Below the pieces are notes generated by a model. It worked only from the letters and a program-made list of their open reading frames with translations, searched no databases and had not been told where the DNA came from. From assembly GCF_014191775.1 (NCBI RefSeq), contig NZ_JACHXA010000008.1, positions 62,001 through 126,000 on the forward strand: DNA of 64,000 nt, written 5' to 3'. Both the position numbers and the translations under genes were made by a program. The stretch is from Limibacillus halophilus. Lineage in GTDB: Bacteria; Pseudomonadota; Alphaproteobacteria; Kiloniellales; CECT-8803. Below are positions 1 to 64,000 of the stretch, piece by piece (within the stretch, counting starts at the first letter, position 1; each line of letters starts with the position of its first letter).

Positions 1-1
1 C

Positions 2-403
2 GGCGCTGACGACTATATTGTAAAGCCCTTCGATCTCGCCGAGTTATCGGCCCGAATTCGCAGTAATTTGCGGCGCACCGAGGCGAGTGGGTCCAGCCTG
101 CCGGATGAACAGCGTCTCGATGGCTTCACTCTCAATAGTTTGGTCGGCACCTTGAGTTTCAAGGACAACACGATCGACCTGACGGAAAAGGAAGCCGCGA
201 TCCTCGGCTACCTTGCAAATAACCCGAACCGGGTCATTCCAAGAGACGAGATGTATCTTTATCTAAGTGGTCGGAATTGGGATGGTGTCGATCGTAGTTT
301 AGACGTTTATCTCTGCCGGATTCGTAACAAGATGCATGGCCTCAATCCACGTTACAACGGCATAAAGACGATCCGTGGCGTGGGCTACAAACTAACCAAA
401 TAG
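2..403 (+). CDS. OmpR/PhoB-family response regulator, C-terminal part (5' end outside window)
   Basis: The reading frame is open from base 2, so the gene begins before the window. The first residues read GADDYIVKPFD, the end of a receiver domain with the conserved Lys-Pro of the last beta strand. About 25 residues later comes a winged-helix DNA-binding domain ending in IRGVGYKL, typical of OmpR/PhoB regulators. It should bind DNA when phosphorylated by a partner kinase. Its stop overlaps by 12 bases the stop of the convergent histidine kinase gene, which is a possible but unproven partner. A TTG at 68 would give only the DNA-binding half and is not needed, because the frame runs in from outside. 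Confidence 0.9.
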   Translation, partial: GADDYIVKPFDLAELSARIRSNLRRTEASGSSLPDEQRLDGFTLNSLVGTLSFKDNTIDLTEKEAAILGYLANNPNRVIPRDEMYLYLSGRNWDGVDRSLDVYLCRIRNKMHGLNPRYNGIKTIRGVGYKLTK

Positions 404-2023
404 GGCATTATCGCCTGTATCGGATTGTTGATCTTCCGACCCCTGACTAATCTTTTCTCGCTCGGCGGCAAGCTGATGCCGGTGATACTCTTCCGCGACC
501 TGGGGCGTTGGCAGCAGCAAGAAGATTTTCGTGCCCCTTCCTTCCTCGCTCTCAATCCAGCAATCGCCGCCTGACTGACGAACGAACCCAATTACCATGC
601 TCAGGCCAAGACCGGTTCCACGACCGGCTTCCTTGGTCGTATAGAATGGGTCGAACGCCCTTTTGATAACCTCTTCGGTCATGCCGGTGCCCTGATCCGA
701 TACTTCCACCAGAACATACTCTCCCGGGATCAGGTTCGTTTCGCGCCCCTCCTGGCGTTTTTGTGTGGTCGCCTGCGCGCCGATCCGAATCTCGCCCCCC
801 TGAGGCATCGCCTCGGCCGCGTTGAGTAACAGGTTGAGCATCACGCCCTTGAACTGTTCGCCATCGACAGCGACAAGCAAGTCCGGATCAAAATCCTCGA
901 CAATGATTTGCGCCTTTCCCTTGATCGCCGGTCGGGAGAATTCGATGCTGCGCTTGATCAGGTCGGCGATAGCAAAATCATCGATATCCAATTCCTGTTG
1001 ACGTGCGTAGGCCAAAAGCTGCCGACTGAGATTCGCTCCTTGTTTGGCTGCACTTAGGATGCGCGTAACCAGGCGGTTTCTGCGGGCCTCTTCATCCCCT
1101 GACATCCCCATCAGCTCGGCATTGCCATGGATCACCATCAGGAGGTTGTTGAACTCGTGAGCCACGCCGCCCGTCAGAATACTGAGAGATCGCGCCTTTT
1201 CCATCTCAGCCAGCATTTGCTGTGCCTTGCGGTCGGCAACCGAGCGCCGCAAGGCCTCGCGCCGCGAATCCCGTTCCGCCTCCAACAAAAGCAACAACAT
1301 CTGATGGGCCTTGGCATCGGCTTCTGCCCGACGCTGCGCTTCCTGCCGTCCGCGTTTTTCCAACCGCAGCATCCGCGCTATGAGGCTGCTTTCCTTTCGA
1401 AGCGTGAGGAAAACCGCCAGAGTGAGCAAGCCGGCAACGCCGGAGGAAACATAGATGATGATCTTGATAATTTGGGTTTCAGAGCCGTGTATTCGACGGA
1501 TCCAGTTCGTTTCCGTATAGAGTGTCGTTGAGATCGAACGAGCGAGCTGCTGCATCTCCGGCACTGCCATTTCGAGCTTCTCGACAAATGGTCGGGTCGT
1601 GCCGGTGCGCTCGTAATCCTGATAGAGCTCCTTTACCAGGCTCTGCAATCTACGAACCTGACCTTGATCGTCAGGATCCAACTGCCCCAGGGCTGCACCG
1701 TAACGACCCTGTCCGGCAAGACTGACCCGACTGACCAGAATCTGAAAACGTAAACCCAGTTGGTCTTGCATTTCAGCAAACTTGGCCGGGTCGGCTTCCA
1801 TCGCTTCATGCACGACGGCGGAAGTTTTGTAGACCTCTATCTCGATATTGTAGACCTGCCAGAGGGTCTCGTTGACACTGTCCTGTATCTCTACATTCTT
1901 CTTAAAGAACAGAAACAAGCTGAGCGGAATCGAACTGAGCAACAACACGCAAAGAAAGAGCATGATGTACTCGGTTATAATATTCCGTTGTTCTTTACCT
2001 TCTACCGGCTCCGTTACAGACAT
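392..2023 (-). CDS. Membrane sensor histidine kinase (NtrB-like catalytic core)
   Basis: A 543-residue kinase. It has a transmembrane helix near residues 16-41, a helical periplasmic region of about 145 residues, a second helix near 185-207, and a long charged coiled coil to about 285. The phosphoacceptor motif GGVAHEFNNLL follows (His about 289), then an HATPase_c domain with the N box (NLLLNAAEAMPQGG) and the G boxes (GTGLGLSM). There is no HAMP domain that I recognise and no fused receiver. The ATG at 2023 is preferred because AGGTGA precedes it and the upstream gene stops at 2029; a start at 2065 would lie inside that gene. It is the last gene of a three-gene operon with a SUOX-fold exported protein and a CheY-like receiver. 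The periplasmic region or the SUOX protein may sense the signal (inference). Confidence 0.9.
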   Translation of the reverse strand: MSVTEPVEGKEQRNIITEYIMLFLCVLLLSSIPLSLFLFFKKNVEIQDSVNETLWQVYNIEIEVYKTSAVVHEAMEADPAKFAEMQDQLGLRFQILVSRVSLAGQGRYGAALGQLDPDDQGQVRRLQSLVKELYQDYERTGTTRPFVEKLEMAVPEMQQLARSISTTLYTETNWIRRIHGSETQIIKIIIYVSSGVAGLLTLAVFLTLRKESSLIARMLRLEKRGRQEAQRRAEADAKAHQMLLLLLEAERDSRREALRRSVADRKAQQMLAEMEKARSLSILTGGVAHEFNNLLMVIHGNAELMGMSGDEEARRNRLVTRILSAAKQGANLSRQLLAYARQQELDIDDFAIADLIKRSIEFSRPAIKGKAQIIVEDFDPDLLVAVDGEQFKGVMLNLLLNAAEAMPQGGEIRIGAQATTQKRQEGRETNLIPGEYVLVEVSDQGTGMTEEVIKRAFDPFYTTKEAGRGTGLGLSMVIGFVRQSGGDCWIESEEGRGTKIFLLLPTPQVAEEYHRHQLAAEREKISQGSEDQQSDTGDNALFG

Positions 2024-2028
2024 TGGCT

Positions 2029-2586
2029 TCACCTGACCGTAATGCGGTAAAGCTGCCAGACCCACAGGTCATGCACATCCGCCCGGTCGATCGCCGGATT
2101 ATCATCCTGCGGGAAAACCAGCCACAACGGGCCTTTTTCGGAAACCGGCATCTCCGCGCCGTTGTGTTGGTAGGCTATCAACGGTTGATAGGGAAGGTAG
2201 CGCGGCAAATCCAAGGTGATGCTGTATTCGTTCAATGCCGTAAGCACCACCGACGTGCCCCGTGCCTTGACGGCCTGCAGCAAATTTACCAACCGAACGC
2301 CTCGAAACTCCTGCACGCCGTCCGTCCAGGGAGTCATCGTCCGCACGATATCCGCAGGAAAGCTTTCCAGCATCGAGAGATCGAAAACCGCGCGGTCACC
2401 ATCGTTTCCCTGGCCGATTGCGCCATCAATCTCCAGGATGGTATCACCGGTTGGCTTGGCGATTTGAGCAGCCGCATTACTGGGTCCAATGACGCTTGAG
2501 GTCATCAGTAAAATTGCCGCAAAAATCAGCATCCACAGCGATGAACTGAAAGCGCCAATTGTTGCTCCAACGCCGCTACGCATCAT
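2029..2586 (-). CDS. Exported SUOX-fold (molybdopterin-binding-like) protein, probable sensory accessory
   Basis: A protein of 185 residues with an N-terminal hydrophobic segment (about residues 15-35) ending in a plausible AxA cleavage site, so it is probably periplasmic. The rest resembles the small oxidoreductase molybdopterin-binding domain (SUOX fold), with the pattern FRGVRLVNLL, an ITLDLPRYLP-like stretch and a GPLWLVFPQDD...W segment. The mature part has no cysteine, so the thiolate that ligates molybdenum in catalytic members is missing. I infer a binding or sensing role rather than catalysis. The start at 2586 forms an ATGA overlap with the upstream receiver gene, and the kinase gene starts 5 bases after its stop, so the three are translationally coupled. 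Confidence 0.72.
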   Translation of the reverse strand: MMRSGVGATIGAFSSSLWMLIFAAILLMTSSVIGPSNAAAQIAKPTGDTILEIDGAIGQGNDGDRAVFDLSMLESFPADIVRTMTPWTDGVQEFRGVRLVNLLQAVKARGTSVVLTALNEYSITLDLPRYLPYQPLIAYQHNGAEMPVSEKGPLWLVFPQDDNPAIDRADVHDLWVWQLYRITVR

Positions 2587-2999
2587 GCCCCACCGGTAGG
2601 GATCGCTTGAGTCTGCACCGGGTCGCTCCTGCCAAGGCAGGCTTCGACCACGTCCGATAGCTCCTTCATGCTGTAGGGCTTTGGAAGATAACAACAACCC
2701 GGCACTTCGCGGCGCGCTGATTCCACAACGCTGGCGCTGTATCCCGAAGTCAGGACGACGCGAATATCCTTCGCAATTCGCCGCGCCTCCATCGCCAATT
2801 CGGCGCCGGACAACCCGGGCATGACAATATCGCTGACCAGCACCTGAAAAGGTGGAACTTCACGCAATAGCTTGATTGCCGTTTCCGCGTCGTTGGCAAC
2901 GGCTACTTCATGCCCCAAAGCCGTCAGAAGGTCTGAGACGGTTTCCGCAACTTCGACTTCGTCCTCCACCAGCAGAATACGAACGCCAGCTCTCTTCAT
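2583..2999 (-). CDS. Single-domain CheY-like response regulator
   Basis: About 138 residues forming one receiver domain. It has the acidic pocket (LLVEDEVEV), a phosphoacceptor Asp in VSDIVMPGLSG, the Thr/Ser switch in LTSGYSAS, and the conserved Lys in YLPKPYS. There is no output domain, only a short tail. The ATG at 2999 follows a GGGGG stretch and removes an unlikely N-terminal extension; in-frame ATGs lie further upstream. It is the first gene of the receiver - SUOX - kinase operon. The sequence resembles receivers found at the C-termini of hybrid kinases, so it may be a detached receiver that modulates or drains phosphate from the neighbouring kinase (inference). Confidence 0.85.
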   Translation of the reverse strand: MKRAGVRILLVEDEVEVAETVSDLLTALGHEVAVANDAETAIKLLREVPPFQVLVSDIVMPGLSGAELAMEARRIAKDIRVVLTSGYSASVVESARREVPGCCYLPKPYSMKELSDVVEACLGRSDPVQTQAIPTGGA

Positions 3000-3086
3000 G
3001 TGGCCCCCAAACCCCATCCGTAACATTATGACTCTACCTTCTACGACACCCAAACAAAAGTGTGGCCGGTAAGTGCATTCGTGGAA

Positions 3087-3111
3087 TGGTTGATTATCGA
3101 ATAGCCAACCA
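3087..3111. promoter_or_regulatory. Short inverted repeat upstream of the receiver-SUOX-kinase operon
   Basis: TGGTTG at 3087-3092 is mirrored by CAACCA at 3106-3111 across an AT-rich 13-base spacer. It lies about 90 bases upstream of the receiver gene start, in an AT-rich stretch, so it could be an operator. It could equally be a hairpin in a plus-strand transcript ending at the terminator at 3213-3248. Only the symmetry is seen; the role is inferred. Confidence 0.3.
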
Positions 3112-3212
3112 TAGATAGCTTAACAAAATTTAACGGCAGAACTCTTTGCGTCGAGACAAAGCCATCGCATACTTACTTCGCAGTCATAGTATTGCTCTTC
3201 TTCACGTCGCCT

Positions 3213-3248
3213 GGGCGGGAACCCTCACCGGTTTCCGCCCAATTTTTT
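3213..3248 (+). terminator. Intrinsic terminator in plus orientation, with no plus-strand gene before it
   Basis: An 11-base stem (3213-3223 with 3230-3240, one G-T pair) with a 6-base loop is followed by AATTTTTT. The T-tract shows plus orientation. On the minus strand, downstream of the EEP gene stop, there is no T-tract on the exit side, although the hairpin may still stabilise that transcript's end. No protein-coding gene precedes it on the plus strand. Confidence 0.6.
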
Positions 3249-3254
3249 CCGCAT

Positions 3255-4238
3255 CTAATCCGCGTCTAAAATGTCAAATTCGGCAACCAAGGGCGCATGG
3301 TAACTTTCTGGGCTTTGCCCGACGCACGCATAAGCGGATAGTTCGTCACCCAACGCCTCGTTATGCACTTCGATTGTGCTGAATGCATTCAGCAAGTTGC
3401 GCGACGCCAGTATATGATCCAGCATAGTTTTGCGCCCCGCATGAATGACGCTAAATCTGCGCCAATCGGGAAGAACGCGTTCCAATGGCGTCAGGACCTT
3501 GCCGGACAAAGCCCCATTGCCCGTATCATCGAGATCCGCACGCAGAATCCTTAAGGGTACTTCTTCGCTCTCCGCATTGAGGTCGCCACAAACAGCCACT
3601 AGAGCATCGGGATCGGCAGACAGCACCTCCTCAACGAAAAGCCGAGCCTCCAACGCCTGGCCGTTACGCTTCATGCTGGCAAGAAAGAACCCTTCGGCCC
3701 AACCTGAAACACTGTTCCAGGAAAAACTGCCGCTCTTCTCGCCGGGCAACGCTGCCGCCAGAGGCGCGCGCAGATGCAAATTCACAACCCAGAGCCGCTG
3801 CATCGTGGGGAATTCGATCAAGCCGGCCAGCAAGGGCCGATCCCAGCCCACAGCCTTGGCCCCAGCGTCCGGCTCTACACGTGTCTGATATAGCGGCGGC
3901 TCCAACAGCTCTTCCTTTATCTGTCGGCGCTCCAGGAACGGCCATCGGCTGATGATCACGAGGTTGTGCTTATCTAGCAAAGACCCATCATCATGGGCCG
4001 TACCCAACCGGTGAAAGTTCTGGTAGGGGCTATCTGCGAGAAGCTGATTGAGCGCATCCAGGCTACGCGGCTCAGCCGACAGGATACGTTGGGCATTGAC
4101 CTCCTGGAAGCACAGCACGTCTGCATTCAAACGCGCCAACTGCGGACGCAAGACCGAGAAGCGCGCCTCCACCGGCGCGGAAGCCTTGGGCCCGCTATCC
4201 AGGTTCTCCAGATTAAAGGTCGCCAACCTCACTTTCAT
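3255..4238 (-). CDS. Endonuclease/exonuclease/phosphatase (EEP) family protein
   Basis: 327 residues with the EEP fold landmarks in order: an N-terminal TFNLENL (Asn of the active site), CFQEVNA (metal-binding Glu), VVNLHLRAPL, VCGDLNAESEEVPLRIL (catalytic Asp-x-Asn), LDHILASRNL and a C-terminal YHAPLVAEF resembling the SDHxP motif with Tyr for Ser. The family hydrolyses phosphodiesters (DNA, RNA, lipid head groups or inositol phosphates) with Mg2+; the substrate cannot be told here. No signal peptide is visible, so it is probably cytoplasmic. It starts 29 bases after the second permease gene of the basic amino-acid ABC operon and is probably cotranscribed with it, although no functional link is obvious. 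Confidence 0.85.
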   Translation of the reverse strand: MKVRLATFNLENLDSGPKASAPVEARFSVLRPQLARLNADVLCFQEVNAQRILSAEPRSLDALNQLLADSPYQNFHRLGTAHDDGSLLDKHNLVIISRWPFLERRQIKEELLEPPLYQTRVEPDAGAKAVGWDRPLLAGLIEFPTMQRLWVVNLHLRAPLAAALPGEKSGSFSWNSVSGWAEGFFLASMKRNGQALEARLFVEEVLSADPDALVAVCGDLNAESEEVPLRILRADLDDTGNGALSGKVLTPLERVLPDWRRFSVIHAGRKTMLDHILASRNLLNAFSTIEVHNEALGDELSAYACVGQSPESYHAPLVAEFDILDAD

Positions 4239-4267
4239 GGCCAGCCCGCTTTCCTTTGAAAAGGCAG

Positions 4268-5059
4268 CTACCGCAAGGCAAAGGTCTTCTTGGCTGTAAG
4301 GGCCTTGGCAGCCTCGACATCGCCGCGATCACGTACGTGACGCATCATCATGGTCTCTACCCGTCCCATGAAGTAGAAGATCGCGTAGGACGACGCCAGG
4401 TAAACAATCCCGACGAAGAACAGTGGTTCGTAAATTCGATAAGAATAAGACTGCGCCGCACGCGCAACCCCGAAAAGGTCCATGACGGTAACGAGGCTAA
4501 TAATCACCACGGCCTGGAACAGGAACACCACTTCGTTTGTGTAGGCCGGGAAACCAATACGAATCGCCTTGGGGAAAATAATCCGGCGGAAGCGCTTCAT
4601 GGACGACATGCCGATGACCTTCGCCGCCTCAATTTCGCCAAATGGCACTGCCTGAATGGCGCCGCGGAAGATTTCCGCGGTGTAAGCCGTCGTATTCAAC
4701 AAATAAACCAGCAGACTGACGTAGAGAGGCTCCCTGAAGAACCACCAGATGCCCATGTTCTGGAGTTCGGGCCGAAACTGCCCCGAGCCGTAATAGAACA
4801 GATAAAGTTGCACGATCAGCGGCGTACCGCGAAAAAAGAACATGTACGCAAAGGTGGGCACGCGGATCAGCGGGTTGCGCGACAGACGCATGACTGCGAC
4901 CGGTATGGCAATGAAAAACCCGACAAGCAGCGTCGAGAATGTCACGCCCAGCGTAACCATGAATCCCCTGGAATAACGGCCCAGATACTCATAGGTCAGC
5001 GGACCCCAGCCGGAATAATCTCCCCAATCGATCACCGGCAGCCAGGAGATATCGGGCAT
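4268..5059 (-). CDS. Basic amino-acid ABC transporter, permease (HisM/ArtM type)
   Basis: 263 residues with several hydrophobic helices and the permease EAA loop (EIEAAKVIGMSSMKRFRRIIFPKAIR). This is the inner-membrane subunit that forms the channel with the preceding permease for arginine, ornithine, lysine or histidine-type substrates. The start at 5059 overlaps the upstream stop as TAATG and has a GAGGAGAG ribosome site before it; an upstream ATG at 5089 lies inside the previous gene. Family assignment is firm, substrate specificity inferred. Confidence 0.92.
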   Translation of the reverse strand: MPDISWLPVIDWGDYSGWGPLTYEYLGRYSRGFMVTLGVTFSTLLVGFFIAIPVAVMRLSRNPLIRVPTFAYMFFFRGTPLIVQLYLFYYGSGQFRPELQNMGIWWFFREPLYVSLLVYLLNTTAYTAEIFRGAIQAVPFGEIEAAKVIGMSSMKRFRRIIFPKAIRIGFPAYTNEVVFLFQAVVIISLVTVMDLFGVARAAQSYSYRIYEPLFFVGIVYLASSYAIFYFMGRVETMMMRHVRDRGDVEAAKALTAKKTFALR

Positions 5060-5805
5060 TACTCTCTCCTCACGCCGCGGTTGGCCCAAACCTCGGCCCA
5101 GTGCTGCAAGCGGATCGAAAGCACCGTAATCGCGAGGTAGAGAAAGGCTGCCGTGATGAAAAACAAGAACGGTTGGCGGGTCGAACGCCCATGCACATCG
5201 GCCATGCGCATCAACTCATCAAGCTGCACAACCGACATCAGTGCGGTGGCCTTGACAAGCACCAGCCAGACGTTACCGATCCCTGGCAGCGCAAATCGCC
5301 ATACCTGGGGCAGCATAATTCGCCAGAACGTCTTGATACGGTGCATGCCGATCGCGTGCGCGGCCTCCACCTGCCCCTTGTCGAGGGACTGGAAGGCGCC
5401 GCGAAAAACCTCGGTCATGAAGGCCCCGTAAACGGTCCCCAGGGTCAAGGTTCCGGTGACGAAGGGATTGAGGTCGATGCGAATATCCTCGCCGGTCAGG
5501 GCGGTGATGCTGTCTTGGATTCCCTGCGTTACACCGTAATACACGACGATGATCAGCACCAATTCCGGTACACCGCGCACGATTACCGTGTAAGCGCTAC
5601 CGACGGTGTTGGCCAGTTTGCTGTTGGATAGTTTTGCCCAAGCACCCAGCAGCCCCAGCAGAACAGCCAAAGGGAGCGCCGAGAACGCCGTCATGAGGGT
5701 GATCCTCAAGCCCTCCATCAACTGATCAGCACGGCTGCGATAGAACAGGTCTATCGACTCCCATAACGGGCCAATCAATGGCAGGGAAAGGACGAATTCC
5801 TCCAT
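5059..5805 (-). CDS. Basic amino-acid ABC transporter, permease (HisQ/ArtQ type)
   Basis: 248 residues of the polar amino-acid permease family. Its transmembrane segments include one around VLLGLLGAWAKLS, and it has the EAA motif QVEAAHAIGMHRIKTFWRIMLPQVWR that docks on the ATPase. It pairs with the next gene to form the membrane dimer. It is separated from the binding-protein gene by 126 bases containing a hairpin, while its own stop overlaps the next start, as usual for subunits made in equal amounts. Confidence 0.92.
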   Translation of the reverse strand: MEEFVLSLPLIGPLWESIDLFYRSRADQLMEGLRITLMTAFSALPLAVLLGLLGAWAKLSNSKLANTVGSAYTVIVRGVPELVLIIVVYYGVTQGIQDSITALTGEDIRIDLNPFVTGTLTLGTVYGAFMTEVFRGAFQSLDKGQVEAAHAIGMHRIKTFWRIMLPQVWRFALPGIGNVWLVLVKATALMSVVQLDELMRMADVHGRSTRQPFLFFITAAFLYLAITVLSIRLQHWAEVWANRGVRRE

Positions 5806-5878
5806 GGCTCCTGCTTAAACTCCCAGATTACGGCGTGGCGCCCAGGCAGGATGATGCCTCTTGAACGCCGGAAATAGT

Positions 5879-5914
5879 GGAGGCGGGCTCGCAGTGGCTG
5901 CAATACCCGCCTCC
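5879..5914 (-). promoter_or_regulatory. Intercistronic hairpin after the binding-protein gene
   Basis: A perfect 9-base stem (GGAGGCGGG at 5879-5887 with CCCGCCTCC at 5906-5914) lies 18 bases after the stop of the binding-protein gene and before the permeases. The following minus-strand sequence is only weakly T-rich. Such hairpins usually stop part of the transcription or protect the upstream mRNA, giving more binding protein than permease. The hairpin is seen; the role is inferred. Confidence 0.6.
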
Positions 5915-5931
5915 GAACGTTACTTCACACT

Positions 5932-6723
5932 TCAGCTCTCGGCGCCATAGACGTCGAAATCAAAGTACTTCTCGTTGATCTTTTGATAGATGCCCTTGGC
6001 GCGTATGTCGGAAATGGCCTCGTTCAGGCATTCTCTCAGTTTGTCTTCACCCTTGCGAACGGCAATACCAGCGCCTTCGCCATGGAACTTCGGATCGTTG
6101 TAGTCAGGCCCCACGAACTGGAAGCCCTCACCATCGGGGGTTTCAAGAAAACCGTCCAACAGAGCCACGGAGTCCGCCATCACCAGGTCCAGGCGACCGG
6201 AAGCTAGGTCCGCGTTCGCCTCTTCCTGAGTGCCGTAGTTACGTACTTCGGCCTTTGGGAAAGTGGCGCGCAGGAAATCCTCGTGAATGGTGGCACGTTG
6301 CACACCGACGACCTTCCCGGCCAACCCGTCCGGAGAAATATCGAAGTTGGAGTCCTTGGCCGCCACAAATTTGGCCGGCGTGTTGTAGTACTTGCCGGTG
6401 AAGTCAACGACTTCCATACGTTTTGGGGTAATCGACATCGACGCGATGATCGCATCGTACTTTTTGGCCTGAAGCCCCGGAATGATGCCATCCCAATCCT
6501 GGGTGATGAAGGTGCAGTTCAACCCTGCCGACTCACACAAGGCGTTGGAGATGTCTATATCGAAGCCGACCAGATTACCGGCATCGTCAATGGAGTTGAA
6601 CGGAGGGTAGGCGCCTTCGGTGCCTACACGCACATCCATCCCTTGGCATGCCCCTGCGATTGCCTGCCCTGCAACAGTCATTGCCGCCAACGCGGCCACG
6701 CTTGCAACTGCGATTTTCTTCAT
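5932..6723 (-). CDS. Basic amino-acid ABC transporter, periplasmic binding protein (HisJ/ArgT type)
   Basis: 263 residues with a signal peptide (about residues 1-23, ending AIA-GAC) and the SBP_bac_3 fold: VRVGTEGAYPPFNSIDDAGNLVGFDIDI, CTFITQDWDGIIPGLQAKKYDAIIASMSITPKR-type motifs and the hinge region. The paired cysteines (about 47 and 54 of the mature protein, CESAGLNC) are typical of lysine/arginine/ornithine-binding proteins. A GGAGG ribosome site precedes the ATG. It is the second gene of the operon, after the ATPase, and is followed by a hairpin. Confidence 0.92.
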   Translation of the reverse strand: MKKIAVASVAALAAMTVAGQAIAGACQGMDVRVGTEGAYPPFNSIDDAGNLVGFDIDISNALCESAGLNCTFITQDWDGIIPGLQAKKYDAIIASMSITPKRMEVVDFTGKYYNTPAKFVAAKDSNFDISPDGLAGKVVGVQRATIHEDFLRATFPKAEVRNYGTQEEANADLASGRLDLVMADSVALLDGFLETPDGEGFQFVGPDYNDPKFHGEGAGIAVRKGEDKLRECLNEAISDIRAKGIYQKINEKYFDFDVYGAES

Positions 6724-6773
6724 GGCTTTTTTTTCCTCCGTGATGGTTCGCAGTCAAAGTGCCACCCTAACCA

Positions 6774-7547
6774 TTAGAGATGGCTGGATAAAAACTGACG
6801 AAAACGCTCGGTCTTCGGTTCCGTGAACATCTGACCGGGCGCGCCTTCCTCCTCCACCCGTCCTTGGTGGAGAAAAATAACCTTGTTGGAGACCTCCCGC
6901 GCAAACCCCATTTCGTGGGTTACCACGATCATGGTCCGCCCTTCCTCGGCGAGTTGCCGCATCACGCGCAGCACCTCACCAACTAACTCAGGATCCAATG
7001 CCGAGGTCGGTTCGTCGAACAGCATCACCTCCGGTTCCATCGCCAAAGCTCTGGCTATTGCGGCACGCTGCTGTTGGCCGCCGGAAAGGTGCGCGGGGTA
7101 ATAATCAAGCTTGTCGGAAAGGCCAACTTTGTTCAGAACTTCCTTGGCGGTCTCGATTGCCTCGGGCTTGGACTTCCCCAATACCTGGACCGGCCCCTCG
7201 ATCACGTTTTGAAGCACGGTCATATGTGTCCAGAGGTTGAAGCTCTGGAACACGAAGCCAAGCTTCGAGCGAATACGATCAACCTGTTTGGAGTCGGCTG
7301 CGATCGGCCGACCTCTCCGGTCCAGGCCCATGCGAATTTCTTCGCCGCCTACGACGACGCGTCCTTGCTCCGGTGTCTCCAAAAGATTGATGCAGCGCAG
7401 GAACGTGGATTTACCGGACCCACTGGACCCAAGCATAGAAATCACGTCACCTTGGTTGGCGGTGACGTCAATTCCCTTCAATACTTCCAGATCACCAAAA
7501 CGCTTATGGACGTCTTCGACAATCAATGCCGGCTGGCCATTCGCCAT
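6774..7547 (-). CDS. Basic amino-acid ABC transporter, ATP-binding subunit (HisP type)
   Basis: 257 residues of the polar amino-acid ABC ATPase family. Visible are Walker A (GSSGSGKST), the Q loop (FVFQSFNLW), the signature LSGGQQQR, Walker B ([12 protein letters not shown]) and the switch His ([12 protein letters not shown]). The insertion after the first beta sheet ([16 protein letters not shown]) is typical of the HisP subgroup. It is the first gene of a five-gene minus-strand unit (ATPase, binding protein, two permeases, EEP enzyme). The 84 bases before it are AT-rich and probably carry the promoter. Confidence 0.93.
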
Positions 7548-7631
7548 GCCTATGTACGGCCTCCCTGTGGCCTGTAGTTTTTATTTTATAGTTGAAACTT
7601 AGACGGCTCAGCACGGCCTTGCAAAAGGAAT

Positions 7632-8111
7632 TTAATCCTTTTCGCCGCGCCCAAGGATCTGATCGACCCGACGGCGCTCCTCATCACTAAGAGGCAAAGG
7701 CGCACAAGCACTGGCCACTGGCCGATGGCCTCGAAGATATACCCATACGCTCAGGCCGCCCAACAGCAACAAGACCAAGGGACCAAACCATAACACGTAG
7801 GTGCTCGGCTTGACTGGCGGCCTCAACAGCACGTAATCGCCATACCGAGCGACCAGGAAGTCCCGCACCTGGCCGTTGCTGTCGCCAGATACTATACGCT
7901 CTCGGATCATGATCCGCAGATCGCGCGCCAAGTCGGCGTTGGAAGAATCGATGTCTTGATTCTGGCACACCACGCAGCGAATGGATTTTGATATTTCGCG
8001 CGCGCGAGCCTCTTGCTGGGGATCGGAAAGCATTTCTCCCGGTTCCACCGCAAAAGCCGCGCCGCTGATAGACGCCGTAATCAGCAGCAGAGCGAGGGCA
8101 ACGCCCTTCAT
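7632..8111 (-). CDS. ccmH: Cytochrome c maturation protein CcmH (CcmL-type thiol-redox subunit)
   Basis: 159 residues with a signal sequence (about 1-21), then the family signature containing RCVVCQNQ with the redox pair Cys46 and Cys49, a long amphipathic region, and a C-terminal membrane anchor around YVLWFGPLVLLLLGGLSVWVYL. It keeps apocytochrome c cysteines reduced for haem attachment and works with CcmF. It has the short, single-domain form, and no CcmI (CycH) TPR gene follows. Its start overlaps the ccmG stop as ATGA. Confidence 0.92.
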   Translation of the reverse strand: MKGVALALLLITASISGAAFAVEPGEMLSDPQQEARAREISKSIRCVVCQNQDIDSSNADLARDLRIMIRERIVSGDSNGQVRDFLVARYGDYVLLRPPVKPSTYVLWFGPLVLLLLGGLSVWVYLRGHRPVASACAPLPLSDEERRRVDQILGRGEKD

Positions 8112-8656
8112 CCGCCGATTTCCCGAACGATTGGCAAGATCTTCTTGGCGATATCGGCCTCAACCAACGGGCCTATATGCTGGTAACGAATCGTCCCGTC
8201 ACCATCAATAATGAAGGTCTCGGGAATTCCGGAAATTCCCCAGTCGATCGCAACTCGCCCTTCCAGATCGCCACCGACAGCGCGATAGGGGTTGCCCAGG
8301 TCCGATAGCCATGCGGCTGCTTCCTCCGGCTTATCCTTCCAGTTAAATCCGTAGACCGCCAAACCCTCGCGTTCGGCCAGTCGCGTGATCACCACATGCT
8401 CGGCACGACAAGGAATGCACCAGGAGGCGAATATATTGACCAGCTTCACCCCTTCTCCACGCAGGTCGTTTGAGGAGAACCCGGGTTTGCCGGTGCCCTC
8501 GACCGGCGGCAGAACGAACTCGGGAATGGGCTTATTGATCAAGGCCGAGCGGACCTGGCCGACATCCCGGTCAGCGAGCAACCCCCAGGCAAATATGCTC
8601 AGCAAAGCACCAAAAACGACCGGCGGAGCGATTAAGAGGATACGACGTAAGAGCAT
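8108..8656 (-). CDS. ccmG: Thioredoxin-like cytochrome c maturation protein CcmG/DsbE
   Basis: 182 residues: a membrane anchor near residues 5-28, then a periplasmic thioredoxin fold with the active site FASWCIPC (Cys80, Cys83) and the cis-Pro region GISGIPETFIID. It passes electrons from CcdA/DsbD to CcmH or the apocytochrome. It starts 11 bases after ccmF and overlaps ccmH by four bases. Confidence 0.93.
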   Translation of the reverse strand: MLLRRILLIAPPVVFGALLSIFAWGLLADRDVGQVRSALINKPIPEFVLPPVEGTGKPGFSSNDLRGEGVKLVNIFASWCIPCRAEHVVITRLAEREGLAVYGFNWKDKPEEAAAWLSDLGNPYRAVGGDLEGRVAIDWGISGIPETFIIDGDGTIRYQHIGPLVEADIAKKILPIVREIGG

Positions 8657-8667
8657 GATTCTTTCCC

Positions 8668-10653
8668 TTAAGCGCCCGAGGGGGCCGATCTGATGGCCTT
8701 CTTAGATCGACTGGGCGCGCCGACGCGCAACCGGCGATCGGAAAGCGATACTAGCCCGCCCGCGACCATGATCAACGCGCCAGCCCAAATCCAGGGCACC
8801 AATGGCTCGTGATAGAGGCGCACCGTCCAGCCGCCCTTGCCGTCAGGATCGCCCAGAACGCTATAAAGATCGGCCAGTCCGGTCGTATGAATTCCCGCCT
8901 CGGTCGTCTGGCGGTTGCCCACATCGTAAATGCGCCGCTGGGGGAACAAGTCAGCGACCTTCGCGCCGTCACGTGTCACCCGAAAGCGCCCTTGTTCGGC
9001 GCTATAATTCTTGCCGCGGACCGGCGTAACCCCGACAAACTCGTAGCTGTAACTACCTAGCGTCACGCTTTCCGCAGGGTAAAGGATGCGAATTTCCTCA
9101 AGTTTCCAGGCAGAGGACGCAACCATCCCGGCAATCGCTATCGCCAAGCCCGCATGCGCCAGCGTCATTCCATAAGAAGAGCGCGGCAAGTTCACGGCAC
9201 GCCGCCAACTGGTTCCAAAAGACGCTCGGAATAACTGCACCCGCTCGGCCCATTCCGTCAGGGTGCTAAAGAATAGCCAGGCGGCCACGGCCATTCCAGC
9301 CACGGCCATGACGGGCCCTTGGCTGTAGAGGTACAACGTGAAAAGCGTGACGATGCCGGTCAGGAGCAATGCCATCTTCAAACGCCCCAAGACGCCGGCG
9401 AGATCCGCGCGCTTCCAGGCGAGCAACGGCCCCAGCCCCATAAGGAGAACCAGAGGGGTCATGATTGGCACGAAGGTTGCCTCGAAGAAAGGCGCACCGA
9501 CCGAAACCTTGTCCCCTGTAACCGCCTCGAGCAACAGCGGATAGAGCGTGCCCAGTAAGACTGTGCCGCAAGCCGTCACCAGCAATAGATTGTTGAGGAC
9601 CAACCCGCCTTCGCGGCTGACCGGGGCGAAAAGACCGCCGCTTTTGAGGTCGGGCGCCCGCCAGGCAAAAAGCGTCAATGATCCGCCGATGGCGATCGCC
9701 AGCAGCAGGAGAATGAAAAGCCCGCGCGCCGGGTCGGTAGCAAAAGCATGCACCGATGTCAGCAACCCCGACCGCACAATGAAGGTGCCAATAAGGCTCA
9801 ACGAGAACGTGAGGATGGCAAGAAGGATCGTCCAGACTCTAAGAGCCCCACGCTTTTCCACGACTACGGCGGAGTGCAGGAGGGCCGTTCCCATCAACCA
9901 GGGCATGAAGGAAGCATTCTCGACAGGGTCCCAAAACCACCAGCCACCCCAACCAAGTTCGTAGTAGGCCCACCAGGATCCCAGCGCGATGCCGCCCGTC
10001 AGGAACATCCAGGCCGCCAACGTCCAAGGACGGACCCAACGCGCCCACGCCGCATCCACGCGCCCTTCTATCAGCGCGGCGACGGCAAAGGCAAAGGCAA
10101 TGGAAAATCCGACGTAGCCCAAGTAGAGCATTGGCGGATGGAAGGCCAATCCCGGATCCTGCAGCAGTGGATTGAGGTCGCGTCCGTTGAGCGGTGGTGG
10201 GAACACCCGGGCGAAAGGATTGGAGGTAAAAATCGAAAAGGCCAGGAATCCAACGGCAATCATGGCCTGAACCGAGAGTACCCGGGCCTTTAAACCATCC
10301 GGCAGATTGCCGCCGAAGGCCGCGACGGACGCACCGAACAACGCCAGTATCAAGACCCACAGCAGCATGGAGCCTTCATGGTTTCCCCAAACGCCTGAGA
10401 TTTTGTAAAGCAGCGGCTTGGCCGAATGCGAATTCTCCACGACATTCAAAACCGTGAAATCGGAAACCACATAGGCTTGGGTCAAGGCGCCAAAGGCGAT
10501 AATGAGGAGCAATAGCTGCGCCAAGGCCGCAGGTCCGGCAAAGGCCACGAGATTAGGTTTTCCGCGTTGCGCTCCATAGAGCGGCAGCACCGCTTGCAGC
10601 AGTGCAACCACCAACGCCATGATGAGCGCGAAATGTCCAATCTCGGGGATCAT
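8668..10653 (-). CDS. ccmF: Haem lyase subunit CcmF
   Basis: 661 residues, the usual CcmF length, with about 14 or 15 hydrophobic segments. The tryptophan-rich WWD signature (GWGGWWFWDPVENASFMPWL) is near residue 240, and conserved His residues are seen in NSHSAKPLLYKISGVWGNHEGS and SVHAFATDP. With CcmH it ligates haem to apocytochrome c in the periplasm, taking haem from holo-CcmE. Its start overlaps the ccmE stop by four bases. Confidence 0.95.
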   Translation of the reverse strand: MIPEIGHFALIMALVVALLQAVLPLYGAQRGKPNLVAFAGPAALAQLLLLIIAFGALTQAYVVSDFTVLNVVENSHSAKPLLYKISGVWGNHEGSMLLWVLILALFGASVAAFGGNLPDGLKARVLSVQAMIAVGFLAFSIFTSNPFARVFPPPLNGRDLNPLLQDPGLAFHPPMLYLGYVGFSIAFAFAVAALIEGRVDAAWARWVRPWTLAAWMFLTGGIALGSWWAYYELGWGGWWFWDPVENASFMPWLMGTALLHSAVVVEKRGALRVWTILLAILTFSLSLIGTFIVRSGLLTSVHAFATDPARGLFILLLLAIAIGGSLTLFAWRAPDLKSGGLFAPVSREGGLVLNNLLLVTACGTVLLGTLYPLLLEAVTGDKVSVGAPFFEATFVPIMTPLVLLMGLGPLLAWKRADLAGVLGRLKMALLLTGIVTLFTLYLYSQGPVMAVAGMAVAAWLFFSTLTEWAERVQLFRASFGTSWRRAVNLPRSSYGMTLAHAGLAIAIAGMVASSAWKLEEIRILYPAESVTLGSYSYEFVGVTPVRGKNYSAEQGRFRVTRDGAKVADLFPQRRIYDVGNRQTTEAGIHTTGLADLYSVLGDPDGKGGWTVRLYHEPLVPWIWAGALIMVAGGLVSLSDRRLRVGAPSRSKKAIRSAPSGA

Positions 10654-11102
10654 TGGGTCGCGCTTTCCTCACCTTTCCAATGCCCGCCTTCTTTCAAGGC
10701 GTCGGCAACTTCCTTGGGCATATAGTTCTCGTCGTGCTTTGCCAGAACTTCATCGGCTGCGAACTGGCCACTCGGGCTCATGCGACCCTCGACAATCACG
10801 CCCTGCCCCTCCCGGAATAGATCGGGCAGGATGCCCCGGTAATCGACCTGGATGCTGGCCTGTCCGTCCGTGATCCGAAAGGTGACTTCGGCATTCCCGT
10901 CGCTCTTGACCACCGACCCCGGTTCAACCAGACCGCCAAGTCGGATGGCGCGCTCAAGATTGACCGATCCGCTCGCGAGATCACTGGGACTGCGGAAGAA
11001 CATCATATTCTCCTGCAGCGCCAACAGTACCAAGGCAGTGGCGCCGAACAGCGCGCTCAGACCGAGCGCGCCAAACATCAGGCGCCGATTTTTACGCGTC
11101 AT
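10650..11102 (-). CDS. ccmE: Haem chaperone CcmE
   Basis: 150 residues: a single N-terminal membrane anchor (about 9-29), an OB-fold beta barrel, and the haem-binding motif LAKHDENYMP with His123, which binds haem covalently, and Tyr127. It receives haem from the CcmABCD complex and hands it to CcmF. It overlaps both ccmD and ccmF by four bases. Confidence 0.94.
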   Translation of the reverse strand: MTRKNRRLMFGALGLSALFGATALVLLALQENMMFFRSPSDLASGSVNLERAIRLGGLVEPGSVVKSDGNAEVTFRITDGQASIQVDYRGILPDLFREGQGVIVEGRMSPSGQFAADEVLAKHDENYMPKEVADALKEGGHWKGEESATQ

Positions 11103-11314
11103 TCCTGCGTCTCTTCGTTCTGATTCAAGATCTGATCGGAATCGCTGGCTTTCCGACCTCGGGCAGCGCGACTGTTGCGCGGCAAACGCGCCTCAAGTTG
11201 GCGCAGCTTCCGTTCACCCGCTTTCTGCTCTTTCAGGCTGATGACCAGCAGACCGATCATCACCGCTGCGGTAATCAGCAACGCAGCCCAGATGAATACG
11301 GCATAGCCACCCAT
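11099..11314 (-). CDS. ccmD: Haem exporter accessory protein CcmD
   Basis: 71 residues: a single hydrophobic helix (about 4-26) starting GGYAVFIWAALLITA, followed by a charged cytoplasmic tail that is longer than usual. The pattern and its place just before ccmE identify it. CcmD helps release holo-CcmE from the CcmABC complex. It now follows a non-coding gap instead of ccmC. Confidence 0.88.
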   Translation of the reverse strand: MGGYAVFIWAALLITAAVMIGLLVISLKEQKAGERKLRQLEARLPRNSRAARGRKASDSDQILNQNEETQE

Positions 11315-11571
11315 TCTTTACACGCTCCCACAGTAGATCTCTGCCTCAGTATCGCGCAAAGGCGAAACACCCACGGTCAGCACCCTTAGCAAAGTTTGAG
11401 GTTCGACGCGCTCTCTACAGCATCGGCGAAGTCGCTGCTGGGCTTTAATTGTAATATTTGGTCATCGACCAAAACGTTCCAATCCCCAGGAACATCTCTA
11501 ACTTAATCAATCATAGCCAGAACGCCAGCCCTTGAGATCAAGACCATCCGGAGGATTTAGTCAAGATACCG
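11315..11571. other. Non-coding gap where ccmC would be expected
   Basis: These 257 bases separate ccmB from ccmD. In related clusters this place is held by ccmC (about 720 bases). All three minus-strand frames contain stops and no haem-handling WWD motif. The stretch is more AT-rich than its neighbours and contains a 17-base palindrome, so it probably carries a promoter for ccmDEFGH. Confidence 0.65.
11457..11473. promoter_or_regulatory. Perfect palindrome upstream of ccmD, possible operator
   Basis: TTTGGTCATCGACCAAA is a perfect 7-base dyad around a 3-base centre, about 145 bases before the ccmD start and next to an AT-rich stretch. This size and symmetry suits a dimeric repressor or activator. 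The binding protein is unknown. Confidence 0.35.
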
Positions 11572-12237
11572 TTACTCCAGACTTTGCCGCAAGGCAGCGG
11601 CGGCGGCGATCGGCGCCAGAGGCAAGGCCGCGAGCAGCAAAGCGCCCTGGAGCAGCAAGAAGGGACGCGCGGCAAAACCGCCCAGTGCGGCCTCCACGCC
11701 AAGGATGCCAAAGATCAAGACCGGTATGGCAAGCGGCAGGATCAGCAAGGGGATCAAAATCCCGCCGCGTCGGGCGCCCAGGGTTAGCGCCGCTCCGATC
11801 GCACCGAGAAGGCTCAAAGTCGGCGTGCCAAGCAGTAAAGCGGTGACGAGCGGCAGGTATCCTGTCTGGTCGATATTGTAGATAAGCCCAATCACAGGCG
11901 CCGCGAGCACTAGAGGGAGCCCGCTGGTGAGCCAGTGTGCCAGCGCCTTGGCGAGAACAACCGCCTCCAGGGGCAAAGGGGCAAGCATCATCAACTCCAG
12001 CGAACCATCTTCATAGTCGGCGAGGAACAACCGCTCCAGCGACAGCAGCATGGCAAGTAGAGCGGAAACCCAGACGACCCCTGCGCCGATACGCGCCAGG
12101 AGCTTCGGTTCAGGTCCCACCCCGAAAGGAAAGAGGCTGGCAATAAGGATGAAAAAGAGCAAGACCATCGCCGCGTCGCCGCGCTGGCGCAGCGCCAACC
12201 TCAAATCGCGCGACAATATTTGGGAAAAGGCTTTCAC
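11572..12237 (-). CDS. ccmB: Haem exporter permease CcmB
   Basis: 221 residues with six hydrophobic helices and the start FSQILSRDLRLALRQRGDA typical of CcmB. Conserved sequence is also seen at GPEPKLLARIGAGVVWVSALLA and ADYEDGSLELM. It is the membrane partner of CcmA in the complex that releases haem-loaded CcmE. It overlaps ccmA by four bases. The next gene should be ccmC, which is missing here. Confidence 0.94.
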   Translation of the reverse strand: MKAFSQILSRDLRLALRQRGDAAMVLLFFILIASLFPFGVGPEPKLLARIGAGVVWVSALLAMLLSLERLFLADYEDGSLELMMLAPLPLEAVVLAKALAHWLTSGLPLVLAAPVIGLIYNIDQTGYLPLVTALLLGTPTLSLLGAIGAALTLGARRGGILIPLLILPLAIPVLIFGILGVEAALGGFAARPFLLLQGALLLAALPLAPIAAAAALRQSLE

Positions 12238-12872
12238 GCCGCGCCAACCCCGCCAATGCGATCCAGGGCGAGATGGCGTGGCGCGCTCAACCCCAAATCC
12301 AAGTGCGTGGCGGCAATGACGCAGCCCCCCTCTGACCGATGCTTTTCAACCTGCGTGACCAGGCTGGCGACCGAAGCCTGATCAAGCCCAACCGTCGGTT
12401 CGTCCAACAACCAGAGCCGAGCCTCTCCGACCAGCAGTCTGGAAAGCGCAAGGCGCCGCTTCTGGCCTGCGGAAAGGTAACCTGCTGGCAAATCCGCAAG
12501 GTCTTCCAGGCCAAAGGCACGGAGAGTCGTATAAAGCGCTGTGTCGGAAAGATCGACGCCTCTCAGCCCCGCCCAGAACCGCAGATTTTCGCGGAGATCG
12601 AGGACCGCCTTTACGGCTTCCAAGTGGCCAAGGTATTGCAAATTCTCAAGAAAGCCGTCGCGATGCGTGCGAAGGTCCCGGCCTTCCCAGCGGAGGTCCC
12701 CGGCGACGGGCTTCAACAGACCCGCCATCAGGCGCAGCAGGCTGGACTTTCCACTGCCATTCGGTCCGGTCAAGAGCAAGGCATCCCCAGGGTCGACCGC
12801 AAAGTCCAATCCGGCGAAGACCAAACGCTCACCGCGTTCGCACACCAGATTATGACCTTCAAATAGCGCCAT
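12234..12872 (-). CDS. ccmA: Haem exporter ATP-binding subunit CcmA
   Basis: 212 residues, a compact ABC ATPase with Walker A (GPNGSGKSSLL), a signature reading LSAGQKRRLALSRL, Walker B (LWLLDEPTVGLD) and the switch His (ATHLDLGL). The variant signature LSAGQKRR is usual in CcmA. Its ATP hydrolysis drives release of holo-CcmE from CcmC. It is the first gene of the cluster on the minus strand. Confidence 0.94.
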   Translation of the reverse strand: MALFEGHNLVCERGERLVFAGLDFAVDPGDALLLTGPNGSGKSSLLRLMAGLLKPVAGDLRWEGRDLRTHRDGFLENLQYLGHLEAVKAVLDLRENLRFWAGLRGVDLSDTALYTTLRAFGLEDLADLPAGYLSAGQKRRLALSRLLVGEARLWLLDEPTVGLDQASVASLVTQVEKHRSEGGCVIAATHLDLGLSAPRHLALDRIGGVGAA

Positions 12873-12940
12873 GGTTCGGCGTCTCCCCGAGCGTCGTTGT
12901 TCTCAACACTTCATGGCATGGCGCAGGGAGGCGAAGGAAG

Positions 12941-12990
12941 CAAGAAAAACTGAAGGCGGAACTTGGGGTCGGGGTCCAAGTTCCGCCTTC
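12941..12990 (-). terminator. Intrinsic terminator of the Liv/CoA-ligase operon
   Basis: A perfect 15-base stem (12952-12966 with 12976-12990, 9-base loop) is followed on the minus strand by GTTTTTCTTG. It lies about 170 bases after the stop of the phenylacetate-CoA-ligase-like gene and before ccmA, so it should end that operon and shield ccmA from read-through. On the plus strand there is no T-tract. Confidence 0.78.
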
Positions 12991-13159
12991 TTGACAGCAC
13001 CAGCCCGACTTGGGGGGAGGGCTGAGAGGCTGGCTCGCTGCCTCGCTCACAGAGAGGGGAAGTCCTCTGTTACCTAAATAAGGTAGAGAGTGAAGGTGAC
13101 GGCTCTTGGTCGCAATTGGGGCGAGAATGTGATTTTTCTCCAACCCAAACCAGCCTCAC

Positions 13160-14419
13160 TTAATCGTACTTACGTTGGTCATCGATCACCTTGCCGTCAT
13201 TGGGCAGGGTCCCGGGTTCCACCAAGGAAACCTTGCCCTTCACTTTTGCGACGTCCTGCAGGCTGGCCGTGACGGCATCCGCCAGGCCTTCCGACGCTTT
13301 GGCGGCCTCAACCTTCAATACCATCTCGTCTTGGTCGCCGGAACGAGTGATCTCCATACGGGCGCGAAGGACCTCTTCATGCCGCTTAACGATCACGGCA
13401 ACCTGTTCGGGATGAACGAACATGCCTTTGACCTTCGCGGTCTGGTCGGCCCGGCCCATCCAGCCCTTGATGCGACGGTTCGTGCGGCCACAAGGACTCG
13501 CACCCTCCAGGATCGCGGAGAGGTCGCCGGTGGCAAAACGAATCAGGGGATAGGCGGCGTTGAAGGTCGTAACGACGATTTCGCCGACCTCACCATCGGG
13601 AACCGGATCACCGGTTCCCGGCCGCAGTATCTCGACGAAAATTTCTTCATCCAGCACCATTCCGGGACAAAGCTCACCCTCGGAATCGAGAGTCTCGTAA
13701 GCTACCAACCCCAAATCGGCCGTTGCGTAGCACTGCAACGTCGCAATGCCGCGTCCTTGGTAGTATTCGCGCAGTTGTGGAAAGAGAGCACCGCCGGAAA
13801 GCAATGCGCATTTGATGCTGCTGCAATCCAACCCCTGCTCGTCCCCCTTCTCCAAAATTACTTTCAGGAAATCGGGCGTCCCTGCAAAGCCGACAGGGCG
13901 ATATTGCTGGATGGCGGCGGCCTGCAGCTCGCTGTTCCCCGTGCCACCTGGAAAAACAGCGCAGCCCAATGCTCTTGCGCCGCTGTCCATGATCCATCCA
14001 CCGGGCGTCAGGTGATAGGCAAAACAGTTGTGCAGCACATCGCCTGCCCTCAGGCCCGCCGCGTGAAAGGCCCGCGCCATGCGCCAATAGTCGCCATCGT
14101 CGGTTTCAAGTTCGTGGATGGGGCCGGGCGAAGCGAACACGCGACCCGCCTGTCCCGCCGCCAGTGTTGCCAGTCCGCCGAAGGGAGGCTGGGAAAGCTG
14201 GAGTTCGATCAGTTCATGCTTGCGCGTGACCGGCACGTCGGCCAGCAGATCGCGACTAATCATCTGATGCGGATCAATACCGGCCAGTCGGTTCGCATAA
14301 AAGGGCGAGTTGCGTTTGGCATGCTCGATTTGCCGCGCGACCGCCCATAGCAAGGCCGCTTCGCGCAATTCCGGGTCGCGGGTTTCCAGATCGTCGTAAT
14401 ACGCGGATGATTCCGTCAT
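13160..14419 (-). CDS. Phenylacetate-CoA ligase-like adenylate-forming enzyme (PaaK family)
   Basis: 419 residues, the length of PaaK enzymes. The family start (RETRDPELREA-like; REAALLWAVARQIEHAKRNSPFYANRL) is visible, as are an AFAGTPDFL-like motif, a TADLGLVAYE motif in place of the usual aromatic-acid-ligase core, the hinge region RFATGDLS, and C-terminal GWMGRADQTAKVKGMFVHPEQV. It should form an acyl-CoA from an aromatic or other carboxylic acid with ATP and CoA. The P-loop-like Ser/Thr-Gly stretch is altered (FASPGPIHE), so activity should be tested. It is the last gene of the Liv-type ABC operon and ends at a strong terminator. Confidence 0.85.
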   Translation of the reverse strand: MTESSAYYDDLETRDPELREAALLWAVARQIEHAKRNSPFYANRLAGIDPHQMISRDLLADVPVTRKHELIELQLSQPPFGGLATLAAGQAGRVFASPGPIHELETDDGDYWRMARAFHAAGLRAGDVLHNCFAYHLTPGGWIMDSGARALGCAVFPGGTGNSELQAAAIQQYRPVGFAGTPDFLKVILEKGDEQGLDCSSIKCALLSGGALFPQLREYYQGRGIATLQCYATADLGLVAYETLDSEGELCPGMVLDEEIFVEILRPGTGDPVPDGEVGEIVVTTFNAAYPLIRFATGDLSAILEGASPCGRTNRRIKGWMGRADQTAKVKGMFVHPEQVAVIVKRHEEVLRARMEITRSGDQDEMVLKVEAAKASEGLADAVTASLQDVAKVKGKVSLVEPGTLPNDGKVIDDQRKYD

Positions 14420-14487
14420 GATTCGCTCTCCCTCGATACGGCGGCGGCTGCGTCCCGGTAGACCAGAACGCCACTGACCTCCGAACG

Positions 14488-15315
14488 TCAGGATAGCCAG
14501 CGCTTACGCCTTTTATAGTGTTTCACATCACGGTAGGAGCGACGCCCTTCGGTGGAAAGCCCCAGGTAGAACTCCTTGACGTCCTCATTCTCCAGCAGGG
14601 CTGCTCCCTCACCGTCCATCACGACACGGCCTGATTCCAGAATGTAGCCGTAGTGAGCATAGCGCAACGCCACGGTAGTGTTTTGTTCTGCCAGCAGAAA
14701 GGATACGCCCTCGCGCTCGTTGAGATCCTTGACGATCTCAAAAATCTCCTCGACCAGCTGCGGCGCCAGCCCCATGGAAGGTTCGTCCAGTAGGATCGTC
14801 TCCGGGCTGGACATCAAAGCGCGTCCGATGGCGCACATCTGTTGCTCGCCGCCCGAAGTATAGCCTGCCTGCGATTTGCGGCGCTCCTTGAGGCGGGGAA
14901 AATAAGAGTAAACCAGTTCAAGGTCCTTTTGGACCTCCGCCGCGCCGTCGCGGCGCGTGTAAGCACCGGTCATCAGGTTTTCTTCGATGGTCAGATGCTC
15001 GAAGCAATGCCGGCCTTCCATGACCTGGATGACGCCGCGCTTGACCAGATCGGACGGCGAAAGCGACTGCACCTTCTCGCCACGGTATTCGATCGTGCCC
15101 TTCGTGACCTCGCCGCGCTCGCTGCGCAACAAGTTGGATACGGCTTTAAGGGTCGTCGTCTTGCCGGCGCCGTTACCACCCAACAGCGCCGTAATCCCGC
15201 CCTTGGGCACGGAAAGGCTGACACCCTTCAACACGAGGATCACGTGATTGTAGATCACCTCGATATTGTTGAGGGTGAGGAGCATTTCGCTCTGTTGCGC
15301 CGTCTGTTCAGCCAT
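14488..15315 (-). CDS. Branched-chain-type ABC transporter ATP-binding subunit (LivF type)
   Basis: 275 residues with Walker A (GGNGAGKTTTLKA), the signature TSGGEQQMCAIGRAL, Walker B (TILLDEPSMGLAP) and the switch region LAEQNTTVALRYAHYGYILESGRVV. A basic C-terminal tail (about the last 20 residues, ending RRKRWLS) exceeds ordinary LivF; I associate this tail with transporters clustered with acyl-CoA ligases. It works with LivG, LivH, LivM and the binding protein in this operon. Confidence 0.92.
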   Translation of the reverse strand: MAEQTAQQSEMLLTLNNIEVIYNHVILVLKGVSLSVPKGGITALLGGNGAGKTTTLKAVSNLLRSERGEVTKGTIEYRGEKVQSLSPSDLVKRGVIQVMEGRHCFEHLTIEENLMTGAYTRRDGAAEVQKDLELVYSYFPRLKERRKSQAGYTSGGEQQMCAIGRALMSSPETILLDEPSMGLAPQLVEEIFEIVKDLNEREGVSFLLAEQNTTVALRYAHYGYILESGRVVMDGEGAALLENEDVKEFYLGLSTEGRRSYRDVKHYKRRKRWLS

Positions 15316-15368
15316 CCGCGATACTCCAGGCGTCGTCGTTCAGATTCGATACTTTGTCAGGGTGGCAA

Positions 15369-15394
15369 CCGCCCCTGCCCGAAAGCAGGAGCGG
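15369..15394 (-). promoter_or_regulatory. Intercistronic hairpin after the Liv-type binding-protein gene
   Basis: CCGC-CCTGC and GCAGG-GCGG arms with a single mismatch surround a 6-base loop, 14 bases after the stop of the binding-protein gene on the minus strand. There is no T-tract, so mRNA stabilisation rather than termination is likely. It parallels the hairpin after the HisJ-type gene at 5879-5914. Confidence 0.5.
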
Positions 15395-15407
15395 CGCCAA
15401 TGACATC

Positions 15408-16715
15408 TTAGTTGCAGGAGCGCGGCGTAATGCCGGCTTCCTTGGCAAAGGCGGCAGAGTCCTCGGCGATGAGGGCGTCCACCACTTCACGATCAGCAGG
15501 CACATACCCGGTGATCAGGCTCCAGGTCTGGCTGTTGGCGTCCCACTGCTGGATCGCGCCCAAGCCGGGTCCGCCATGGTTCGCACAGGTGACCTTGACC
15601 GGAACGGTGAAGTTCGGCAGGCCAAGCTCGGCCAGACGGGCTTCGTCCACATCCAAGGCTTCGTAGCCGTCACGCACCATATCCGGCGTCACATTCATGG
15701 TGCCGTGGATCTTCATGGCCGTCCGAATCGCCTCGGATGCCCAAAGAGCCGCAACCATGCCTCGGTTGTAGAGAACTTCGCCGACATGGCTGCCATCACC
15801 GGCGGCCTTGCCCGCGCCGACAATGTACTTCTGCAAATCGGCAAACAGCGGGAAGTTCGTGCCGGGCGCATGGAAAGCAACGGCCTTGTAACCGTCGGCT
15901 TCCTTACCAGCGGGCAACACGTCATTCTCGGAGGCCGACCACCAGACGCCGACGAAGCGATCCATGGGGAAACGCACGGAAGCGGCTTCCTTGATAGCCA
16001 CCTGGTTCATGACACCCCAACCCCACATCACGACCCAATCGGGACGGTCGCGACGAACCTGAAGCCAAGTCGCCTTCTGCTCCTGACCCGGGTGGTCAAC
16101 CGGCAACAGCATCAACTCGTAACCATGCTTCTTGGCAAGCTCCTCAAGGGTACGGATCGGCTCCTTGCCATAAGCGGAGTTGTGATAGACCAGTGCGATC
16201 TTCTTTCCCTTCAGGTTGTCCATGTTGCCCTCGGTCGCGCCAATGTGCTTGACGATGATCGAGGCTGCATCCCAGTACGTGCCGGGGAAGTTGAAGACAT
16301 AGGGGAAGACCGTCCCGTCAGCGGCCGAGGTGCGGCCGTAACCCATCGAGTGGACGGGAATCTTGTCCGAGGTCGCCTTCGGGATAAGCTGATAGGTAAT
16401 GCCCGTGGACAGCGGCTGGATGACCAGCGTGCCTTCGCCCTTGGTGTTCTCGTAACACTCCACGCCCTGCTGCGTGTTGTAGGCGGTTTCGCATTCGATC
16501 ACCTTGATCTTCTGGCCTTCGATGCCGCCGTCGCGCTCGTTGAGCAGGTTGAAGTAGTCGGCATAACCGTCGGCGAAGGGGATGCCGTTCGGCGCATAAG
16601 GGCCGGTTCTATAGGTAAAGGACGGGATGACCAGTTCGGCACCCGCTGAAGAGGCCATCAACGGAGCCGCAAATGCGGCAGCCGCTATGGCTAGTGTCAG
16701 TTTCTTGAGGTTCAT
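15408..16715 (-). CDS. Liv-type ABC transporter periplasmic binding protein
   Basis: 435 residues with a signal peptide (about 1-26, ending in a SAGA-like site) and a type I periplasmic-binding fold: SFTYRTGPYAPNGIPFADGYADYFNLLN near the start, then a GIEGQKIKVIECET segment and an ALVYHNSAYGKEP strand. It lacks a lipobox. A GGAGG-type ribosome site precedes the ATG. It is longer than LivK/LivJ and resembles binding proteins placed in operons with CoA ligases. I infer a carboxylic-acid or aromatic substrate rather than leucine. Confidence 0.88.
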   Translation of the reverse strand: MNLKKLTLAIAAAAFAAPLMASSAGAELVIPSFTYRTGPYAPNGIPFADGYADYFNLLNERDGGIEGQKIKVIECETAYNTQQGVECYENTKGEGTLVIQPLSTGITYQLIPKATSDKIPVHSMGYGRTSAADGTVFPYVFNFPGTYWDAASIIVKHIGATEGNMDNLKGKKIALVYHNSAYGKEPIRTLEELAKKHGYELMLLPVDHPGQEQKATWLQVRRDRPDWVVMWGWGVMNQVAIKEAASVRFPMDRFVGVWWSASENDVLPAGKEADGYKAVAFHAPGTNFPLFADLQKYIVGAGKAAGDGSHVGEVLYNRGMVAALWASEAIRTAMKIHGTMNVTPDMVRDGYEALDVDEARLAELGLPNFTVPVKVTCANHGGPGLGAIQQWDANSQTWSLITGYVPADREVVDALIAEDSAAFAKEAGITPRSCN

Positions 16716-16799
16716 CTTTTTCCTCCCTTTGGGTTTGATGACCGTAATTTCAGCATTTTTGCCGTTATCGTTTAAGTTTTATCTCCAGCGATGACCCTC

Positions 16800-17876
16800 T
16801 CAATGGGGGAATGGCCATAGCCGCAGTTTTTCCTTCGCGATCGCCCAGAGCCGCGCCAAGCCGTGCGGCTCGACGATCAGGAAGAAGATGATAAGCACAC
16901 CGATCAAGGTAATTTCGATGTGCTTGGCCGTTACCGCCTGCATACCCAGGCCGCCAACCATCGCAGTTTTTAGAAGAATTGGCATCAAGACCATGAAGCC
17001 GGCGCCCAGGAAAGAACCCAACATGGATCCCAGGCCACCGATGATGATCATGAACAGCACCAAAAACGACTGGTTGATGCCAAAGGCCTCCGTCGGTTCG
17101 GCCGCGCCGAACCAAACCGCGAAATAGAGTGCCCCGGCAACACCAACGTAAAAGGAACTGACAGCGAAGGCTGATAACTTGGTACGCAGCGGCGGCACGC
17201 CGATGATCTCTGCTGCGATGTCCATGTCGCGGATTGCCATCCAGGCGCGCCCAACACGCCCTCGCAGCATGTTCTTGGCGGCAAAACCCAGGATCGTCAC
17301 GAAGACGAGACAGAACAGATAGGTGGCCCAGGGCGCGGCCTCGGCCCCGGTTACCGCGTAACCGAACACGGTTCGCTCGGGTGCCGCGATTTGCCCCGTT
17401 GCCGAGTAGTTGTAGAACCAGGGCACCTTGTTGAACAGCCAGACCAGAAAGAACTGCGCCGCCAGGGTCGCCACCGCCAGATAGAATCCTTTGATCCTCA
17501 GCGATGGCAAACCGAAGATCACGCCCACCAAGGCCGTAACGCCGCCGGACAGCAACACGATGAAAAAGATATTGAGCTCCGGGAAGGCAGTCATGAGTTT
17601 GTAGCTCGCGTATGCGCCTACAGCCATGAAGCCGCCCGTGCCCAGCGATACCTGGCCGCAATAGCCGGTCAGGATATTGAGCCCGATGGCAGCAAGGGCA
17701 TAAATCAGAACCGGCAGCATGATGGCGTTCGACCAGTAGTCGTCAATCACCAAAGGCACGACGAAGAAGGCGACGGCCAGCACGGCCCAAAAGGCCACGC
17801 GGTCCTGCAGGATCGGAAAGATCTGCTGGTCGGCCCGGTAGGATGTCTTGAAATCGCCGGTTTCACGGTAAAGCAA
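16800..17876 (-). CDS. Liv-type ABC transporter permease (LivM type)
   Basis: 358 residues with about ten hydrophobic helices, the LivM pattern ALAAIGLNILTGYCGQVSLGTGGFMAVGAY near residue 80, and the coupling segment GRAWMAIRDMDIAAEIIGVPPLRTKL. It forms the inner-membrane pore with LivH. The stop is 84 bases before the binding-protein gene; the start is 17 bases after livH. Confidence 0.93.
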   Translation of the reverse strand: MLYRETGDFKTSYRADQQIFPILQDRVAFWAVLAVAFFVVPLVIDDYWSNAIMLPVLIYALAAIGLNILTGYCGQVSLGTGGFMAVGAYASYKLMTAFPELNIFFIVLLSGGVTALVGVIFGLPSLRIKGFYLAVATLAAQFFLVWLFNKVPWFYNYSATGQIAAPERTVFGYAVTGAEAAPWATYLFCLVFVTILGFAAKNMLRGRVGRAWMAIRDMDIAAEIIGVPPLRTKLSAFAVSSFYVGVAGALYFAVWFGAAEPTEAFGINQSFLVLFMIIIGGLGSMLGSFLGAGFMVLMPILLKTAMVGGLGMQAVTAKHIEITLIGVLIIFFLIVEPHGLARLWAIAKEKLRLWPFPH

Positions 17877-17893
17877 GTATCAAGCTCCCTTTT

Positions 17894-18820
17894 TCAAACG
17901 CGCTCAATGATGCGCTCGCCGAATAGTCCCTGCGGTCGGAACAGCAGGAAACCAAGCGCCAGCACGTAGGCAAACCAGTTCTCGATGGCGGAGAATATAT
18001 TCCGGTCCAGGCTGAAGAGAGCGCTCATCACCTCCCCCAGATAGATTTCGGCAATCTTCTCGCCGACGCCGATGATCAAGCCGCCGACGATGGCCCCCGG
18101 GATCGAGGTAAAACCGCCCAATATCAAAACCGGCAAAGCCTTGAGGGCAATCAGCGACAGCGAGAACTGCACGCCGGATTTGGACCCCCACATGATGCCC
18201 GCAACCAAGGCGACAAACCCCGCGATCGACCAGACGATAACCCAGATGGTGCGCAGCGAGATACCGACCGAAAGCGCGGCCTGGTGATCGTCCGCCACGG
18301 CCCGGAGAGCCCGGCCGATGCGCGTGTACTGAGAGAAGATCGACAGCACGATCACCAGGATCGTGGCGGTAACAGCAGCGGCAACCTCCAGCTTCTCGAC
18401 GTAAATATCAAAACTATCCAGCATCCAATCGGACGCGCCGTTAGGCAGCCCCACGTCCAGCACCTTGACGTTTGAGCCCCAGAGAATATCGCCAATTCCC
18501 TCCAGCACGTAGGCAAGGCCGATGGTGGCCATGAAGAGAATGATGGGTTCCTGATTAACGAGATGCTGCAACACCAGACGCTCGATGAGGATCGCCAGCA
18601 GCACCATCACGCCAAGCGTCAAGGGAATCGCTATCCAGGCGGAAAGCCCGAAATTGTCCATGATCCCGGTCAGGGTCAAAGCCGCAAAGAGCGCCAGAAC
18701 GCCCTGCGCGAAGTTGAAAATCCCGGAGGCTTTAAAAATCAGCACGAATCCCAACGCAACAAGGGCGTACATCACCCCTGCCATCAGACCCGAAATCACC
18801 GTTTCGATGAAAAAGATCAT
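17894..18820 (-). CDS. Liv-type ABC transporter permease (LivH type)
   Basis: 308 residues, hydrophobic throughout. It has the LivH start GLMAGVMYALVALGFVLIFKASGIFNFAQG, the coupling loop GRALRAVADDHQAALSVGI, and a C-terminal VLALGFLLFRPQGLFGE typical of the family. It is the partner of LivM, with 10 bases to livG upstream and 17 to livM downstream, so it is cotranscribed. Confidence 0.93.
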   Translation of the reverse strand: MIFFIETVISGLMAGVMYALVALGFVLIFKASGIFNFAQGVLALFAALTLTGIMDNFGLSAWIAIPLTLGVMVLLAILIERLVLQHLVNQEPIILFMATIGLAYVLEGIGDILWGSNVKVLDVGLPNGASDWMLDSFDIYVEKLEVAAAVTATILVIVLSIFSQYTRIGRALRAVADDHQAALSVGISLRTIWVIVWSIAGFVALVAGIMWGSKSGVQFSLSLIALKALPVLILGGFTSIPGAIVGGLIIGVGEKIAEIYLGEVMSALFSLDRNIFSAIENWFAYVLALGFLLFRPQGLFGERIIERV

Positions 18821-18830
18821 AATTCCCCCG

Positions 18831-19673
18831 TCAATCGTGAGAAACGCCGAGATAGGCGTCGATCACAGCTTGATTGCTCCGTACTTCGTCAGGTGTGCCG
18901 TCACCGATCTTTTGCCCATAATCCAGAACCACGACCCGGTCCGAAATATCCATCACCACGCCCATGTCGTGCTCAATCAGTGCAATGGTGGTCCCAAACT
19001 CTTCGTTCACGTCGAGGATGAAGCGCGACATATCCTCCTTCTCCTCGACGTTCATTCCCGCCATCGGTTCATCCAGCAGCAGCAGTTTCGGCTCCGCCGC
19101 CAGCGCACGCCCCAACTCGACCCGTTTTTGCAGGCCGTAAGGCAAGCGCCCAACGGGCGTCTTGCGAATATGCTGAATCTCCAGGAAGTCGATCACGTGC
19201 TCGACGAACTCACGATGCTCCAACTCTTCACGTTCCGCCGGTCCGGCCCAAATAGTTTGCCAGAGAATGTTCTTGTTCATTTTCGTCAGGCGGCCGGTCA
19301 TAATGTTGTCGAGAGTCGTCATACCCTTGAAAAGAGCGATGTTCTGGAACGTCCGGGCAATCCCTTGCCGGGCAATTTCATGTGGCTTCATGGCTTTTCG
19401 CTTCTCGCCGTGAAACCAGACTTCACCTTCCTGCGGATGATAGAAACCGTTGATCACGTTCAGCATCGACGATTTGCCTGCGCCGTTGGGTCCGATGATC
19501 GCGCGAACTTCACCCTCACGAATATCGAACGAGACGTCCTTGATGGCCACCACGCCACCAAAGCGAAGGGTGATGTTTCTCACTTCCATGATCACGTCAC
19601 GGCCGCGCTCAGCCTTCACAGGGGACGAGGCGTTGTTCGGGCTCGTGGCTTGCTGGACGTCCTGCTGGCTCAT
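18831..19673 (-). CDS. Liv-type ABC transporter ATP-binding subunit (LivG type)
   Basis: 280 residues with Walker A (GPNGAGKSSMLN), the LivG-specific IARTFQNIALFKGMT, a degenerate signature (RLPYGLQKRVELGRAL), Walker B (LLLLDEPMAGMN) and the switch His (LIEHDMGVVMDIS). An N-terminal extension of about 25 residues precedes the ABC domain. It starts 12 bases after the acyl-CoA ligase stop. Confidence 0.93.
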   Translation of the reverse strand: MSQQDVQQATSPNNASSPVKAERGRDVIMEVRNITLRFGGVVAIKDVSFDIREGEVRAIIGPNGAGKSSMLNVINGFYHPQEGEVWFHGEKRKAMKPHEIARQGIARTFQNIALFKGMTTLDNIMTGRLTKMNKNILWQTIWAGPAEREELEHREFVEHVIDFLEIQHIRKTPVGRLPYGLQKRVELGRALAAEPKLLLLDEPMAGMNVEEKEDMSRFILDVNEEFGTTIALIEHDMGVVMDISDRVVVLDYGQKIGDGTPDEVRSNQAVIDAYLGVSHD

Positions 19674-19685
19674 GCTTTTCCCTCT

Positions 19686-21644
19686 CTACGCCGCCTGGTC
19701 CTGTTTAGAGACGGCCGGGTAGGTCTCCACATCAACGATGGCAACCGTTCCCGATATCTTGCCCTTGCGGCCATCCTCATAGGTCACTTCGGTTTCCGCA
19801 TGAACGCTCGTAGAGCCGTCGTAGAGCGCATCGATCAAAGCGCCATAACGCTCGGCAATGATCCGCCGCCGCACTTTCCGGGTTCGCGTCAGTTCGCCAT
19901 CGTCGGCGTCGAGTTCCTTGTGCAGCACGAGGAAGCGCCGAATTTGTGAGCCGGAGAGCATCGGATCACCGGCCAGCGAACGATTGACTTCCTCCACATG
20001 CTCCTTGATCGCAGCGTTAACTTGCGGATGCGCAGCCAATTCCTGATAGGAAGCATAGGAAATGTTGTTTCGCTCGGCCCAGTTTCCCACTGCATTGAGA
20101 TCGATGTTGACGAAAGCCGTCACGTAGTCGCGTTGATGGCCGAAGGCCACGACCTCGAGGACATTGGGATAAAACTTCAGCTTGTTTTCTACGTACTTGG
20201 GCGCAAACAGCGAGCCGTCGTTCAGCTTCCCCACATCCTTCGCCCGATCGATGATGCGCAGGTGCCCGGTGTCTTCCTCGAAGAAGCCGGCGTCACCGGT
20301 ATGCACCCAACCGTCCTCAGTCTTGGTTTCGCGGGTCGCATCGGGGTTCTTGTAGTACTCCAGAAATACGCCCGGAGAACGATAGAGCACCTCACCATCT
20401 TCGGCGATCTTGACCTCGACCCCGGGGCTTGGCACGCCGACGCTGTCGGCGCCGACTTCGCCGTCGGGTTGTTGCGTGATGAACACGCTCGCCTCGGTCT
20501 GCCCGTAGAGCTGTTTCAAGTTGATGCCCAAGGAACGGTAAAACTGAAAAATCTCCGGCCCGATCGCTTCACCGGCGGTATAGCCGATCCGCACCCGGCT
20601 CATTCCCAAAGTATTCTTCAGTGGGCCATACACCAGCAGCGTTCCCAGCGCATAGTAAAGCCGGTCAGGCAGTGACACTTCCTTGTGGTCCAGAATGCGA
20701 CCGCCGACTTTCTTCGCATGCTCGATAAAGCTATGAAAAACCCGACGTTTGATCGCGCTGGCGTCTTCCATGCGAATCATGACCGTGGTCAGCAGGTTCT
20801 CGAAAATGCGCGGCGGCGCAAAGAAGAAGGTCGGGCCGACTTCCTTCAGATCGTGCAGCATAGTTTCCGGCGATTCCGGGCAGGAAACGCAAAAGCCGCA
20901 AACATAGGCCTGGCCCATGGAAAAAATGAAATCGCCCACCCACGCCATCGGCAGGTAGGCCAGGGTTTCCTCGTTCGGGCCCAGCTTATCGAACTCCGCC
21001 GAAGCCCTTGCCGTCACCAGAACATTGTCGTTCGATAGCACGACACCCTTGGGTTTACCCGTCGTGCCGGAGGTGTAGAGAATCACGCAGATGTCGTCGC
21101 CCCGGCCTTTAGCAATCTCGCTTTCGAGCGTTGCGCCATCCATCGCGCGATTATCGCGCCCAAGTTGCTTTACCTTGTCGAAGCCGTGCAGGTGGCTGTG
21201 GTCATAGTTCCGTAATCCACGCTCATCCTGATAAAGAATTTCGACCAGACCCGGCAGTCTCTCCTTGATGGAAAGGAGTTTATCCACTTGCTCCTGATCC
21301 TCGACTACAGCGAATTTGACCTCGGCATGCTCCAGGACATACTGCATCTCCTCGGCGACGGAATCCTGGTAAACCGGAACCGGGACTGCGCCCAGACAAT
21401 GAGCGGCCACCATTGACCAATAAAGCCGTGGGCGGTTCTCACCGACAATCGCGACACGGTCGCCGCGCCGCAGACCCAAGGCATGCAGGCCAGCGGCAAA
21501 TTCGCGCACCTCGTCGGCGACCTGACGCCACGTCCAGGACATCCATATGCCATAGATCTTTTCGCGTGACGCCGGGCTGTCACCCAGCCGCACGGCATTA
21601 TCCATAAGCAGTTTGGGAAAGCTGTCGAGCGGACCCTGTACCAT
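19686..21644 (-). CDS. Long-chain acyl-CoA ligase-like AMP-binding enzyme
   Basis: About 652 residues with the ANL motifs: A3 (VILYTSGTTGKPKGVVLSN), A5 (QLYGQTEAS), A7 (WVHTGDAGFFEEDTGHLRIIDRAKD) and the late FAPKYVENKLKFYP segment. The length and spacing match eukaryote-like long-chain ligases (COG1022, FAA1). It makes acyl-CoA from a carboxylic acid with ATP. The ATG at 21644 is chosen because the GTG at 21677 has almost no spacing from the nearest ribosome site. It is the first gene of the seven-gene Liv/CoA-ligase operon, so import and activation are probably linked. Confidence 0.9.
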   Translation of the reverse strand: MVQGPLDSFPKLLMDNAVRLGDSPASREKIYGIWMSWTWRQVADEVREFAAGLHALGLRRGDRVAIVGENRPRLYWSMVAAHCLGAVPVPVYQDSVAEEMQYVLEHAEVKFAVVEDQEQVDKLLSIKERLPGLVEILYQDERGLRNYDHSHLHGFDKVKQLGRDNRAMDGATLESEIAKGRGDDICVILYTSGTTGKPKGVVLSNDNVLVTARASAEFDKLGPNEETLAYLPMAWVGDFIFSMGQAYVCGFCVSCPESPETMLHDLKEVGPTFFFAPPRIFENLLTTVMIRMEDASAIKRRVFHSFIEHAKKVGGRILDHKEVSLPDRLYYALGTLLVYGPLKNTLGMSRVRIGYTAGEAIGPEIFQFYRSLGINLKQLYGQTEASVFITQQPDGEVGADSVGVPSPGVEVKIAEDGEVLYRSPGVFLEYYKNPDATRETKTEDGWVHTGDAGFFEEDTGHLRIIDRAKDVGKLNDGSLFAPKYVENKLKFYPNVLEVVAFGHQRDYVTAFVNIDLNAVGNWAERNNISYASYQELAAHPQVNAAIKEHVEEVNRSLAGDPMLSGSQIRRFLVLHKELDADDGELTRTRKVRRRIIAERYGALIDALYDGSTSVHAETEVTYEDGRKGKISGTVAIVDVETYPAVSKQDQAA

Positions 21645-21862
21645 CAGCACTGTTCTCCCATAAGTCGTCGTCAGCACACCTCTTTGAGGGTATTGCTGAC
21701 CAGGAACGCCGCTGTTTCACACTGAATACAGCGTCCCCGCGCGAGAACGGATTAGCGTTCCCACCGAAACCTCAACTGTCCTGGAGACCCCTGCGCAAAG
21801 GTTCGGCACGAACCCTCTGCCCTGCTGCCCACTTTTTTTGAGCAAGCCTCCCTGGTCTCCGC

Positions 21863-21881
21863 CGGTCTATTTTTTCGACCG
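21863..21881. promoter_or_regulatory. Inverted repeat CGGTC-N9-GACCG upstream of the Liv/CoA-ligase operon
   Basis: CGGTC at 21863-21867 and GACCG at 21877-21881 flank an AT-rich 9-base centre. It lies about 220 bases upstream of the acyl-CoA ligase start, within the probable promoter region. A TetR- or GntR-type regulator responding to acyl-CoA would bind such a site, but none is encoded nearby. Confidence 0.3.
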
Positions 21882-21930
21882 ATCTTGTATTCACTGTTCG
21901 TAATGCGCCAACGCCAAACCGTCAAGCGGC

Positions 21931-21975
21931 GCTTAACAAGTAAACGCCCGTTAAGTGATTTTTAGACACGTTAAG
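21931..21975. promoter_or_regulatory. Three phased GTTAAG elements
   Basis: CGTTAAG occurs at 21949-21955 and again at 21969-21975, exactly 20 bases apart, and the reverse form GCTTAAC is at 21931-21937. Spacing of about two helical turns places the elements on the same DNA face, as for a cooperatively binding regulator. They precede the exported protein gene by about 135 bases. Function is inferred from spacing only. Confidence 0.3.
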
Positions 21976-22106
21976 ACAAAATTCCAGCAATGTTTATCGG
22001 CGACTTCTTCCATGCCGCACGCTTGCGTTGCTTCAAACCGTGCGTGGCTTAGTACGAAATCACGTGCGATAATCACAAAGACGGGAAATTTCAGAGGGGC
22101 TGATCA

Positions 22107-23606
22107 ATGGCTATACAGCGCAGACTCACCATTTTTACTGCCTGGGTCATTCTTGCGGTAGTCGCGCTGATTGGCGGTGTGGCGAAGGCTGACTCGGCCG
22201 GCGCCGACCGCCTGCGTAGCGAGATCTGGGAATTCATCAATATGCAGAATGCCTTGACGTTCGCCGAGCTAGGCGACGTCTACCGGCTTGATGGACTCGA
22301 GGTGACTTCTGCGGGTGATGGCTATGACGTCCTATTGCGCAACCTGCGAATGGCCGAAGAGGGCGAGAACGGCGGCGCCTTTGAAATCGGCGACATCACG
22401 TTTCGAATGACTCCGGCCGGCGATCAGCTCTATCGCATGACCGACCTCGTACTACCGAACGCCATGACCCTGCGTGACGCCGACGGCAGTGGCGCGGTGA
22501 TGACGGCCAACCTGACTCGCTTTGACGGCCTGTGGTCGGCCCGATATCTAAGTTTTCTGTCACTCGACAGCGAGTTCGCCAGCGCCGGCCTCGCGCCGCT
22601 GAACGAACCGGGCGCCATGGGGGCCGGTCGCATCTCGGTGATACTGGATTCGGTCGAGCTTTCCGAGGGGATATTTGATCAAAAGGCCAGCTTCGAGGTT
22701 CTGGGCATTGCATTGAAGGCTCCCGACCAGGGAGATTTCTCCATTGGCCGCATCGCCGCCGCCAGCAACGCCAAGCAGGTCAATCTCGCCGCCACCGCGG
22801 ATAACTTGCGACTCATCGTCAAGGACCGAAAAGCGGCACTCAAACAGATGACGGGTGATGATGTTCGGGCGATGCTGCCCTGGCTCGGCGATATGGAAAT
22901 GAAGCTTCAGAAACTGAGTATCGCCGACAAGGAGGGCAATAGTTTTTCTCTCGACGAGATGCGGTTGGGCGGTCGCTATGACGCAGGCCCGGGCAGCGGC
23001 GGTTTGGGCAGCGCCGGATTCGATATGGCGTTCCTCGGTATAAAAGCGGTGTCGCCAAGTGGTGACTTCGAGGGACTTGATTCTCGTCTGGTCCCGGACC
23101 GCTTCACGTTGTCCCTGGGGATTCTGGACATTCCGAACGACGCGCTTTGGAACATGCTCATCGATGCCGCTTATCAGGGCCTCGAAGGTGGCGACAGCGG
23201 TACGGGGGGCTTCGAGGGCGAAGCGATGGCAGGGCTCATGGCCGCCAGCGGCACACGTCTGCTCCTCAACGAGTTATCCTTCTCCAATCAGATCATGGCG
23301 CTGGCGGGAACCGGCGAATTTCGGCTCTCGGAAGCAGCTGCCTATTTCATCGAAGGCGGGTTCGTGTTCGAACTTCTGGGCATATCCGAACTCCAGGCCC
23401 TGGCGCAGGAGATGGTGGTGAGCGGTGACCCTCAGAAACAAGAGAACGGCCAAGCGCTTTTAGGCACGCTGGGGATGATGATGATTTACTCCCAAGGGCC
23501 GGAAACGCCGACCCCCACGGTGCCGGAAGCCACGGCCTTTGCCATTCGTCTGACGCCGGAGGGAACCGTTCTGATTAATGGACTCCCGGTCTTCGGTGCG
23601 CAGTAG
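22107..23606 (+). CDS. Exported protein of unknown function
   Basis: 499 residues with a clear signal peptide (about 1-28: a basic start, then TIFTAWVILAVVALIGGVAKA). The mature part is acidic, rich in Gly, Ala and Leu, and looks like repeated beta strands with many aliphatic-polar alternations. I see no cysteine pairs, no lipobox and no known catalytic motif. Short recurring patterns such as L-x-L-x-x-L-x-I and F-x-I-x-x-I hint at an elongated or barrel-like fold, perhaps an outer-membrane or lipid-transfer-like protein, but this is speculation. The ATG at 22107 has AGAGGGG about 10 bases upstream. The gene stands alone between divergent and convergent neighbours. Confidence 0.7.
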   Translation: MAIQRRLTIFTAWVILAVVALIGGVAKADSAGADRLRSEIWEFINMQNALTFAELGDVYRLDGLEVTSAGDGYDVLLRNLRMAEEGENGGAFEIGDITFRMTPAGDQLYRMTDLVLPNAMTLRDADGSGAVMTANLTRFDGLWSARYLSFLSLDSEFASAGLAPLNEPGAMGAGRISVILDSVELSEGIFDQKASFEVLGIALKAPDQGDFSIGRIAAASNAKQVNLAATADNLRLIVKDRKAALKQMTGDDVRAMLPWLGDMEMKLQKLSIADKEGNSFSLDEMRLGGRYDAGPGSGGLGSAGFDMAFLGIKAVSPSGDFEGLDSRLVPDRFTLSLGILDIPNDALWNMLIDAAYQGLEGGDSGTGGFEGEAMAGLMAASGTRLLLNELSFSNQIMALAGTGEFRLSEAAAYFIEGGFVFELLGISELQALAQEMVVSGDPQKQENGQALLGTLGMMMIYSQGPETPTPTVPEATAFAIRLTPEGTVLINGLPVFGAQ

Positions 23607-23647
23607 GCGCCAAAGTTCCCGCCTACCAGGACGCCGGAAAAGCCTGA

Positions 23648-23854
23648 CTAGCTGAGGGAGATTTCACCGGTCACTTCGTGCCCGTCGCTCAGGCCTTCAA
23701 TAGTGATAACGGCCTTTACCTTTACTTTGTCCGCACTCGTGATGCGTCCGTTTTCCAGGCCATCGCGCACGGCCTGCTCTATTTCCCGCTGCGAGGTCAC
23801 CCCCACCTTCTTTAGGAATTTTCGAACTTCCATGTTGAAAATATCTTCGTTCAT
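23648..23854 (-). CDS. DUF6494 family small protein
   Basis: 68 residues beginning MNEDIFNMEVRKFLKKVGVT, the conserved start of the DUF6494 family of small alphaproteobacterial proteins. A helical N-terminal half is followed by a beta-rich C-terminal half (VKVKAVITIEGL...GEISLS). Function is unknown. An AGGAG-like site precedes the ATG. It is a single gene convergent with the exported protein gene. Confidence 0.8.
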   Translation of the reverse strand: MNEDIFNMEVRKFLKKVGVTSQREIEQAVRDGLENGRITSADKVKVKAVITIEGLSDGHEVTGEISLS

Positions 23855-23996
23855 CGTGGTCTCCTGAGTATCTTACTGACTTGAGTGTAAGAGGTAGGAC
23901 CTTTTACGAGAATTGCCAAGCTTGGCGTTCAAAGCACCCGGATACTGCGCCGACCTGCCGCAGTCATTTCAACGCCGAACCCGACGAGGATACCCC

Positions 23997-25343
23997 ATGA
24001 ATCTCCATAGCCTGCTTCTTGAACGCCAACGCGAAGGTCGGCCGGTACGTGTCGCCATGATCGGTGCCGGCAAGTTCGGCTCCATGTTTCTTGCCCAGCT
24101 TCGCATCACTCCCGGTCTGCATCTGATTGGCCTTGCCGACCTGGATGCGTCACGCGCCAGGCAGGCTTTGGAGTCGACCGGATGGGACCCCGCCGCCTAC
24201 GGCGCACGCAGCCTTACCGAAGCTGAAACCAGCGGTACGACCTTCATCACCGAGGATTCCGATGACCTGCTGACCGGGGGACCGGTTGAGGTTGTTGTCG
24301 ATGCGACCGGCAATCCCGCCGCCGGCATCCGGCATGCTTTGAGCGCTGCGGAAAACGGCAAGCATATCGTCATGGTGAATGTCGAGGCTGATGTACTGGC
24401 CGGCCCCTTGCTGGCGGAACGCTGCCGGCAGGCGGGCGTCGTTTACTCGATGGCCTATGGCGACCAGCCGGCATTGATCTGCGAACAGGTCGACTGGGCG
24501 CGCGCTTGCGGTTTGAATGTCGTGGCCGCCGGCAAAGGAACGAAGTACCTACCCGTCTACCACGCTTCCACCCCCGACACCGTTTGGCCTTATTATGGTT
24601 TGACTGCGGAGCGCGCAGCCCAAGGCGGTATGAACCCGCAAATGTTCAATTCTTTCCTGGATGGCACCAAGTCCTCCATCGAGATGGCGGCGGTCGCCAA
24701 CGCAACTGGCTTGGCAACTCCCAGCAACGGCCTCGCCTTCCCGCCCTGCAGTGTCGACGAGCTTCCCGTTGTGCTACGCCCCGCAAGTGAAGGCGGCACC
24801 CTCGAAAAGAAAGGACAGGTCGAGGTCATTTCGAGCCTCCAGCGCAACGGCGATCCTGTGATAGGCGATCTTCGTTGGGGTGTTTACGTCGTCTTCGAGG
24901 CGCCAAGCGACTACACCGCGCGTTGTTTCTCCGAATACGGTCTCGTTACCGATCCCAGCGGGCGATACGGCGCGCTTTATCGGCCCTATCACCTGATAGG
25001 GTTGGAACTCGGCGTCTCTGTCGCCAGCGTCGCGATTCGAGGCGAGCCAACCGGGACTACGCGTCAATGGTCGGGCGACGTCGCCGCTGTTGCGAAAAGC
25101 GATCTGAAGGCCGGGCAGAAGCTGGATGGCGAGGGCGGTTTTTGCGTATGGGGCAAGCTCCTGCCTGCCAGCGAAAGCATAAAGTGCGGCGCCCTGCCCA
25201 TCGGGTTAGCTCACGGCGTCACGCTGCAGCGCGATATCAAAGCCGGGGAAATCGTTTGTTGGTCCGATTTGGAAGCGGTCGGCGAGAATCACGCCGTATC
25301 AATCCGTCGCGAGATGGAAGAGCGTTTCGCCCCGTCAGCCTGA
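23997..25343 (+). CDS. Homoserine dehydrogenase-like NAD(P)-binding protein with C-terminal SAF domain
   Basis: 448 residues. An N-terminal Rossmann fold begins with VAMIGAGKFGSMFLAQL (GxGxxG), followed by a dinucleotide-binding acidic end (LADLDASRA) and VEVVVDATGNPAAG. The C-terminal third contains an SAF-type domain (AAVAKSDLKAGQKLDGEGGF and later HGVTLQRDIKAGEIVCWSDL), as in antifreeze proteins, sialic acid synthase and FlgA. This matches the COG4091 family of predicted homoserine-dehydrogenase-like proteins; the reaction is not established. The ATG at 23997 has GAGGA upstream; an earlier in-frame ATG at 23913 lacks one. It is followed by a DMT transporter on the same strand. Confidence 0.8.
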   Translation: MNLHSLLLERQREGRPVRVAMIGAGKFGSMFLAQLRITPGLHLIGLADLDASRARQALESTGWDPAAYGARSLTEAETSGTTFITEDSDDLLTGGPVEVVVDATGNPAAGIRHALSAAENGKHIVMVNVEADVLAGPLLAERCRQAGVVYSMAYGDQPALICEQVDWARACGLNVVAAGKGTKYLPVYHASTPDTVWPYYGLTAERAAQGGMNPQMFNSFLDGTKSSIEMAAVANATGLATPSNGLAFPPCSVDELPVVLRPASEGGTLEKKGQVEVISSLQRNGDPVIGDLRWGVYVVFEAPSDYTARCFSEYGLVTDPSGRYGALYRPYHLIGLELGVSVASVAIRGEPTGTTRQWSGDVAAVAKSDLKAGQKLDGEGGFCVWGKLLPASESIKCGALPIGLAHGVTLQRDIKAGEIVCWSDLEAVGENHAVSIRREMEERFAPSA

Positions 25344-25478
25344 GGGGAAAAACAAGAATCGGAGTGTGCGGGTAGTTTGGCTGTGCGACGTTGAATGCCG
25401 CGTATCCTCGTTGCGCTTTCGCACCCAAGGCATCGGCATTTGAAACCAGCATCTCCGATTTCACCGATAAACAGGACC

Positions 25479-26384
25479 ATGGGCGCCCTGGAGTGGACGC
25501 TTTTGATCGGCCTGTCACTCCTATGGGGCGGCTCGTTCTTCTTTACCGGAGTCGCCGTCAGGGAGCTTCCGACCTTCACGATCGTCGTTTGCCGCGTGTT
25601 CCTCGCGGCGGTAATCCTTTTGCTGGCAATGCGTGTGGCCGCCCAACCGCTTCCGCGGGAATGGCGCGTGTGGCGCGCTTTTCTTTGCATGGGGTTCCTC
25701 AACAACGCCGTGCCCTTTTCACTCATTGTTTGGGGTCAGATGCATATAGCGTCGGGCGTTGCGTCCATCATCAACGCGACGACACCGCTGTTCACTGTCC
25801 TTCTGGCGCAGTTTTTGACCCAGGATGAGCGCATGACACCGGGCCGCTTGCTTGGCGTAATCCTGGGCTTAGGCGGTGTCGCCGCGATGATCGGCGGCGA
25901 TGCGCTGCGCTCCCTTGGGCTTGATGTCACGGCACAGTTGGCTTGCCTGGCGGCTGCTGTTTCCTATGCTCTTGCAGGGCTCTATGGCCGCCGATTCAAG
26001 GCGCTTGGCGTATCGCCCATGGCGACCGCGACCGGGCAACTCTGCGCGTCCAGCGTTCTGCTGATACCGGTGATGCTGTTGATCGACCAACCCTGGAGTT
26101 TGCCGTTTCCCAGTCTGGCCACCATCGGCGCTTTGCTCGGTATCGCCTCGCTCTCCACGGCGCTGGCCTATGTGATTTACTTTCGCATCCTGGCAACCGC
26201 CGGAGCGACCAATCTTTTACTCGTGACTTTGTTGATCCCGGTGAGCGCTATCCTGCTGGGCGTGGCCTTCCTTGCCGAAGCCCTGTTGCCGCAGCACTTG
26301 CTGGGGATGGGGTTCATCTGTCTGGGGCTGGCGGCCATCGACGGCCGCCTATGGCGCCGGTTCAAGTCTCAATTCGCCCGATAA
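25479..26384 (+). CDS. DMT-superfamily (EamA) transporter
   Basis: About 301 residues with ten hydrophobic segments in two EamA repeats: the first starts WTLLIGLSLLWGGSFFFTGVAV, the second AQLACLAAAVSYALAGLYGRRF. The family exports metabolites or amino acids. The ATG at 25479 places the first helix at the N-terminus; upstream in-frame starts such as 25395 add a hydrophilic lead that homologues lack. It is 135 bases after the SAF-domain gene, possibly cotranscribed, and convergent with an MFS gene. Confidence 0.85.
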   Translation: MGALEWTLLIGLSLLWGGSFFFTGVAVRELPTFTIVVCRVFLAAVILLLAMRVAAQPLPREWRVWRAFLCMGFLNNAVPFSLIVWGQMHIASGVASIINATTPLFTVLLAQFLTQDERMTPGRLLGVILGLGGVAAMIGGDALRSLGLDVTAQLACLAAAVSYALAGLYGRRFKALGVSPMATATGQLCASSVLLIPVMLLIDQPWSLPFPSLATIGALLGIASLSTALAYVIYFRILATAGATNLLLVTLLIPVSAILLGVAFLAEALLPQHLLGMGFICLGLAAIDGRLWRRFKSQFAR

Positions 26385-26406
26385 TCCGGGCACCCGGTAG
26401 TCGCCC

Positions 26407-27639
26407 TTAACCCGACGTTACATCCTTGGGCTCCGATGGCCCACGCAACAGAACGACGCGCGCCCAGAATCCCAACAACGCACCCAGGAATATCATCACC
26501 ATCATGGGTCGAGCCGTACCGTCGGCCAACTGCCCCACCGCCACGCCGGAAGCCGCTCCCACCACCATCTGCAAGAACCCAAGCAACGCAGAGGCAGCCC
26601 CGGCCATTCGCGGATAGGGCCCGATCGCACCGGCAAAAGCGTTGGGCAAAACCATGCCGCAGCCGACCATGAAGGGGAATATCGGCACCAGTATGACCCA
26701 AAGGTTCAAGACTCCGGCAAGCGCAAAGACCGCCCCCGCCGTGCCTGCCGCCAGGCCGAGCGACGTTCCAATCAGGATCAAGCGATCGACGCCGAAGCGG
26801 CGGCTGAAGCGACCGGACAGCAAACTGCCGGTCATGAATCCCGTGACAAACACGAGAAAGCAAAGTCCAAAGGCAAAGGGCGAATAACCCAGCGTTTCGA
26901 TAATGATGAAACTGCTACCGGATATGAAGGCGAAGAGTCCGCCGAACACCGCGGCGGTGACCCAAACATATCCGAGATAGCGCCGCTCACGGAGCAAGGC
27001 CCGATAGTTACGCAGTATGGCGCCCGGCCGGGTCGCGTCGGGATCCTTGTAGCGATTGGTCTCCGGTACCAGCCACAGCAACAATCCCACCGCGATGACG
27101 CCATAGATCAGCATGGCATAGAAATTAGCGCGCCACCCCAAGAACTCTTGCACTGCGCCGCCGATCAATGGCCCCACAGCCGGCGCTAGGGCCATGGCGG
27201 AAGCAATATAGGAAAGGACCCGTGCGGCGTCGTTGGGGCCATAGACGTCTCTTACAATGGCGCGCCCGACAACCGGCCCTACACAGGCCCCCAAGGCCTG
27301 CAGCACGCGCCCCATGATCAAAAGTTCAATGGTCGGCGCAAAGACGCAAGCCATGCTGGCCAGGACATAAACCAACAGGCCGCCCAGCATGACAGGCTTA
27401 CGGCCGAAGCGGTCCGAGAGCGGCCCTTGGAAAAGCTGTGCCAGCGCAAAGCCCACGAGGAAGGCTGAAAGTGTTAGCTGTGCTTGGCCTTCGCTGGCCG
27501 CCAGATCAAACCGCATGCTGGGCAGCGACGGCAGATAGAGATCGGTAGAGATCGGGCCCACCGACACCAACGCCGTCAACACAATCGCCAGGGTTGCTCC
27601 CTGCGATCTTCCTCCTGATTTCGATTGACTGTCAGACAT
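26407..27639 (-). CDS. Bcr/CflA-type MFS drug efflux transporter
   Basis: 410 residues with 12 predicted helices. The Bcr/CflA signature PISTDLYLPSLP is in the first loop, motif A (GPLSDRFGRKPVML) between helices 2 and 3, and GRVLQALGACVGPVVGRAIVRD in helix 4. It should export small molecules by proton antiport. The start at 27639 gives the usual short cytoplasmic N-terminus. It is divergent from the VOC-family gene. Confidence 0.92.
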   Translation of the reverse strand: MSDSQSKSGGRSQGATLAIVLTALVSVGPISTDLYLPSLPSMRFDLAASEGQAQLTLSAFLVGFALAQLFQGPLSDRFGRKPVMLGGLLVYVLASMACVFAPTIELLIMGRVLQALGACVGPVVGRAIVRDVYGPNDAARVLSYIASAMALAPAVGPLIGGAVQEFLGWRANFYAMLIYGVIAVGLLLWLVPETNRYKDPDATRPGAILRNYRALLRERRYLGYVWVTAAVFGGLFAFISGSSFIIIETLGYSPFAFGLCFLVFVTGFMTGSLLSGRFSRRFGVDRLILIGTSLGLAAGTAGAVFALAGVLNLWVILVPIFPFMVGCGMVLPNAFAGAIGPYPRMAGAASALLGFLQMVVGAASGVAVGQLADGTARPMMVMIFLGALLGFWARVVLLRGPSEPKDVTSG

Positions 27640-27755
27640 GGATCCTCAAACAGGCGAAGAATTGGCGCTTTACGGAAAAGCCCCGGCACCGGACAGTAGT
27701 TTCAGGTGATCGTAGCGCGCCAGAACGTTGCGCCAGTTTAGTGAGAAACGAGCGA

Positions 27756-28196
27756 ATGGCAAACCGACGAGATGAATTTTTACCCGCGCCCGAATATGGT
27801 CGCTCCCTACAAGGCGTTGGCCTCAATCTTCTGGTCGCCGATGTCGCCCGGGAGGTGGATTTTCTGACCACTGTATTTGCATTGAAACCGCGCTTTGCTA
27901 ACAAGGACTTCGCTGTCATGACTCATGCCGGTCAGGACTGGATGCTGCATGGCGATCACACCTACCACAGCCACCCGCTGCTGGGATTCTTGAGCGACGG
28001 CGTCGCCCGCGGCTTGGGCATAGAGATAAGGCTTTATGACTTGGACCCGGATACGGCTGAGCGACGGGCAGTCGAGGCCGGGCACGATGTTTTGGCGGGC
28101 GCTGCCCATAAACCTCACGGCCTTTACGAGGCCTACATTGTTTCTCCGGCAGGATATCTCTACGTGCCCAGCATTCACTCATTCGAGAAAGGTTGA
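27756..28196 (+). CDS. VOC-family (glyoxalase/bleomycin-resistance fold) protein
   Basis: About 146 residues with the VOC pattern: an early beta strand LQGVGLNLLVADVAREVDFLTTVF and a second module ending GLYEAYIVSPAGYLYVPSI. A His in THAGQDWMLHGDHTYHSH and a late Tyr/Glu could bind metal. VOC proteins catalyse isomerisation, dioxygenation or bind drugs; the substrate is not evident. The ATG at 27756 is chosen because upstream sequence overlaps the divergent MFS gene and does not resemble the family. Confidence 0.75.
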   Translation: MANRRDEFLPAPEYGRSLQGVGLNLLVADVAREVDFLTTVFALKPRFANKDFAVMTHAGQDWMLHGDHTYHSHPLLGFLSDGVARGLGIEIRLYDLDPDTAERRAVEAGHDVLAGAAHKPHGLYEAYIVSPAGYLYVPSIHSFEKG

Positions 28197-28258
28197 GGCG
28201 GCAACGATCGTCTCTTCGCCGCCGCCCCGCCGAACTCTATAAGCCTTGAGGCCTGCCT

Positions 28259-29554
28259 TTAGTAGCGGTAAGCGTCGCTCTTGAAGGGGCCTTCGGTCGC
28301 CACACCGATGTAATCGGCCTGCTCCTTGGTCAGTTTGGTCAGCTTGGCGCCGACCTTGGCCAGATGCAGGGCGGCAACCTTTTCGTCGAGGTGACGCGGC
28401 AAGACATAGACCTGCTTCTCATAGGAGCCGGAATTGTTCCAGAGTTCCATCTGCGCCAGCACCTGATTGGTAAAGGATGCGCTCATGACGAAGCTGGGGT
28501 GCCCTGTGGCGTTGCCCAGGTTAACCAAGCGGCCCTCGGACAGCAGAATGATGCGCTTGCCATCCGGGAACTCGATCTCGTCGACCTGCGGCTTGACGTT
28601 GTGCCACTTCAGGTTTTTCAGGCCATCGACCTGAATCTCGTTGTCGAAGTGCCCGATATTGCAAACGATTGCGCGATCCTTCATGCGGCGCATGTGATCG
28701 ATCGTGATGATATCGCGATTGCCGGTGGCGCTGACGAAGATATCGGCGCGGTCGGCGGCGTCGTCCATCGTGACCACGTCGTAGCCTTCCATAGCCGCTT
28801 GCAACGCGCAGATCGGGTCGACCTCGGTAACCATCACCCGGCAACCGGCATTGCGCAGCGATTGGGCGGAGCCCTTGCCCACATCACCGTAGCCGTTCAC
28901 CACAGCAACCTTGCCCGCCATCATCACGTCCGTGCCGCGGCGAATGCCGTCGACAAGGCTCTCGCGACAGCCGTAAACGTTGTCGAACTTAGATTTCGTA
29001 ACGGAATCGTTGACGTTGATGGCCGGCACCTTAAGCGTGCCCTTCTTGGCCATGTCGTAGAGCCTCAGTACGCCGGTCGTGGTCTCCTCCGAAACACCGC
29101 GGACATCTTCCAGCAACTCCGGGTACTTGCTGTGCATCAACTGGGTCAGATCGCCGCCGTCATCGAGGATCAGATTCGGCTTCCAGCCATTCGGACCCGT
29201 AATGGTTTGCTCGACGCACCACCAGTACTCCTCTTCGGTCTCGCCCTTCCAGGCAAAGACCGGGACACCGGAAGCGGCGATGGCTGCAGCAGCGTGATCC
29301 TGGGTCGAGAAGATGTTGCAGGATGACCAACGGATTTCGGCGCCCAGGGCACGCAGTGTCTCGATCAGAACCGCTGTTTGAATGGTCATGTGCAAGCAGC
29401 CGACGATGCGTGCGCCTGCGAGCGGCTTCTTGGCGCCGAATTCTTCACGCAAGGCCATCAGGCCAGGCATTTCGACCTCGGCGATTGCGATTTCCTTGCG
29501 GCCCCAATCGGCCAGCGAGATGTCCTTGACCTTATAGTCTGCAAACTCGGCCAT
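28259..29554 (-). CDS. ahcY: S-adenosylhomocysteine hydrolase
   Basis: 431 residues, full length for bacterial AhcY. Visible are the substrate region [32 protein letters not shown], the NAD-binding motif [16 protein letters not shown], and the C-terminal KSDAYRY that reaches into the partner's cofactor site. It splits S-adenosylhomocysteine into adenosine and homocysteine, relieving methyltransferase inhibition. The ATG at 29554 is preferred since GGAAG precedes it; a GTG at 29569 sits within that site. It lies alone, with no SAH riboswitch core visible in the 136 bases between it and ptsI. Confidence 0.97.
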
Positions 29555-29690
29555 GCGCTTGTCTTCCACTTAATCAACAGAGAATTTGTTCGGCGGCAGA
29601 GGAGATAGCAGCCACGCAGTCCCAGGGCAAGAGGGCAAGCAAGCGTTTAAACGCCGCCGTTACTCAAATGGTCTTGCTCAATCGCTTTGC

Positions 29691-31499
29691 TCAGCTGGCC
29701 TTGCCGGACAGCAGGGGCTCGGTCTGATTTGCGCCGCATCCATCGAGAAGCGTAGCAATGGTCGCGCTATCATGCTGACGCATGACCGCAGCGGCACAAT
29801 CCACGGCCTCCGTCAGGCAAAGCTCGCGGATACGGGCTTTGACCCTGGGCAAAGCAGCCGAGGCCATCGATAACTCGCGCACACCGAGTCCCAGCAGCAA
29901 AGGCGCATAACGCGGATCACCGGCAATCTCGCCGCAAACCGAAAGCGGAATGGAGGCCCTGCGCGCCGCCTCGATGGTGAACTGGAGAAGTCGCAGTACA
30001 GCCGGGTGCAGTGGGTTATACAGGTGCGCCAACCGCTCATCGCCCCGGTCTATGGCCAGCGTGTACATGGTCAGATCATTGGTTCCCAACGCAAAGAAGT
30101 CGCTGACATCGGCCAGGGTGTCTGCGGCCAGCGCCGCACCGGGAACCTCGATCATCACACCCAGAGGCGGCAAGCGATCGGGTAGCTGTCTGCCCTGCGC
30201 GCGCAGGCGATCAGCCACACGACCGATCACCATGCGAACGGCTTCCACCTCTTCACGTGCCGAGATCATCGGCAACAGAATACGCAACGGTCCATGGGCA
30301 CTGGCGCGCAGAATGGCGGCAATTTGCGTTTCCATCAGTTCGGGCTCGCGCAATCCCAAACGAACGGCGCGCAATCCCAAGGCCGGGTTCGCGCTTTCCC
30401 CATGCCTACGGCTTATAGCTGACGCAAGTTTTTCTCCGCCGACATCCAACGTGCGCACCGTTACCGGGCGTCCACCCATCCCCTCCATGATTTCGCGCAG
30501 CGTTTCGTATTGCTCTTCCTCATCCGGCAAGTCGTCGCGATTCATGAACAGGAACTCTGTGCGCAGCAAGCCGACGCCCTCGGCACCGGCCATGACTGCC
30601 TGCGCCGCATCGCGCGGCATCTCCAGGTTTGCTTGCAATACGACCCGCAGACCATCTGTGGTCTCCGCCGCCAGGTGGCGCAGCTTCATCAACGCCACCG
30701 CTTCGGCCCGATAGGCTTCCCGCTGGCGCAGATAATCCTTCAGGCGACCTTGCGAGGGATTGAGAATCACGAGACCGCGCGATCCGTCGACAATCACCTG
30801 GTCTCCCGGGCAGGCCTCCTGCAACAAACCGGTGCAGCCAAGCACCGCCGGCAAGCCGAGGGAACGCGCCATGATCGCTGTGTGCCCTTCGGTGCCACCC
30901 ACCAGCGTCGCAAACCCGCCGACGCGTTTAGGGTCCATCAGGGCGGTATCGGCCGGAGTGATTTCCTCACCCAGGATAATGCTGCCTTCTTCCAGATCGC
31001 TGAAGCTCGCAAAATCGCTAGAGGCCAGATTGCGGATGATTCGGTTCCCGACCTCCCGCACTTCGGCGGCACGAGACTTCAAATAGGCATCGTCGATGGC
31101 TTCGAACTGGGTGGCGAGGCTCTCGATCTCGACCCAAACTGCCGATTCAGCATTGCGGCGCTCATTTTCTATACGCTGCGTCACACCACTCAGCAGGCGC
31201 GAGGAATCGAGCATCTGCAGGTGTGCATCCAACAGATAGCCGAGTTCCTCTGCCGCAGTGCCATGCAAATCGCTGGCTTTGGAGCGCACCTTCATCAACT
31301 GTCGGCCCGCCTTTGCCACCGCGCCACGGAACCGGTTGATCTCGGCGGCGACCTGCGGCTTGGCGATTAGATACTCAACAACCTTCAGAGACCGGCTTTC
31401 GCGCAAGTGAGCCAAGCCGATCGCCACTCCGGGGGAGGCGGCCAAACCCTCGAAGACAATCTCGTCGCGTTCCGGTCTATCGCCTCTGTTATTCCTCAT
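29691..31499 (-). CDS. ptsI: PTS enzyme I (phosphoenolpyruvate-protein phosphotransferase)
   Basis: About 602 residues: an N-terminal HPr-binding helical region, the swivelling phospho-His domain with GGTEGHTAIMARSLG (His206 from this start), and a C-terminal PEP-binding barrel with EGVGLLRTEFLFM and VCGEIAGDP. There is no N-terminal GAF domain, so it is the EI rather than the PtsP form. It takes phosphate from PEP and passes it to HPr, encoded just upstream; the two genes overlap by 11 bases. A TTG at 31511 is an alternative start. No sugar-specific EIIB/EIIC is nearby, so the relay is probably regulatory. Confidence 0.95.
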   Translation of the reverse strand: MRNNRGDRPERDEIVFEGLAASPGVAIGLAHLRESRSLKVVEYLIAKPQVAAEINRFRGAVAKAGRQLMKVRSKASDLHGTAAEELGYLLDAHLQMLDSSRLLSGVTQRIENERRNAESAVWVEIESLATQFEAIDDAYLKSRAAEVREVGNRIIRNLASSDFASFSDLEEGSIILGEEITPADTALMDPKRVGGFATLVGGTEGHTAIMARSLGLPAVLGCTGLLQEACPGDQVIVDGSRGLVILNPSQGRLKDYLRQREAYRAEAVALMKLRHLAAETTDGLRVVLQANLEMPRDAAQAVMAGAEGVGLLRTEFLFMNRDDLPDEEEQYETLREIMEGMGGRPVTVRTLDVGGEKLASAISRRHGESANPALGLRAVRLGLREPELMETQIAAILRASAHGPLRILLPMISAREEVEAVRMVIGRVADRLRAQGRQLPDRLPPLGVMIEVPGAALAADTLADVSDFFALGTNDLTMYTLAIDRGDERLAHLYNPLHPAVLRLLQFTIEAARRASIPLSVCGEIAGDPRYAPLLLGLGVRELSMASAALPRVKARIRELCLTEAVDCAAAVMRQHDSATIATLLDGCGANQTEPLLSGKAS

Positions 31500-31770
31500 T
31501 GAATCTATCAAGCACCAGTTGGGTCAGTGCCACGACCGCCTGTTCGGCATCGCCACCCCGGCCTCTCAGTTCAATCTCGGTCCCCGGCGCCGCCGCCAAC
31601 ATCATGAGCCCCATGATGGAGCGACCAGGCACCTCGGTGCCGTCCTTAATAACGACGATCTCCGCCTCGTAGCTGCCTGCAAGCTTGACAAACTTGGCCG
31701 CAGCCCGGGCATGCAATCCCCGTTGGTTGCAGATCGTCACACGCTGACAAATCTCGGACTTCTCAGCCAT
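31489..31770 (-). CDS. ptsH: PTS phosphocarrier protein HPr
   Basis: 93 residues with the catalytic site NQRGLHARAAAKFV (His20 here, the usual His15) and the regulatory site GRSIMGLMMLAA (Ser51, the usual Ser46). Having both sites means it can take phosphate from EI on His and from HprK on Ser. It sits between the EIIA gene (6-base gap) and ptsI (overlap). Confidence 0.95.
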   Translation of the reverse strand: MAEKSEICQRVTICNQRGLHARAAAKFVKLAGSYEAEIVVIKDGTEVPGRSIMGLMMLAAAPGTEIELRGRGGDAEQAVVALTQLVLDRFNEE

Positions 31771-31776
31771 GCATCA

Positions 31777-32193
31777 TCACGCCTTTGCACGCTGTGCGCC
31801 GGGCATCAGATGCGAAGCAACGTGAATATACTTGCGTCCTGCTTCCTGCGCTTCGGCAACCGCCTCTTGCAGTGGTTTAGATTTTCGCAGTTCGCCGAGC
31901 TTGATCAAAAGCGGCAGATTGACGCCTGCAACAACCTCGATCTGGCCGACTTGCATCACCGAGATGGCAAGATTGGACGGGGTGCCGCCGAACATATCCG
32001 TCAGCAGAACGACCCCCTTTCCTTTATCGACATCGGCGATGCGCTGCAGAATCTCGGCGCGTCGTTCCTCCATGTCGTCATCCGGTCCGATACAGACCGC
32101 GGCCACGCCCTCCTGCTTGCCGATCACATGTTCCAATGCAGAAATGAACTCCTTGGCCAACCGGCCATGGGTGACAAGAACGATACCTATCAT
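31777..32193 (-). CDS. PTS mannose-type EIIA domain protein
   Basis: 138 residues of the EIIA-Man family: a start of MIGIVLVTHGRLA with the phospho-acceptor His9, then GKGVVLLTDMFGGTPSN, typical of the fold. It receives phosphate from HPr. Without EIIB, EIIC or EIID genes, it is probably a regulatory acceptor, as in other alphaproteobacterial HprK-PTS clusters (often called manX or ptsM). Confidence 0.92.
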   Translation of the reverse strand: MIGIVLVTHGRLAKEFISALEHVIGKQEGVAAVCIGPDDDMEERRAEILQRIADVDKGKGVVLLTDMFGGTPSNLAISVMQVGQIEVVAGVNLPLLIKLGELRKSKPLQEAVAEAQEAGRKYIHVASHLMPGAQRAKA

Positions 32194-32234
32194 ATCTATT
32201 TTCTCTTCCTTGCTTCCCGGCGGATCAATTCCTA

Positions 32235-33599
32235 TCAGGCCTTTCCGACCTTGGCTTCAACAGACCGCATTCCGGCGCGGCCATCCGGCAAATCGCGGTG
32301 CCCAACGGATACCGCGCGACCTTGCACCGACAACCATGCTGCCAAACGTTCCGCGACCGCAACTGAGCGATGTTGCCCACCTGTGCAGCCAATCGCAATC
32401 GTCAGATAGCTTTTGCCTTCGGCTTCGTAGCGTGGAAGCAGCGGGCCAATCAAGTCCGTCAACCGCGCAAAGAAATCCCCGAAGGACGGATCGCCCTCCA
32501 CAAAAGCCGCCACTTCCGGTTCCAGGCCGCTGAGATGGCGAAGTCCGTTTTCATAGTGCGGGTTGCGTAAAAACCGCACGTCGAATACCAGATCCGCCTC
32601 GCGTGGCAAGCCCTGCCTATATGAAAATGAGGTGATGTGGAGCACGAGACCCCCACCACTCTCCAAACCAAGCAAACCGGACAGAATTCTTGCCAAATCC
32701 ACGGTTTTCAGGCCGGTCGTATCGATATGGTGGGTTGCCCGCTCCCGCAAGGGCGCCAGCATCTGCCGCTCGGCGGCGATGCCGTCTGCAAGCGGGCGCT
32801 CCTTGGCCAGGGGATGGCGCCGCCGTGTTTCGGTAAAGCGCTTTATCAGCGCATCATCGTCGCATTCCAGGAAAATCAGCGACAGCGAGATTGCCGCATC
32901 GCGCATCAACAGATCTAGTGCCTCAAGGAACCGCTGCGCCATGAAATCGCGTGTGCGCATATCCATGCCGATGGCCAAGGGGCGCATTCCGTCGCTGCCG
33001 CGGATGGCGCGCTCCAACAGCCGCGTGGGCAAATTATCCATCGCCTCGAAGCCGGCGTCCTCAAGAATATGCAAGGCCGTGCTGCGGCCTGCCCCGGAAA
33101 GGCCCGTGACCAGAACCACAACCTGAGCATCCGACCGCTTCATGGTATCCGCCGGTGTTTGCGTCGGACCCAAGCTGCGAAGCGCTACCCGCAGTTTTGC
33201 CGGCGCCGAAGCCGCGAAGGGATCCAGGGCCAATCTTGGTAATGGCAAGTCCAAGACGGTCTCGCTGCTGGGTTCGGGCAAGCGCTCGACGGCACCCGGC
33301 CCGACGAGATCCACCATAAGGTCTACAGGTGTCCGAGAGAGGCTTGGCACTGGGCGTATGCCGATGCCGCGCACTTCCAACTGTCCCGCGATATTATCCG
33401 GTGCGCGGGCCATCAAAACATCGGCCTCCCTGGTGAGAATGGTCTGATCGTCGGCAACCAAGCGAGCACCTTGCTCGATCAAGCGAAGCGCCAAGTCCGA
33501 CTTTCCAGACCCGGAGGGACCACGCAGCAACACACCTCGCCCCTCCAGAGCGAGACAGGTAGCATGCAAGCGGATTTCCTTCATGGCTGCCGTTCCCAT
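32235..33599 (-). CDS. HprK-RapZ fusion: HPr kinase/phosphorylase joined to RNase adaptor-type P-loop protein
   Basis: 454 residues in one frame. Residues 1-145 are the short alphaproteobacterial HPr kinase/phosphorylase: LHATCLALEGRGVLLRG, Walker A GPSGSGKS (27-34), VADDQT, and the EVRGIGI motif (75-81). Residues 158-454 are a complete RapZ/YvcJ protein: Walker A GLSGAGRST (166-174), EAMDNLP, the FSYRQGLPREADLVFDVRFL signature and IGCTGGQHRSV near 404. In relatives these are two adjacent genes. The junction keeps an internal ATG (Met153, 33143) with GGCGGA before it, so separate RapZ might also be made. HprK phosphorylates Ser of HPr; RapZ binds nucleotides or small RNAs. Met6 (33584) is an alternative start. 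Confidence 0.93.
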   Translation of the reverse strand: MGTAAMKEIRLHATCLALEGRGVLLRGPSGSGKSDLALRLIEQGARLVADDQTILTREADVLMARAPDNIAGQLEVRGIGIRPVPSLSRTPVDLMVDLVGPGAVERLPEPSSETVLDLPLPRLALDPFAASAPAKLRVALRSLGPTQTPADTMKRSDAQVVVLVTGLSGAGRSTALHILEDAGFEAMDNLPTRLLERAIRGSDGMRPLAIGMDMRTRDFMAQRFLEALDLLMRDAAISLSLIFLECDDDALIKRFTETRRRHPLAKERPLADGIAAERQMLAPLRERATHHIDTTGLKTVDLARILSGLLGLESGGGLVLHITSFSYRQGLPREADLVFDVRFLRNPHYENGLRHLSGLEPEVAAFVEGDPSFGDFFARLTDLIGPLLPRYEAEGKSYLTIAIGCTGGQHRSVAVAERLAAWLSVQGRAVSVGHRDLPDGRAGMRSVEAKVGKA

Positions 33600-33617
33600 T
33601 ATGATCCGGCGGCCAGC

Positions 33618-35300
33618 TTACTCCAGAGGCAGGCGGACCTCAAAGCACGCTCCGCAGACCTCCCCTGAGGAATCCAGGCGGTTGTTGGCCCGGATCACCC
33701 CACCGTGCGCCTCCACGATCTGTTTGGAAATGGAAAGGCCCAGCCCGGAATGTGTTCCAAACTTCTCGCCCTTTGGCCGCTCGCTGTAAAAACGGTCGAA
33801 AATCGCTTCGAGCTTGCCTTCCGGTATGCCGCCGCCCTCGTCTTCTACCGTGACAACCGCTTCTTGGCCGTCACGACGTAAGGAAATTTTCAAAAGACCG
33901 CCGGGAGGGCTGAAGCTAATGGCATTGGCCATAAGATTACGAAAAACCTGGCCAAGTCGGCCTTCCATTCCGATAACCGTCAGCTCGCCCGCGCGTTTTT
34001 CGTCCTGAATCTCAATTTCGAAGCGCGGCCCCCCGTCCTTTTGCGTTTCAGAGTAGGAGGTAAAGACCGCGTTCAGGAGTTGCTTCAAATCGACAGCCTC
34101 GGTCTGAGCACGGCTTAGCTCCGCGTCCAGCCGCGAAGCATCGGAAATATCGCTAATTAGCCGATCGAGGCGCTGGACATCGTCCAGGATGATCGCCATC
34201 AACTTGCGCTGCTGTGTCGGATCGTCGATTCGGGCAACGGTCTCCACCGCACTCCGCACGGACGTCAGCGGGTTCTTGATCTCGTGCGAGACGTCCGCCG
34301 CGAAACGTTCGATCGCATCCATGCGGTTCCAAAGCGCCTCGGTCATCTCCCGCAGGGCTTCCGATAGCTCGCCGATCTCGTCCCGGCGTCTGGAAAAGTC
34401 CGGTATCTGAGCCCGCCGGTTTTTGGAGCGTCGCACCTGGTCCGCAGCTTCAACCAGCTGGCGAATAGGCCGCGCGATCGTGCCTGACAGGTAAAAGGAA
34501 ACCAGAACGGTTGCAGCCATTGCCACGGCGAAGACCCAGAGGATATCCGCTCGCCGGTCGCGCACCGCGGCCTCGATGCTGGCGCCGTCGCTGGACAGCA
34601 TCAGGGCAGCCAGGACCTGGCGGTAACGCTGCAGGGGTACGGCAACCGACAGAACCAGGCCACCCTTGCCGTCGCGCCGGGCAACACCGGTACTCTCGCC
34701 CAGCAAGGCCCGCTCGATCTCTTCGTAGTCCTGGGCGGTCTGGCGCCGGTTCTCCCGGTACAGCGGCAGATCGCTCCGGCCGGCAAACAGGTCCATGAAG
34801 CGATCGAACTGGCGGCTGAGCCATCCGGCGACGCCACTGCGCGGGCGCGGCGGCGGGAGCTCCGTCACCTCTATACCGCTGCTCAGACCGGCGATACGGA
34901 AGGAATCGGCGATGAGTTCGCCTTCACGATGGAAGATGCGGGCGCGAATGGTTGAATCGCCCAGCAATAGCCGGGTGATCCGGGCTGCCTGTTCAGCCAC
35001 GAGGCGCTGTTCGCCGTTGGCCGCCACCACGACGGCGCCGCCTGCCAGTGAAAAAGAGTAGGCCCGGGCTTGCGTCGTCAGTGCCTGAAGTTCGGCCGCG
35101 ATCAGACCTTTGCGATAATCGTCCAGGTGCATCAATCCCAACACCGGGATGACCAACACAAGCAAATTCAACGCCAAAATCCGGCGCGTCAGAGGTGAGC
35201 GCCAGCGCGGCCTGAAGCGCCGCTTGCCGGGTCGCCGGCCTTTCACGTCGCGCGACGCCTCCACCGGGTCTTTATCCTGTGCGGGCGGGACAAAATTCAT
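33618..35300 (-). CDS. chvG: Sensor histidine kinase ChvG (ExoS family)
   Basis: 560 residues: a basic N-terminus, TM1 (41-58), a periplasmic stimulus-sensing domain of about 190 residues, TM2 (252-272), a HAMP domain, HisKA with ADVSHEIKNPLTSVRSAVE (His339), and HATPase_c with NLMANAISFSPPGG and GLGLSISKQIVEAHGG. ChvG senses acidity or envelope stress in rhizobia and is held off by a periplasmic inhibitor (ExoR) where present. It lies between chvI upstream and the HprK-RapZ gene downstream. Confidence 0.94.
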   Translation of the reverse strand: MNFVPPAQDKDPVEASRDVKGRRPGKRRFRPRWRSPLTRRILALNLLVLVIPVLGLMHLDDYRKGLIAAELQALTTQARAYSFSLAGGAVVVAANGEQRLVAEQAARITRLLLGDSTIRARIFHREGELIADSFRIAGLSSGIEVTELPPPRPRSGVAGWLSRQFDRFMDLFAGRSDLPLYRENRRQTAQDYEEIERALLGESTGVARRDGKGGLVLSVAVPLQRYRQVLAALMLSSDGASIEAAVRDRRADILWVFAVAMAATVLVSFYLSGTIARPIRQLVEAADQVRRSKNRRAQIPDFSRRRDEIGELSEALREMTEALWNRMDAIERFAADVSHEIKNPLTSVRSAVETVARIDDPTQQRKLMAIILDDVQRLDRLISDISDASRLDAELSRAQTEAVDLKQLLNAVFTSYSETQKDGGPRFEIEIQDEKRAGELTVIGMEGRLGQVFRNLMANAISFSPPGGLLKISLRRDGQEAVVTVEDEGGGIPEGKLEAIFDRFYSERPKGEKFGTHSGLGLSISKQIVEAHGGVIRANNRLDSSGEVCGACFEVRLPLE

Positions 35301-35390
35301 GGCGACCTAAAAGCATTTCCCCTTCGCTACCACGCGGTCTTTGTTGCTGTGCCGTTAGCGAAAGGGTCAGCGCCGCGCCCCTCCCGCGAA

Positions 35391-36089
35391 TCAGGCGTCC
35401 TTATAGCGGTAGCCTACCCCATAGAGGGTTTCAATCTGCGAGAAATCGTCATCAGCCGCCTTGAACTTCTTTCGCAAGCGTTTGATGTGACTGTCGATCG
35501 TGCGGTCATCCACATAGATGGACTCTCCATAAGCCGCGTCCATCAATTGATCGCGGTTCTTCACGTGCCCCGGGCGCTGTGCCAGCACTTTCAGGATCAG
35601 GAATTCCGTCACGGTAAGGTTCACCGCCTCGCCCTTCCACGTGCAAAGATGGCGGCTCGGATCAAGCACCAGATCGCCCCTGGCGATCGGCTTTTCGGTA
35701 ACGGCCTCCCCGCCTTCGCGCAGCGCTCTCTCGCGCCGCAGAAGGGTGCGAATGCGCTCGATCAACAAGCGTTGGGAAAAGGGCTTCTTTATGTAGTCGT
35801 CGGCCCCCATACGCAGGCCCAACACCTCATCCACCTCCTCGTCCTTGGAGGTCAGGAAGATGACTGGCAGGCTGGAATCCTGTCGCAAGCGGCCCAAAAG
35901 CTCCATACCGTCCATACGAGGCATCTTGATATCCAAAATCGCCAGATCGACCGGGTTGGCGGTGATTCCGCGCAGCGCCTCGGCACCGTCGTTGTAAGTG
36001 CGGACCTTGTAGCCCTCCGCCTCCAGCGCGATGGACACGGAGGCCAGTATGTTGCGGTCGTCATCGACCAGCGCGATGGTTGCCTGCAT
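35391..36089 (-). CDS. chvI: Response regulator ChvI (OmpR family)
   Basis: About 232 residues: a receiver with the acidic pocket [10 protein letters not shown] and phosphoacceptor Asp53 in [38 protein letters not shown], then an OmpR-type winged helix ([30 protein letters not shown]...YGVGYRYKD). The start [11 protein letters not shown] matches known ChvI proteins and has a GGGG site 11 bases upstream; ATGs at 36098, 36152 and 36194 are in frame. With ChvG it controls envelope, exopolysaccharide and central-carbon genes in related bacteria. It is divergent from the HugZ-like gene and pckA. Confidence 0.93.
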
Positions 36090-36263
36090 GAGCGTCATGT
36101 CCCCTTGATTGCCCCAAAGATGGGGATTGGTTCTTTCCAACGCCATAGTCATGATCTCACCCACAAAAATAAACCCGCTTTTCCTATTCTCCACAGTGTG
36201 ATGGGATTACGGCGCCAATTAGGCACACCCACGACCATAACGCGGCGTTGAGATCGACAGATC

Positions 36264-36791
36264 ATGAACCCGACGGACAAAGGCAAGGCAAAGTTTCGTC
36301 CCGCAGAGGAAGTAGCCCGTCTGCTCGCGCAGGCCCGCACCGCCAGCCTGGCGACAGGCCTGGCCCGCGACGGCAGCGGTTGGCCCTATGCGTCACTGGT
36401 ATTGCTGGCGGCACACAAGGCCTTGGGACCGCTTTTGCTTTTATCCGATCTTGCGGATCACACCAGGAATCTCCAGGCCGACCAACGTGCCGCCCTGCTG
36501 GTGACACAAAACAATCCGACGGGCGATCCGCTTTCAGCGTCACGGGTAACACTTTTAGGCCGTTTCTGGCCGGTGCCCGAAGCGCTGGCGGAAGACGCCC
36601 GCGACGTCTTCCTGGCGCGTCATGGCGGCGCTGCCGCCTATGCGGATTTCAAGGATTTCCACCTGTACAACATGGCGATCGAACAAGCCCACCTGATAGC
36701 GGGCTTTGGCCGTATCCACTGGTTGGGAGCGCACGAACTCGAAAGCGCGGGTATTCTTTCGGCAAGAATTCCGGAAAACCGGAGGCTGTGA
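36264..36791 (+). CDS. HugZ-like pyridoxamine-phosphate-oxidase-fold protein
   Basis: 175 residues with a split-barrel flavin-binding fold: ARTASLATGLARDGSGWPYASLVLLA near the start, LLLLSDLADHTRNLQADQRAALLV in the middle, and the end YADFKDFHLYNMAIEQAHLIAGFGRIHWL, which matches the HugZ haem-utilisation/PPOX family. No C-terminal DUF2470 domain is present. It may bind FMN, F420 or haem; activity is not deducible. It sits divergent from chvI and 170 bases before pckA. Confidence 0.85.
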   Translation: MNPTDKGKAKFRPAEEVARLLAQARTASLATGLARDGSGWPYASLVLLAAHKALGPLLLLSDLADHTRNLQADQRAALLVTQNNPTGDPLSASRVTLLGRFWPVPEALAEDARDVFLARHGGAAAYADFKDFHLYNMAIEQAHLIAGFGRIHWLGAHELESAGILSARIPENRRL

Positions 36792-36960
36792 GCGATAAGT
36801 ATGGTTGCCTGGTAAAGTTCCAGAGGGCATAACCCAAGGATCAATCCCCAAGGGTGAATTTGATGCCACCCTCCGATCAAACTCCGGTTGGCCCGTTGAG
36901 CAAAGGCACCAGTAGCGAATAGGCGCGAGCCGGCAAAGCGTAACTCAGGAGACCACGACA

Positions 36961-38577
36961 GTGAGCAGCAAGGATATCGGACCCGTCGTCAGCCAGAATG
37001 GCCTGCACCTTCATGGAATCGGCCACTATCGGACGGCGCACTGGAACCTTCCAGCCGCCGCCTTGGTCCAACACGCGCTGTGTCGCGGCGAAGGCAATCT
37101 GGCTCAGGGCGGATCTTTCGTCGCCTTGACCGGCGATCAGACCGGACGCTCACCCAACGACAAGTTCATTGTCGAGGACGCCAAATCGCGCAGTTCCATC
37201 TGGTGGGGCAAGGTAAACGTGGCAACCGACGAGAACGTCTATCGTCGTCTATACGGCAAGGTTGCCGCCTACCTACAAGCCCGCGATCTCTTCGTCCAGG
37301 ACCTCTTTGCAGGAGCCGATCCGGAGTATCGCCTGAAGGTCCGCGTGGTGTCGGAGAATGCCTGGCACGCGCTTTTCGCCCGCAACATGTTCATTCGCCC
37401 AGGCCACGATCAGCTCAAGGACTTCACGCCCGATTTCACGGTGCTGCACGCTCCGCACCTGCAAGCCGATCCGGAAACGGACGGCACGACGTCCTCGACC
37501 TTCATCGTCGTCAATTTCACTGACCGGGTAATCCTGATCGGCGGCACCCGCTACGCGGGCGAGATCAAGAAATCCATCTTCTCGATCCTCAACTTCCTGC
37601 TCCCCGAGAAGAATGTTCTCCCCATGCACTGCTCCGCTAACATTGGGCGCGGCGGCGACACGGCGATCTTCTTCGGCCTTTCCGGGACCGGCAAGACGAC
37701 GCTTTCGGCGGACCCGGATCGCACCCTGATCGGCGATGATGAGCACGGTTGGTCCGATCGCGGCGTTTTCAATTTCGAAGGCGGCTGCTATGCCAAGGTG
37801 ATTCGTCTTTCGGCGGAAGCCGAGCCGGAGATCCACGCCACCACCAGCCGCTTCGGCACCATCCTGGAAAACGTGGTGATGGACCCGCTGACCGGACAGC
37901 TCGATCTGGATGACAACCGCTACACCGAGAACACCCGGGCCAGCTATCCCATCGACTTCATTCCCAACGTCACGCTTTCGGGCCAGGGCAATCAACCCGA
38001 CAACATCATCATGCTGACGGCCGACGCCTTCGGCGTGCTGCCGCCTATCTCCCGTTTGACGCCCGAACAGGCCATGTATCACTTCCTATCGGGCTATACG
38101 GCCCGCGTGGCCGGAACCGAGCGCGGCCTCGGCAACGAGCCGCAGGCGACCTTCTCCACCTGTTTCGGTGCCCCCTTCATGCCGCGCCACCCCAGCGTTT
38201 ATGCCAAGATGCTGGGCGAGAAGATGGCCAAGACCGGCGCCAAATGCTGGCTGGTCAACACCGGTTGGACCGGCGGCGCTTACGGTGTTGGCGAGCGCAT
38301 GAAGATAAGCTACACCCGCGCCATGGTGCGGGCCGCACTCGACGGCCGGCTTGCCGATGTGGCGACCACCATCCACCCGCAGTTCGGCCTGCAGGTCCCG
38401 ACAAGCTGCCCGGACGTACCGGCCGAGGTGCTGGACCCCCGCGCCACCTGGTCGAACAAGGACGCCTACGACCAGAGCGCCCGCGATCTGTCGCGCCGTT
38501 TCGAGGAGAACTTCAAGCAGTTCGAATCACACGTGGACGAGGATGTGAAGGCCGCCGGAATCTACGCCGCCGCTTGA
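36961..38577 (+). CDS. pckA: ATP-dependent phosphoenolpyruvate carboxykinase
   Basis: 538 residues, a standard PckA. Motifs seen are LTGDQTGRSPNDKF (59-69), RYAGEIKKS (197-205), the P-loop GLSGTGKTT (239-247), and the metal-binding segment GDDEHGW after it. It converts oxaloacetate to PEP and CO2 with ATP, the first step of gluconeogenesis. It begins with GTG after an AGGAG site at good spacing. Its place next to chvI/chvG is conserved in many alphaproteobacteria, and PEP is also the phosphate donor for the neighbouring EI. Confidence 0.96.
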   Translation: MSSKDIGPVVSQNGLHLHGIGHYRTAHWNLPAAALVQHALCRGEGNLAQGGSFVALTGDQTGRSPNDKFIVEDAKSRSSIWWGKVNVATDENVYRRLYGKVAAYLQARDLFVQDLFAGADPEYRLKVRVVSENAWHALFARNMFIRPGHDQLKDFTPDFTVLHAPHLQADPETDGTTSSTFIVVNFTDRVILIGGTRYAGEIKKSIFSILNFLLPEKNVLPMHCSANIGRGGDTAIFFGLSGTGKTTLSADPDRTLIGDDEHGWSDRGVFNFEGGCYAKVIRLSAEAEPEIHATTSRFGTILENVVMDPLTGQLDLDDNRYTENTRASYPIDFIPNVTLSGQGNQPDNIIMLTADAFGVLPPISRLTPEQAMYHFLSGYTARVAGTERGLGNEPQATFSTCFGAPFMPRHPSVYAKMLGEKMAKTGAKCWLVNTGWTGGAYGVGERMKISYTRAMVRAALDGRLADVATTIHPQFGLQVPTSCPDVPAEVLDPRATWSNKDAYDQSARDLSRRFEENFKQFESHVDEDVKAAGIYAAA

Positions 38578-38720
38578 AGCCCTACAGGTATCATTTCAAG
38601 GATCGATGAGGTCGTTATTGAGGAGTGTCTGGACGAAGGTCCATTCGTCGATGCTCCCGGCACGCGCAATCGGTGCGCTTATGTCTGGCGCGATCTATAA
38701 GGTTGCAATAGAATCACCTT

Positions 38721-39794
38721 ATGATCGCACCGGTGATATCCTTTTTGCAGGCTTGGTGGCCGGTCCTCTATGGCCTGTTGCTGCTCTACATGGTCTTTGA
38801 CCTCTGGTGGTACGGGCGAGAGCTTTCCCTATCATTCACCCGGCCCTTTGCGGCGGGATTCCGGGCCGGAACCTTTGCCGTACTCTTCGTGGTTGGCTTT
38901 CCGCCGCTGATGTTGTGGCTGACCACAGCCTACGGGTTGGAGGGACGCCTGCGCACGCGCATCGCCGACTATGTGGCGGCGGGGCACTCTGCCGAGGAGG
39001 CGCGCAGTCTGGCGGCGCTCGACGAGGCCTTTGGCCCGACCTGGGGACTGCGGCCAAAGGATGAGATCGAGCCGGCGCCGGGACGGGCCGAGGACTATCC
39101 GCCGATCCGCCCCCCGGAGCGCCTGCCGCGCCTCTCTCGGGCCGACCTAAAGTCCTTTTTCTTTACCGGCATCGTCGACGAACGCTCCGGCGGCGACCGC
39201 ATCCAACGCTATGAGCAGGACGAGATCGTCTTTACCGCTCTCGGCAAGGTACGCCCGCAAAGGATCGATTCCATGACGCCGCTGCGCGCCCTGGTCTGGC
39301 GGGCGGTGCCCGACCTGCCGCCCTTCCGGGAGATCACCTTTCTGGAGGACATCAAGGACAAGACGGTCGAGAGCGATATCTACAGCTACGTCGGCTGGAA
39401 GGAGAGTACTACCGGTATCGAATTCTACAGTAGGAGATCCCAATACAGTACGGTTCTTGAAACAGGATGCTTTAGTTTGGTGCGTTTGAAGGGGTCCAGG
39501 AAGGCTCCTGATGACCGGGTGCCTCAGGATTACCGCCTGAAATCAACAGAGATCAGAACCAAGCATTTCTGGAACGAACCGGGGACGGAGCACTGTCTCT
39601 TTCGGGGGCTGCTGGTCGGCTTGGGGCTGCATATGACGCCGGATTTCTATCTGACCGCCGCGCCCTTGAGCCCGGCGCAGCAGGCCCGCGCCCTGGCGGC
39701 CTTGAAACTGCTCTACCACCCGGCCGTCCAGGCGGGCATGGACGAGGAAAGCTTCGTCCAGACCCTCCTGGATCACGACCTCATCGATCCCTGA
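38721..39794 (+). CDS. Membrane-anchored protein, possible DUF2927-like C-terminal domain
   Basis: 357 residues with two N-terminal transmembrane helices (about 8-27 and 48-70), a Pro- and Glu-rich linker, and a soluble domain. The end (TEHCLFRGLLVGLGLHM...LKLLYHPAVQAGM) resembles the C-terminus of DUF2927 proteins; this is a distant match by eye. Function is unknown. The ATG at 38721 lacks a strong ribosome site. The stretch around 39400-39540 looks less GC-rich than the rest of the gene. It is convergent with the 641-residue coiled-coil protein. Confidence 0.6.
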   Translation: MIAPVISFLQAWWPVLYGLLLLYMVFDLWWYGRELSLSFTRPFAAGFRAGTFAVLFVVGFPPLMLWLTTAYGLEGRLRTRIADYVAAGHSAEEARSLAALDEAFGPTWGLRPKDEIEPAPGRAEDYPPIRPPERLPRLSRADLKSFFFTGIVDERSGGDRIQRYEQDEIVFTALGKVRPQRIDSMTPLRALVWRAVPDLPPFREITFLEDIKDKTVESDIYSYVGWKESTTGIEFYSRRSQYSTVLETGCFSLVRLKGSRKAPDDRVPQDYRLKSTEIRTKHFWNEPGTEHCLFRGLLVGLGLHMTPDFYLTAAPLSPAQQARALAALKLLYHPAVQAGMDEESFVQTLLDHDLIDP

Positions 39795-39858
39795 TCGTCC
39801 GCCAAGGTTAAGACTCCTGGCGCTGGCGTCTTCGACCCGTCGCAGTTCTCCCGCTCGC

Positions 39859-39901
39859 CCTCATCCTGAGGAGCGCCAACGGCGCGTCTCGAAGGATGAG
39901 G
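39859..39901. repeat. REP-like palindrome (CCTCATCCTGAGGAGCGCC ... GGATGAGG)
   Basis: A 43-base imperfect palindrome lies between two convergent genes. The left arm begins CCTCATCCTGAGGAGCGCC and the right arm ends TCTCGAAGGATGAGG, with AAC at the tip. This family of intergenic repeat is common and scattered in alphaproteobacterial genomes. Only one copy occurs in this window. It may serve as a bidirectional transcription end or mRNA stabiliser. Confidence 0.75.
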
Positions 39902-39921
39902 AACACCAGCGTGTTAGCGCA

Positions 39922-41847
39922 TCAGGGAAGATCATCGGCCTGCTTTTTCTCCAGCGCCGCCTCGGCGGTGACTCCCGCCGCGCCCTCAGCGATACCGCCG
40001 GAGTCGATTTCGATCTTGAAACCGCCTTGGGGTTTGCGTTTGAACTTGACCCCGCCCAAGGCGATGTCGGCCAGCGACCCGCCCAGCCCGATATTGCGAA
40101 GCTCGTCGATCCGGGCGGCGGCTTCCAGAGGATCCTCCTCTAACAGCTTTGGCAGGTCCGCCAAGCGATGCCGCTGCACGGCCGCGGTAATCAGTTCGAC
40201 ACCACCGGCTGTCACGCCGCCGAGCGCCGCGCCACCCGCGACGCCCGTGCCCGTGCCTGCAGCCAGGGCCGCACTGGTGGCGGCCCCGGCGACAGTTGCT
40301 TCAGCGGCCCGCTCCCAGACCTTGACCACCGCGCCAAGGCCCTCCTTTTCGATGCGTTCGCCCAGGTTCTGCGCCAGTTCCAGATTCTCGATGGGCCGCA
40401 AAGCCTCCTCATGCCGCCGCTTAGCCGCCGCTTCGGCCGCTTCACGGCTCTTGACCTCGGCCTCGGCCTGGCCCAAAGCTTCGCGATGACGCTCCAACGC
40501 ATCACCGGAAACCCCCTTGGCCTCATCGGCCTCTAGCGCCGCGCGCACCGCGCGTGCCTTTTGTCGCGCCCGGCGGGCCGCGGTGGAAGAGTTGCCAAGG
40601 TCCTCATGAGTTTCAGCGACTTTAAGAGCATTTTCGTTGAGCTTCGTTATCCTTTCCGCTGTCGAAGCTGCATCGGCCGCAGCGCGTTGCGTGCCCCGCG
40701 CCTCGCGGTCCTGCGCGCTGGGGTCGGCCGAGGTACCCTCCTTCAAAAAGGCCGTGGTGCTGTCCAACTGGGCCGCCTCTGCCTCCTTCTGGCTGGCCCG
40801 CTCCAGGTGCGGCGCTAGAACCGCCGCCGCATAGTCTGGTCCCTTGTCGCTGGAGCGAAGGTTATCATCGCCTGGCAACCGCAGACCGCGCTCCTCCAAA
40901 TCGTCTACGACAGCTTGCTGCGCCTCATCGAAGCGTCGCCGCGCATCTCCAAAGGCCTTGGGATCGGCTGCACCGGAAGATTGGATGCGGTTCAATTCCT
41001 TCTGGCGCTCCTGCTCAAGGGCCTCCAGGGTCGATAGCGCCGTTTCCGGGTCCGGCTTGCGCCTATTCTCCTGATCTTGCGCATCGGCCTGGGCTGGTGC
41101 CTCGTTGCGTGTGGCATCAAAGTCAGGGGACGATGACCGCGACGGCACGGAGGTTTCACGGATTTGCTTCTCGCGGGCGAAGTCGGTTTCCATCTCGCCC
41201 AGGTCTTCCTCCATGATGGCCAGACCCTTGCGCTCCAGTCCGTCGTTGGAGGCCGCCCTGCGGCTGCGCAAGGCCGTCATGCCTTCGTCCAGGAGCTTGC
41301 CGGTGGCCGCGAACTCCGCCTCGTCGGTCTGGCTCAGCCCTTGCCGGAAGGCGGTCTTGCGGGCCAGGCGTTCGCGGCTGTTCGGGGTAAAGCGCGCGCC
41401 GGCGTCCTTGGCCAGGCCCGAGAGGATACCCCGCTGCGCGCCGCCCTCCCGCAGGCCCCGGCCCGGCGTCAGGTTAAGCGGGTTGCTGGAGCGCTCCTGA
41501 CCCTCACCCTGAGGAGAGGCCGGATCGAAAAGCAAAGCCCCGCGGGGCCCAAAGGCAAAGCCGTCACGGGCCAGCGCCCGGCGCTGCTCTTCGCCGATGC
41601 GGTCCTGGGGCGCGCGGGCCTTGTCCAGCAACTGGCGGTTCATCTTGAGGGACAGATCGGCAGGGCTACCCTGTTCCGCACCCAGAGCGTCGCCGCGCTC
41701 GAGCGCCTGCATGACCTCGGGCGCGCGGCCCCGCGTGCCATCCGCCCGCTTGGGCTGCGCCAGCGCCTGGCCCAGGGTCTTCTCAGCCCGCTGCCGGCGC
41801 GTCTCCTCCTCCGCCATGAAGGCGGCCAGAAACTCTTTCATAGTCAT
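39922..41847 (-). CDS. Alanine/glutamate-rich coiled-coil protein of unknown function
   Basis: 641 residues, very rich in Ala, Glu, Arg and Gln. It has long helical, probably coiled-coil stretches (roughly residues 270-330 and 360-500) and a low-complexity Ser/Pro/Asp linker near 235-260. A 41-residue Gly/Ala/Thr/Val-rich hydrophobic segment (517-557) is followed by a short globular C-terminus. It has no signal peptide and no recognised domain. The layout resembles phage structural or secreted effector-like proteins with a glycine-zipper segment, but there are no phage or secretion genes nearby. Whether it is an effector, a structural protein or a polarity factor cannot be told. Confidence 0.65.
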   Translation of the reverse strand: MTMKEFLAAFMAEEETRRQRAEKTLGQALAQPKRADGTRGRAPEVMQALERGDALGAEQGSPADLSLKMNRQLLDKARAPQDRIGEEQRRALARDGFAFGPRGALLFDPASPQGEGQERSSNPLNLTPGRGLREGGAQRGILSGLAKDAGARFTPNSRERLARKTAFRQGLSQTDEAEFAATGKLLDEGMTALRSRRAASNDGLERKGLAIMEEDLGEMETDFAREKQIRETSVPSRSSSPDFDATRNEAPAQADAQDQENRRKPDPETALSTLEALEQERQKELNRIQSSGAADPKAFGDARRRFDEAQQAVVDDLEERGLRLPGDDNLRSSDKGPDYAAAVLAPHLERASQKEAEAAQLDSTTAFLKEGTSADPSAQDREARGTQRAAADAASTAERITKLNENALKVAETHEDLGNSSTAARRARQKARAVRAALEADEAKGVSGDALERHREALGQAEAEVKSREAAEAAAKRRHEEALRPIENLELAQNLGERIEKEGLGAVVKVWERAAEATVAGAATSAALAAGTGTGVAGGAALGGVTAGGVELITAAVQRHRLADLPKLLEEDPLEAAARIDELRNIGLGGSLADIALGGVKFKRKPQGGFKIEIDSGGIAEGAAGVTAEAALEKKQADDLP

Positions 41848-41978
41848 ACGATCCTTGTCGCTTGTCGGGGAAAGGCCGCAGTCTCAGCAGCCCGCATGGT
41901 ATTACGGCCGACAAACTACAAGAAACAACGACAACAAAACCACAAGAAAAGTGTATTAACTTGTCACATCAACAACCA

Positions 41979-41999
41979 CCTGCCCAAAAGCAGGGCAGG
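41979..41999 (-). terminator. Hairpin after ugpC, possible weak terminator
   Basis: A 7-base perfect stem (CCTGCCC at 41979-41985 with GGGCAGG at 41993-41999) lies 34 bases after the ugpC stop. The minus-strand sequence after it is G/T-rich (GGTTGTTG) rather than a clean T-tract, so termination may be inefficient. The region to 41848 is A-rich on the plus strand. Confidence 0.4.
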
Positions 42000-42032
42000 G
42001 AGAGCGGGTCGACAGTGTTGCTGCTGGAAAGG

Positions 42033-43127
42033 CTAGAGGTTCGGTAGACGCCGCCCGCTGTCATGGTCGAAGAGGTGCAGCGCCTGCGGGCGCGGCGCGA
42101 CCGTCAGACTGTCTCCCTCGGTCAATCCATGGCCACCCGGCAAGCGGGCGGTCAGGGTTGCTTCCGGGCCGCCGCCGGAAAGCAGTCCATGGACAAGGCT
42201 GTCCGCTCCCAATTCCTCTATCAAGGCAACCTTGAGTGAGAACGCTCCGTCCGTGCCCGCCCCGACAGGCTCTAGATCTTCCGGCCTGATCCCCACGGTA
42301 ACGGCACGTCCTGCGTGATCGCCCAAGGCCAATTCAGGGACGTTCAGTTGAGGCCCGTCGCTTAACGCCAACCCACGGCCGTCGCCGGTCACCTGCGCGG
42401 TCAGGAAATTCATGGCGGGCGAGCCGATGAAACCGCCGACAAAAACGCTCTCGGGCCGCGCGTAGACATCCAGAGGACGGCCAATCTGCTCGGCGATACC
42501 GGCGTTCATGACGATCAGCCGGTCAGCCAGCGTCATGGCTTCCACCTGATCGTGGGTCACATAGAGTGACGTGGTTTCCAGACGGCGCTGCAATTGCTTG
42601 ATCTCCAGACGCATCTGCACCCGCAACTTGGCGTCCAGATTGGAAAGCGGCTCGTCGAAAAGGAAAGCTGACGGATCGCGCACAATGGCGCGGCCCATGG
42701 CGACGCGCTGGCGCTGACCACCGGATAATTGACGCGGCTTGCGGTCGAGCAACTCCTCCAGCTTCAACAGCCGTGCCGCCTTGGTGACGCGCTCCTGGAT
42801 ATCGGCCTTGGACTTACCCGCGATCTTCAGGCCATAGGCCATGTTGGCAAAGACCGTCATGTGTGGATAGAGCGCGTAGTTCTGGAACACCATGGCGATA
42901 TCGCGGTCCTTGGGCTCCAGGGCGTTGACGACCCGTCCGCCGATGGCGATCTCTCCGCCAGTGATCTGCTCCAGACCAGCAACCATGCGCAGCAGTGTGG
43001 ACTTGCCGCAGCCTGAAGGCCCGACGATGACGATCAGCTCACCATCGGCAATTTCCATATCGATGCCATGAATGACTTCGGTGGAGCCATAGCTCTTGCG
43101 GACGTTTCTCAGGCTGATTTCTGCCAT
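42033..43127 (-). CDS. ugpC: sn-Glycerol-3-phosphate ABC transporter ATP-binding subunit UgpC
   Basis: 364 residues of the CUT1 (MalK-like) ATPase family: Walker [11 protein letters not shown]-loop [13 protein letters not shown], signature [15 protein letters not shown], Walker [12 protein letters not shown], switch His [12 protein letters not shown], and a C-terminal TOBE domain with [10 protein letters not shown] and [10 protein letters not shown]. It powers UgpAE. It is the last gene of the ugpBAEC operon, 9 bases after ugpE. Specificity for glycerol-3-phosphate follows from the operon rather than from this subunit. Confidence 0.92.
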
Positions 43128-43136
43128 GGGCGCCTC

Positions 43137-43988
43137 TTATTTCTCCGTCTCGACAAGGCCCTTGACGAAGAGCCGTTGCATGAAAACCACCACGGCTACC
43201 GGCGGCAGCATGGCAAGGATCGCAGTTGCCATCACGACCGGCCATTCGGTCCAGTCATCGCCCGAGGAGATCATTTGCTTGATGCCCATGACGATGGTGT
43301 TCATGGCCGGGTCGGTCGTGACGAGCAACGGCCAGAGATATTGGTTCCAGCCGTAGATGAAGAGGATCACGAAGAGGGCCGCAATGTTTGTACGACTAAG
43401 CGGCAGAAGCACATCGAAGAAAAAACGCACGGGCCCTGCCCCGTCGATCCTTGCGGCCTCGACCAGTTCATCGGGTACCGTCATGAAGAACTGGCGAAAC
43501 AGGAAGGTCGCGGTCGCTGAGGCAATGAGGGGTAGAGTCAGACCCGCATAACTGTTCAGAAGTCCAAAGCCTGCGACCACCTCATAAGTCGGCACGATGC
43601 GTACCTCGACCGGCAGCATGAGCGTCAGGAAAATCGTCCAAAAACAGAAGCTGCGTCCCGGAAAGCGGAAATAGACGATGGCATAGGCCGACAGCAGCGA
43701 AATGATGATCTTGCCAACGGTTATGCCAAGCGCCATGACGGTCGAGTTCATCAGCATGCGCCAGACCGGCGTGTTCACACCGGACCATAAGGCCTTGGAG
43801 TAGTTCTCTATGGCATGGCTGCCGGGGATCAGAGGCAGCGGCGGCTGAACGATATCCTGTTGCGTGACCGTCGAGGCCACCAGGGTGACGTAGATCGGAA
43901 AGCAGACCAGCGCAACGCCAAGCAAAAGCAGGACGTGGGTCAGCCAGAGTCCCCATCCCCGTTTTTCCACCATGCCCGCACCGTTCAT
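43137..43988 (-). CDS. ugpE: sn-Glycerol-3-phosphate ABC transporter permease UgpE
   Basis: 283 residues with six helices and the EAA motif [27 protein letters not shown]. The start ([29 protein letters not shown]) matches UgpE. It forms the pore with UgpA. A 13-base gap separates it from ugpA. Confidence 0.92.
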
Positions 43989-44001
43989 GTTCTCGCGCTC
44001 C

Positions 44002-44883
44002 TCAATAATGGACGCGCCGCTCGATGAAGCGGAACTGCACGACGGTGAGAAGGCCCACGACCAACAGCAGGATGACCGACTGGGCCGCCGACGACCCCAG
44101 GTCCTGGCCGACGAAACCGTCCGCGAAAACCTTGTAAACGAGGATCATCGTGCTGCGCTCGGGCCCGCCTGCCGTCACCGTATGGATGATGCCGAAAGTG
44201 TCGAAGAAGGCGTACACCAAGTTAACCACCAGCAGAAAGAAAGTGGTCGGCGACAGCAGCGGAAAGACGATGGTCCAGAAGCGCCGCCAGGCACCCGCGC
44301 CGTCAATCGCGGCGGCTTCCAGCAGGCTGCGCGGTATGGCCTGCAGGCCCGCCAGGAAGAATAGAAAGTTATAGCTGATCTGCTTCCAGGAAGCGGCCAC
44401 CACCACCAGCGCCATGGCCTCGTCGCCGTTGAGCACGTGGTTCCAGTCGTACCCCATCTGCTTGAGATAGTAGGCAACTAGTCCAATGGAGGGATTGAAG
44501 AGGAAAAGCCAGAGGACGCCCGCGATCGCCGGTGCCACAGCGTAAGGCCAAATCAAAAGGGTGCGGTAAACCATGGCGGCTTTGATCACACGGTCCGCCA
44601 GGACGGCCATCAGCAGCGCCAACCCCATGGAGACGGCCGCGACCAGCAGGCTGAAAACCGCCGTCGTGCGAAAGGATTCCAGATAGTAGCGGTCGCCCAG
44701 CAGAAACTCGAAGTTCCCCAGACCGACAAACTGGGATTTCAAGCCGAAGGGGTCCGGGATGAAGGCTGACTGGTAAATCGCTTGTCCGGCCGGCCAGAGA
44801 AAAAACAGCGCCGTTATGACGAGTTGGGGCAAGAGCAGCAGGTAAGGCAGCCCCTTGTTCTGAAAAATGACTCGCTTTTGCAC
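44002..44883 (-). CDS. ugpA: sn-Glycerol-3-phosphate ABC transporter permease UgpA
   Basis: 293 residues with six helices and the EAA motif [27 protein letters not shown]. The N-terminal [24 protein letters not shown] and the periplasmic [18 protein letters not shown] are typical of UgpA. It is the partner of UgpE, about 100 bases after ugpB. Confidence 0.92.
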
Positions 44884-44982
44884 GGTTCTTGCGTCCCCAG
44901 CCCGTGACCAGTGGAACAGGAAAGGGCGACGGCGCGAGATGAACCGGAGTGGCTATCCCGCGCCGTTATGCCCGCCTGTCCG

Positions 44983-46308
44983 TTAGCGGTTGGCCTGCTC
45001 GAAGCGGCGTAGAAGCTGGTTGCCGCGCTCGACGGCAGCATCGAGGGCTTCTTGGGCCGACTTGCTGCCGGACCAAACACCTTCCAGCTCCTCGTCGATA
45101 ATGCCGCGAATCTGGTCGAAGCTGCCCAGACGCAGGCCCTTCGAGTTGCCGGTCGGCGCCTTACCGGTCATCTGCAGGATGGCGATGTCGGTACCGGGGC
45201 TGGTCTCGTAGAAGCCTTGCGATTTGGTCAGCTCATAGGCCGCCGTGGTAATCGGCAGATAGCCTGTATTCTGATGCCAATCCGCCTGAACTTCCGCAGA
45301 GGAAAGGAAGTTGAAGAAATCCGCAACGCCCTTGTACTCCTCGCCCTCATGTCCGGCCATTACCCAAAGCGACGCGCCGCCGATGATGGTGTTCTGCGGT
45401 GCGCCCGCCACATCATCCCAATAGGGCAGATTCACGACCGCAAAGGGGAACTGCGCCTCGGCCTTCACGCCGGCATAACCCGCCGAAGACTCGGTGAAGA
45501 GCGCGCATTCGCCCGAACGGAAGCGCGCGCCGCCCTCGTTCCGGCGACCGCTATAGATGAACAGTCCGTCCTTGGCCCAGCGGCCCAAGGTATCGATGTG
45601 CTTGACTTGCACGGGACTGTTGAAGGCCAATTCCGTGTCAACACCGGCAAAGCCGTTGTCCTTTGTCGCAAACGGCACGTTGTGATAGGCGCTGAGATTT
45701 TCCAGATGCACCCAGCTCTGCCAAGCCGTGGTCAAGGGACAAGCGCTGCCCGATGCCTTCAGGGCCGTCAGGACGGTCTCGACTTCGCCCCAGGTCTTGG
45801 GTTTGGTTTCAGGGTCCAACCCTGCGGTCTTCAAGGCGTCCTTGTTGATGTAGAGGACCGGCGTTGAACTGTTGTACGGCAGCGACAGCATCTGACCGTC
45901 GGTAGTGGTATAGTAACCCGCGACCGCAGCCAGATAGGCATTGGGATCGAAGGGCAGACCGGATTCGGCCATCACCTCGTAAACGGGTTTGATGGCGCCC
46001 TTCGCGGACATCATCGTTGCCGTTCCTACTTCGAACACCTGCAGGATATGCGGCTGCTCGCCTGCGCGGAACGCGGCTATGCCGGCGTTTAGCGTTTCCG
46101 AATAGTTGCCCTTGTTGGTGGCGACGACCACGTAGTCCGACTGCGAGGCATTGTAGTCCTCAACCTGCTTGGCCAGCAGATCACCCAGACGGCCCGTAAA
46201 AGCATGCCACCACTGAATCTCCGTTGCGGCATTCGCGGCCCCGGCCAGACCGGCGGCCGACATCAGGGTTGCAAGCGCACCCGTCATCAGTCGTTTCTTG
46301 AAAGACAT
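44983..46308 (-). CDS. ugpB: sn-Glycerol-3-phosphate periplasmic binding protein UgpB
   Basis: About 441 residues with a signal peptide (1-28, ANA-ATEIQWWHA). The mature N-terminus TEIQWWHAFTGRLGDLL and later segments LSLPYNSSTPVLYINKDAL and IGGASLWVMAGH match UgpB. The ATG at 46308 follows AGGAGG at 7 bases; the frame extends upstream but without signal-peptide character. It captures glycerol-3-phosphate, or glycerophosphodiesters in relatives, for UgpAEC. Confidence 0.93.
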   Translation of the reverse strand: MSFKKRLMTGALATLMSAAGLAGAANAATEIQWWHAFTGRLGDLLAKQVEDYNASQSDYVVVATNKGNYSETLNAGIAAFRAGEQPHILQVFEVGTATMMSAKGAIKPVYEVMAESGLPFDPNAYLAAVAGYYTTTDGQMLSLPYNSSTPVLYINKDALKTAGLDPETKPKTWGEVETVLTALKASGSACPLTTAWQSWVHLENLSAYHNVPFATKDNGFAGVDTELAFNSPVQVKHIDTLGRWAKDGLFIYSGRRNEGGARFRSGECALFTESSAGYAGVKAEAQFPFAVVNLPYWDDVAGAPQNTIIGGASLWVMAGHEGEEYKGVADFFNFLSSAEVQADWHQNTGYLPITTAAYELTKSQGFYETSPGTDIAILQMTGKAPTGNSKGLRLGSFDQIRGIIDEELEGVWSGSKSAQEALDAAVERGNQLLRRFEQANR

Positions 46309-46627
46309 CCTTTGCCTCCTTCTATTCGGCGTTTCCCAATACGTCACTCTATACCGCGAGGGCCTCGGGGGATCCCGACGAGGGGAGGCGGCTGCGGGTG
46401 CGGTGACTTTTTGCCGTAACAATACTGTCACGATCGTTTTGGATGTGACCACACAAGGCAATCAACTGTCCAGCTATCAGATGCACCCTACGCCCTCACA
46501 ATCGCCCAATGGCGGCACTCGCTCCGCGACACCCGGTTGCTTAGCACGGCTACCATGACAGTCTTGTGGCCTCGGCAGTCGATTTTCCGCAAATCGTCAT
46601 GTCATCAAGCAGCCGAGCAAGCCTATC
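46309..46627. other. Upstream region of the ugp operon
   Basis: 319 bases between ugpB and the HCCA-isomerase-like gene, without a supported gene. Apart from the AGGAGG ribosome site, a weak Pho-box-like direct repeat occurs at 46414-46431: CCGTAAC, a 4-base spacer AATA, then CTGTCAC. The second half fits the PhoB consensus, the first poorly, and it points away from ugpB. The rest looks unstructured. Confidence 0.35.
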
Positions 46628-47233
46628 TTAGAGTCTCTCTGCCAGGATGGCTTCCAGATGATGCAAGCGGTCCTGACCGAAGAGGGCGCGGCCCTCGACG
46701 ATATAAGTTGGCGCGCCGATGATGCCGCGTTCGGCGGCCTCCAGGGAGTTCTTCTGCAAGAGGTCCTGCGCGGCCTCGCCCCTTGCCTCGGCCCTGAGCG
46801 CCGGACCGTCGAGCCCCGCTTGGGACGCCAAGTCGTCCAGAACGGTCGTATCGGCCAAACTGCGGTCGTCGCGCCACAGGGCTTGCTGCATCAAAAATGA
46901 CAGCATGGCCGGGTCACGGCCCTGCAGGATCAAGGTTGCCGCCATGCCCGCCGCCACCTCGATATTGTCATAGTGGTGCGAGGGGTCGGAATTGATGGGG
47001 ATGCCGTGGTAGGCCCCGGTCGTCCCCAAGTCTTCGACCATCTGCCGGATGCGTGCCGGATGGCGATCCTGGAACTGGGTCGCCCCTGTCCGCTCCAACA
47101 CGATACGCAGATAAACCGGGCGATGAATCACCTGTCTGCCCGAACGCGCAGCAAGGTCGTAAAACCGGCCCGCACCCAGGTAGCTGTATCCCGAGGCCAC
47201 GGAATAGAAGTATTCGATGGTCTTTGCCGTCAT
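46628..47233 (-). CDS. 2-Hydroxychromene-2-carboxylate isomerase-like DsbA-family protein
   Basis: 201 residues with the kappa-GST/HCCA-isomerase fold. The early motif YFYSVASGYSYLGAGRF supplies the catalytic Ser in place of a CxxC, HRPVYLRIVLERTG follows, and the end GIIGAPTYIVEGRALFGQDRLHHLEAIL carries the cis-Pro. Members isomerise naphthalene-pathway intermediates with glutathione or act in other detoxification. No aromatic pathway genes adjoin, so the substrate is open. It lies 16 bases after polA stops in the same direction. Confidence 0.85.
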   Translation of the reverse strand: MTAKTIEYFYSVASGYSYLGAGRFYDLAARSGRQVIHRPVYLRIVLERTGATQFQDRHPARIRQMVEDLGTTGAYHGIPINSDPSHHYDNIEVAAGMAATLILQGRDPAMLSFLMQQALWRDDRSLADTTVLDDLASQAGLDGPALRAEARGEAAQDLLQKNSLEAAERGIIGAPTYIVEGRALFGQDRLHHLEAILAERL

Positions 47234-47248
47234 GGCTGTTCCTTGTTG

Positions 47249-50086
47249 TCAGTGCGCTGCGGCCCAGTCGTCGCCGATCCCTACATCGGCTACCAGAGGA
47301 ACGTCGAGCGTGACCGCCGGTTGGGGCGCCTGTTCCATCACCTGTTTGACCAGGGCTGCGGTTTCTTCCATCTCCGCCTCGGCCACTTCGAACAACAGTT
47401 CGTCATGCACCTGCAGCAGCATGCGCGCGCCCAACCCTGCCTCCTTCAAGGCGTCAGGCAAGCGGATCATGGCGCGCTTGATGATGTCTGCTGCGGTTCC
47501 CTGGATCGGCGCGTTGATGGCGGCCCGTTCGGAAAAATTACGGCGCGCCGGATTGCCGTCCTTGATGCCCGGCACATGGATGCGCCGCCCAAAAAGAGTG
47601 GTGACATAACCCTGTTCGCGAGCCAGGGCCTTGGTGCTCTCCATATAATCGCGAATGCCTGGGTAGCGCTCGAAGTAGGCCTCGATATAAGCCTTGGCAT
47701 CGGCTTGCGCGATCCCGAGGTTCTGCGCCAGCCCAAAGGGCGAGATGCCGTAGATGATGCCGAAATTGATGGCCTTGGCCTGACGGCGGACCTCCGGTGT
47801 CATCTCCGCCAGGGGAACGCCAAAGACCTGGCTGGCGGTGATGGCGTGAATATCCTGTCCTTCGGCGAAGGCCTGCCGCAGGCTCTCGACCTCGGCAATA
47901 TGGGCGGTCAGGCGCAATTCGATCTGGCTGTAGTCGACCGACAGCAGCTTGCAACCCTTCTCCGCGATGAAGGCGGTGCGAATCTTGCGCCCCTCTTCGG
48001 TGCGGATCGGGATGTTCTGCAGATTGGGGTCGTTCGACGACAACCGCCCGGTCGAGGCCACCGCCTGACTGAAAGTCGTGTGGACGCGGCCGGTTTCCGG
48101 GTGAATCTGATTCTGCAGCGCGTCCGTGTAGGTGGATTTCAGTTTCGACAGCTGCCGCCAATCCAGCACCCGGGCGGGAAGGTCATGCCCCTGGTTGGCC
48201 AGACCCTGAAGAATCTCGGCCCCGGTACCCGGCGCGCCGCCCTTGGTCTTGCGTCCGGTCTCCAACCCCATCTCGTCGAACAGAATTTCCCCAAGCTGCT
48301 TGGGCGAGCCGATGGTGAAGCGCTTTCCGGCCAGGATATAGATTTGCTCTTCGAGCGCTTCGATCCGCTGCGCAAAGTCATTGGAGAAGCGCCGCAGAAT
48401 ATCGCGGTCCACCTTGATGCCGCAGCGTTCCATCTCCGCCAGGACCGGCACCAGCGGGCGATCCAGGGTTTCATAGACCGTCGCCAGACGCTCGACGCGC
48501 AGCCGCGGCTTGAGCGCCTGATGCAGGCGCAGCGTGACCTCCGCATCCTCGGCGGCATAGTCCAGCGCCTTGTCCAGCGGCACCTGATCGAAGGTAATCC
48601 GTTGGCGGCCTTGCTTGGTGACCTCGTCGAATTTGATCGTGGTATGGCCCAGGTGCAGGTTCGCCAACTCGTCCATCCCGTGCCCATGGGCACCGCCCTC
48701 CAGCACGTAGGACAGCAGCATCGTGTCATCGATGGGATGCAGCCAGACACCCTCGCGGGCGAAAACCAGCATGTCGAACTTGATGTTCTGCCCGACCTTC
48801 AGCACCGAAGGCGCCTCCAGCAGGGGTTTCAACCGTGCGATGGCATCGGCGACCGCGATCTGCTTGGGTGCAGCCTGCTGCGTCTCCTCACCCAATTGCA
48901 GTTGGTCGCTTTCATGTTGCAGCAGCCCATGCCGCAAGGGGATGTAGCAGGCCCGGCCCGGCCGAATCGCGAGACTGATGCCGACCATCAGGTCGCGCAT
49001 GGGATCAAGGCCAGTCGTCTCGGTATCGACCGCCACCAACCCAGCTTCCCGCGCCTCCGCAACCCAGCGATCCAGGCTCTCCAGGTCGCAAACAAGTTCG
49101 TAACTGGGCCCGCTGCTTTCAGGCGACGGTACAGCGCCATCCTCACGGGACGCCTCGACGGCGCCCACCTTGGCAGGCTCGCGTTCGTCCGGCACCAGAT
49201 CACCCGCCTCCAACTGCTCGGCAAGCCGGGCCTTTAGACTGCGGAACTCGTACTTGTCCAGGAAGGCCCGCAAGGTTTCCGGGTCCGGTTCATGCAGGGC
49301 CAGGCGACCCCATTCGACTTCGACCGGCGCGGCGTCGGTCAGCTCCACCAGACGGCGGCTGATGCGCGCCTGCTCGGCAAAGGCGATCAAGTTCTCGCGG
49401 CGCTTGGGTTGCTTGATCTCGGCGGCGCGCTCCAGCAACGCCTCCAGCGAGCCGTATTCGCCGATCAACTGTGCGGCGGTCTTGATGCCGATGCCCGGCA
49501 CGCCCGGCACGTTGTCGGTGGAGTCTCCGGCCAGGGACTGCACGTCCACCACCTTGTCCGGCGAGACGCCGAACTTCTCCAAAACCTCGTCGGGACCGAT
49601 CGGACGGTTCTTCATCGGATCGAGCATGGAGACACCGGGCCGGACGAGCTGCATCAGATCCTTGTCGGAGGAAACGACCGTGACCTGGATACCCCGCTCG
49701 ACCGCCTGACGGGCGACGGTGGCGATGATGTCGTCGGCCTCGTAGCCCGTCAGCTCCAGACTTTGCAGGCCAAAAGCCGCCGCCGCCTCGCGCACCATCG
49801 GAAACTGCGGAATCAGGTCTTCCGGCGTCTCGTCGCGGTTGGCCTTGTATTTCGGGTAGATCTCGTTGCGGAAAGTCGGCCCCGAGGCGTCGAAGGTGAC
49901 CAGCATGGCATCGGCGTCGCTCTCGCGGAGCAGCTTGACCAGCATGTTGCAGAAGCCATAGGCGGCCCCGGTCGGCGTACCGTCCTTGCGGGTGATCGAG
50001 GGCATGGCGAAGAAAGCCCGGAAGAGATACCCGTAACCATCGACGAGATAGAGGTGTTTGATCGGTGTGGAGGAATCGGCGCTCAT
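47249..50086 (-). CDS. polA: DNA polymerase I
   Basis: 945 residues with all three activities. The N-terminal 5'-3' exonuclease (1-290) contains LVDGYGYLFRAFFA, TGYEADDIIAT and DKDLMQLV. The 3'-5' proofreading domain keeps its first acidic motif (VAVDTETTGLD, Asp354 and Glu356). The C-terminal polymerase has DYSQIELRL, the O-helix RRQAKAINFGIIYG and the HDELLFE motif near the end. It fills gaps after Okazaki primer removal and repair. The opposite strand carries a 754-codon open frame, a codon-bias shadow. Confidence 0.97.
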   Translation of the reverse strand: MSADSSTPIKHLYLVDGYGYLFRAFFAMPSITRKDGTPTGAAYGFCNMLVKLLRESDADAMLVTFDASGPTFRNEIYPKYKANRDETPEDLIPQFPMVREAAAAFGLQSLELTGYEADDIIATVARQAVERGIQVTVVSSDKDLMQLVRPGVSMLDPMKNRPIGPDEVLEKFGVSPDKVVDVQSLAGDSTDNVPGVPGIGIKTAAQLIGEYGSLEALLERAAEIKQPKRRENLIAFAEQARISRRLVELTDAAPVEVEWGRLALHEPDPETLRAFLDKYEFRSLKARLAEQLEAGDLVPDEREPAKVGAVEASREDGAVPSPESSGPSYELVCDLESLDRWVAEAREAGLVAVDTETTGLDPMRDLMVGISLAIRPGRACYIPLRHGLLQHESDQLQLGEETQQAAPKQIAVADAIARLKPLLEAPSVLKVGQNIKFDMLVFAREGVWLHPIDDTMLLSYVLEGGAHGHGMDELANLHLGHTTIKFDEVTKQGRQRITFDQVPLDKALDYAAEDAEVTLRLHQALKPRLRVERLATVYETLDRPLVPVLAEMERCGIKVDRDILRRFSNDFAQRIEALEEQIYILAGKRFTIGSPKQLGEILFDEMGLETGRKTKGGAPGTGAEILQGLANQGHDLPARVLDWRQLSKLKSTYTDALQNQIHPETGRVHTTFSQAVASTGRLSSNDPNLQNIPIRTEEGRKIRTAFIAEKGCKLLSVDYSQIELRLTAHIAEVESLRQAFAEGQDIHAITASQVFGVPLAEMTPEVRRQAKAINFGIIYGISPFGLAQNLGIAQADAKAYIEAYFERYPGIRDYMESTKALAREQGYVTTLFGRRIHVPGIKDGNPARRNFSERAAINAPIQGTAADIIKRAMIRLPDALKEAGLGARMLLQVHDELLFEVAEAEMEETAALVKQVMEQAPQPAVTLDVPLVADVGIGDDWAAAH

Positions 50087-50132
50087 GATGTCAGCAGCAT
50101 GCCTGAAGCCTGCCTCCCAAGTCGAGTGCCGG

Positions 50133-50324
50133 TCAGTGGCCAGCCGAGGCGTCAGCCCCTTCCTTCAGCACGAAGCGGCGATCGCAGTAAGGACACTCCA
50201 CGAATCCCTTGTCGCCCATGTTCAGGTAAACCCTGGGATGACCCATCGCATCATCGCCGCCGTCACAGGCGACTTGCGCGCGTTCTACCTCGATAACCTC
50301 GGGCGGCTCGATCTGATTTGCCAT
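50133..50324 (-). CDS. CHCC-type zinc-finger protein (NDUFS6-like)
   Basis: 63 residues. A Cys and His (VACDGGDDAMGHPRVYLN) and a CPYCDRRFVL pair make the zf-CHCC pattern shared with mitochondrial complex I subunit NDUFS6, a family common in alphaproteobacteria. The ATG at 50324 follows GAGGA at good spacing; a TTG upstream would add five residues. It probably binds zinc; its role is unknown. It lies upstream of polA on the same strand and is divergent from the ABC ATPase gene. Confidence 0.85.
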   Translation of the reverse strand: MANQIEPPEVIEVERAQVACDGGDDAMGHPRVYLNMGDKGFVECPYCDRRFVLKEGADASAGH

Positions 50325-50444
50325 CGCTTCCTCACTCAACCGAAAACTCGGCTGGGACTATAACTGGTCACGCCTAACAATCAATCGCTTGTCGTGGGCG
50401 GACGAAAGGCCTAAGTCATTGCCATCATGCCAAAGGACGAACAG

Positions 50445-51434
50445 ATGACAAGCGCCGTCGGCGCGGCCGACAAAAATCCCCACTTGCCGGACTTCGCGGT
50501 TGAGGCCGTTGGCCTCGACAAGACCTACGCCGCCGCCGGCAAGCAAGGCGCCAAGCATGCCTTGAAAACCGTGGACCTCACGATTCCGCGCGGCAGCCTC
50601 TTTGGGCTGCTCGGACCCAACGGCGCGGGCAAGTCGACCTTCATCAACATCCTGGCCGGACTGGTCAACAAATCCGGCGGCACCGCCCGCATCTGGGACT
50701 GCGACATCGACCGCCAAACACGGCAGGCGCGCGCCGCTATTGGCGTGGTGCCGCAGGAGCTTAACATCGACCCCTTCTTCACGCCCTTCGAGCTGCTGGA
50801 GTTGCAGGCCGGTCTCTATGGCGTTCCGCCGCGCGAGCGCCGGACCCTGGAGATCCTCGCGATGCTGGGTCTGTCTGATAAGGCCAAGGCCTATGCCCGG
50901 ACGCTTTCCGGCGGTATGCGCCGGCGCTTGATGGTCGCCAAGGCGATGGTTCACAACCCGCCCGTACTGGTGCTGGACGAGCCGACCGCCGGCGTCGATA
51001 TCGAGCTGCGCCAGCAGCTTTGGGCGCAGGTGAAGGAACTTAATCGGCGCGGCGTCACGATCCTGCTGACGACTCACTACCTGGAAGAAGCCGAGGAGCT
51101 TTGCGACCGCATCGCCATCATCAATCATGGCGAGGTTATTGCCTGCGACACCACGCAGGCCCTGCTGCGCAAGCTGGACAACAAGACCCTGACCATCACC
51201 TTCGCCGAAAGCTTCGAGGCGGTGCCCAAGCCTTTTGCGGAGTTCAGCGTCGAGAAGGTCGGCGAACATGCGCTGCGCTTTCAGTACCGGGCCAGCGAAA
51301 GTCCGCTGCCGCGAATCCTCTCGGCTGCGGGCAGCGCCGGGCTGACACCGGTCGATGTTACGACCGAGGAAACCGACCTGGAGGATATCTTCCTGCAGCT
51401 CACGCGGGGCGCGCATGCGGGCGCTCAAGGCTGA
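50445..51434 (+). CDS. ABC-2-type transporter ATP-binding protein
   Basis: About 329 residues with Walker A (GPNGAGKSTFIN), Q-loop GVVPQELNIDPFFTP, signature LSGGMRRRLMVAKAM, Walker B VLVLDEPTAGVD and the switch His TTHYLEEAEELCD, as in drug or polysaccharide exporter ATPases. The ATG at 50445 has AAGGA before it and is preferred to 50427. No ABC-2 permease follows; the next gene, overlapping its end by 20 bases, encodes a lipoprotein hydrolase. The membrane partner must be elsewhere. Confidence 0.9.
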   Translation: MTSAVGAADKNPHLPDFAVEAVGLDKTYAAAGKQGAKHALKTVDLTIPRGSLFGLLGPNGAGKSTFINILAGLVNKSGGTARIWDCDIDRQTRQARAAIGVVPQELNIDPFFTPFELLELQAGLYGVPPRERRTLEILAMLGLSDKAKAYARTLSGGMRRRLMVAKAMVHNPPVLVLDEPTAGVDIELRQQLWAQVKELNRRGVTILLTTHYLEEAEELCDRIAIINHGEVIACDTTQALLRKLDNKTLTITFAESFEAVPKPFAEFSVEKVGEHALRFQYRASESPLPRILSAAGSAGLTPVDVTTEETDLEDIFLQLTRGAHAGAQG

Positions 51435-52467
51435 TCACGCAAGAGCCTTTCGCTTCTTCCTGATGACACTGCTGCTGGCCCTTGCACTGGCGGGCTGCAC
51501 GACGCAGTTCGCACCGCCGGGGCCTTACAACGCAGGCGAAGGGCCACCCCCCGAACTTTTGACGACCGCCACGCCGAGCGAGGGCACATTCCGCGCCGAT
51601 GACGGATTGCTTCTGCCCTGGCGCGCCTGGCTGCCGGTCGGCGAGCCGCAAGCCGTCGTCCTGGCGCTGCACGGCATGAACGACTATGCAGAAGCCTTCG
51701 CCCTGCCCGGCACGGCCCTGGCGGCGGCGGGAATCGCGGTCTATGCCTACGATCAGCGCGGCTTTGGCGCAGCCCCTCATCGCGGTCTGTGGCCGGGAAC
51801 CGGCCGTCTGGTCGCCGATCTGCGCAATGCCACGGCGCTTTTGGCCGCGCGCCATCCCGGCCTGCCGCTCTATCTGCTGGGGGAGAGTATGGGAGGCGCA
51901 GTCGTGATCGCCGCCACGACGCGCCCCGGCGCGCCGCAGGTCGCGGGTATCATTCTGTCCGCCCCCGCCGTCTGGGGTTATGACGAGATGGGTCTGGTCC
52001 CCCGCGTCTCCCTCTGGGTTGCCCGGCGTCTGGTCCCCGGCATGACGGCGACCGGCAGCGACCTCAAGATTCAGGCGACCGACAACTTACCCCTGCTCCA
52101 GGCCTTTTCGACCGACCCGCTGGTCATCAAGAAGACCCGGATCGACGCCGTGGGCGGCCTTGTCGATCTGATGGACGAAGCGCTGCTGGCCGCACCCAAG
52201 CTGACGGCGCGCACGCTGCTGCTTTACGGTGATAAGGATCAGGTCATCCCGGCCGACTCGCTGGACCGATTCTGGACCAACCTCCCCGCCGAAGCATCCG
52301 GACGCCAACGTCGCCTCGATTACCCCGACGGCTGGCACTGGCTGCTGCGCGACCTGCAGGCCGCGCGGGTTTACGCCGATATCGCCGCCTGGATCGCCGA
52401 CCCCGATCAGCCGCTGCCTTCCGTCACCGATAACAGCGCACGAGAGCGCGGCAAGGAGGCCTCGTGA
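51415..52467 (+). CDS. Lipoprotein alpha/beta hydrolase (monoacylglycerol lipase-like)
   Basis: About 350 residues. An N-terminal hydrophobic stretch with lipobox LALAGC suggests a lipid-anchored envelope protein. The hydrolase part has an oxyanion loop LALHGMNDY, the nucleophile elbow LLGESMGGAVV (Ser), an Asp in LLYGDKDQVIP, and a C-terminal His in DGWHWLLRDL. This matches serine hydrolases of the lysophospholipase/monoacylglycerol lipase group. The ATG at 51415 overlaps the ABC ATPase gene, and its stop overlaps the DMT gene, so the three genes are coupled. Confidence 0.87.
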   Translation: MRALKADHARAFRFFLMTLLLALALAGCTTQFAPPGPYNAGEGPPPELLTTATPSEGTFRADDGLLLPWRAWLPVGEPQAVVLALHGMNDYAEAFALPGTALAAAGIAVYAYDQRGFGAAPHRGLWPGTGRLVADLRNATALLAARHPGLPLYLLGESMGGAVVIAATTRPGAPQVAGIILSAPAVWGYDEMGLVPRVSLWVARRLVPGMTATGSDLKIQATDNLPLLQAFSTDPLVIKKTRIDAVGGLVDLMDEALLAAPKLTARTLLLYGDKDQVIPADSLDRFWTNLPAEASGRQRRLDYPDGWHWLLRDLQAARVYADIAAWIADPDQPLPSVTDNSARERGKEAS

Positions 52468-53378
52468 ACGCCATTCGGCAGGCGACCGCGTTCGACTTCG
52501 CCAAGCTCTTGACGCTGGGTGCTATCTGGGGCGCGGCCTTCCTCTGCATCAAACTGGGGCTGGAGGGCTTTGCCCCCATCACCCTGGCGGTCAGCCGCAC
52601 CCTGCTGGGCGTGGTGGTCCTGTTGATACTGCTGGCCGCGACCGGCACGAAACTGCCGTACCGCCGCCGCGACTGGGGTTGGATCGCCGTCATTGGCGCG
52701 GTCAATACCTCCCTGCCCTTCCTGCTGATCGCCTGGGGACAACAGTTCATCGGCGCGGGGCTGGCCTCGATCCTGATGGGCGCGGGTCCCTTCGTCGCCC
52801 TCTTCGCCAACCACGTCCTGACCCACGACGACCGCATCACCGGATACAAGGTCGCGGGCATGATCCTGGGGCTGCTGGGCGTCATGATCCTGGTGGGTGG
52901 CGAGGCCTTGACCGGCCTCACCGCTTCCTTCTTCGGGCAGTTGGCCATCGTTGGCGCGGCGGCCAGCTATGCGGCCTCGGGCGTCATGACCCGCAAGATC
53001 AGCCACCTGCCCGCCGCCAGCGGTGCCTCGGCGACGCTGTTGATGGGCGCGGTCTACCTGCTTCCGGCGGCCTTCATCTTCGAGGCGCCGCTGGCCTCGC
53101 GGCCCGGTATCGCCGCCATCGCGGCGGTCCTGTTCCTGGGCCTCGTCTCCTCGGGCTTTGCCCACCTGCTGCGCTTCCAGTTGATCCGCGACACCGGCGC
53201 CGTTTTCATGAGCCAGGTATCCTATCTGGTGCCGCTGTTCGGGGTTTTCTGGGCCTGGGTTTTCCTGGGTGAGCGGCTGCACGTCGAGGCCTGGATCGCG
53301 CTCGCCCTGATCCTGTCGGGCATCGGTATTTCCCGCCTGCGGCGCAAAAGAAAAGCCCGCCTTCTGGACGAGCTTTGA
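52464..53378 (+). CDS. DMT-superfamily (EamA) transporter
   Basis: 304 residues with ten hydrophobic helices in two EamA repeats, from FAKLLTLGAIWGAAFLCIKLGLEGFAP to AWIALALILSGIGISRLRRKRK. It begins with a GTG that overlaps the hydrolase stop (GTGA) and has an AAGGAGG site in front. It is probably an exporter of a small metabolite. It is the last gene of the ABC ATPase - hydrolase - DMT unit, ending 44 bases before the tRNA gene. Confidence 0.9.
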   Translation: MNAIRQATAFDFAKLLTLGAIWGAAFLCIKLGLEGFAPITLAVSRTLLGVVVLLILLAATGTKLPYRRRDWGWIAVIGAVNTSLPFLLIAWGQQFIGAGLASILMGAGPFVALFANHVLTHDDRITGYKVAGMILGLLGVMILVGGEALTGLTASFFGQLAIVGAAASYAASGVMTRKISHLPAASGASATLLMGAVYLLPAAFIFEAPLASRPGIAAIAAVLFLGLVSSGFAHLLRFQLIRDTGAVFMSQVSYLVPLFGVFWAWVFLGERLHVEAWIALALILSGIGISRLRRKRKARLLDEL

Positions 53379-53422
53379 GGCTTGTTCCGCCCCGCCGCTT
53401 CGAGTAATGTCCGCCCCGCGAC

Positions 53423-53499
53423 GCGCCCGTAGCTCAGCTGGATAGAGCGCTTGCCTCCGGAGCAAGAGGTCAGAGGTTCGAATCCTCTCGGGCGCGCCA
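53423..53499 (+). tRNA. tRNA-Arg (anticodon CCG)
   Basis: A complete cloverleaf of 77 bases including an encoded CCA. The acceptor stem GCGCCCG pairs with CGGGCGC (53489-53495), followed by discriminator G. The D loop AGCTCAGCTGGATAGAGC, the anticodon stem-loop CTTGCCTCCGGAGCAAG with anticodon CCG, and the T arm AGAGGTTCGAATCCTCT are all regular. It marks the left edge of the AT-rich HEPN islet; no repeat of its 3' end is visible on the islet's far side. Confidence 0.97.
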
Positions 53500-53769
53500 G
53501 TATTTCCCCTGAATTTAGCGGTTTTTGATCTGATTCTCGATGGGCGGTTGTTGATCGGGCCCAACAAGATGTGTGTAGTCAGACTAATCCGTCCCGCAGT
53601 TTTTTCTAACCCGCTTCGTCCCCTGTGCGGGCTAAGCGCAACTTCATCCTGGCAAAGGGGCAAAGCCGCGGTTGCATCCCCCAACTGCATTAGCAGATCA
53701 TGAAAGATAGAATTTTGATATACTGCATTCTCAACTAAATATTTCAAATCAAACTTGTGTGGGTAAGCC
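53500..53769. other. AT-rich transition between tRNA-Arg and the HEPN gene
   Basis: 270 bases in which base composition drops sharply towards the right. There is no integrase or att repeat. A short hairpin (CCCGC/GCGGG around 53611-53631) has no T-tract on its exit side. The last 70 bases are strongly AT-rich and probably hold the HEPN promoter. This stretch probably arrived with the gene. Confidence 0.5.
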
Positions 53770-54597
53770 ATGAGAACATTTGGAAATAATAAAGAATCAT
53801 ATTTATTAATCAATGGAATAAAAACACATCGAGTTATTTGCCTGAGTAAATCTGTTAAACTATTACCGGCTAATAAAAAAATTGATTTCCAGATAATATC
53901 AGATATCGCGAAAGATCAGCTTTCGTTTGGTATTATGTGCATATTTCTTGCTAGTGTTGAAAGCCAAATTTTGATAAGTGAGAATGACCCTAAAAAGCAT
54001 GCTGTCTTAGCATGGAATTCTCTATGGGATGCTGTTTTACTTAGTGCTTTGTATAATGTCGAAGCGGTTTGCAATTTTCAAAGTTCTGTTCCATACGAAA
54101 AAATTAAAAGCCATTCGCAATTATCAATTACAAATTATCACCTTCGTGGCTTGGTAAAGGCATCACATCAAATCAGTGAAGATGAGGCCGTATGGTTGGA
54201 AGATAATTTCCATAACGCACAAGATTTACTTGATGACCAAAGATTTAGAAATGCGGTCCATTGTATGGCAACTTATAGGTGGCATTCTAATCCTAGAGCA
54301 CAGTTGGCAATACTTTGGTCAGGCATAGAGGGAATATTTGGGGTTCAGAATGAAATATCTTTTAGATTAAGTTTATTTATAGCTAATTATCTTGAGCCAA
54401 ATAATGAAGAACAAAAGAAAAAGATTTTTTCTCAAATTAGAGAGCTTTACGTTAGCCGCTCAAAGGCAATTCATGGTTCCAAGATTAATTCTACAGCGAC
54501 AGAAGACGTTGAGGCATCGGCTATATGTTTGAAGCGATTGATTTATAAATGTATTCAGTCCCGCATGGTGCCTGATACGAGAACACTGGCGCCCTGA
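53770..54597 (+). CDS. HEPN-domain protein (Apea-like), putative ribonuclease of a defence type
   Basis: 275 residues. The C-terminal part (about 170-260) is an Apea-like HEPN domain: an ILWSGIEGIFG helix, EISFRLSLFIANYLE, and the catalytic motif R230-x4-H235 (RSKAIHG), the R-x4-6-H signature of metal-independent HEPN RNases. The N-terminal 160 residues are unrecognised. Codons are strongly A/T-ending, unlike every neighbour, and the gene sits just after tRNA-Arg, so it was probably acquired. Apea-like HEPN proteins include single-gene anti-phage systems. No antitoxin, nucleotidyltransferase or mobile gene adjoins it, so it would act alone. The HEPN call is firm, defence function inferred. 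Confidence 0.8.
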   Translation: MRTFGNNKESYLLINGIKTHRVICLSKSVKLLPANKKIDFQIISDIAKDQLSFGIMCIFLASVESQILISENDPKKHAVLAWNSLWDAVLLSALYNVEAVCNFQSSVPYEKIKSHSQLSITNYHLRGLVKASHQISEDEAVWLEDNFHNAQDLLDDQRFRNAVHCMATYRWHSNPRAQLAILWSGIEGIFGVQNEISFRLSLFIANYLEPNNEEQKKKIFSQIRELYVSRSKAIHGSKINSTATEDVEASAICLKRLIYKCIQSRMVPDTRTLAP

Positions 54598-54759
54598 AGG
54601 CGGTAATTTAGGCGTCAGAACAATCTCCGTCTTGGTACTCTAAAGTTAATTAGGTGAGATATCCCGCGCCTGCTCCCCCAACCCACTACCAAATCGTCCG
54701 CGTTTGCGGTCAAATCGGGCTGGGGCAGATCGCGTGACCAATGGCTGTGGGAGGCATGG

Positions 54760-55209
54760 ATGGCTGCGGTGAAAGCGGATTGTCTGTTCTGCAAGATCGG
54801 GCGGCGGGAGATCGAGCCGGTGGTACTGGCGGAGACGGAGCGGCTGTTGGTGTTCCTGGACCGCAACCCGATCCGCGAGGGGCATGCGCTGATCATCCCC
54901 AAGGCCCACTACGACTACTTCGACGATGCGCCGCTGGCGGTCGTCAACGAGATCACCGCCCTGGCGCAGAGGCTGGCCAAGCGCCTGAAGGAAATCTATC
55001 CGGTCGAAAAGGCCGCCTACATGTTTTCCGGCGGGGATATCGCGCACGTCCATGCCCATGTGCTGCCGCTCCATAAGAACAGCGACCTCACCTCGCTGCG
55101 CTACGTGACGGCCCCGGCGCAAGGCGAGATCGTGCTCGGCATGGCGCATCTGACCCAGGAGGCCGAGGCGCTGGCGGCGGTCCGGGAGAAGATCGGCCCC
55201 CTCACCTAG
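54760..55209 (+). CDS. HIT-family nucleotide hydrolase/transferase
   Basis: 149 residues with the HIT start CLFCKIGRREIEPVVLAETERLLVFLDRNPIREGHALIIPKAH and the catalytic histidine triad in DIAHVHAHVLPL. It hydrolyses or transfers nucleotides such as adenosine phosphoramidate or Ap4A. The ATG at 54760 follows GGAGG at 6 bases. It is a normal-GC gene just right of the AT-rich HEPN islet, in the same direction but with its own promoter space (162 bases). It is convergent with the LysR gene. Confidence 0.92.
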   Translation: MAAVKADCLFCKIGRREIEPVVLAETERLLVFLDRNPIREGHALIIPKAHYDYFDDAPLAVVNEITALAQRLAKRLKEIYPVEKAAYMFSGGDIAHVHAHVLPLHKNSDLTSLRYVTAPAQGEIVLGMAHLTQEAEALAAVREKIGPLT

Positions 55210-55232
55210 CAGCGTGCTCTCAGGCGCGCTGA

Positions 55233-56234
55233 TTAAACGTGCTGGTCGGGGTCCGGGTTGTCGGCGGGTTCGCAGGGGTTGGCCTCGATTGCCGAGAGCG
55301 GCGGCGTCAATTCCGGCGCAGCCGTCTCGCGCGCCGGACGGGTCTGGCCCAGCAGCAGCGGCCGGTACTTGACGATCTCCTTGGCCATGAAGTCGAAGAA
55401 GATGCGAACCTTGGGCTGCTTGTGCAGGTCCGGATGGGTCAGCATCCAGAACCCGGCGGTCAGGCCCGGCTGCGGATCGATGACGCGAACCAGACTCGGT
55501 TCCGGGTCGCCGATCTGACAGGGCAGCAGCGACAGGCCGAAACCCGACTGCGCGGAAAACAGCAGGCCCAGGATGCTGTTGCTGCGGCTGACGATCTGGC
55601 AGTCGGGGGCGACCTCGCGCAGCCAGCGGGCCGGTGTGATGTGCTCGATCGGCCCTTCGAAGCCGATCAGGCGGTGGCCGTTGAGGGCCTCGGGCGTCGC
55701 AGGCGCGCCGTAGGTCTCCACATAACCCTGGCTGCCGTAGACGGCCCAGCACTGGTCCGACAGCTTGCGGCCGATCAGGGAGCCGTTGCCGGGCGGCCCG
55801 GCGCGCAGGGCGATCTCCGCATGGCCGTCGCTCAGATCGCTGTAACGGTCCTCGATCAAGAGGTTGACCTGGATACCCTTGTGCGCCCGGTGGAAAGCGT
55901 AGAGAAGCTGCGGCACAAGGCCCATGGCCATGCCCTCGGCCGTGGTCACACGCAGGGATCCGGTAAAGTCGCTCTCCAGCGCCGCCGAGCGGCGAACCAG
56001 CGCCTGCACCGACGCCTCGACGGCCTCGGCCTCGGGCAGCAGGGCCTCGCCTTCGGGGGTCAGGCGATAGCCGTCCCGCTTCTTGTAGAAGAGGCGAAGG
56101 GCCAGTTCCTTCTCCAACGCTGCGATACGCCGGACGACAGTGGATTGATTGACGCCGAGGGAACGTGCTGCGCCTGCCGTGCTTCCGGCCCGCGCGACGG
56201 CGAGGAAAAAGCCTGGGTCGTTCCAATCGATCAT
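55233..56234 (-). CDS. LysR-family transcriptional regulator
   Basis: 333 residues: an N-terminal winged HTH (GAARSLGVNQSTVVRRIAALEKEL) and a LysR substrate-binding domain starting near GSLRVTTAEGMAMGL. The C-terminal extension of about 40 residues past the usual end is Pro- and Glu-rich. LysR regulators often control a divergent neighbour; here that is the exported His-tailed protein gene, 218 bases away. Confidence 0.92.
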   Translation of the reverse strand: MIDWNDPGFFLAVARAGSTAGAARSLGVNQSTVVRRIAALEKELALRLFYKKRDGYRLTPEGEALLPEAEAVEASVQALVRRSAALESDFTGSLRVTTAEGMAMGLVPQLLYAFHRAHKGIQVNLLIEDRYSDLSDGHAEIALRAGPPGNGSLIGRKLSDQCWAVYGSQGYVETYGAPATPEALNGHRLIGFEGPIEHITPARWLREVAPDCQIVSRSNSILGLLFSAQSGFGLSLLPCQIGDPEPSLVRVIDPQPGLTAGFWMLTHPDLHKQPKVRIFFDFMAKEIVKYRPLLLGQTRPARETAAPELTPPLSAIEANPCEPADNPDPDQHV

Positions 56235-56452
56235 GCGGTATTATGCATTTTTGCATCTTAAAACGCTAGAAAAGCTGATGGAGGCGAAAGGGGTCAGCCT
56301 CTATTTATCCGCCATCGATCGCGGCGGGAGACAGGCGGGCCGAGAACTGCAAGCCCTCCTCAAGGGAGATACAAGCGAACCACGCCTCTTCGATCGGTTT
56401 CCAATCAGGGGAACAAGAGCCCCCTACGGCATTCACGAAAGAGGATAAGATT

Positions 56453-57136
56453 ATGAACGAACGTTACCCACGTGGCGCGTGGCGCACCACGGGCTTCTTG
56501 AAACTTTTTGCCTTGGCGGCCCTTGCCGTCGGCCTTTCCGGCCTGACGGCGGGCGGCGTCCTGGCCGGCCCCGGTCCCGGTGAGCCGACCCTGGAGGAAG
56601 TGCGCATCGCGAACGAGCGCTTCCAAGACGTGAACGTGGCGCTTTCCGAAGGCTACATCCGCGATCCCGGCGACATCTGCGAGACCGCCGAGATGCTGGG
56701 TGAGCCAGCGGAAGCTGGCGCCATGGGCATCCACTTCTTCCGCCCGGACCTGCTGGGTCTCGACAGCGGGCCGGATTCCCGGGTCGACGGGACCGGCACC
56801 CACATGGACTTTCTCAATCCTTCGGTCCTGATCTATGAGCCGCAGGCCGACGGATCGCTTGAACTGGTGGCGGTGGAGAACCTTGTCTTCATGAAGGGCA
56901 TGAAGCAGAGCGGAATGGAGAGTATTCCCAGCTTCCACGGCGTCGCCTACGACAAGATGGTGGACGACCCGGCCACCGAGGTGGATGAAGCCCACTTCTT
57001 CGAGCCGCACTACGACCGCCATGTGTGGATCTACCGCGAGAACCCGAATGGCGTCTTCACGCCGCTCAACCCGGCTGTGACCTGTGAGCATCATCAGGGC
57101 CACGGCATGCACCAGAAGGCCAGCAGCGGCGGCTGA
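56453..57136 (+). CDS. Exported protein with a His-rich C-terminal tail, function unknown
   Basis: 227 residues with a signal peptide (about 1-39, a long basic start then ALAALAVGLSGLTAGGVLA). The mature part has IANERFQDVNVALSEGYIRDP, a Met/His-rich middle (MGIHFFRPDLLGLDSG, THMDFLNPSVLIYEP) and a tail CEHHQGHGMHQKA. The His and Met clusters suggest binding of copper or another metal in the periplasm (inference). The two Cys are far apart. An AAAGAGGA site precedes the ATG. It is divergent from a LysR regulator that may control it and is followed by a strong terminator. Confidence 0.7.
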   Translation: MNERYPRGAWRTTGFLKLFALAALAVGLSGLTAGGVLAGPGPGEPTLEEVRIANERFQDVNVALSEGYIRDPGDICETAEMLGEPAEAGAMGIHFFRPDLLGLDSGPDSRVDGTGTHMDFLNPSVLIYEPQADGSLELVAVENLVFMKGMKQSGMESIPSFHGVAYDKMVDDPATEVDEAHFFEPHYDRHVWIYRENPNGVFTPLNPAVTCEHHQGHGMHQKASSGG

Positions 57137-57159
57137 TTGGGGTCTGAGCAAAGTAAAAG

Positions 57160-57200
57160 AGGGGTGGAGCGCGACTTGGCGGCTCCGCCCCTTGCTTTTT
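57160..57200 (+). terminator. Intrinsic terminator after the His-tailed protein gene
   Basis: An 11-base stem (AGGGGTGGAGC 57160-57170 with GCTCCGCCCCT 57182-57192, one G-T pair) is followed by TGCTTTTT. It lies 24 bases after the stop and just before the convergent SDR gene's stop. The T-tract shows plus orientation. Confidence 0.82.
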
Positions 57201-57203
57201 GGA

Positions 57204-57845
57204 CTAGTAAGCAACCGTGAAGCGCTGCCCCTTGTGCCGCGCATTTTCGGCCTCGTCGATCATGGCAACGGCGAAATCCTCCATCGATATGCAGGATTCG
57301 CCGCCAGCATCGGCCAGCAGAAACTCCGAACCCAGCCGGTAGCTGCCGCTGCGCTTGCCCGGGGTCAGCATCGCCGGTGGACAGAGATAGGAATCGTCAG
57401 GGCCCATCTGGTCCATCCAGAGAAAATACTGGGCGTTGCAGGCCCTGGCGATCGGCTCGACCGCGGGCGGTAGAAATCCGGGCGCGCTCAAGACGGTATG
57501 TCCGCTGCCGTCCGGCAGCCGCAAGCTTGCTGCCCCGCCGACGATCAAGGCACGGATGCCCGCCTCCTTGGCCGCGCTCATCGCCGAGACGGTCAGCGGG
57601 CCGAGGTCTTCCTCGAAGCCCTCGCGCGGACGCAAGGCCGAGACCACAACATCCTGCCCGGCGAGCGTCTCGCCCAAGGCCTCGCTATCCCAGACATCTG
57701 CTTTTTTACCCAGCACACCGTCGGCCAGTTTTGCAAGCTGAGCCTCGCTGCGTGCGACACCGGTAACCGTGTGACCGCGTGCCAGGGCTTCCGATACCAT
57801 TCTTCCGCCAACATCACCGGCGGCGCCAAGGATTGCGATTTTCAT
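57204..57845 (-). CDS. NAD(P)-binding Rossmann-fold (atypical SDR) protein
   Basis: 213 residues beginning MKIAILGAAGDVGGRMV with the GxxGxxG dinucleotide motif, then GVARSEAQL and VVVSALRPREG. It has the NmrA/atypical SDR shape, YwnB- or YhfK-like, without the Tyr-x3-Lys of classical SDRs. It may be a redox-sensing or reductase protein. Its ATG overlaps the stop of the DMT gene (ATGA), so the two are coupled and probably controlled by the divergent LysR regulator. Confidence 0.85.
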   Translation of the reverse strand: MKIAILGAAGDVGGRMVSEALARGHTVTGVARSEAQLAKLADGVLGKKADVWDSEALGETLAGQDVVVSALRPREGFEEDLGPLTVSAMSAAKEAGIRALIVGGAASLRLPDGSGHTVLSAPGFLPPAVEPIARACNAQYFLWMDQMGPDDSYLCPPAMLTPGKRSGSYRLGSEFLLADAGGESCISMEDFAVAMIDEAENARHKGQRFTVAY

Positions 57846-58750
57846 GTTTCAATCTCCAAAGGTTTGTTTCCGGGATTACACCTGGCGATGGGGAACGCCA
57901 CGCGCAGACGTCCGGCCTGCTGGCTGAGCCAGACGCTTGCCAGAACGATGAGGATTCCAGCGCCCTGCAAAGGCGTCAGCGCCTCGCCCAAAATCAGCCA
58001 GCCAAGCACGACGGCCGTGGTCGGGCTGAGGAAACCCAGGGCCGAGACGGCCGCAGGTTCCAGCCGGGCGATGCCCCTGAACCAGAGGGCATAGGTGAAG
58101 GCGGCGCCGATCAGGCCCAGATAGGCCAGCCCCATGACATTGCGATCGGTGAGCGGCGGCAAGGCCGGTTCCAGTAGAAATGCCAGCGGCAGCAGAATGA
58201 ATCCGCCCGCCGTCAACTGCCAGGCCGTGAAGGTCAAGAGACCGACGGGCGGCTGCCACTTGCGGCTGAGGACGGTACCCGCCGCCATTGAAACAGCGCC
58301 GCCGAGCCCCGCCGCGACACCCAGGGGATCGAGCGCGGCTTGCGGCGTCAGCAGCAAAAGCGCAACCCCGCCCAGACCGAACAGCGCCGCCAATACCGAG
58401 AGCCCGCGGATGGGCGATCCCAGCAGGCCGCGCGCCAGAAAGACCACAACCAGCGGCTGGATCGCGCCGACGGTTGCGGCAACCCCGCCCGGCAGGCGGT
58501 AGGCGGCGACGAAAAGAAGGGTCCAGAAAATTGAGAAGTTCAATGCCCCCAGGATCGCCACGCGCAGCCACCACCACCCGCTCGGCAAACGCCGAACCAC
58601 CAGAAGCAGAAGCAATCCGGCGGGGAGCGCGCGCAGGAATGCCACCGTCACCGGATAGCCATCGGGCAGGAACTGAGTGGTGACGAGATAGCTGCTGCCC
58701 CAGATCGCCGGCGCCAGGGCCGTCAGCATTAGATCAAGATTTCTATTCAT
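57842..58750 (-). CDS. DMT-superfamily (EamA) transporter, YedA/RhtA type
   Basis: 302 residues with ten hydrophobic helices in two EamA repeats: LDLMLTALAPAIWGSSYLVTTQFLPDGYP in the first, GLAYLGLIGAAFTYALWFRGIARLEPA in the second. Probably an amino-acid or metabolite exporter. The ATG at 58750 places the first helix at the N-terminus; the frame is open upstream, but into the intergenic region. It is divergent from the LysR gene (150 bases). Confidence 0.9.
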   Translation of the reverse strand: MNRNLDLMLTALAPAIWGSSYLVTTQFLPDGYPVTVAFLRALPAGLLLLLVVRRLPSGWWWLRVAILGALNFSIFWTLLFVAAYRLPGGVAATVGAIQPLVVVFLARGLLGSPIRGLSVLAALFGLGGVALLLLTPQAALDPLGVAAGLGGAVSMAAGTVLSRKWQPPVGLLTFTAWQLTAGGFILLPLAFLLEPALPPLTDRNVMGLAYLGLIGAAFTYALWFRGIARLEPAAVSALGFLSPTTAVVLGWLILGEALTPLQGAGILIVLASVWLSQQAGRLRVAFPIARCNPGNKPLEIET

Positions 58751-58900
58751 GACACCGGTTTTTCCCTCGCTGCGGCGCCAGAACGCCGGGTGATGGGTCA
58801 AAGGGAGATGCCCCTTTTCGATGTCAAAGAGATAACAAGCTGATTGTTTTATAATAAGTAGGTAAACTGTGGTTTCTTTATATACCATTGGTGAACAATC

Positions 58901-59830
58901 ATGGATCACGTCACGGCTATGCGGGTCTTCCGGCGGGTGGTGGAGTTGGAGAGCTTCGTCGGCGCCGCCCGCGACCTGGGGCTGTCCAAAGCGGCCGTCA
59001 GCAAGAACGTTGCCGGGCTGGAGGCACACCTTGGCGTGCGGTTACTCGAACGCACGACAAGGCGCATGCGGACGACCGAGGCCGGTCTGGCCTATTACCA
59101 GCGCTGTCTGCGCATCCTGGCGGAGATTGAAGAGGCCGATCTTGAGGCGGCCCAGCAATCCCGGGTGCCCAAGGGGTTGCTGCGGGTCAGCGCACCCATG
59201 TCCTTCGGCCTGCTGCACCTGGCGCCGATCATCGCCGGTTTCCTTGAACGCTACCCCGAGATCGAGGTCGATCTCGACATGAACGACCGCGCGGTCAACC
59301 TGGTTGAGGAGGGGTACGACATCGCCATTCGCGGCGGCGGCACCTTCGCGGACTCGAGCCTGGTCGCACAGCGCATCATCCCGGTGGGCCGCGTGCTGTG
59401 CGCGTCACCGCGCTATCTTGCCGCCAGAGGTGTGCCTGCTGTGCCCCAGGACCTGCAGGCCCATGCCTGCCTCGTCTATAGCCTGTCCAGCTCGCCCCGC
59501 AACTGGCGCCTGATTGGACCAGAGCAAAGCGTGAGCATCGCCATCAAAGGGCCTTACAGCGTCAACAACAGCATCGCCCTGCGCGAGGCGGCACTTGCAG
59601 GCGCGGGCATTGCCCTGCTACCCGCTTTCGTCATCGGCACGGAACTGGAGGACGGGCGGCTTGTCAGATTGCTGGAGGATTGGCAGCCCGAGGAACAGGC
59701 GCTCTACGCCCTCTTCGCGCAAAGGCGTTACCTGGCGCCCAAGATACGCTGCTTCATCGATTTTATCCGAGGGGAATTGGCGCGGGTGAGTGGGGCGAAC
59801 AGGGATAAAGGCCAATTGCCTGCTCCCTAA
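58901..59830 (+). CDS. LysR-family transcriptional regulator
   Basis: 309 residues: a winged HTH (SFVGAARDLGLSKAAVSKNVAGLEAHLGVRLLERTTRR) and a substrate-binding domain of the CrgA/DmlR subgroup (GLLRVSAPMSFGLLHLAPIIAGFL, DMNDRAVNLVEEGYDIAIRGGG). It is a likely regulator of the divergent DMT-SDR pair. The intergenic region is locally AT-rich (58840-58890), suggesting the operator. Confidence 0.93.
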   Translation: MDHVTAMRVFRRVVELESFVGAARDLGLSKAAVSKNVAGLEAHLGVRLLERTTRRMRTTEAGLAYYQRCLRILAEIEEADLEAAQQSRVPKGLLRVSAPMSFGLLHLAPIIAGFLERYPEIEVDLDMNDRAVNLVEEGYDIAIRGGGTFADSSLVAQRIIPVGRVLCASPRYLAARGVPAVPQDLQAHACLVYSLSSSPRNWRLIGPEQSVSIAIKGPYSVNNSIALREAALAGAGIALLPAFVIGTELEDGRLVRLLEDWQPEEQALYALFAQRRYLAPKIRCFIDFIRGELARVSGANRDKGQLPAP

Positions 59831-60063
59831 GCTCACCTCGTTCTACGCCCTCCAGAGCGGTTGCAGAAAAGCTTCTACAATGCGCATCATTGACCCAAGT
59901 TACCAGCCTCCACCAGTATTGATTCAGGTTTCTATTTGAGTTTGGCACTAGAGACAAACTAATGACTAAAGGCATGAGATTCAGTTTATTGCCCTTTCCC
60001 ATTCTTCGATCGTTCCTCATCAACTTGTGGAATCGATTTGCACCCAAGGCGCGGATTGTACAC

Positions 60064-61911
60064 ATGAGCGTTAAACTTGATCCCAATCAGCACGTCGTAG
60101 ACTACCTTAGACACTACGTTAGGTCTCCGAGCGCTCCCCATTTTGCGGTAATGCTAAATGGTCCATGGGGCATCGGAAAAACGTTCTTTGTAAAAGAGTT
60201 TGTGAAGTCCGTAGCGGACGAGGACCTACGGCATGTCTACGTCAGTCTGTACGGGCTAAACTCATTTGATGAAATAGACGACGCTATATTTCGTGCCATG
60301 TATCCAATACTAGAGAACAAAGGAGTAAAATTTGCCGGACGAGCAGCAAAAACGCTCGGAAAATACTTTCGATTTGAGCTAGGCATTCAACCCAAAGATT
60401 TTCTCGAACGAGCTAACTCTGACTTGTTCATCTTTGATGATCTGGAGCGCTGCGCAATTCCGAGGATCGAAAGGATCCTTGGATACATAAACGAATTTGT
60501 CGAACACGAAGAGCGTAAGGTGATCATCATTGCTAATGAGCGGGAGATTAACGACTGCGAGCGTTACCAATCCGTTCGTGAGAAATTGATCGGAAAGACG
60601 CTAGAAATCCAATCAACTTTCCACCAAGCGCTAGAGGCGTTTATTGGCGCAATCGAAAACGTTGGGGCAAAAAGGTTTCTAAGCTCAAATGCAGATGTGA
60701 TCTTCGAAGTTTACAATCAATCTGAACTCTACAATCTTCGAATCTTACAGCAGAGCTTGTGGGACTTTGAACGGGTGTATTGTGCTCTTCACGAAAGGCA
60801 CAAACTGAACGAAACAGCGATGATTGTGCTAATGAGTTTGCTGTTTGCATTCTCATTTGAGTTAAAGGCGGGTCGCCTAACGACAAATGACCTCCGCGGG
60901 CGCCACTTCGCATTGATAGCTTCAGCGATGCGCTCTGAACGCGATGAGGCTGCCTCACTCCCAATATCTAATGCGCAGAATCGTTATCCCGAGATTGATC
61001 TAGGCACTTCGGTTTTATCCGATGAAACGTTGGTGAACATTTTTGATAGGGGAATCGTCTCTACAGACGAGATTTGCAACGATCTGGATGCAAGTTCGTT
61101 CTTCGTAAATGTTGAAGATGAACCAGCATGGCGGACTGTCTGGCATTCCTTCGAAAGGACCGACGATGAGTTCTATTCGGCATTCGAAAGAATGGAGAAA
61201 GCCTTTGCAGCTCGTGCGTTCGTAGTTCCAGGCGAGATATTGCATGTATTGGGCCTAAGGATTTGGTTGTCAAAAATCGATGTAATCCAGAAACCACTTG
61301 AGGACGTGATTGCTGAGGGAAAAGAATACATTGATGACCTTTACGAAAGTGGTCGTCTTGAGGTCCAAGAAATCTCGAGCATTCGGGATAGCGGTTATGC
61401 TGGCCTAGGCATTCACCAGCACAATACGCCTGAATACAAATATCTATACAAACACTTGAACGATAAGATTCAAGCTGCTGCTGTAGACCGCTACCCTGCA
61501 ATCGCAGAAGAACTGTTAGATAATATGATAGCCGATCCAGAGCTCTTCTTTAGTCGAATAGCCCTGACCCACGAAGGTAAGAACGAGTTCTATAACATCC
61601 CGATCTTAGCATCAGCTGATATAGACCGCTTTGTGTCTGCGATTCTCGAACATCACCCATCCCAACAGCGTGCCATACTAATGTCCCTCAAAGCTCGGTA
61701 TGAGAACAATAAGCTCGACGGTGCCTTAGCGGAGGAACGGTCTTGGGCAACAAAGGTTCGAAACGAACTATTCGAGGAGGCAGGCAACCTGTCTGATATC
61801 TCGAGATACCGATTGCGCCGGAATCTCACTTTCGCACTCGACGAAGTGCTGCAGTTAGGTGAGCATGCACCGCAAACTTCGGAGGACGAAAGTTCACCCG
61901 GCGGTAATTAG
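60064..61911 (+). CDS. KAP-like P-loop NTPase, lone gene of a defence type
   Basis: 615 residues. Walker A (NGPWGIGKT, 32-40) is followed by VYVSLYGLNSFDEID, Walker B LFIFDDLERC (121-130), a sensor strand VIIIANE (163-169) and an REKLIGKTL motif: the pattern of KAP-family and related STAND-like ATPases. The remaining 430 residues are helical and unrecognised. No transmembrane helices are inserted in the NTPase domain, unlike classical KAP proteins. Codon use is less GC-rich than the flanks. KAP NTPases include PifA, which excludes phage T7 from F-plasmid hosts. The ATG at 60064 is preferred; one at 59962 adds 34 unrelated residues. There are no partner genes. Confidence 0.78.
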   Translation: MSVKLDPNQHVVDYLRHYVRSPSAPHFAVMLNGPWGIGKTFFVKEFVKSVADEDLRHVYVSLYGLNSFDEIDDAIFRAMYPILENKGVKFAGRAAKTLGKYFRFELGIQPKDFLERANSDLFIFDDLERCAIPRIERILGYINEFVEHEERKVIIIANEREINDCERYQSVREKLIGKTLEIQSTFHQALEAFIGAIENVGAKRFLSSNADVIFEVYNQSELYNLRILQQSLWDFERVYCALHERHKLNETAMIVLMSLLFAFSFELKAGRLTTNDLRGRHFALIASAMRSERDEAASLPISNAQNRYPEIDLGTSVLSDETLVNIFDRGIVSTDEICNDLDASSFFVNVEDEPAWRTVWHSFERTDDEFYSAFERMEKAFAARAFVVPGEILHVLGLRIWLSKIDVIQKPLEDVIAEGKEYIDDLYESGRLEVQEISSIRDSGYAGLGIHQHNTPEYKYLYKHLNDKIQAAAVDRYPAIAEELLDNMIADPELFFSRIALTHEGKNEFYNIPILASADIDRFVSAILEHHPSQQRAILMSLKARYENNKLDGALAEERSWATKVRNELFEEAGNLSDISRYRLRRNLTFALDEVLQLGEHAPQTSEDESSPGGN

Positions 61912-62011
61912 CCGGTTTCTCTCGTCTAGTTTGTCCTTGAAGTGGTCTTTCTGAATCGAATCCACGTTGAGAGAAGGGCGTGCACCCGCCACCCAAGTGA
62001 ATTCATGCTCA

Positions 62012-62055
62012 AAATAGAAACCCCGCCTGGGTTTTCACTCGGCGGGGTTGGTTGT
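62012..62055 (-). terminator. Terminator of the ferritin-like gene, possibly bidirectional
   Basis: A perfect 9-base stem AACCCCGCC (62019-62027) with GGCGGGGTT (62041-62049). On the minus strand it is followed by TCTATTTTG, so it should end the ferritin-like transcript, whose stop is at 62086. The plus-strand side (GGTTGTTCTT) could also end the NTPase transcript. Confidence 0.7.
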
Positions 62056-62085
62056 TCTTAACGGTCTAGCTGTCCGCTTTGCGCC

Positions 62086-62928
62086 TTACGCGGCTTTCTG
62101 GGTCTCCAGGACGCCCGCGCCGGCGGCCATGCGCTTGGCGCGGAACTGCATGAAGCTGTAAACCGCTTTCGAGCAGAGGCGGACCATGCGGCTCTGGGGA
62201 TCGAGGCCGGCGGCCTTGAACATCATCGCGGCTGCCCGCTCCAGATGCTGCGGGCGGTAGTAGCTGTATGCCCGGCGCATGTATTCCCGGCTGGCCTTCT
62301 TGCGGTCATAGGGCTGATTCTCCGCCATGTTTGCCGCGTAGTAGGCATAGGCCAGCTCGTCGTCCTCTGACTCGCCCGCCCGCTGTAAGGCGATCATCAG
62401 GCGCTTGGCCTTGCCGATGTCCTCACGCTCTAGGTAGCGCTTCAGGTGCAGGTAGAAGAGCTTGTAGTGGCGCAGTTCATCCGCCGCGATCCGCTTGCAG
62501 ATGTCACGCAGAACCGGCTCCTGGCAGGCTGTCCCCAGCGCCGAATAGTAGGACGAGGTGCCGACCTCGACGATGCAGCGCGCCACCAACTCACCCGACC
62601 GCGATCCGCGCACGGACTCCGTCGAATCGACAGGAATCCGATAGCCGTCGACGAAGCGCTTGAACGCCGCTTCGAAGTTGAAGCTGGGATCGGCCAACTG
62701 CGCCCAACGGCCCAGTGCCTGGCCGTGCTGGACCTCTTCCTCGGCCCAGGTGCGCGCGGCCTCCTGAAACGCGTCGTCGTCTGCGAAAACGTTGCAGAGG
62801 TAGTCGGCATAATCGGCGCCGTTGTACTCGACCAGCGCCGCCGCCTTGGCAACCTTCAGAATCTCCGGATCCACCTTCGAAGGATCGAAGGATTGCCAAG
62901 AAATATCGTCCAAAGTCCAGTGGCCCAT
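62086..62928 (-). CDS. Ferritin-like di-iron domain protein
   Basis: 280 residues, helical. It has two carboxylate-His motifs, AEEEVQHGQALG and AADELRHYKLFYLHL, spaced as in ferritin-like/rubrerythrin four-helix bundles that hold a di-iron site. A C-terminal region of about 100 residues (ASREYMRRAYSYYRPQHLERAAAMMF) is extra. Such proteins act as oxidases, hydroxylases or iron stores. It is a single gene between terminators, near but separate from the ATP synthase operon. Confidence 0.82.
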   Translation of the reverse strand: MGHWTLDDISWQSFDPSKVDPEILKVAKAAALVEYNGADYADYLCNVFADDDAFQEAARTWAEEEVQHGQALGRWAQLADPSFNFEAAFKRFVDGYRIPVDSTESVRGSRSGELVARCIVEVGTSSYYSALGTACQEPVLRDICKRIAADELRHYKLFYLHLKRYLEREDIGKAKRLMIALQRAGESEDDELAYAYYAANMAENQPYDRKKASREYMRRAYSYYRPQHLERAAAMMFKAAGLDPQSRMVRLCSKAVYSFMQFRAKRMAAGAGVLETQKAA

Positions 62929-63125
62929 GGTCTGCTCCGCTTCAAGGCTGATCGGGTTTACCGACCTATTTTGTGATTCGCTTATAAAGCTTCAAGGCAT
63001 TACCTGCCTGATCGACGCGCCAATTCCGGTGGCATTATTCCACGAACCGGAACGGCCCAGCCCTTTCACTATACCATCATAGCAAGGCTCTGCGCCGCCA
63101 AGGATGTGACAAATAATTCCGGCTT

Positions 63126-63539
63126 TTAGCTTTGAGTGGCCGCGACCTTGGCTTCCAAAACCTTGACGCGCAGCGCCGCATGATCGCGGGCTGCCTGATC
63201 CTTCGCGTCCTCCAGGTCCTCTTGCGCGTCCTTAAGGGCCTGCTGAGTGGCCGCGCGGTCGATTTCCTCGACCGCCACCGCCTCTTCAGCCAGCACCGTA
63301 CAACGCTCCGGCGTTACCTCGGCAAAGCCGCCGGCAACGAAGATACGCTTCTCGATCTGGCCCTTCTGATAGATGTCGATGACACCCGGACGCACCGTGG
63401 ACACCAACGGCGAGTGCCGTGGCAGCACGCCGAAGTTACCGTCTCCGCCGGGGACGACGACCATGTCGACCGCCTCTGAAATGAGCAGCCGTTCCGGAGA
63501 AACCAGCTCGAATTCAACCTGTTCGGCCATGACGCCCAT
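63126..63539 (-). CDS. atpC: ATP synthase F1 epsilon subunit
   Basis: 137 residues: an N-terminal beta sandwich (FELVSPERLLISEAVDMVVVPGGDGNFGVLPRHSPLVSTVRPGVI) and a C-terminal helical hairpin. It is the last gene of the atp operon and links rotation to catalysis while limiting ATP hydrolysis. Met4 (63530) is an alternative start; AGGGAAAG lies directly before the first ATG. Confidence 0.95.
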   Translation of the reverse strand: MGVMAEQVEFELVSPERLLISEAVDMVVVPGGDGNFGVLPRHSPLVSTVRPGVIDIYQKGQIEKRIFVAGGFAEVTPERCTVLAEEAVAVEEIDRAATQQALKDAQEDLEDAKDQAARDHAALRVKVLEAKVAATQS

Positions 63540-63589
63540 CTTTCCCTATCAGACCCGTTCCAATATCAAGCTCCTGGAAGGAAACCGCC

Positions 63590-64000
<411 letters not shown>

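Follow-up and report, generated by a model that had tools for sequence, protein, structure and literature searches.

Tha is a phage-encoded RNase of S. aureus prophages, a protein of 301 amino acids that is triggered by tail proteins and combines a C-terminal HEPN domain bearing the motif R265-x4-H270 with an N-terminal part of unassigned function (PMC11087260). Another one-protein defence system, the CBS-HEPN protein DS-11, was validated in 2026 (PMC13092281). The window analysed here, i.e. the whole 64,000-nucleotide stretch of Limibacillus halophilus DNA, contains an AT-rich islet whose lone gene (53770-54597, forward strand) encodes a HEPN protein of 275 amino acids. The protein resembles Tha-1 and Tha-2 in being a single polypeptide of about 300 amino acids with an unassigned N-terminal part, a C-terminal R-x4-H motif, no antitoxin gene and an association with phages. 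No homology to Tha-1 was detected (hhalign probability 0.8%, 32 columns), and the N-terminal region of Tha was not predictable, whereas that of the window protein is predicted as a confident alpha/beta domain. With AbiJ-type HEPN proteins and DS-11 it shares the fusion of a variable N-terminal sensor to a C-terminal HEPN effector, but no Pfam or PADLOC model in the searched sets matched its own N-terminal domain. The nearest solved folds for its HEPN domain, at residues 151-266, are the HEPN toxins of HEPN-MNT modules and Csm6, although the window protein has neither an adjacent MNT antitoxin nor a Pfam CARF match. A minimal nucleotidyltransferase gene is not adjacent; the neighbours of the HEPN gene are the tRNA-Arg and HIT genes. 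ApeA likewise belongs to the HEPN superfamily, has the R-x4-H motif and is found with restriction-modification (R-M) genes, but its N-terminal domain of about 300 amino acids is mostly beta, whereas that of the window protein comprises about 135 residues and is alpha/beta. The preliminary description of the locus had labelled the protein Apea-like. This label was not retained, since HEPN_Apea (PF18739) had no match in the window protein, its 19 aligned relatives or its own genome, and hhalign against a small profile of three Apea HEPN domains gave a probability of 0.1%. We consider it fairly probable that the gene encodes a horizontally acquired, one-protein, Tha-like abortive-infection RNase with a putative new sensor domain, because motif conservation, predicted fold, transfer, the defence and phage context of relatives and the analogy with Tha and DS-11 all point in this direction.

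The islet is bordered on the left by an intact tRNA-Arg gene with anticodon CCG (53423-53499, forward strand; ARAGORN; Rfam tRNA, E=6.9e-15), which is the sole tRNA gene of the window, and the HEPN gene begins 271 bp downstream of it. The left spacer (53500-53769) contains no recognised gene, is unique in its own genome and gave no Rfam match over threshold. Calculated in 60-base steps, its GC content is intermediate up to about 53.70 kb (48-58% in the initial 190 bp 3' of the tRNA) and then drops sharply. The abrupt fall in GC that had been placed at the tRNA end is therefore real, but is located at about 53.70 kb; the recovery, put near 54.6 kb in the preliminary description, is indeed seen by about 54660, within the right spacer (54598-54759). 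GC thus changes from about 0.66 to about 0.34 within the islet, in a neighbourhood of about 0.65, and ranges from 0.22 to 0.48 between about 53.70 and 54.66 kb. Within the window, the 800-base stretch with the lowest GC begins at 53701, and the islet overlaps each of the twelve 800-base segments that rank lowest in GC across the 64 kb. The right neighbour is a HIT gene (54760-55209); its composition is host-like and its best identity across the 37 genomes of the order that were searched is at most 38%. Between tRNA-Arg and HIT the 275-amino-acid ORF is the only convincing gene, in agreement with the single-gene islet described before, and in 53500-54760 there is no known RNA family, no antitoxin-like ORF and, also as described before, no integrase ORF.

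The HEPN gene is a complete ORF with a GC content of 0.354 and a GC3 of 0.28, and its codon adaptation is 0.21, compared with 0.56-0.73 for host neighbour genes. It is present in a single copy in its own genome. A search of 60 further genomes of the order at E<=1e-3 gave no match to the protein in 59, and the remaining genome yielded a weak partial match (32%) at a contig edge. In a set of 385 genomes sampled from the class, the protein had a match in three others, one of them an eroded copy. The closest relative of the window protein is a broken copy in Nitrosomonas (55% identity), and the best intact relatives are found in a planctomycete (44%) and in Lachnospiraceae of the Bacillota (up to 42%); other alphaproteobacterial members form a separate clade with only about 20-28% identity. 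From the low GC content, the absence from 59 of the 60 order genomes and the closest relatives outside the class, we conclude that the gene was acquired by horizontal transfer. The foreign origin proposed earlier is thus upheld by base composition, codon adaptation and patchy distribution: the combination that was to count against it, presence of the gene at this locus in all relatives with host-like codon use, was not seen.

The 275-amino-acid protein had no match in Pfam, NCBIfam or PADLOC (2023 set), nor in a PDB sequence search, and single-sequence scans of the genome and viral collections found nothing. It did match phrog_28161, an anonymous phage family, with E=2.6e-26 (residues 131-264 on profile positions 166-299 of 315), as did its Agrobacterium relative (6.1e-17). 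The C-terminal half is thus common to phrog_28161 and the window protein, but PHROGs states no function for this family and coverage is limited to residues 131-264. No paper turned up in the literature for the PHROG accession or the protein accessions. Relatives were recovered with a profile that included an eroded copy (L032). A scan of 84,980 species genomes returned at least 21 relatives and the viral collection at least one, counts that are lower bounds because the scans start from short patterns; the phages collection held no record with a recognisable relative. The window protein and 19 relatives from Pseudomonadota, Bacillota, Planctomycetota and one phage contig align end to end. Eleven positions, W142, A162, W183, G185, I186, E187, R199, Y227, R230, H235 and G236, are invariant in all 20 sequences, and in the N-terminal half G16, I69, W82-N83, W86-D87 and L90-L91 are conserved. 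Since the N-terminal half is conserved along with the HEPN half, the proteins constitute one family and not a chance fusion. We conclude that this family, which is uncatalogued in Pfam, NCBIfam and the 2023 PADLOC set, is that of a HEPN protein with its own conserved N-terminal domain.

This full-length conservation could also be expected of a house-keeping protein with a non-defence role in RNA processing or regulation, as some HEPN proteins process RNA. We regard such a role as highly improbable, given that the gene is absent from nearly all relatives, has foreign codon use and is decayed in four of the first 22 loci found (L079, L090, L093 and L095). Four decayed copies are what would be expected for a costly accessory gene. 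The copy in Sporofaciens (L090:6762-8786) lacks the N-terminus and adjoins IS3-like transposase genes.

AlphaFold2 with the family alignment gave a model with a pLDDT of 90.5 and a pTM of 0.89. The predicted N-terminal alpha/beta domain (residues 1-136, 53770-54177) comprises strands at residues 9-15, 23-26, 29-33, 65-70, 100-105 and 118-120 and helices at 40-62 and 74-94, and is a putative sensor or regulatory domain. Predicted alone (pLDDT 90.0), its best PDB matches were generic ferredoxin/TBP-like folds with Z<=4.4, which leaves the fold unassigned rather than demonstrably new. The preliminary description had reported an unrecognised N-terminal domain of 160 residues; its extent is revised here to about 135 residues, it indeed matches no Pfam or PADLOC model, and it has relatives across phyla. 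Judging from the alignment, the domain belongs to the family and is not specific to the window locus.

The C-terminal part (residues 137-275, 54178-54594) is modelled as a HEPN helical bundle with helices at 137-153, 157-171, 175-190, 197-208, 213-234 and 243-264. The predicted RNase active-site motif, R230-S-K-A-I-H235 (54457-54474), fits the R-x4-6-H pattern of the HEPN superfamily and sits where the second-to-last long helix of the model (213-234) finishes: R230 (codon cgc, 54457-54459) is among the last residues of this helix, and H235 (codon cat, 54472-54474) is the first residue after it, followed by the last long helix. Both residues, whose integrity had been noted before, are intact in the ORF and kept in 20 of 20 aligned sequences. 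The second HEPN signature, E195-x3-R199 (54352-54366), is retained as well, with E195 in 19 of the 20 sequences (D in one) and R199 in all. The placement of R230 and H235 matches the published HEPN layout, which includes an Ex3[KR] signature (PMC3710099), and thus supports the HEPN assignment. Foldseek with the full model yielded no match at E<=0.001, and likewise no significant match in the viral structure library. When the Foldseek candidates were compared by VIA-align, HEPN entries covering approximately residues 148-266 were in the top 15 of 998 chains, with Z scores of 6.3 for an AMPylated HEPN toxin, 6.2 for HEPN-MNT, 5.4 for T. thermophilus Csm6, 5.3 for the AF_0298 HEPN, 4.9 for the sacsin HEPN and 4.1 for the HEPN entry 4nqf; values of 5-6 are middling for helical bundles, and a Z below 8 may reflect a common helical arrangement. 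Joined with the position and invariance of the motif, these middling scores make the modelled HEPN fold convincing. The assignment is further supported by alignment of the HEPN part with the protein P0004 and with a Nostoc plasmid protein annotated as HEPN (hhalign 96%), both multi-domain proteins with other N-terminal regions. The HEPN identity proposed earlier is supported by the R-x4-H motif in all 20 sequences, by its correct placement in the model and by HEPN structures heading the comparison. Two larger proteins without a Pfam match, of 338 (L077:5446-6462) and 439 amino acids (L034:1083-2402), carry this HEPN part together with other N-terminal regions, so that one HEPN module occurs with more than one kind of partner.

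Several relatives are located among defence genes, the defence families at individual loci being assigned from neighbour sequences. One member comes after hsdS within a type I R-M operon (L081), an eroded member has type I R-M genes around it (L095) and a third follows a type III Res gene (L089). DUF2971 genes adjoin two members (L083 and L091), and an AbiEi-type antitoxin gene is located beside another (L098). The member on a conjugative plasmid of Agrobacterium has Shedu, DUF5677 and a pair of AAA ATPase and UvrD helicase genes within 10 kb. This context fits an abortive-infection RNase. Defence neighbours were found in only about one third of the relatives, however, and many members are solitary like the window copy. 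We count this against the abortive-infection model, together with the middling Z scores and the single viral contig.

The members next to R-M genes bear on a back-up role, in which the HEPN RNase would fire when a restriction or similar system is attacked or fails. PrrC, for instance, behaves in this way with its restriction partner. A role of this kind would agree with the three R-M loci and with the well-documented linkage of HEPN and R-M genes (PMC3710099), but neither R-M nor other defence genes adjoin the window copy or many of the relatives, and no partner recurs, so that we think it rather unlikely. The lack of a recurring partner gene across the family also makes a protein antitoxin unlikely. 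A toxin-antitoxin pair whose antitoxin was missed, be it a small RNA from the spacer, a tiny protein or a distant gene, would accord with HEPN-MNT toxins being the nearest solved structures and with the nucleotidyltransferase-domain gene upstream of one member (L084). Given that no adjacent gene is conserved and that 53500-54760 contains neither an antitoxin-like ORF nor a known RNA family, this explanation appears a little less likely again than the back-up role.

For the abortive-infection RNase that we favour, we infer RNase activity, dimerisation, N-terminal sensing and an anti-phage role of the window protein. A homodimer would stay autoinhibited in uninfected cells until the alpha/beta domain at the N-terminus senses a signal of infection, for which phage structural proteins are the best analogy, taken from Tha. 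Detection would align the two C-terminal HEPN domains, such that the paired R230 and H235 residues form a metal-independent RNase site; cleavage of cellular RNA would then stop growth and block phage release. The probable role is to guard bacterial populations against viruses. No immune systems are easier to transplant and study than those made of a single protein, and a known HEPN RNase effector joined to this conserved N-terminal domain could define a new infection-sensing module.

The position beside a tRNA gene raises the question of how the gene was inserted. In most relatives checked, tRNA-Arg is preceded by polA, a small ORF resembling a zinc finger, an ABC gene and, as a rule, a gene for a lipase. 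The only other genome of the family (G001) and seven further genomes of the order contained no clean empty tRNA-Arg site, because none of them keeps the gene order found here on the right side of the tRNA. A repeat of the tRNA 3' end on the right had been reported missing, and the best candidate indeed scored at the level of shuffled sequence. This candidate (55217-55229, 12/13) looks like a terminator stem after HIT. An inverted pair (53494-53504/54582-54592) and a direct pair (53585/54552) were also rejected; in both, the right arm is part of the 3'-terminal coding sequence, and by a rough estimate chance alone would produce several comparable pairs in 1.4 kb. With respect to tRNA-integrated islands, we thus found neither an integrase ORF beside the HEPN gene nor an att repeat. 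The gene could alternatively be a phage-derived superinfection-exclusion gene, the relic of a prophage lost from the tRNA-Arg site. The phrog_28161 match, the phage-contig member, the tRNA location and the AT-rich composition are in line with such an origin, yet neither further phage genes nor an integrase or an att repeat are left, and most relatives lie outside recognisable prophages; we therefore judge it unlikely. As this explanation concerns origin, it is compatible with the abortive-infection mechanism. On the phage contig (L078) a lone AT-rich family gene interrupts the tail genes (L078:2847-4233, GC 0.33 in a contig of 0.48); it and a small PhnB-like protein are encoded on the strand opposite to these genes, an arrangement like a moron insertion.

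The orthologous tRNA-Arg(CCG) of another genome of the order (G017) is also directly followed by an AT-rich islet (L071:6691-9698), which encodes a C-5 cytosine methylase (Pfam, 1.3e-68) and a 375-amino-acid protein without Pfam match that is possibly its restriction partner. The tRNA-Arg(CCG) site thus seems to accept defence cargo, which suggests a hotspot. Of 23 relatives, not counting the window copy, three have a tRNA gene within 350 bp, compared with a mean of 0.22 for random placement within the same loci (P=0.0008), an exploratory comparison as the 350-bp distance was chosen after seeing the data. That the single-gene family travels solitary and prefers tRNA-side sites without an integrase of its own, as a separate mode of defence spread, is a doubtful proposition that we hold to be very unlikely. 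One of these members is 146 bp from the 3' end of tRNA-Ser (L087) and another is on the 5' side of tRNA-Leu (L098). The third, in a Rhodobacterales metagenome-assembled genome (L094:7635-8828), is an independent look-alike of the window islet, in which a solitary member with a GC content of 0.46 in a locus of 0.61 is located 271 bp after tRNA-Glu.
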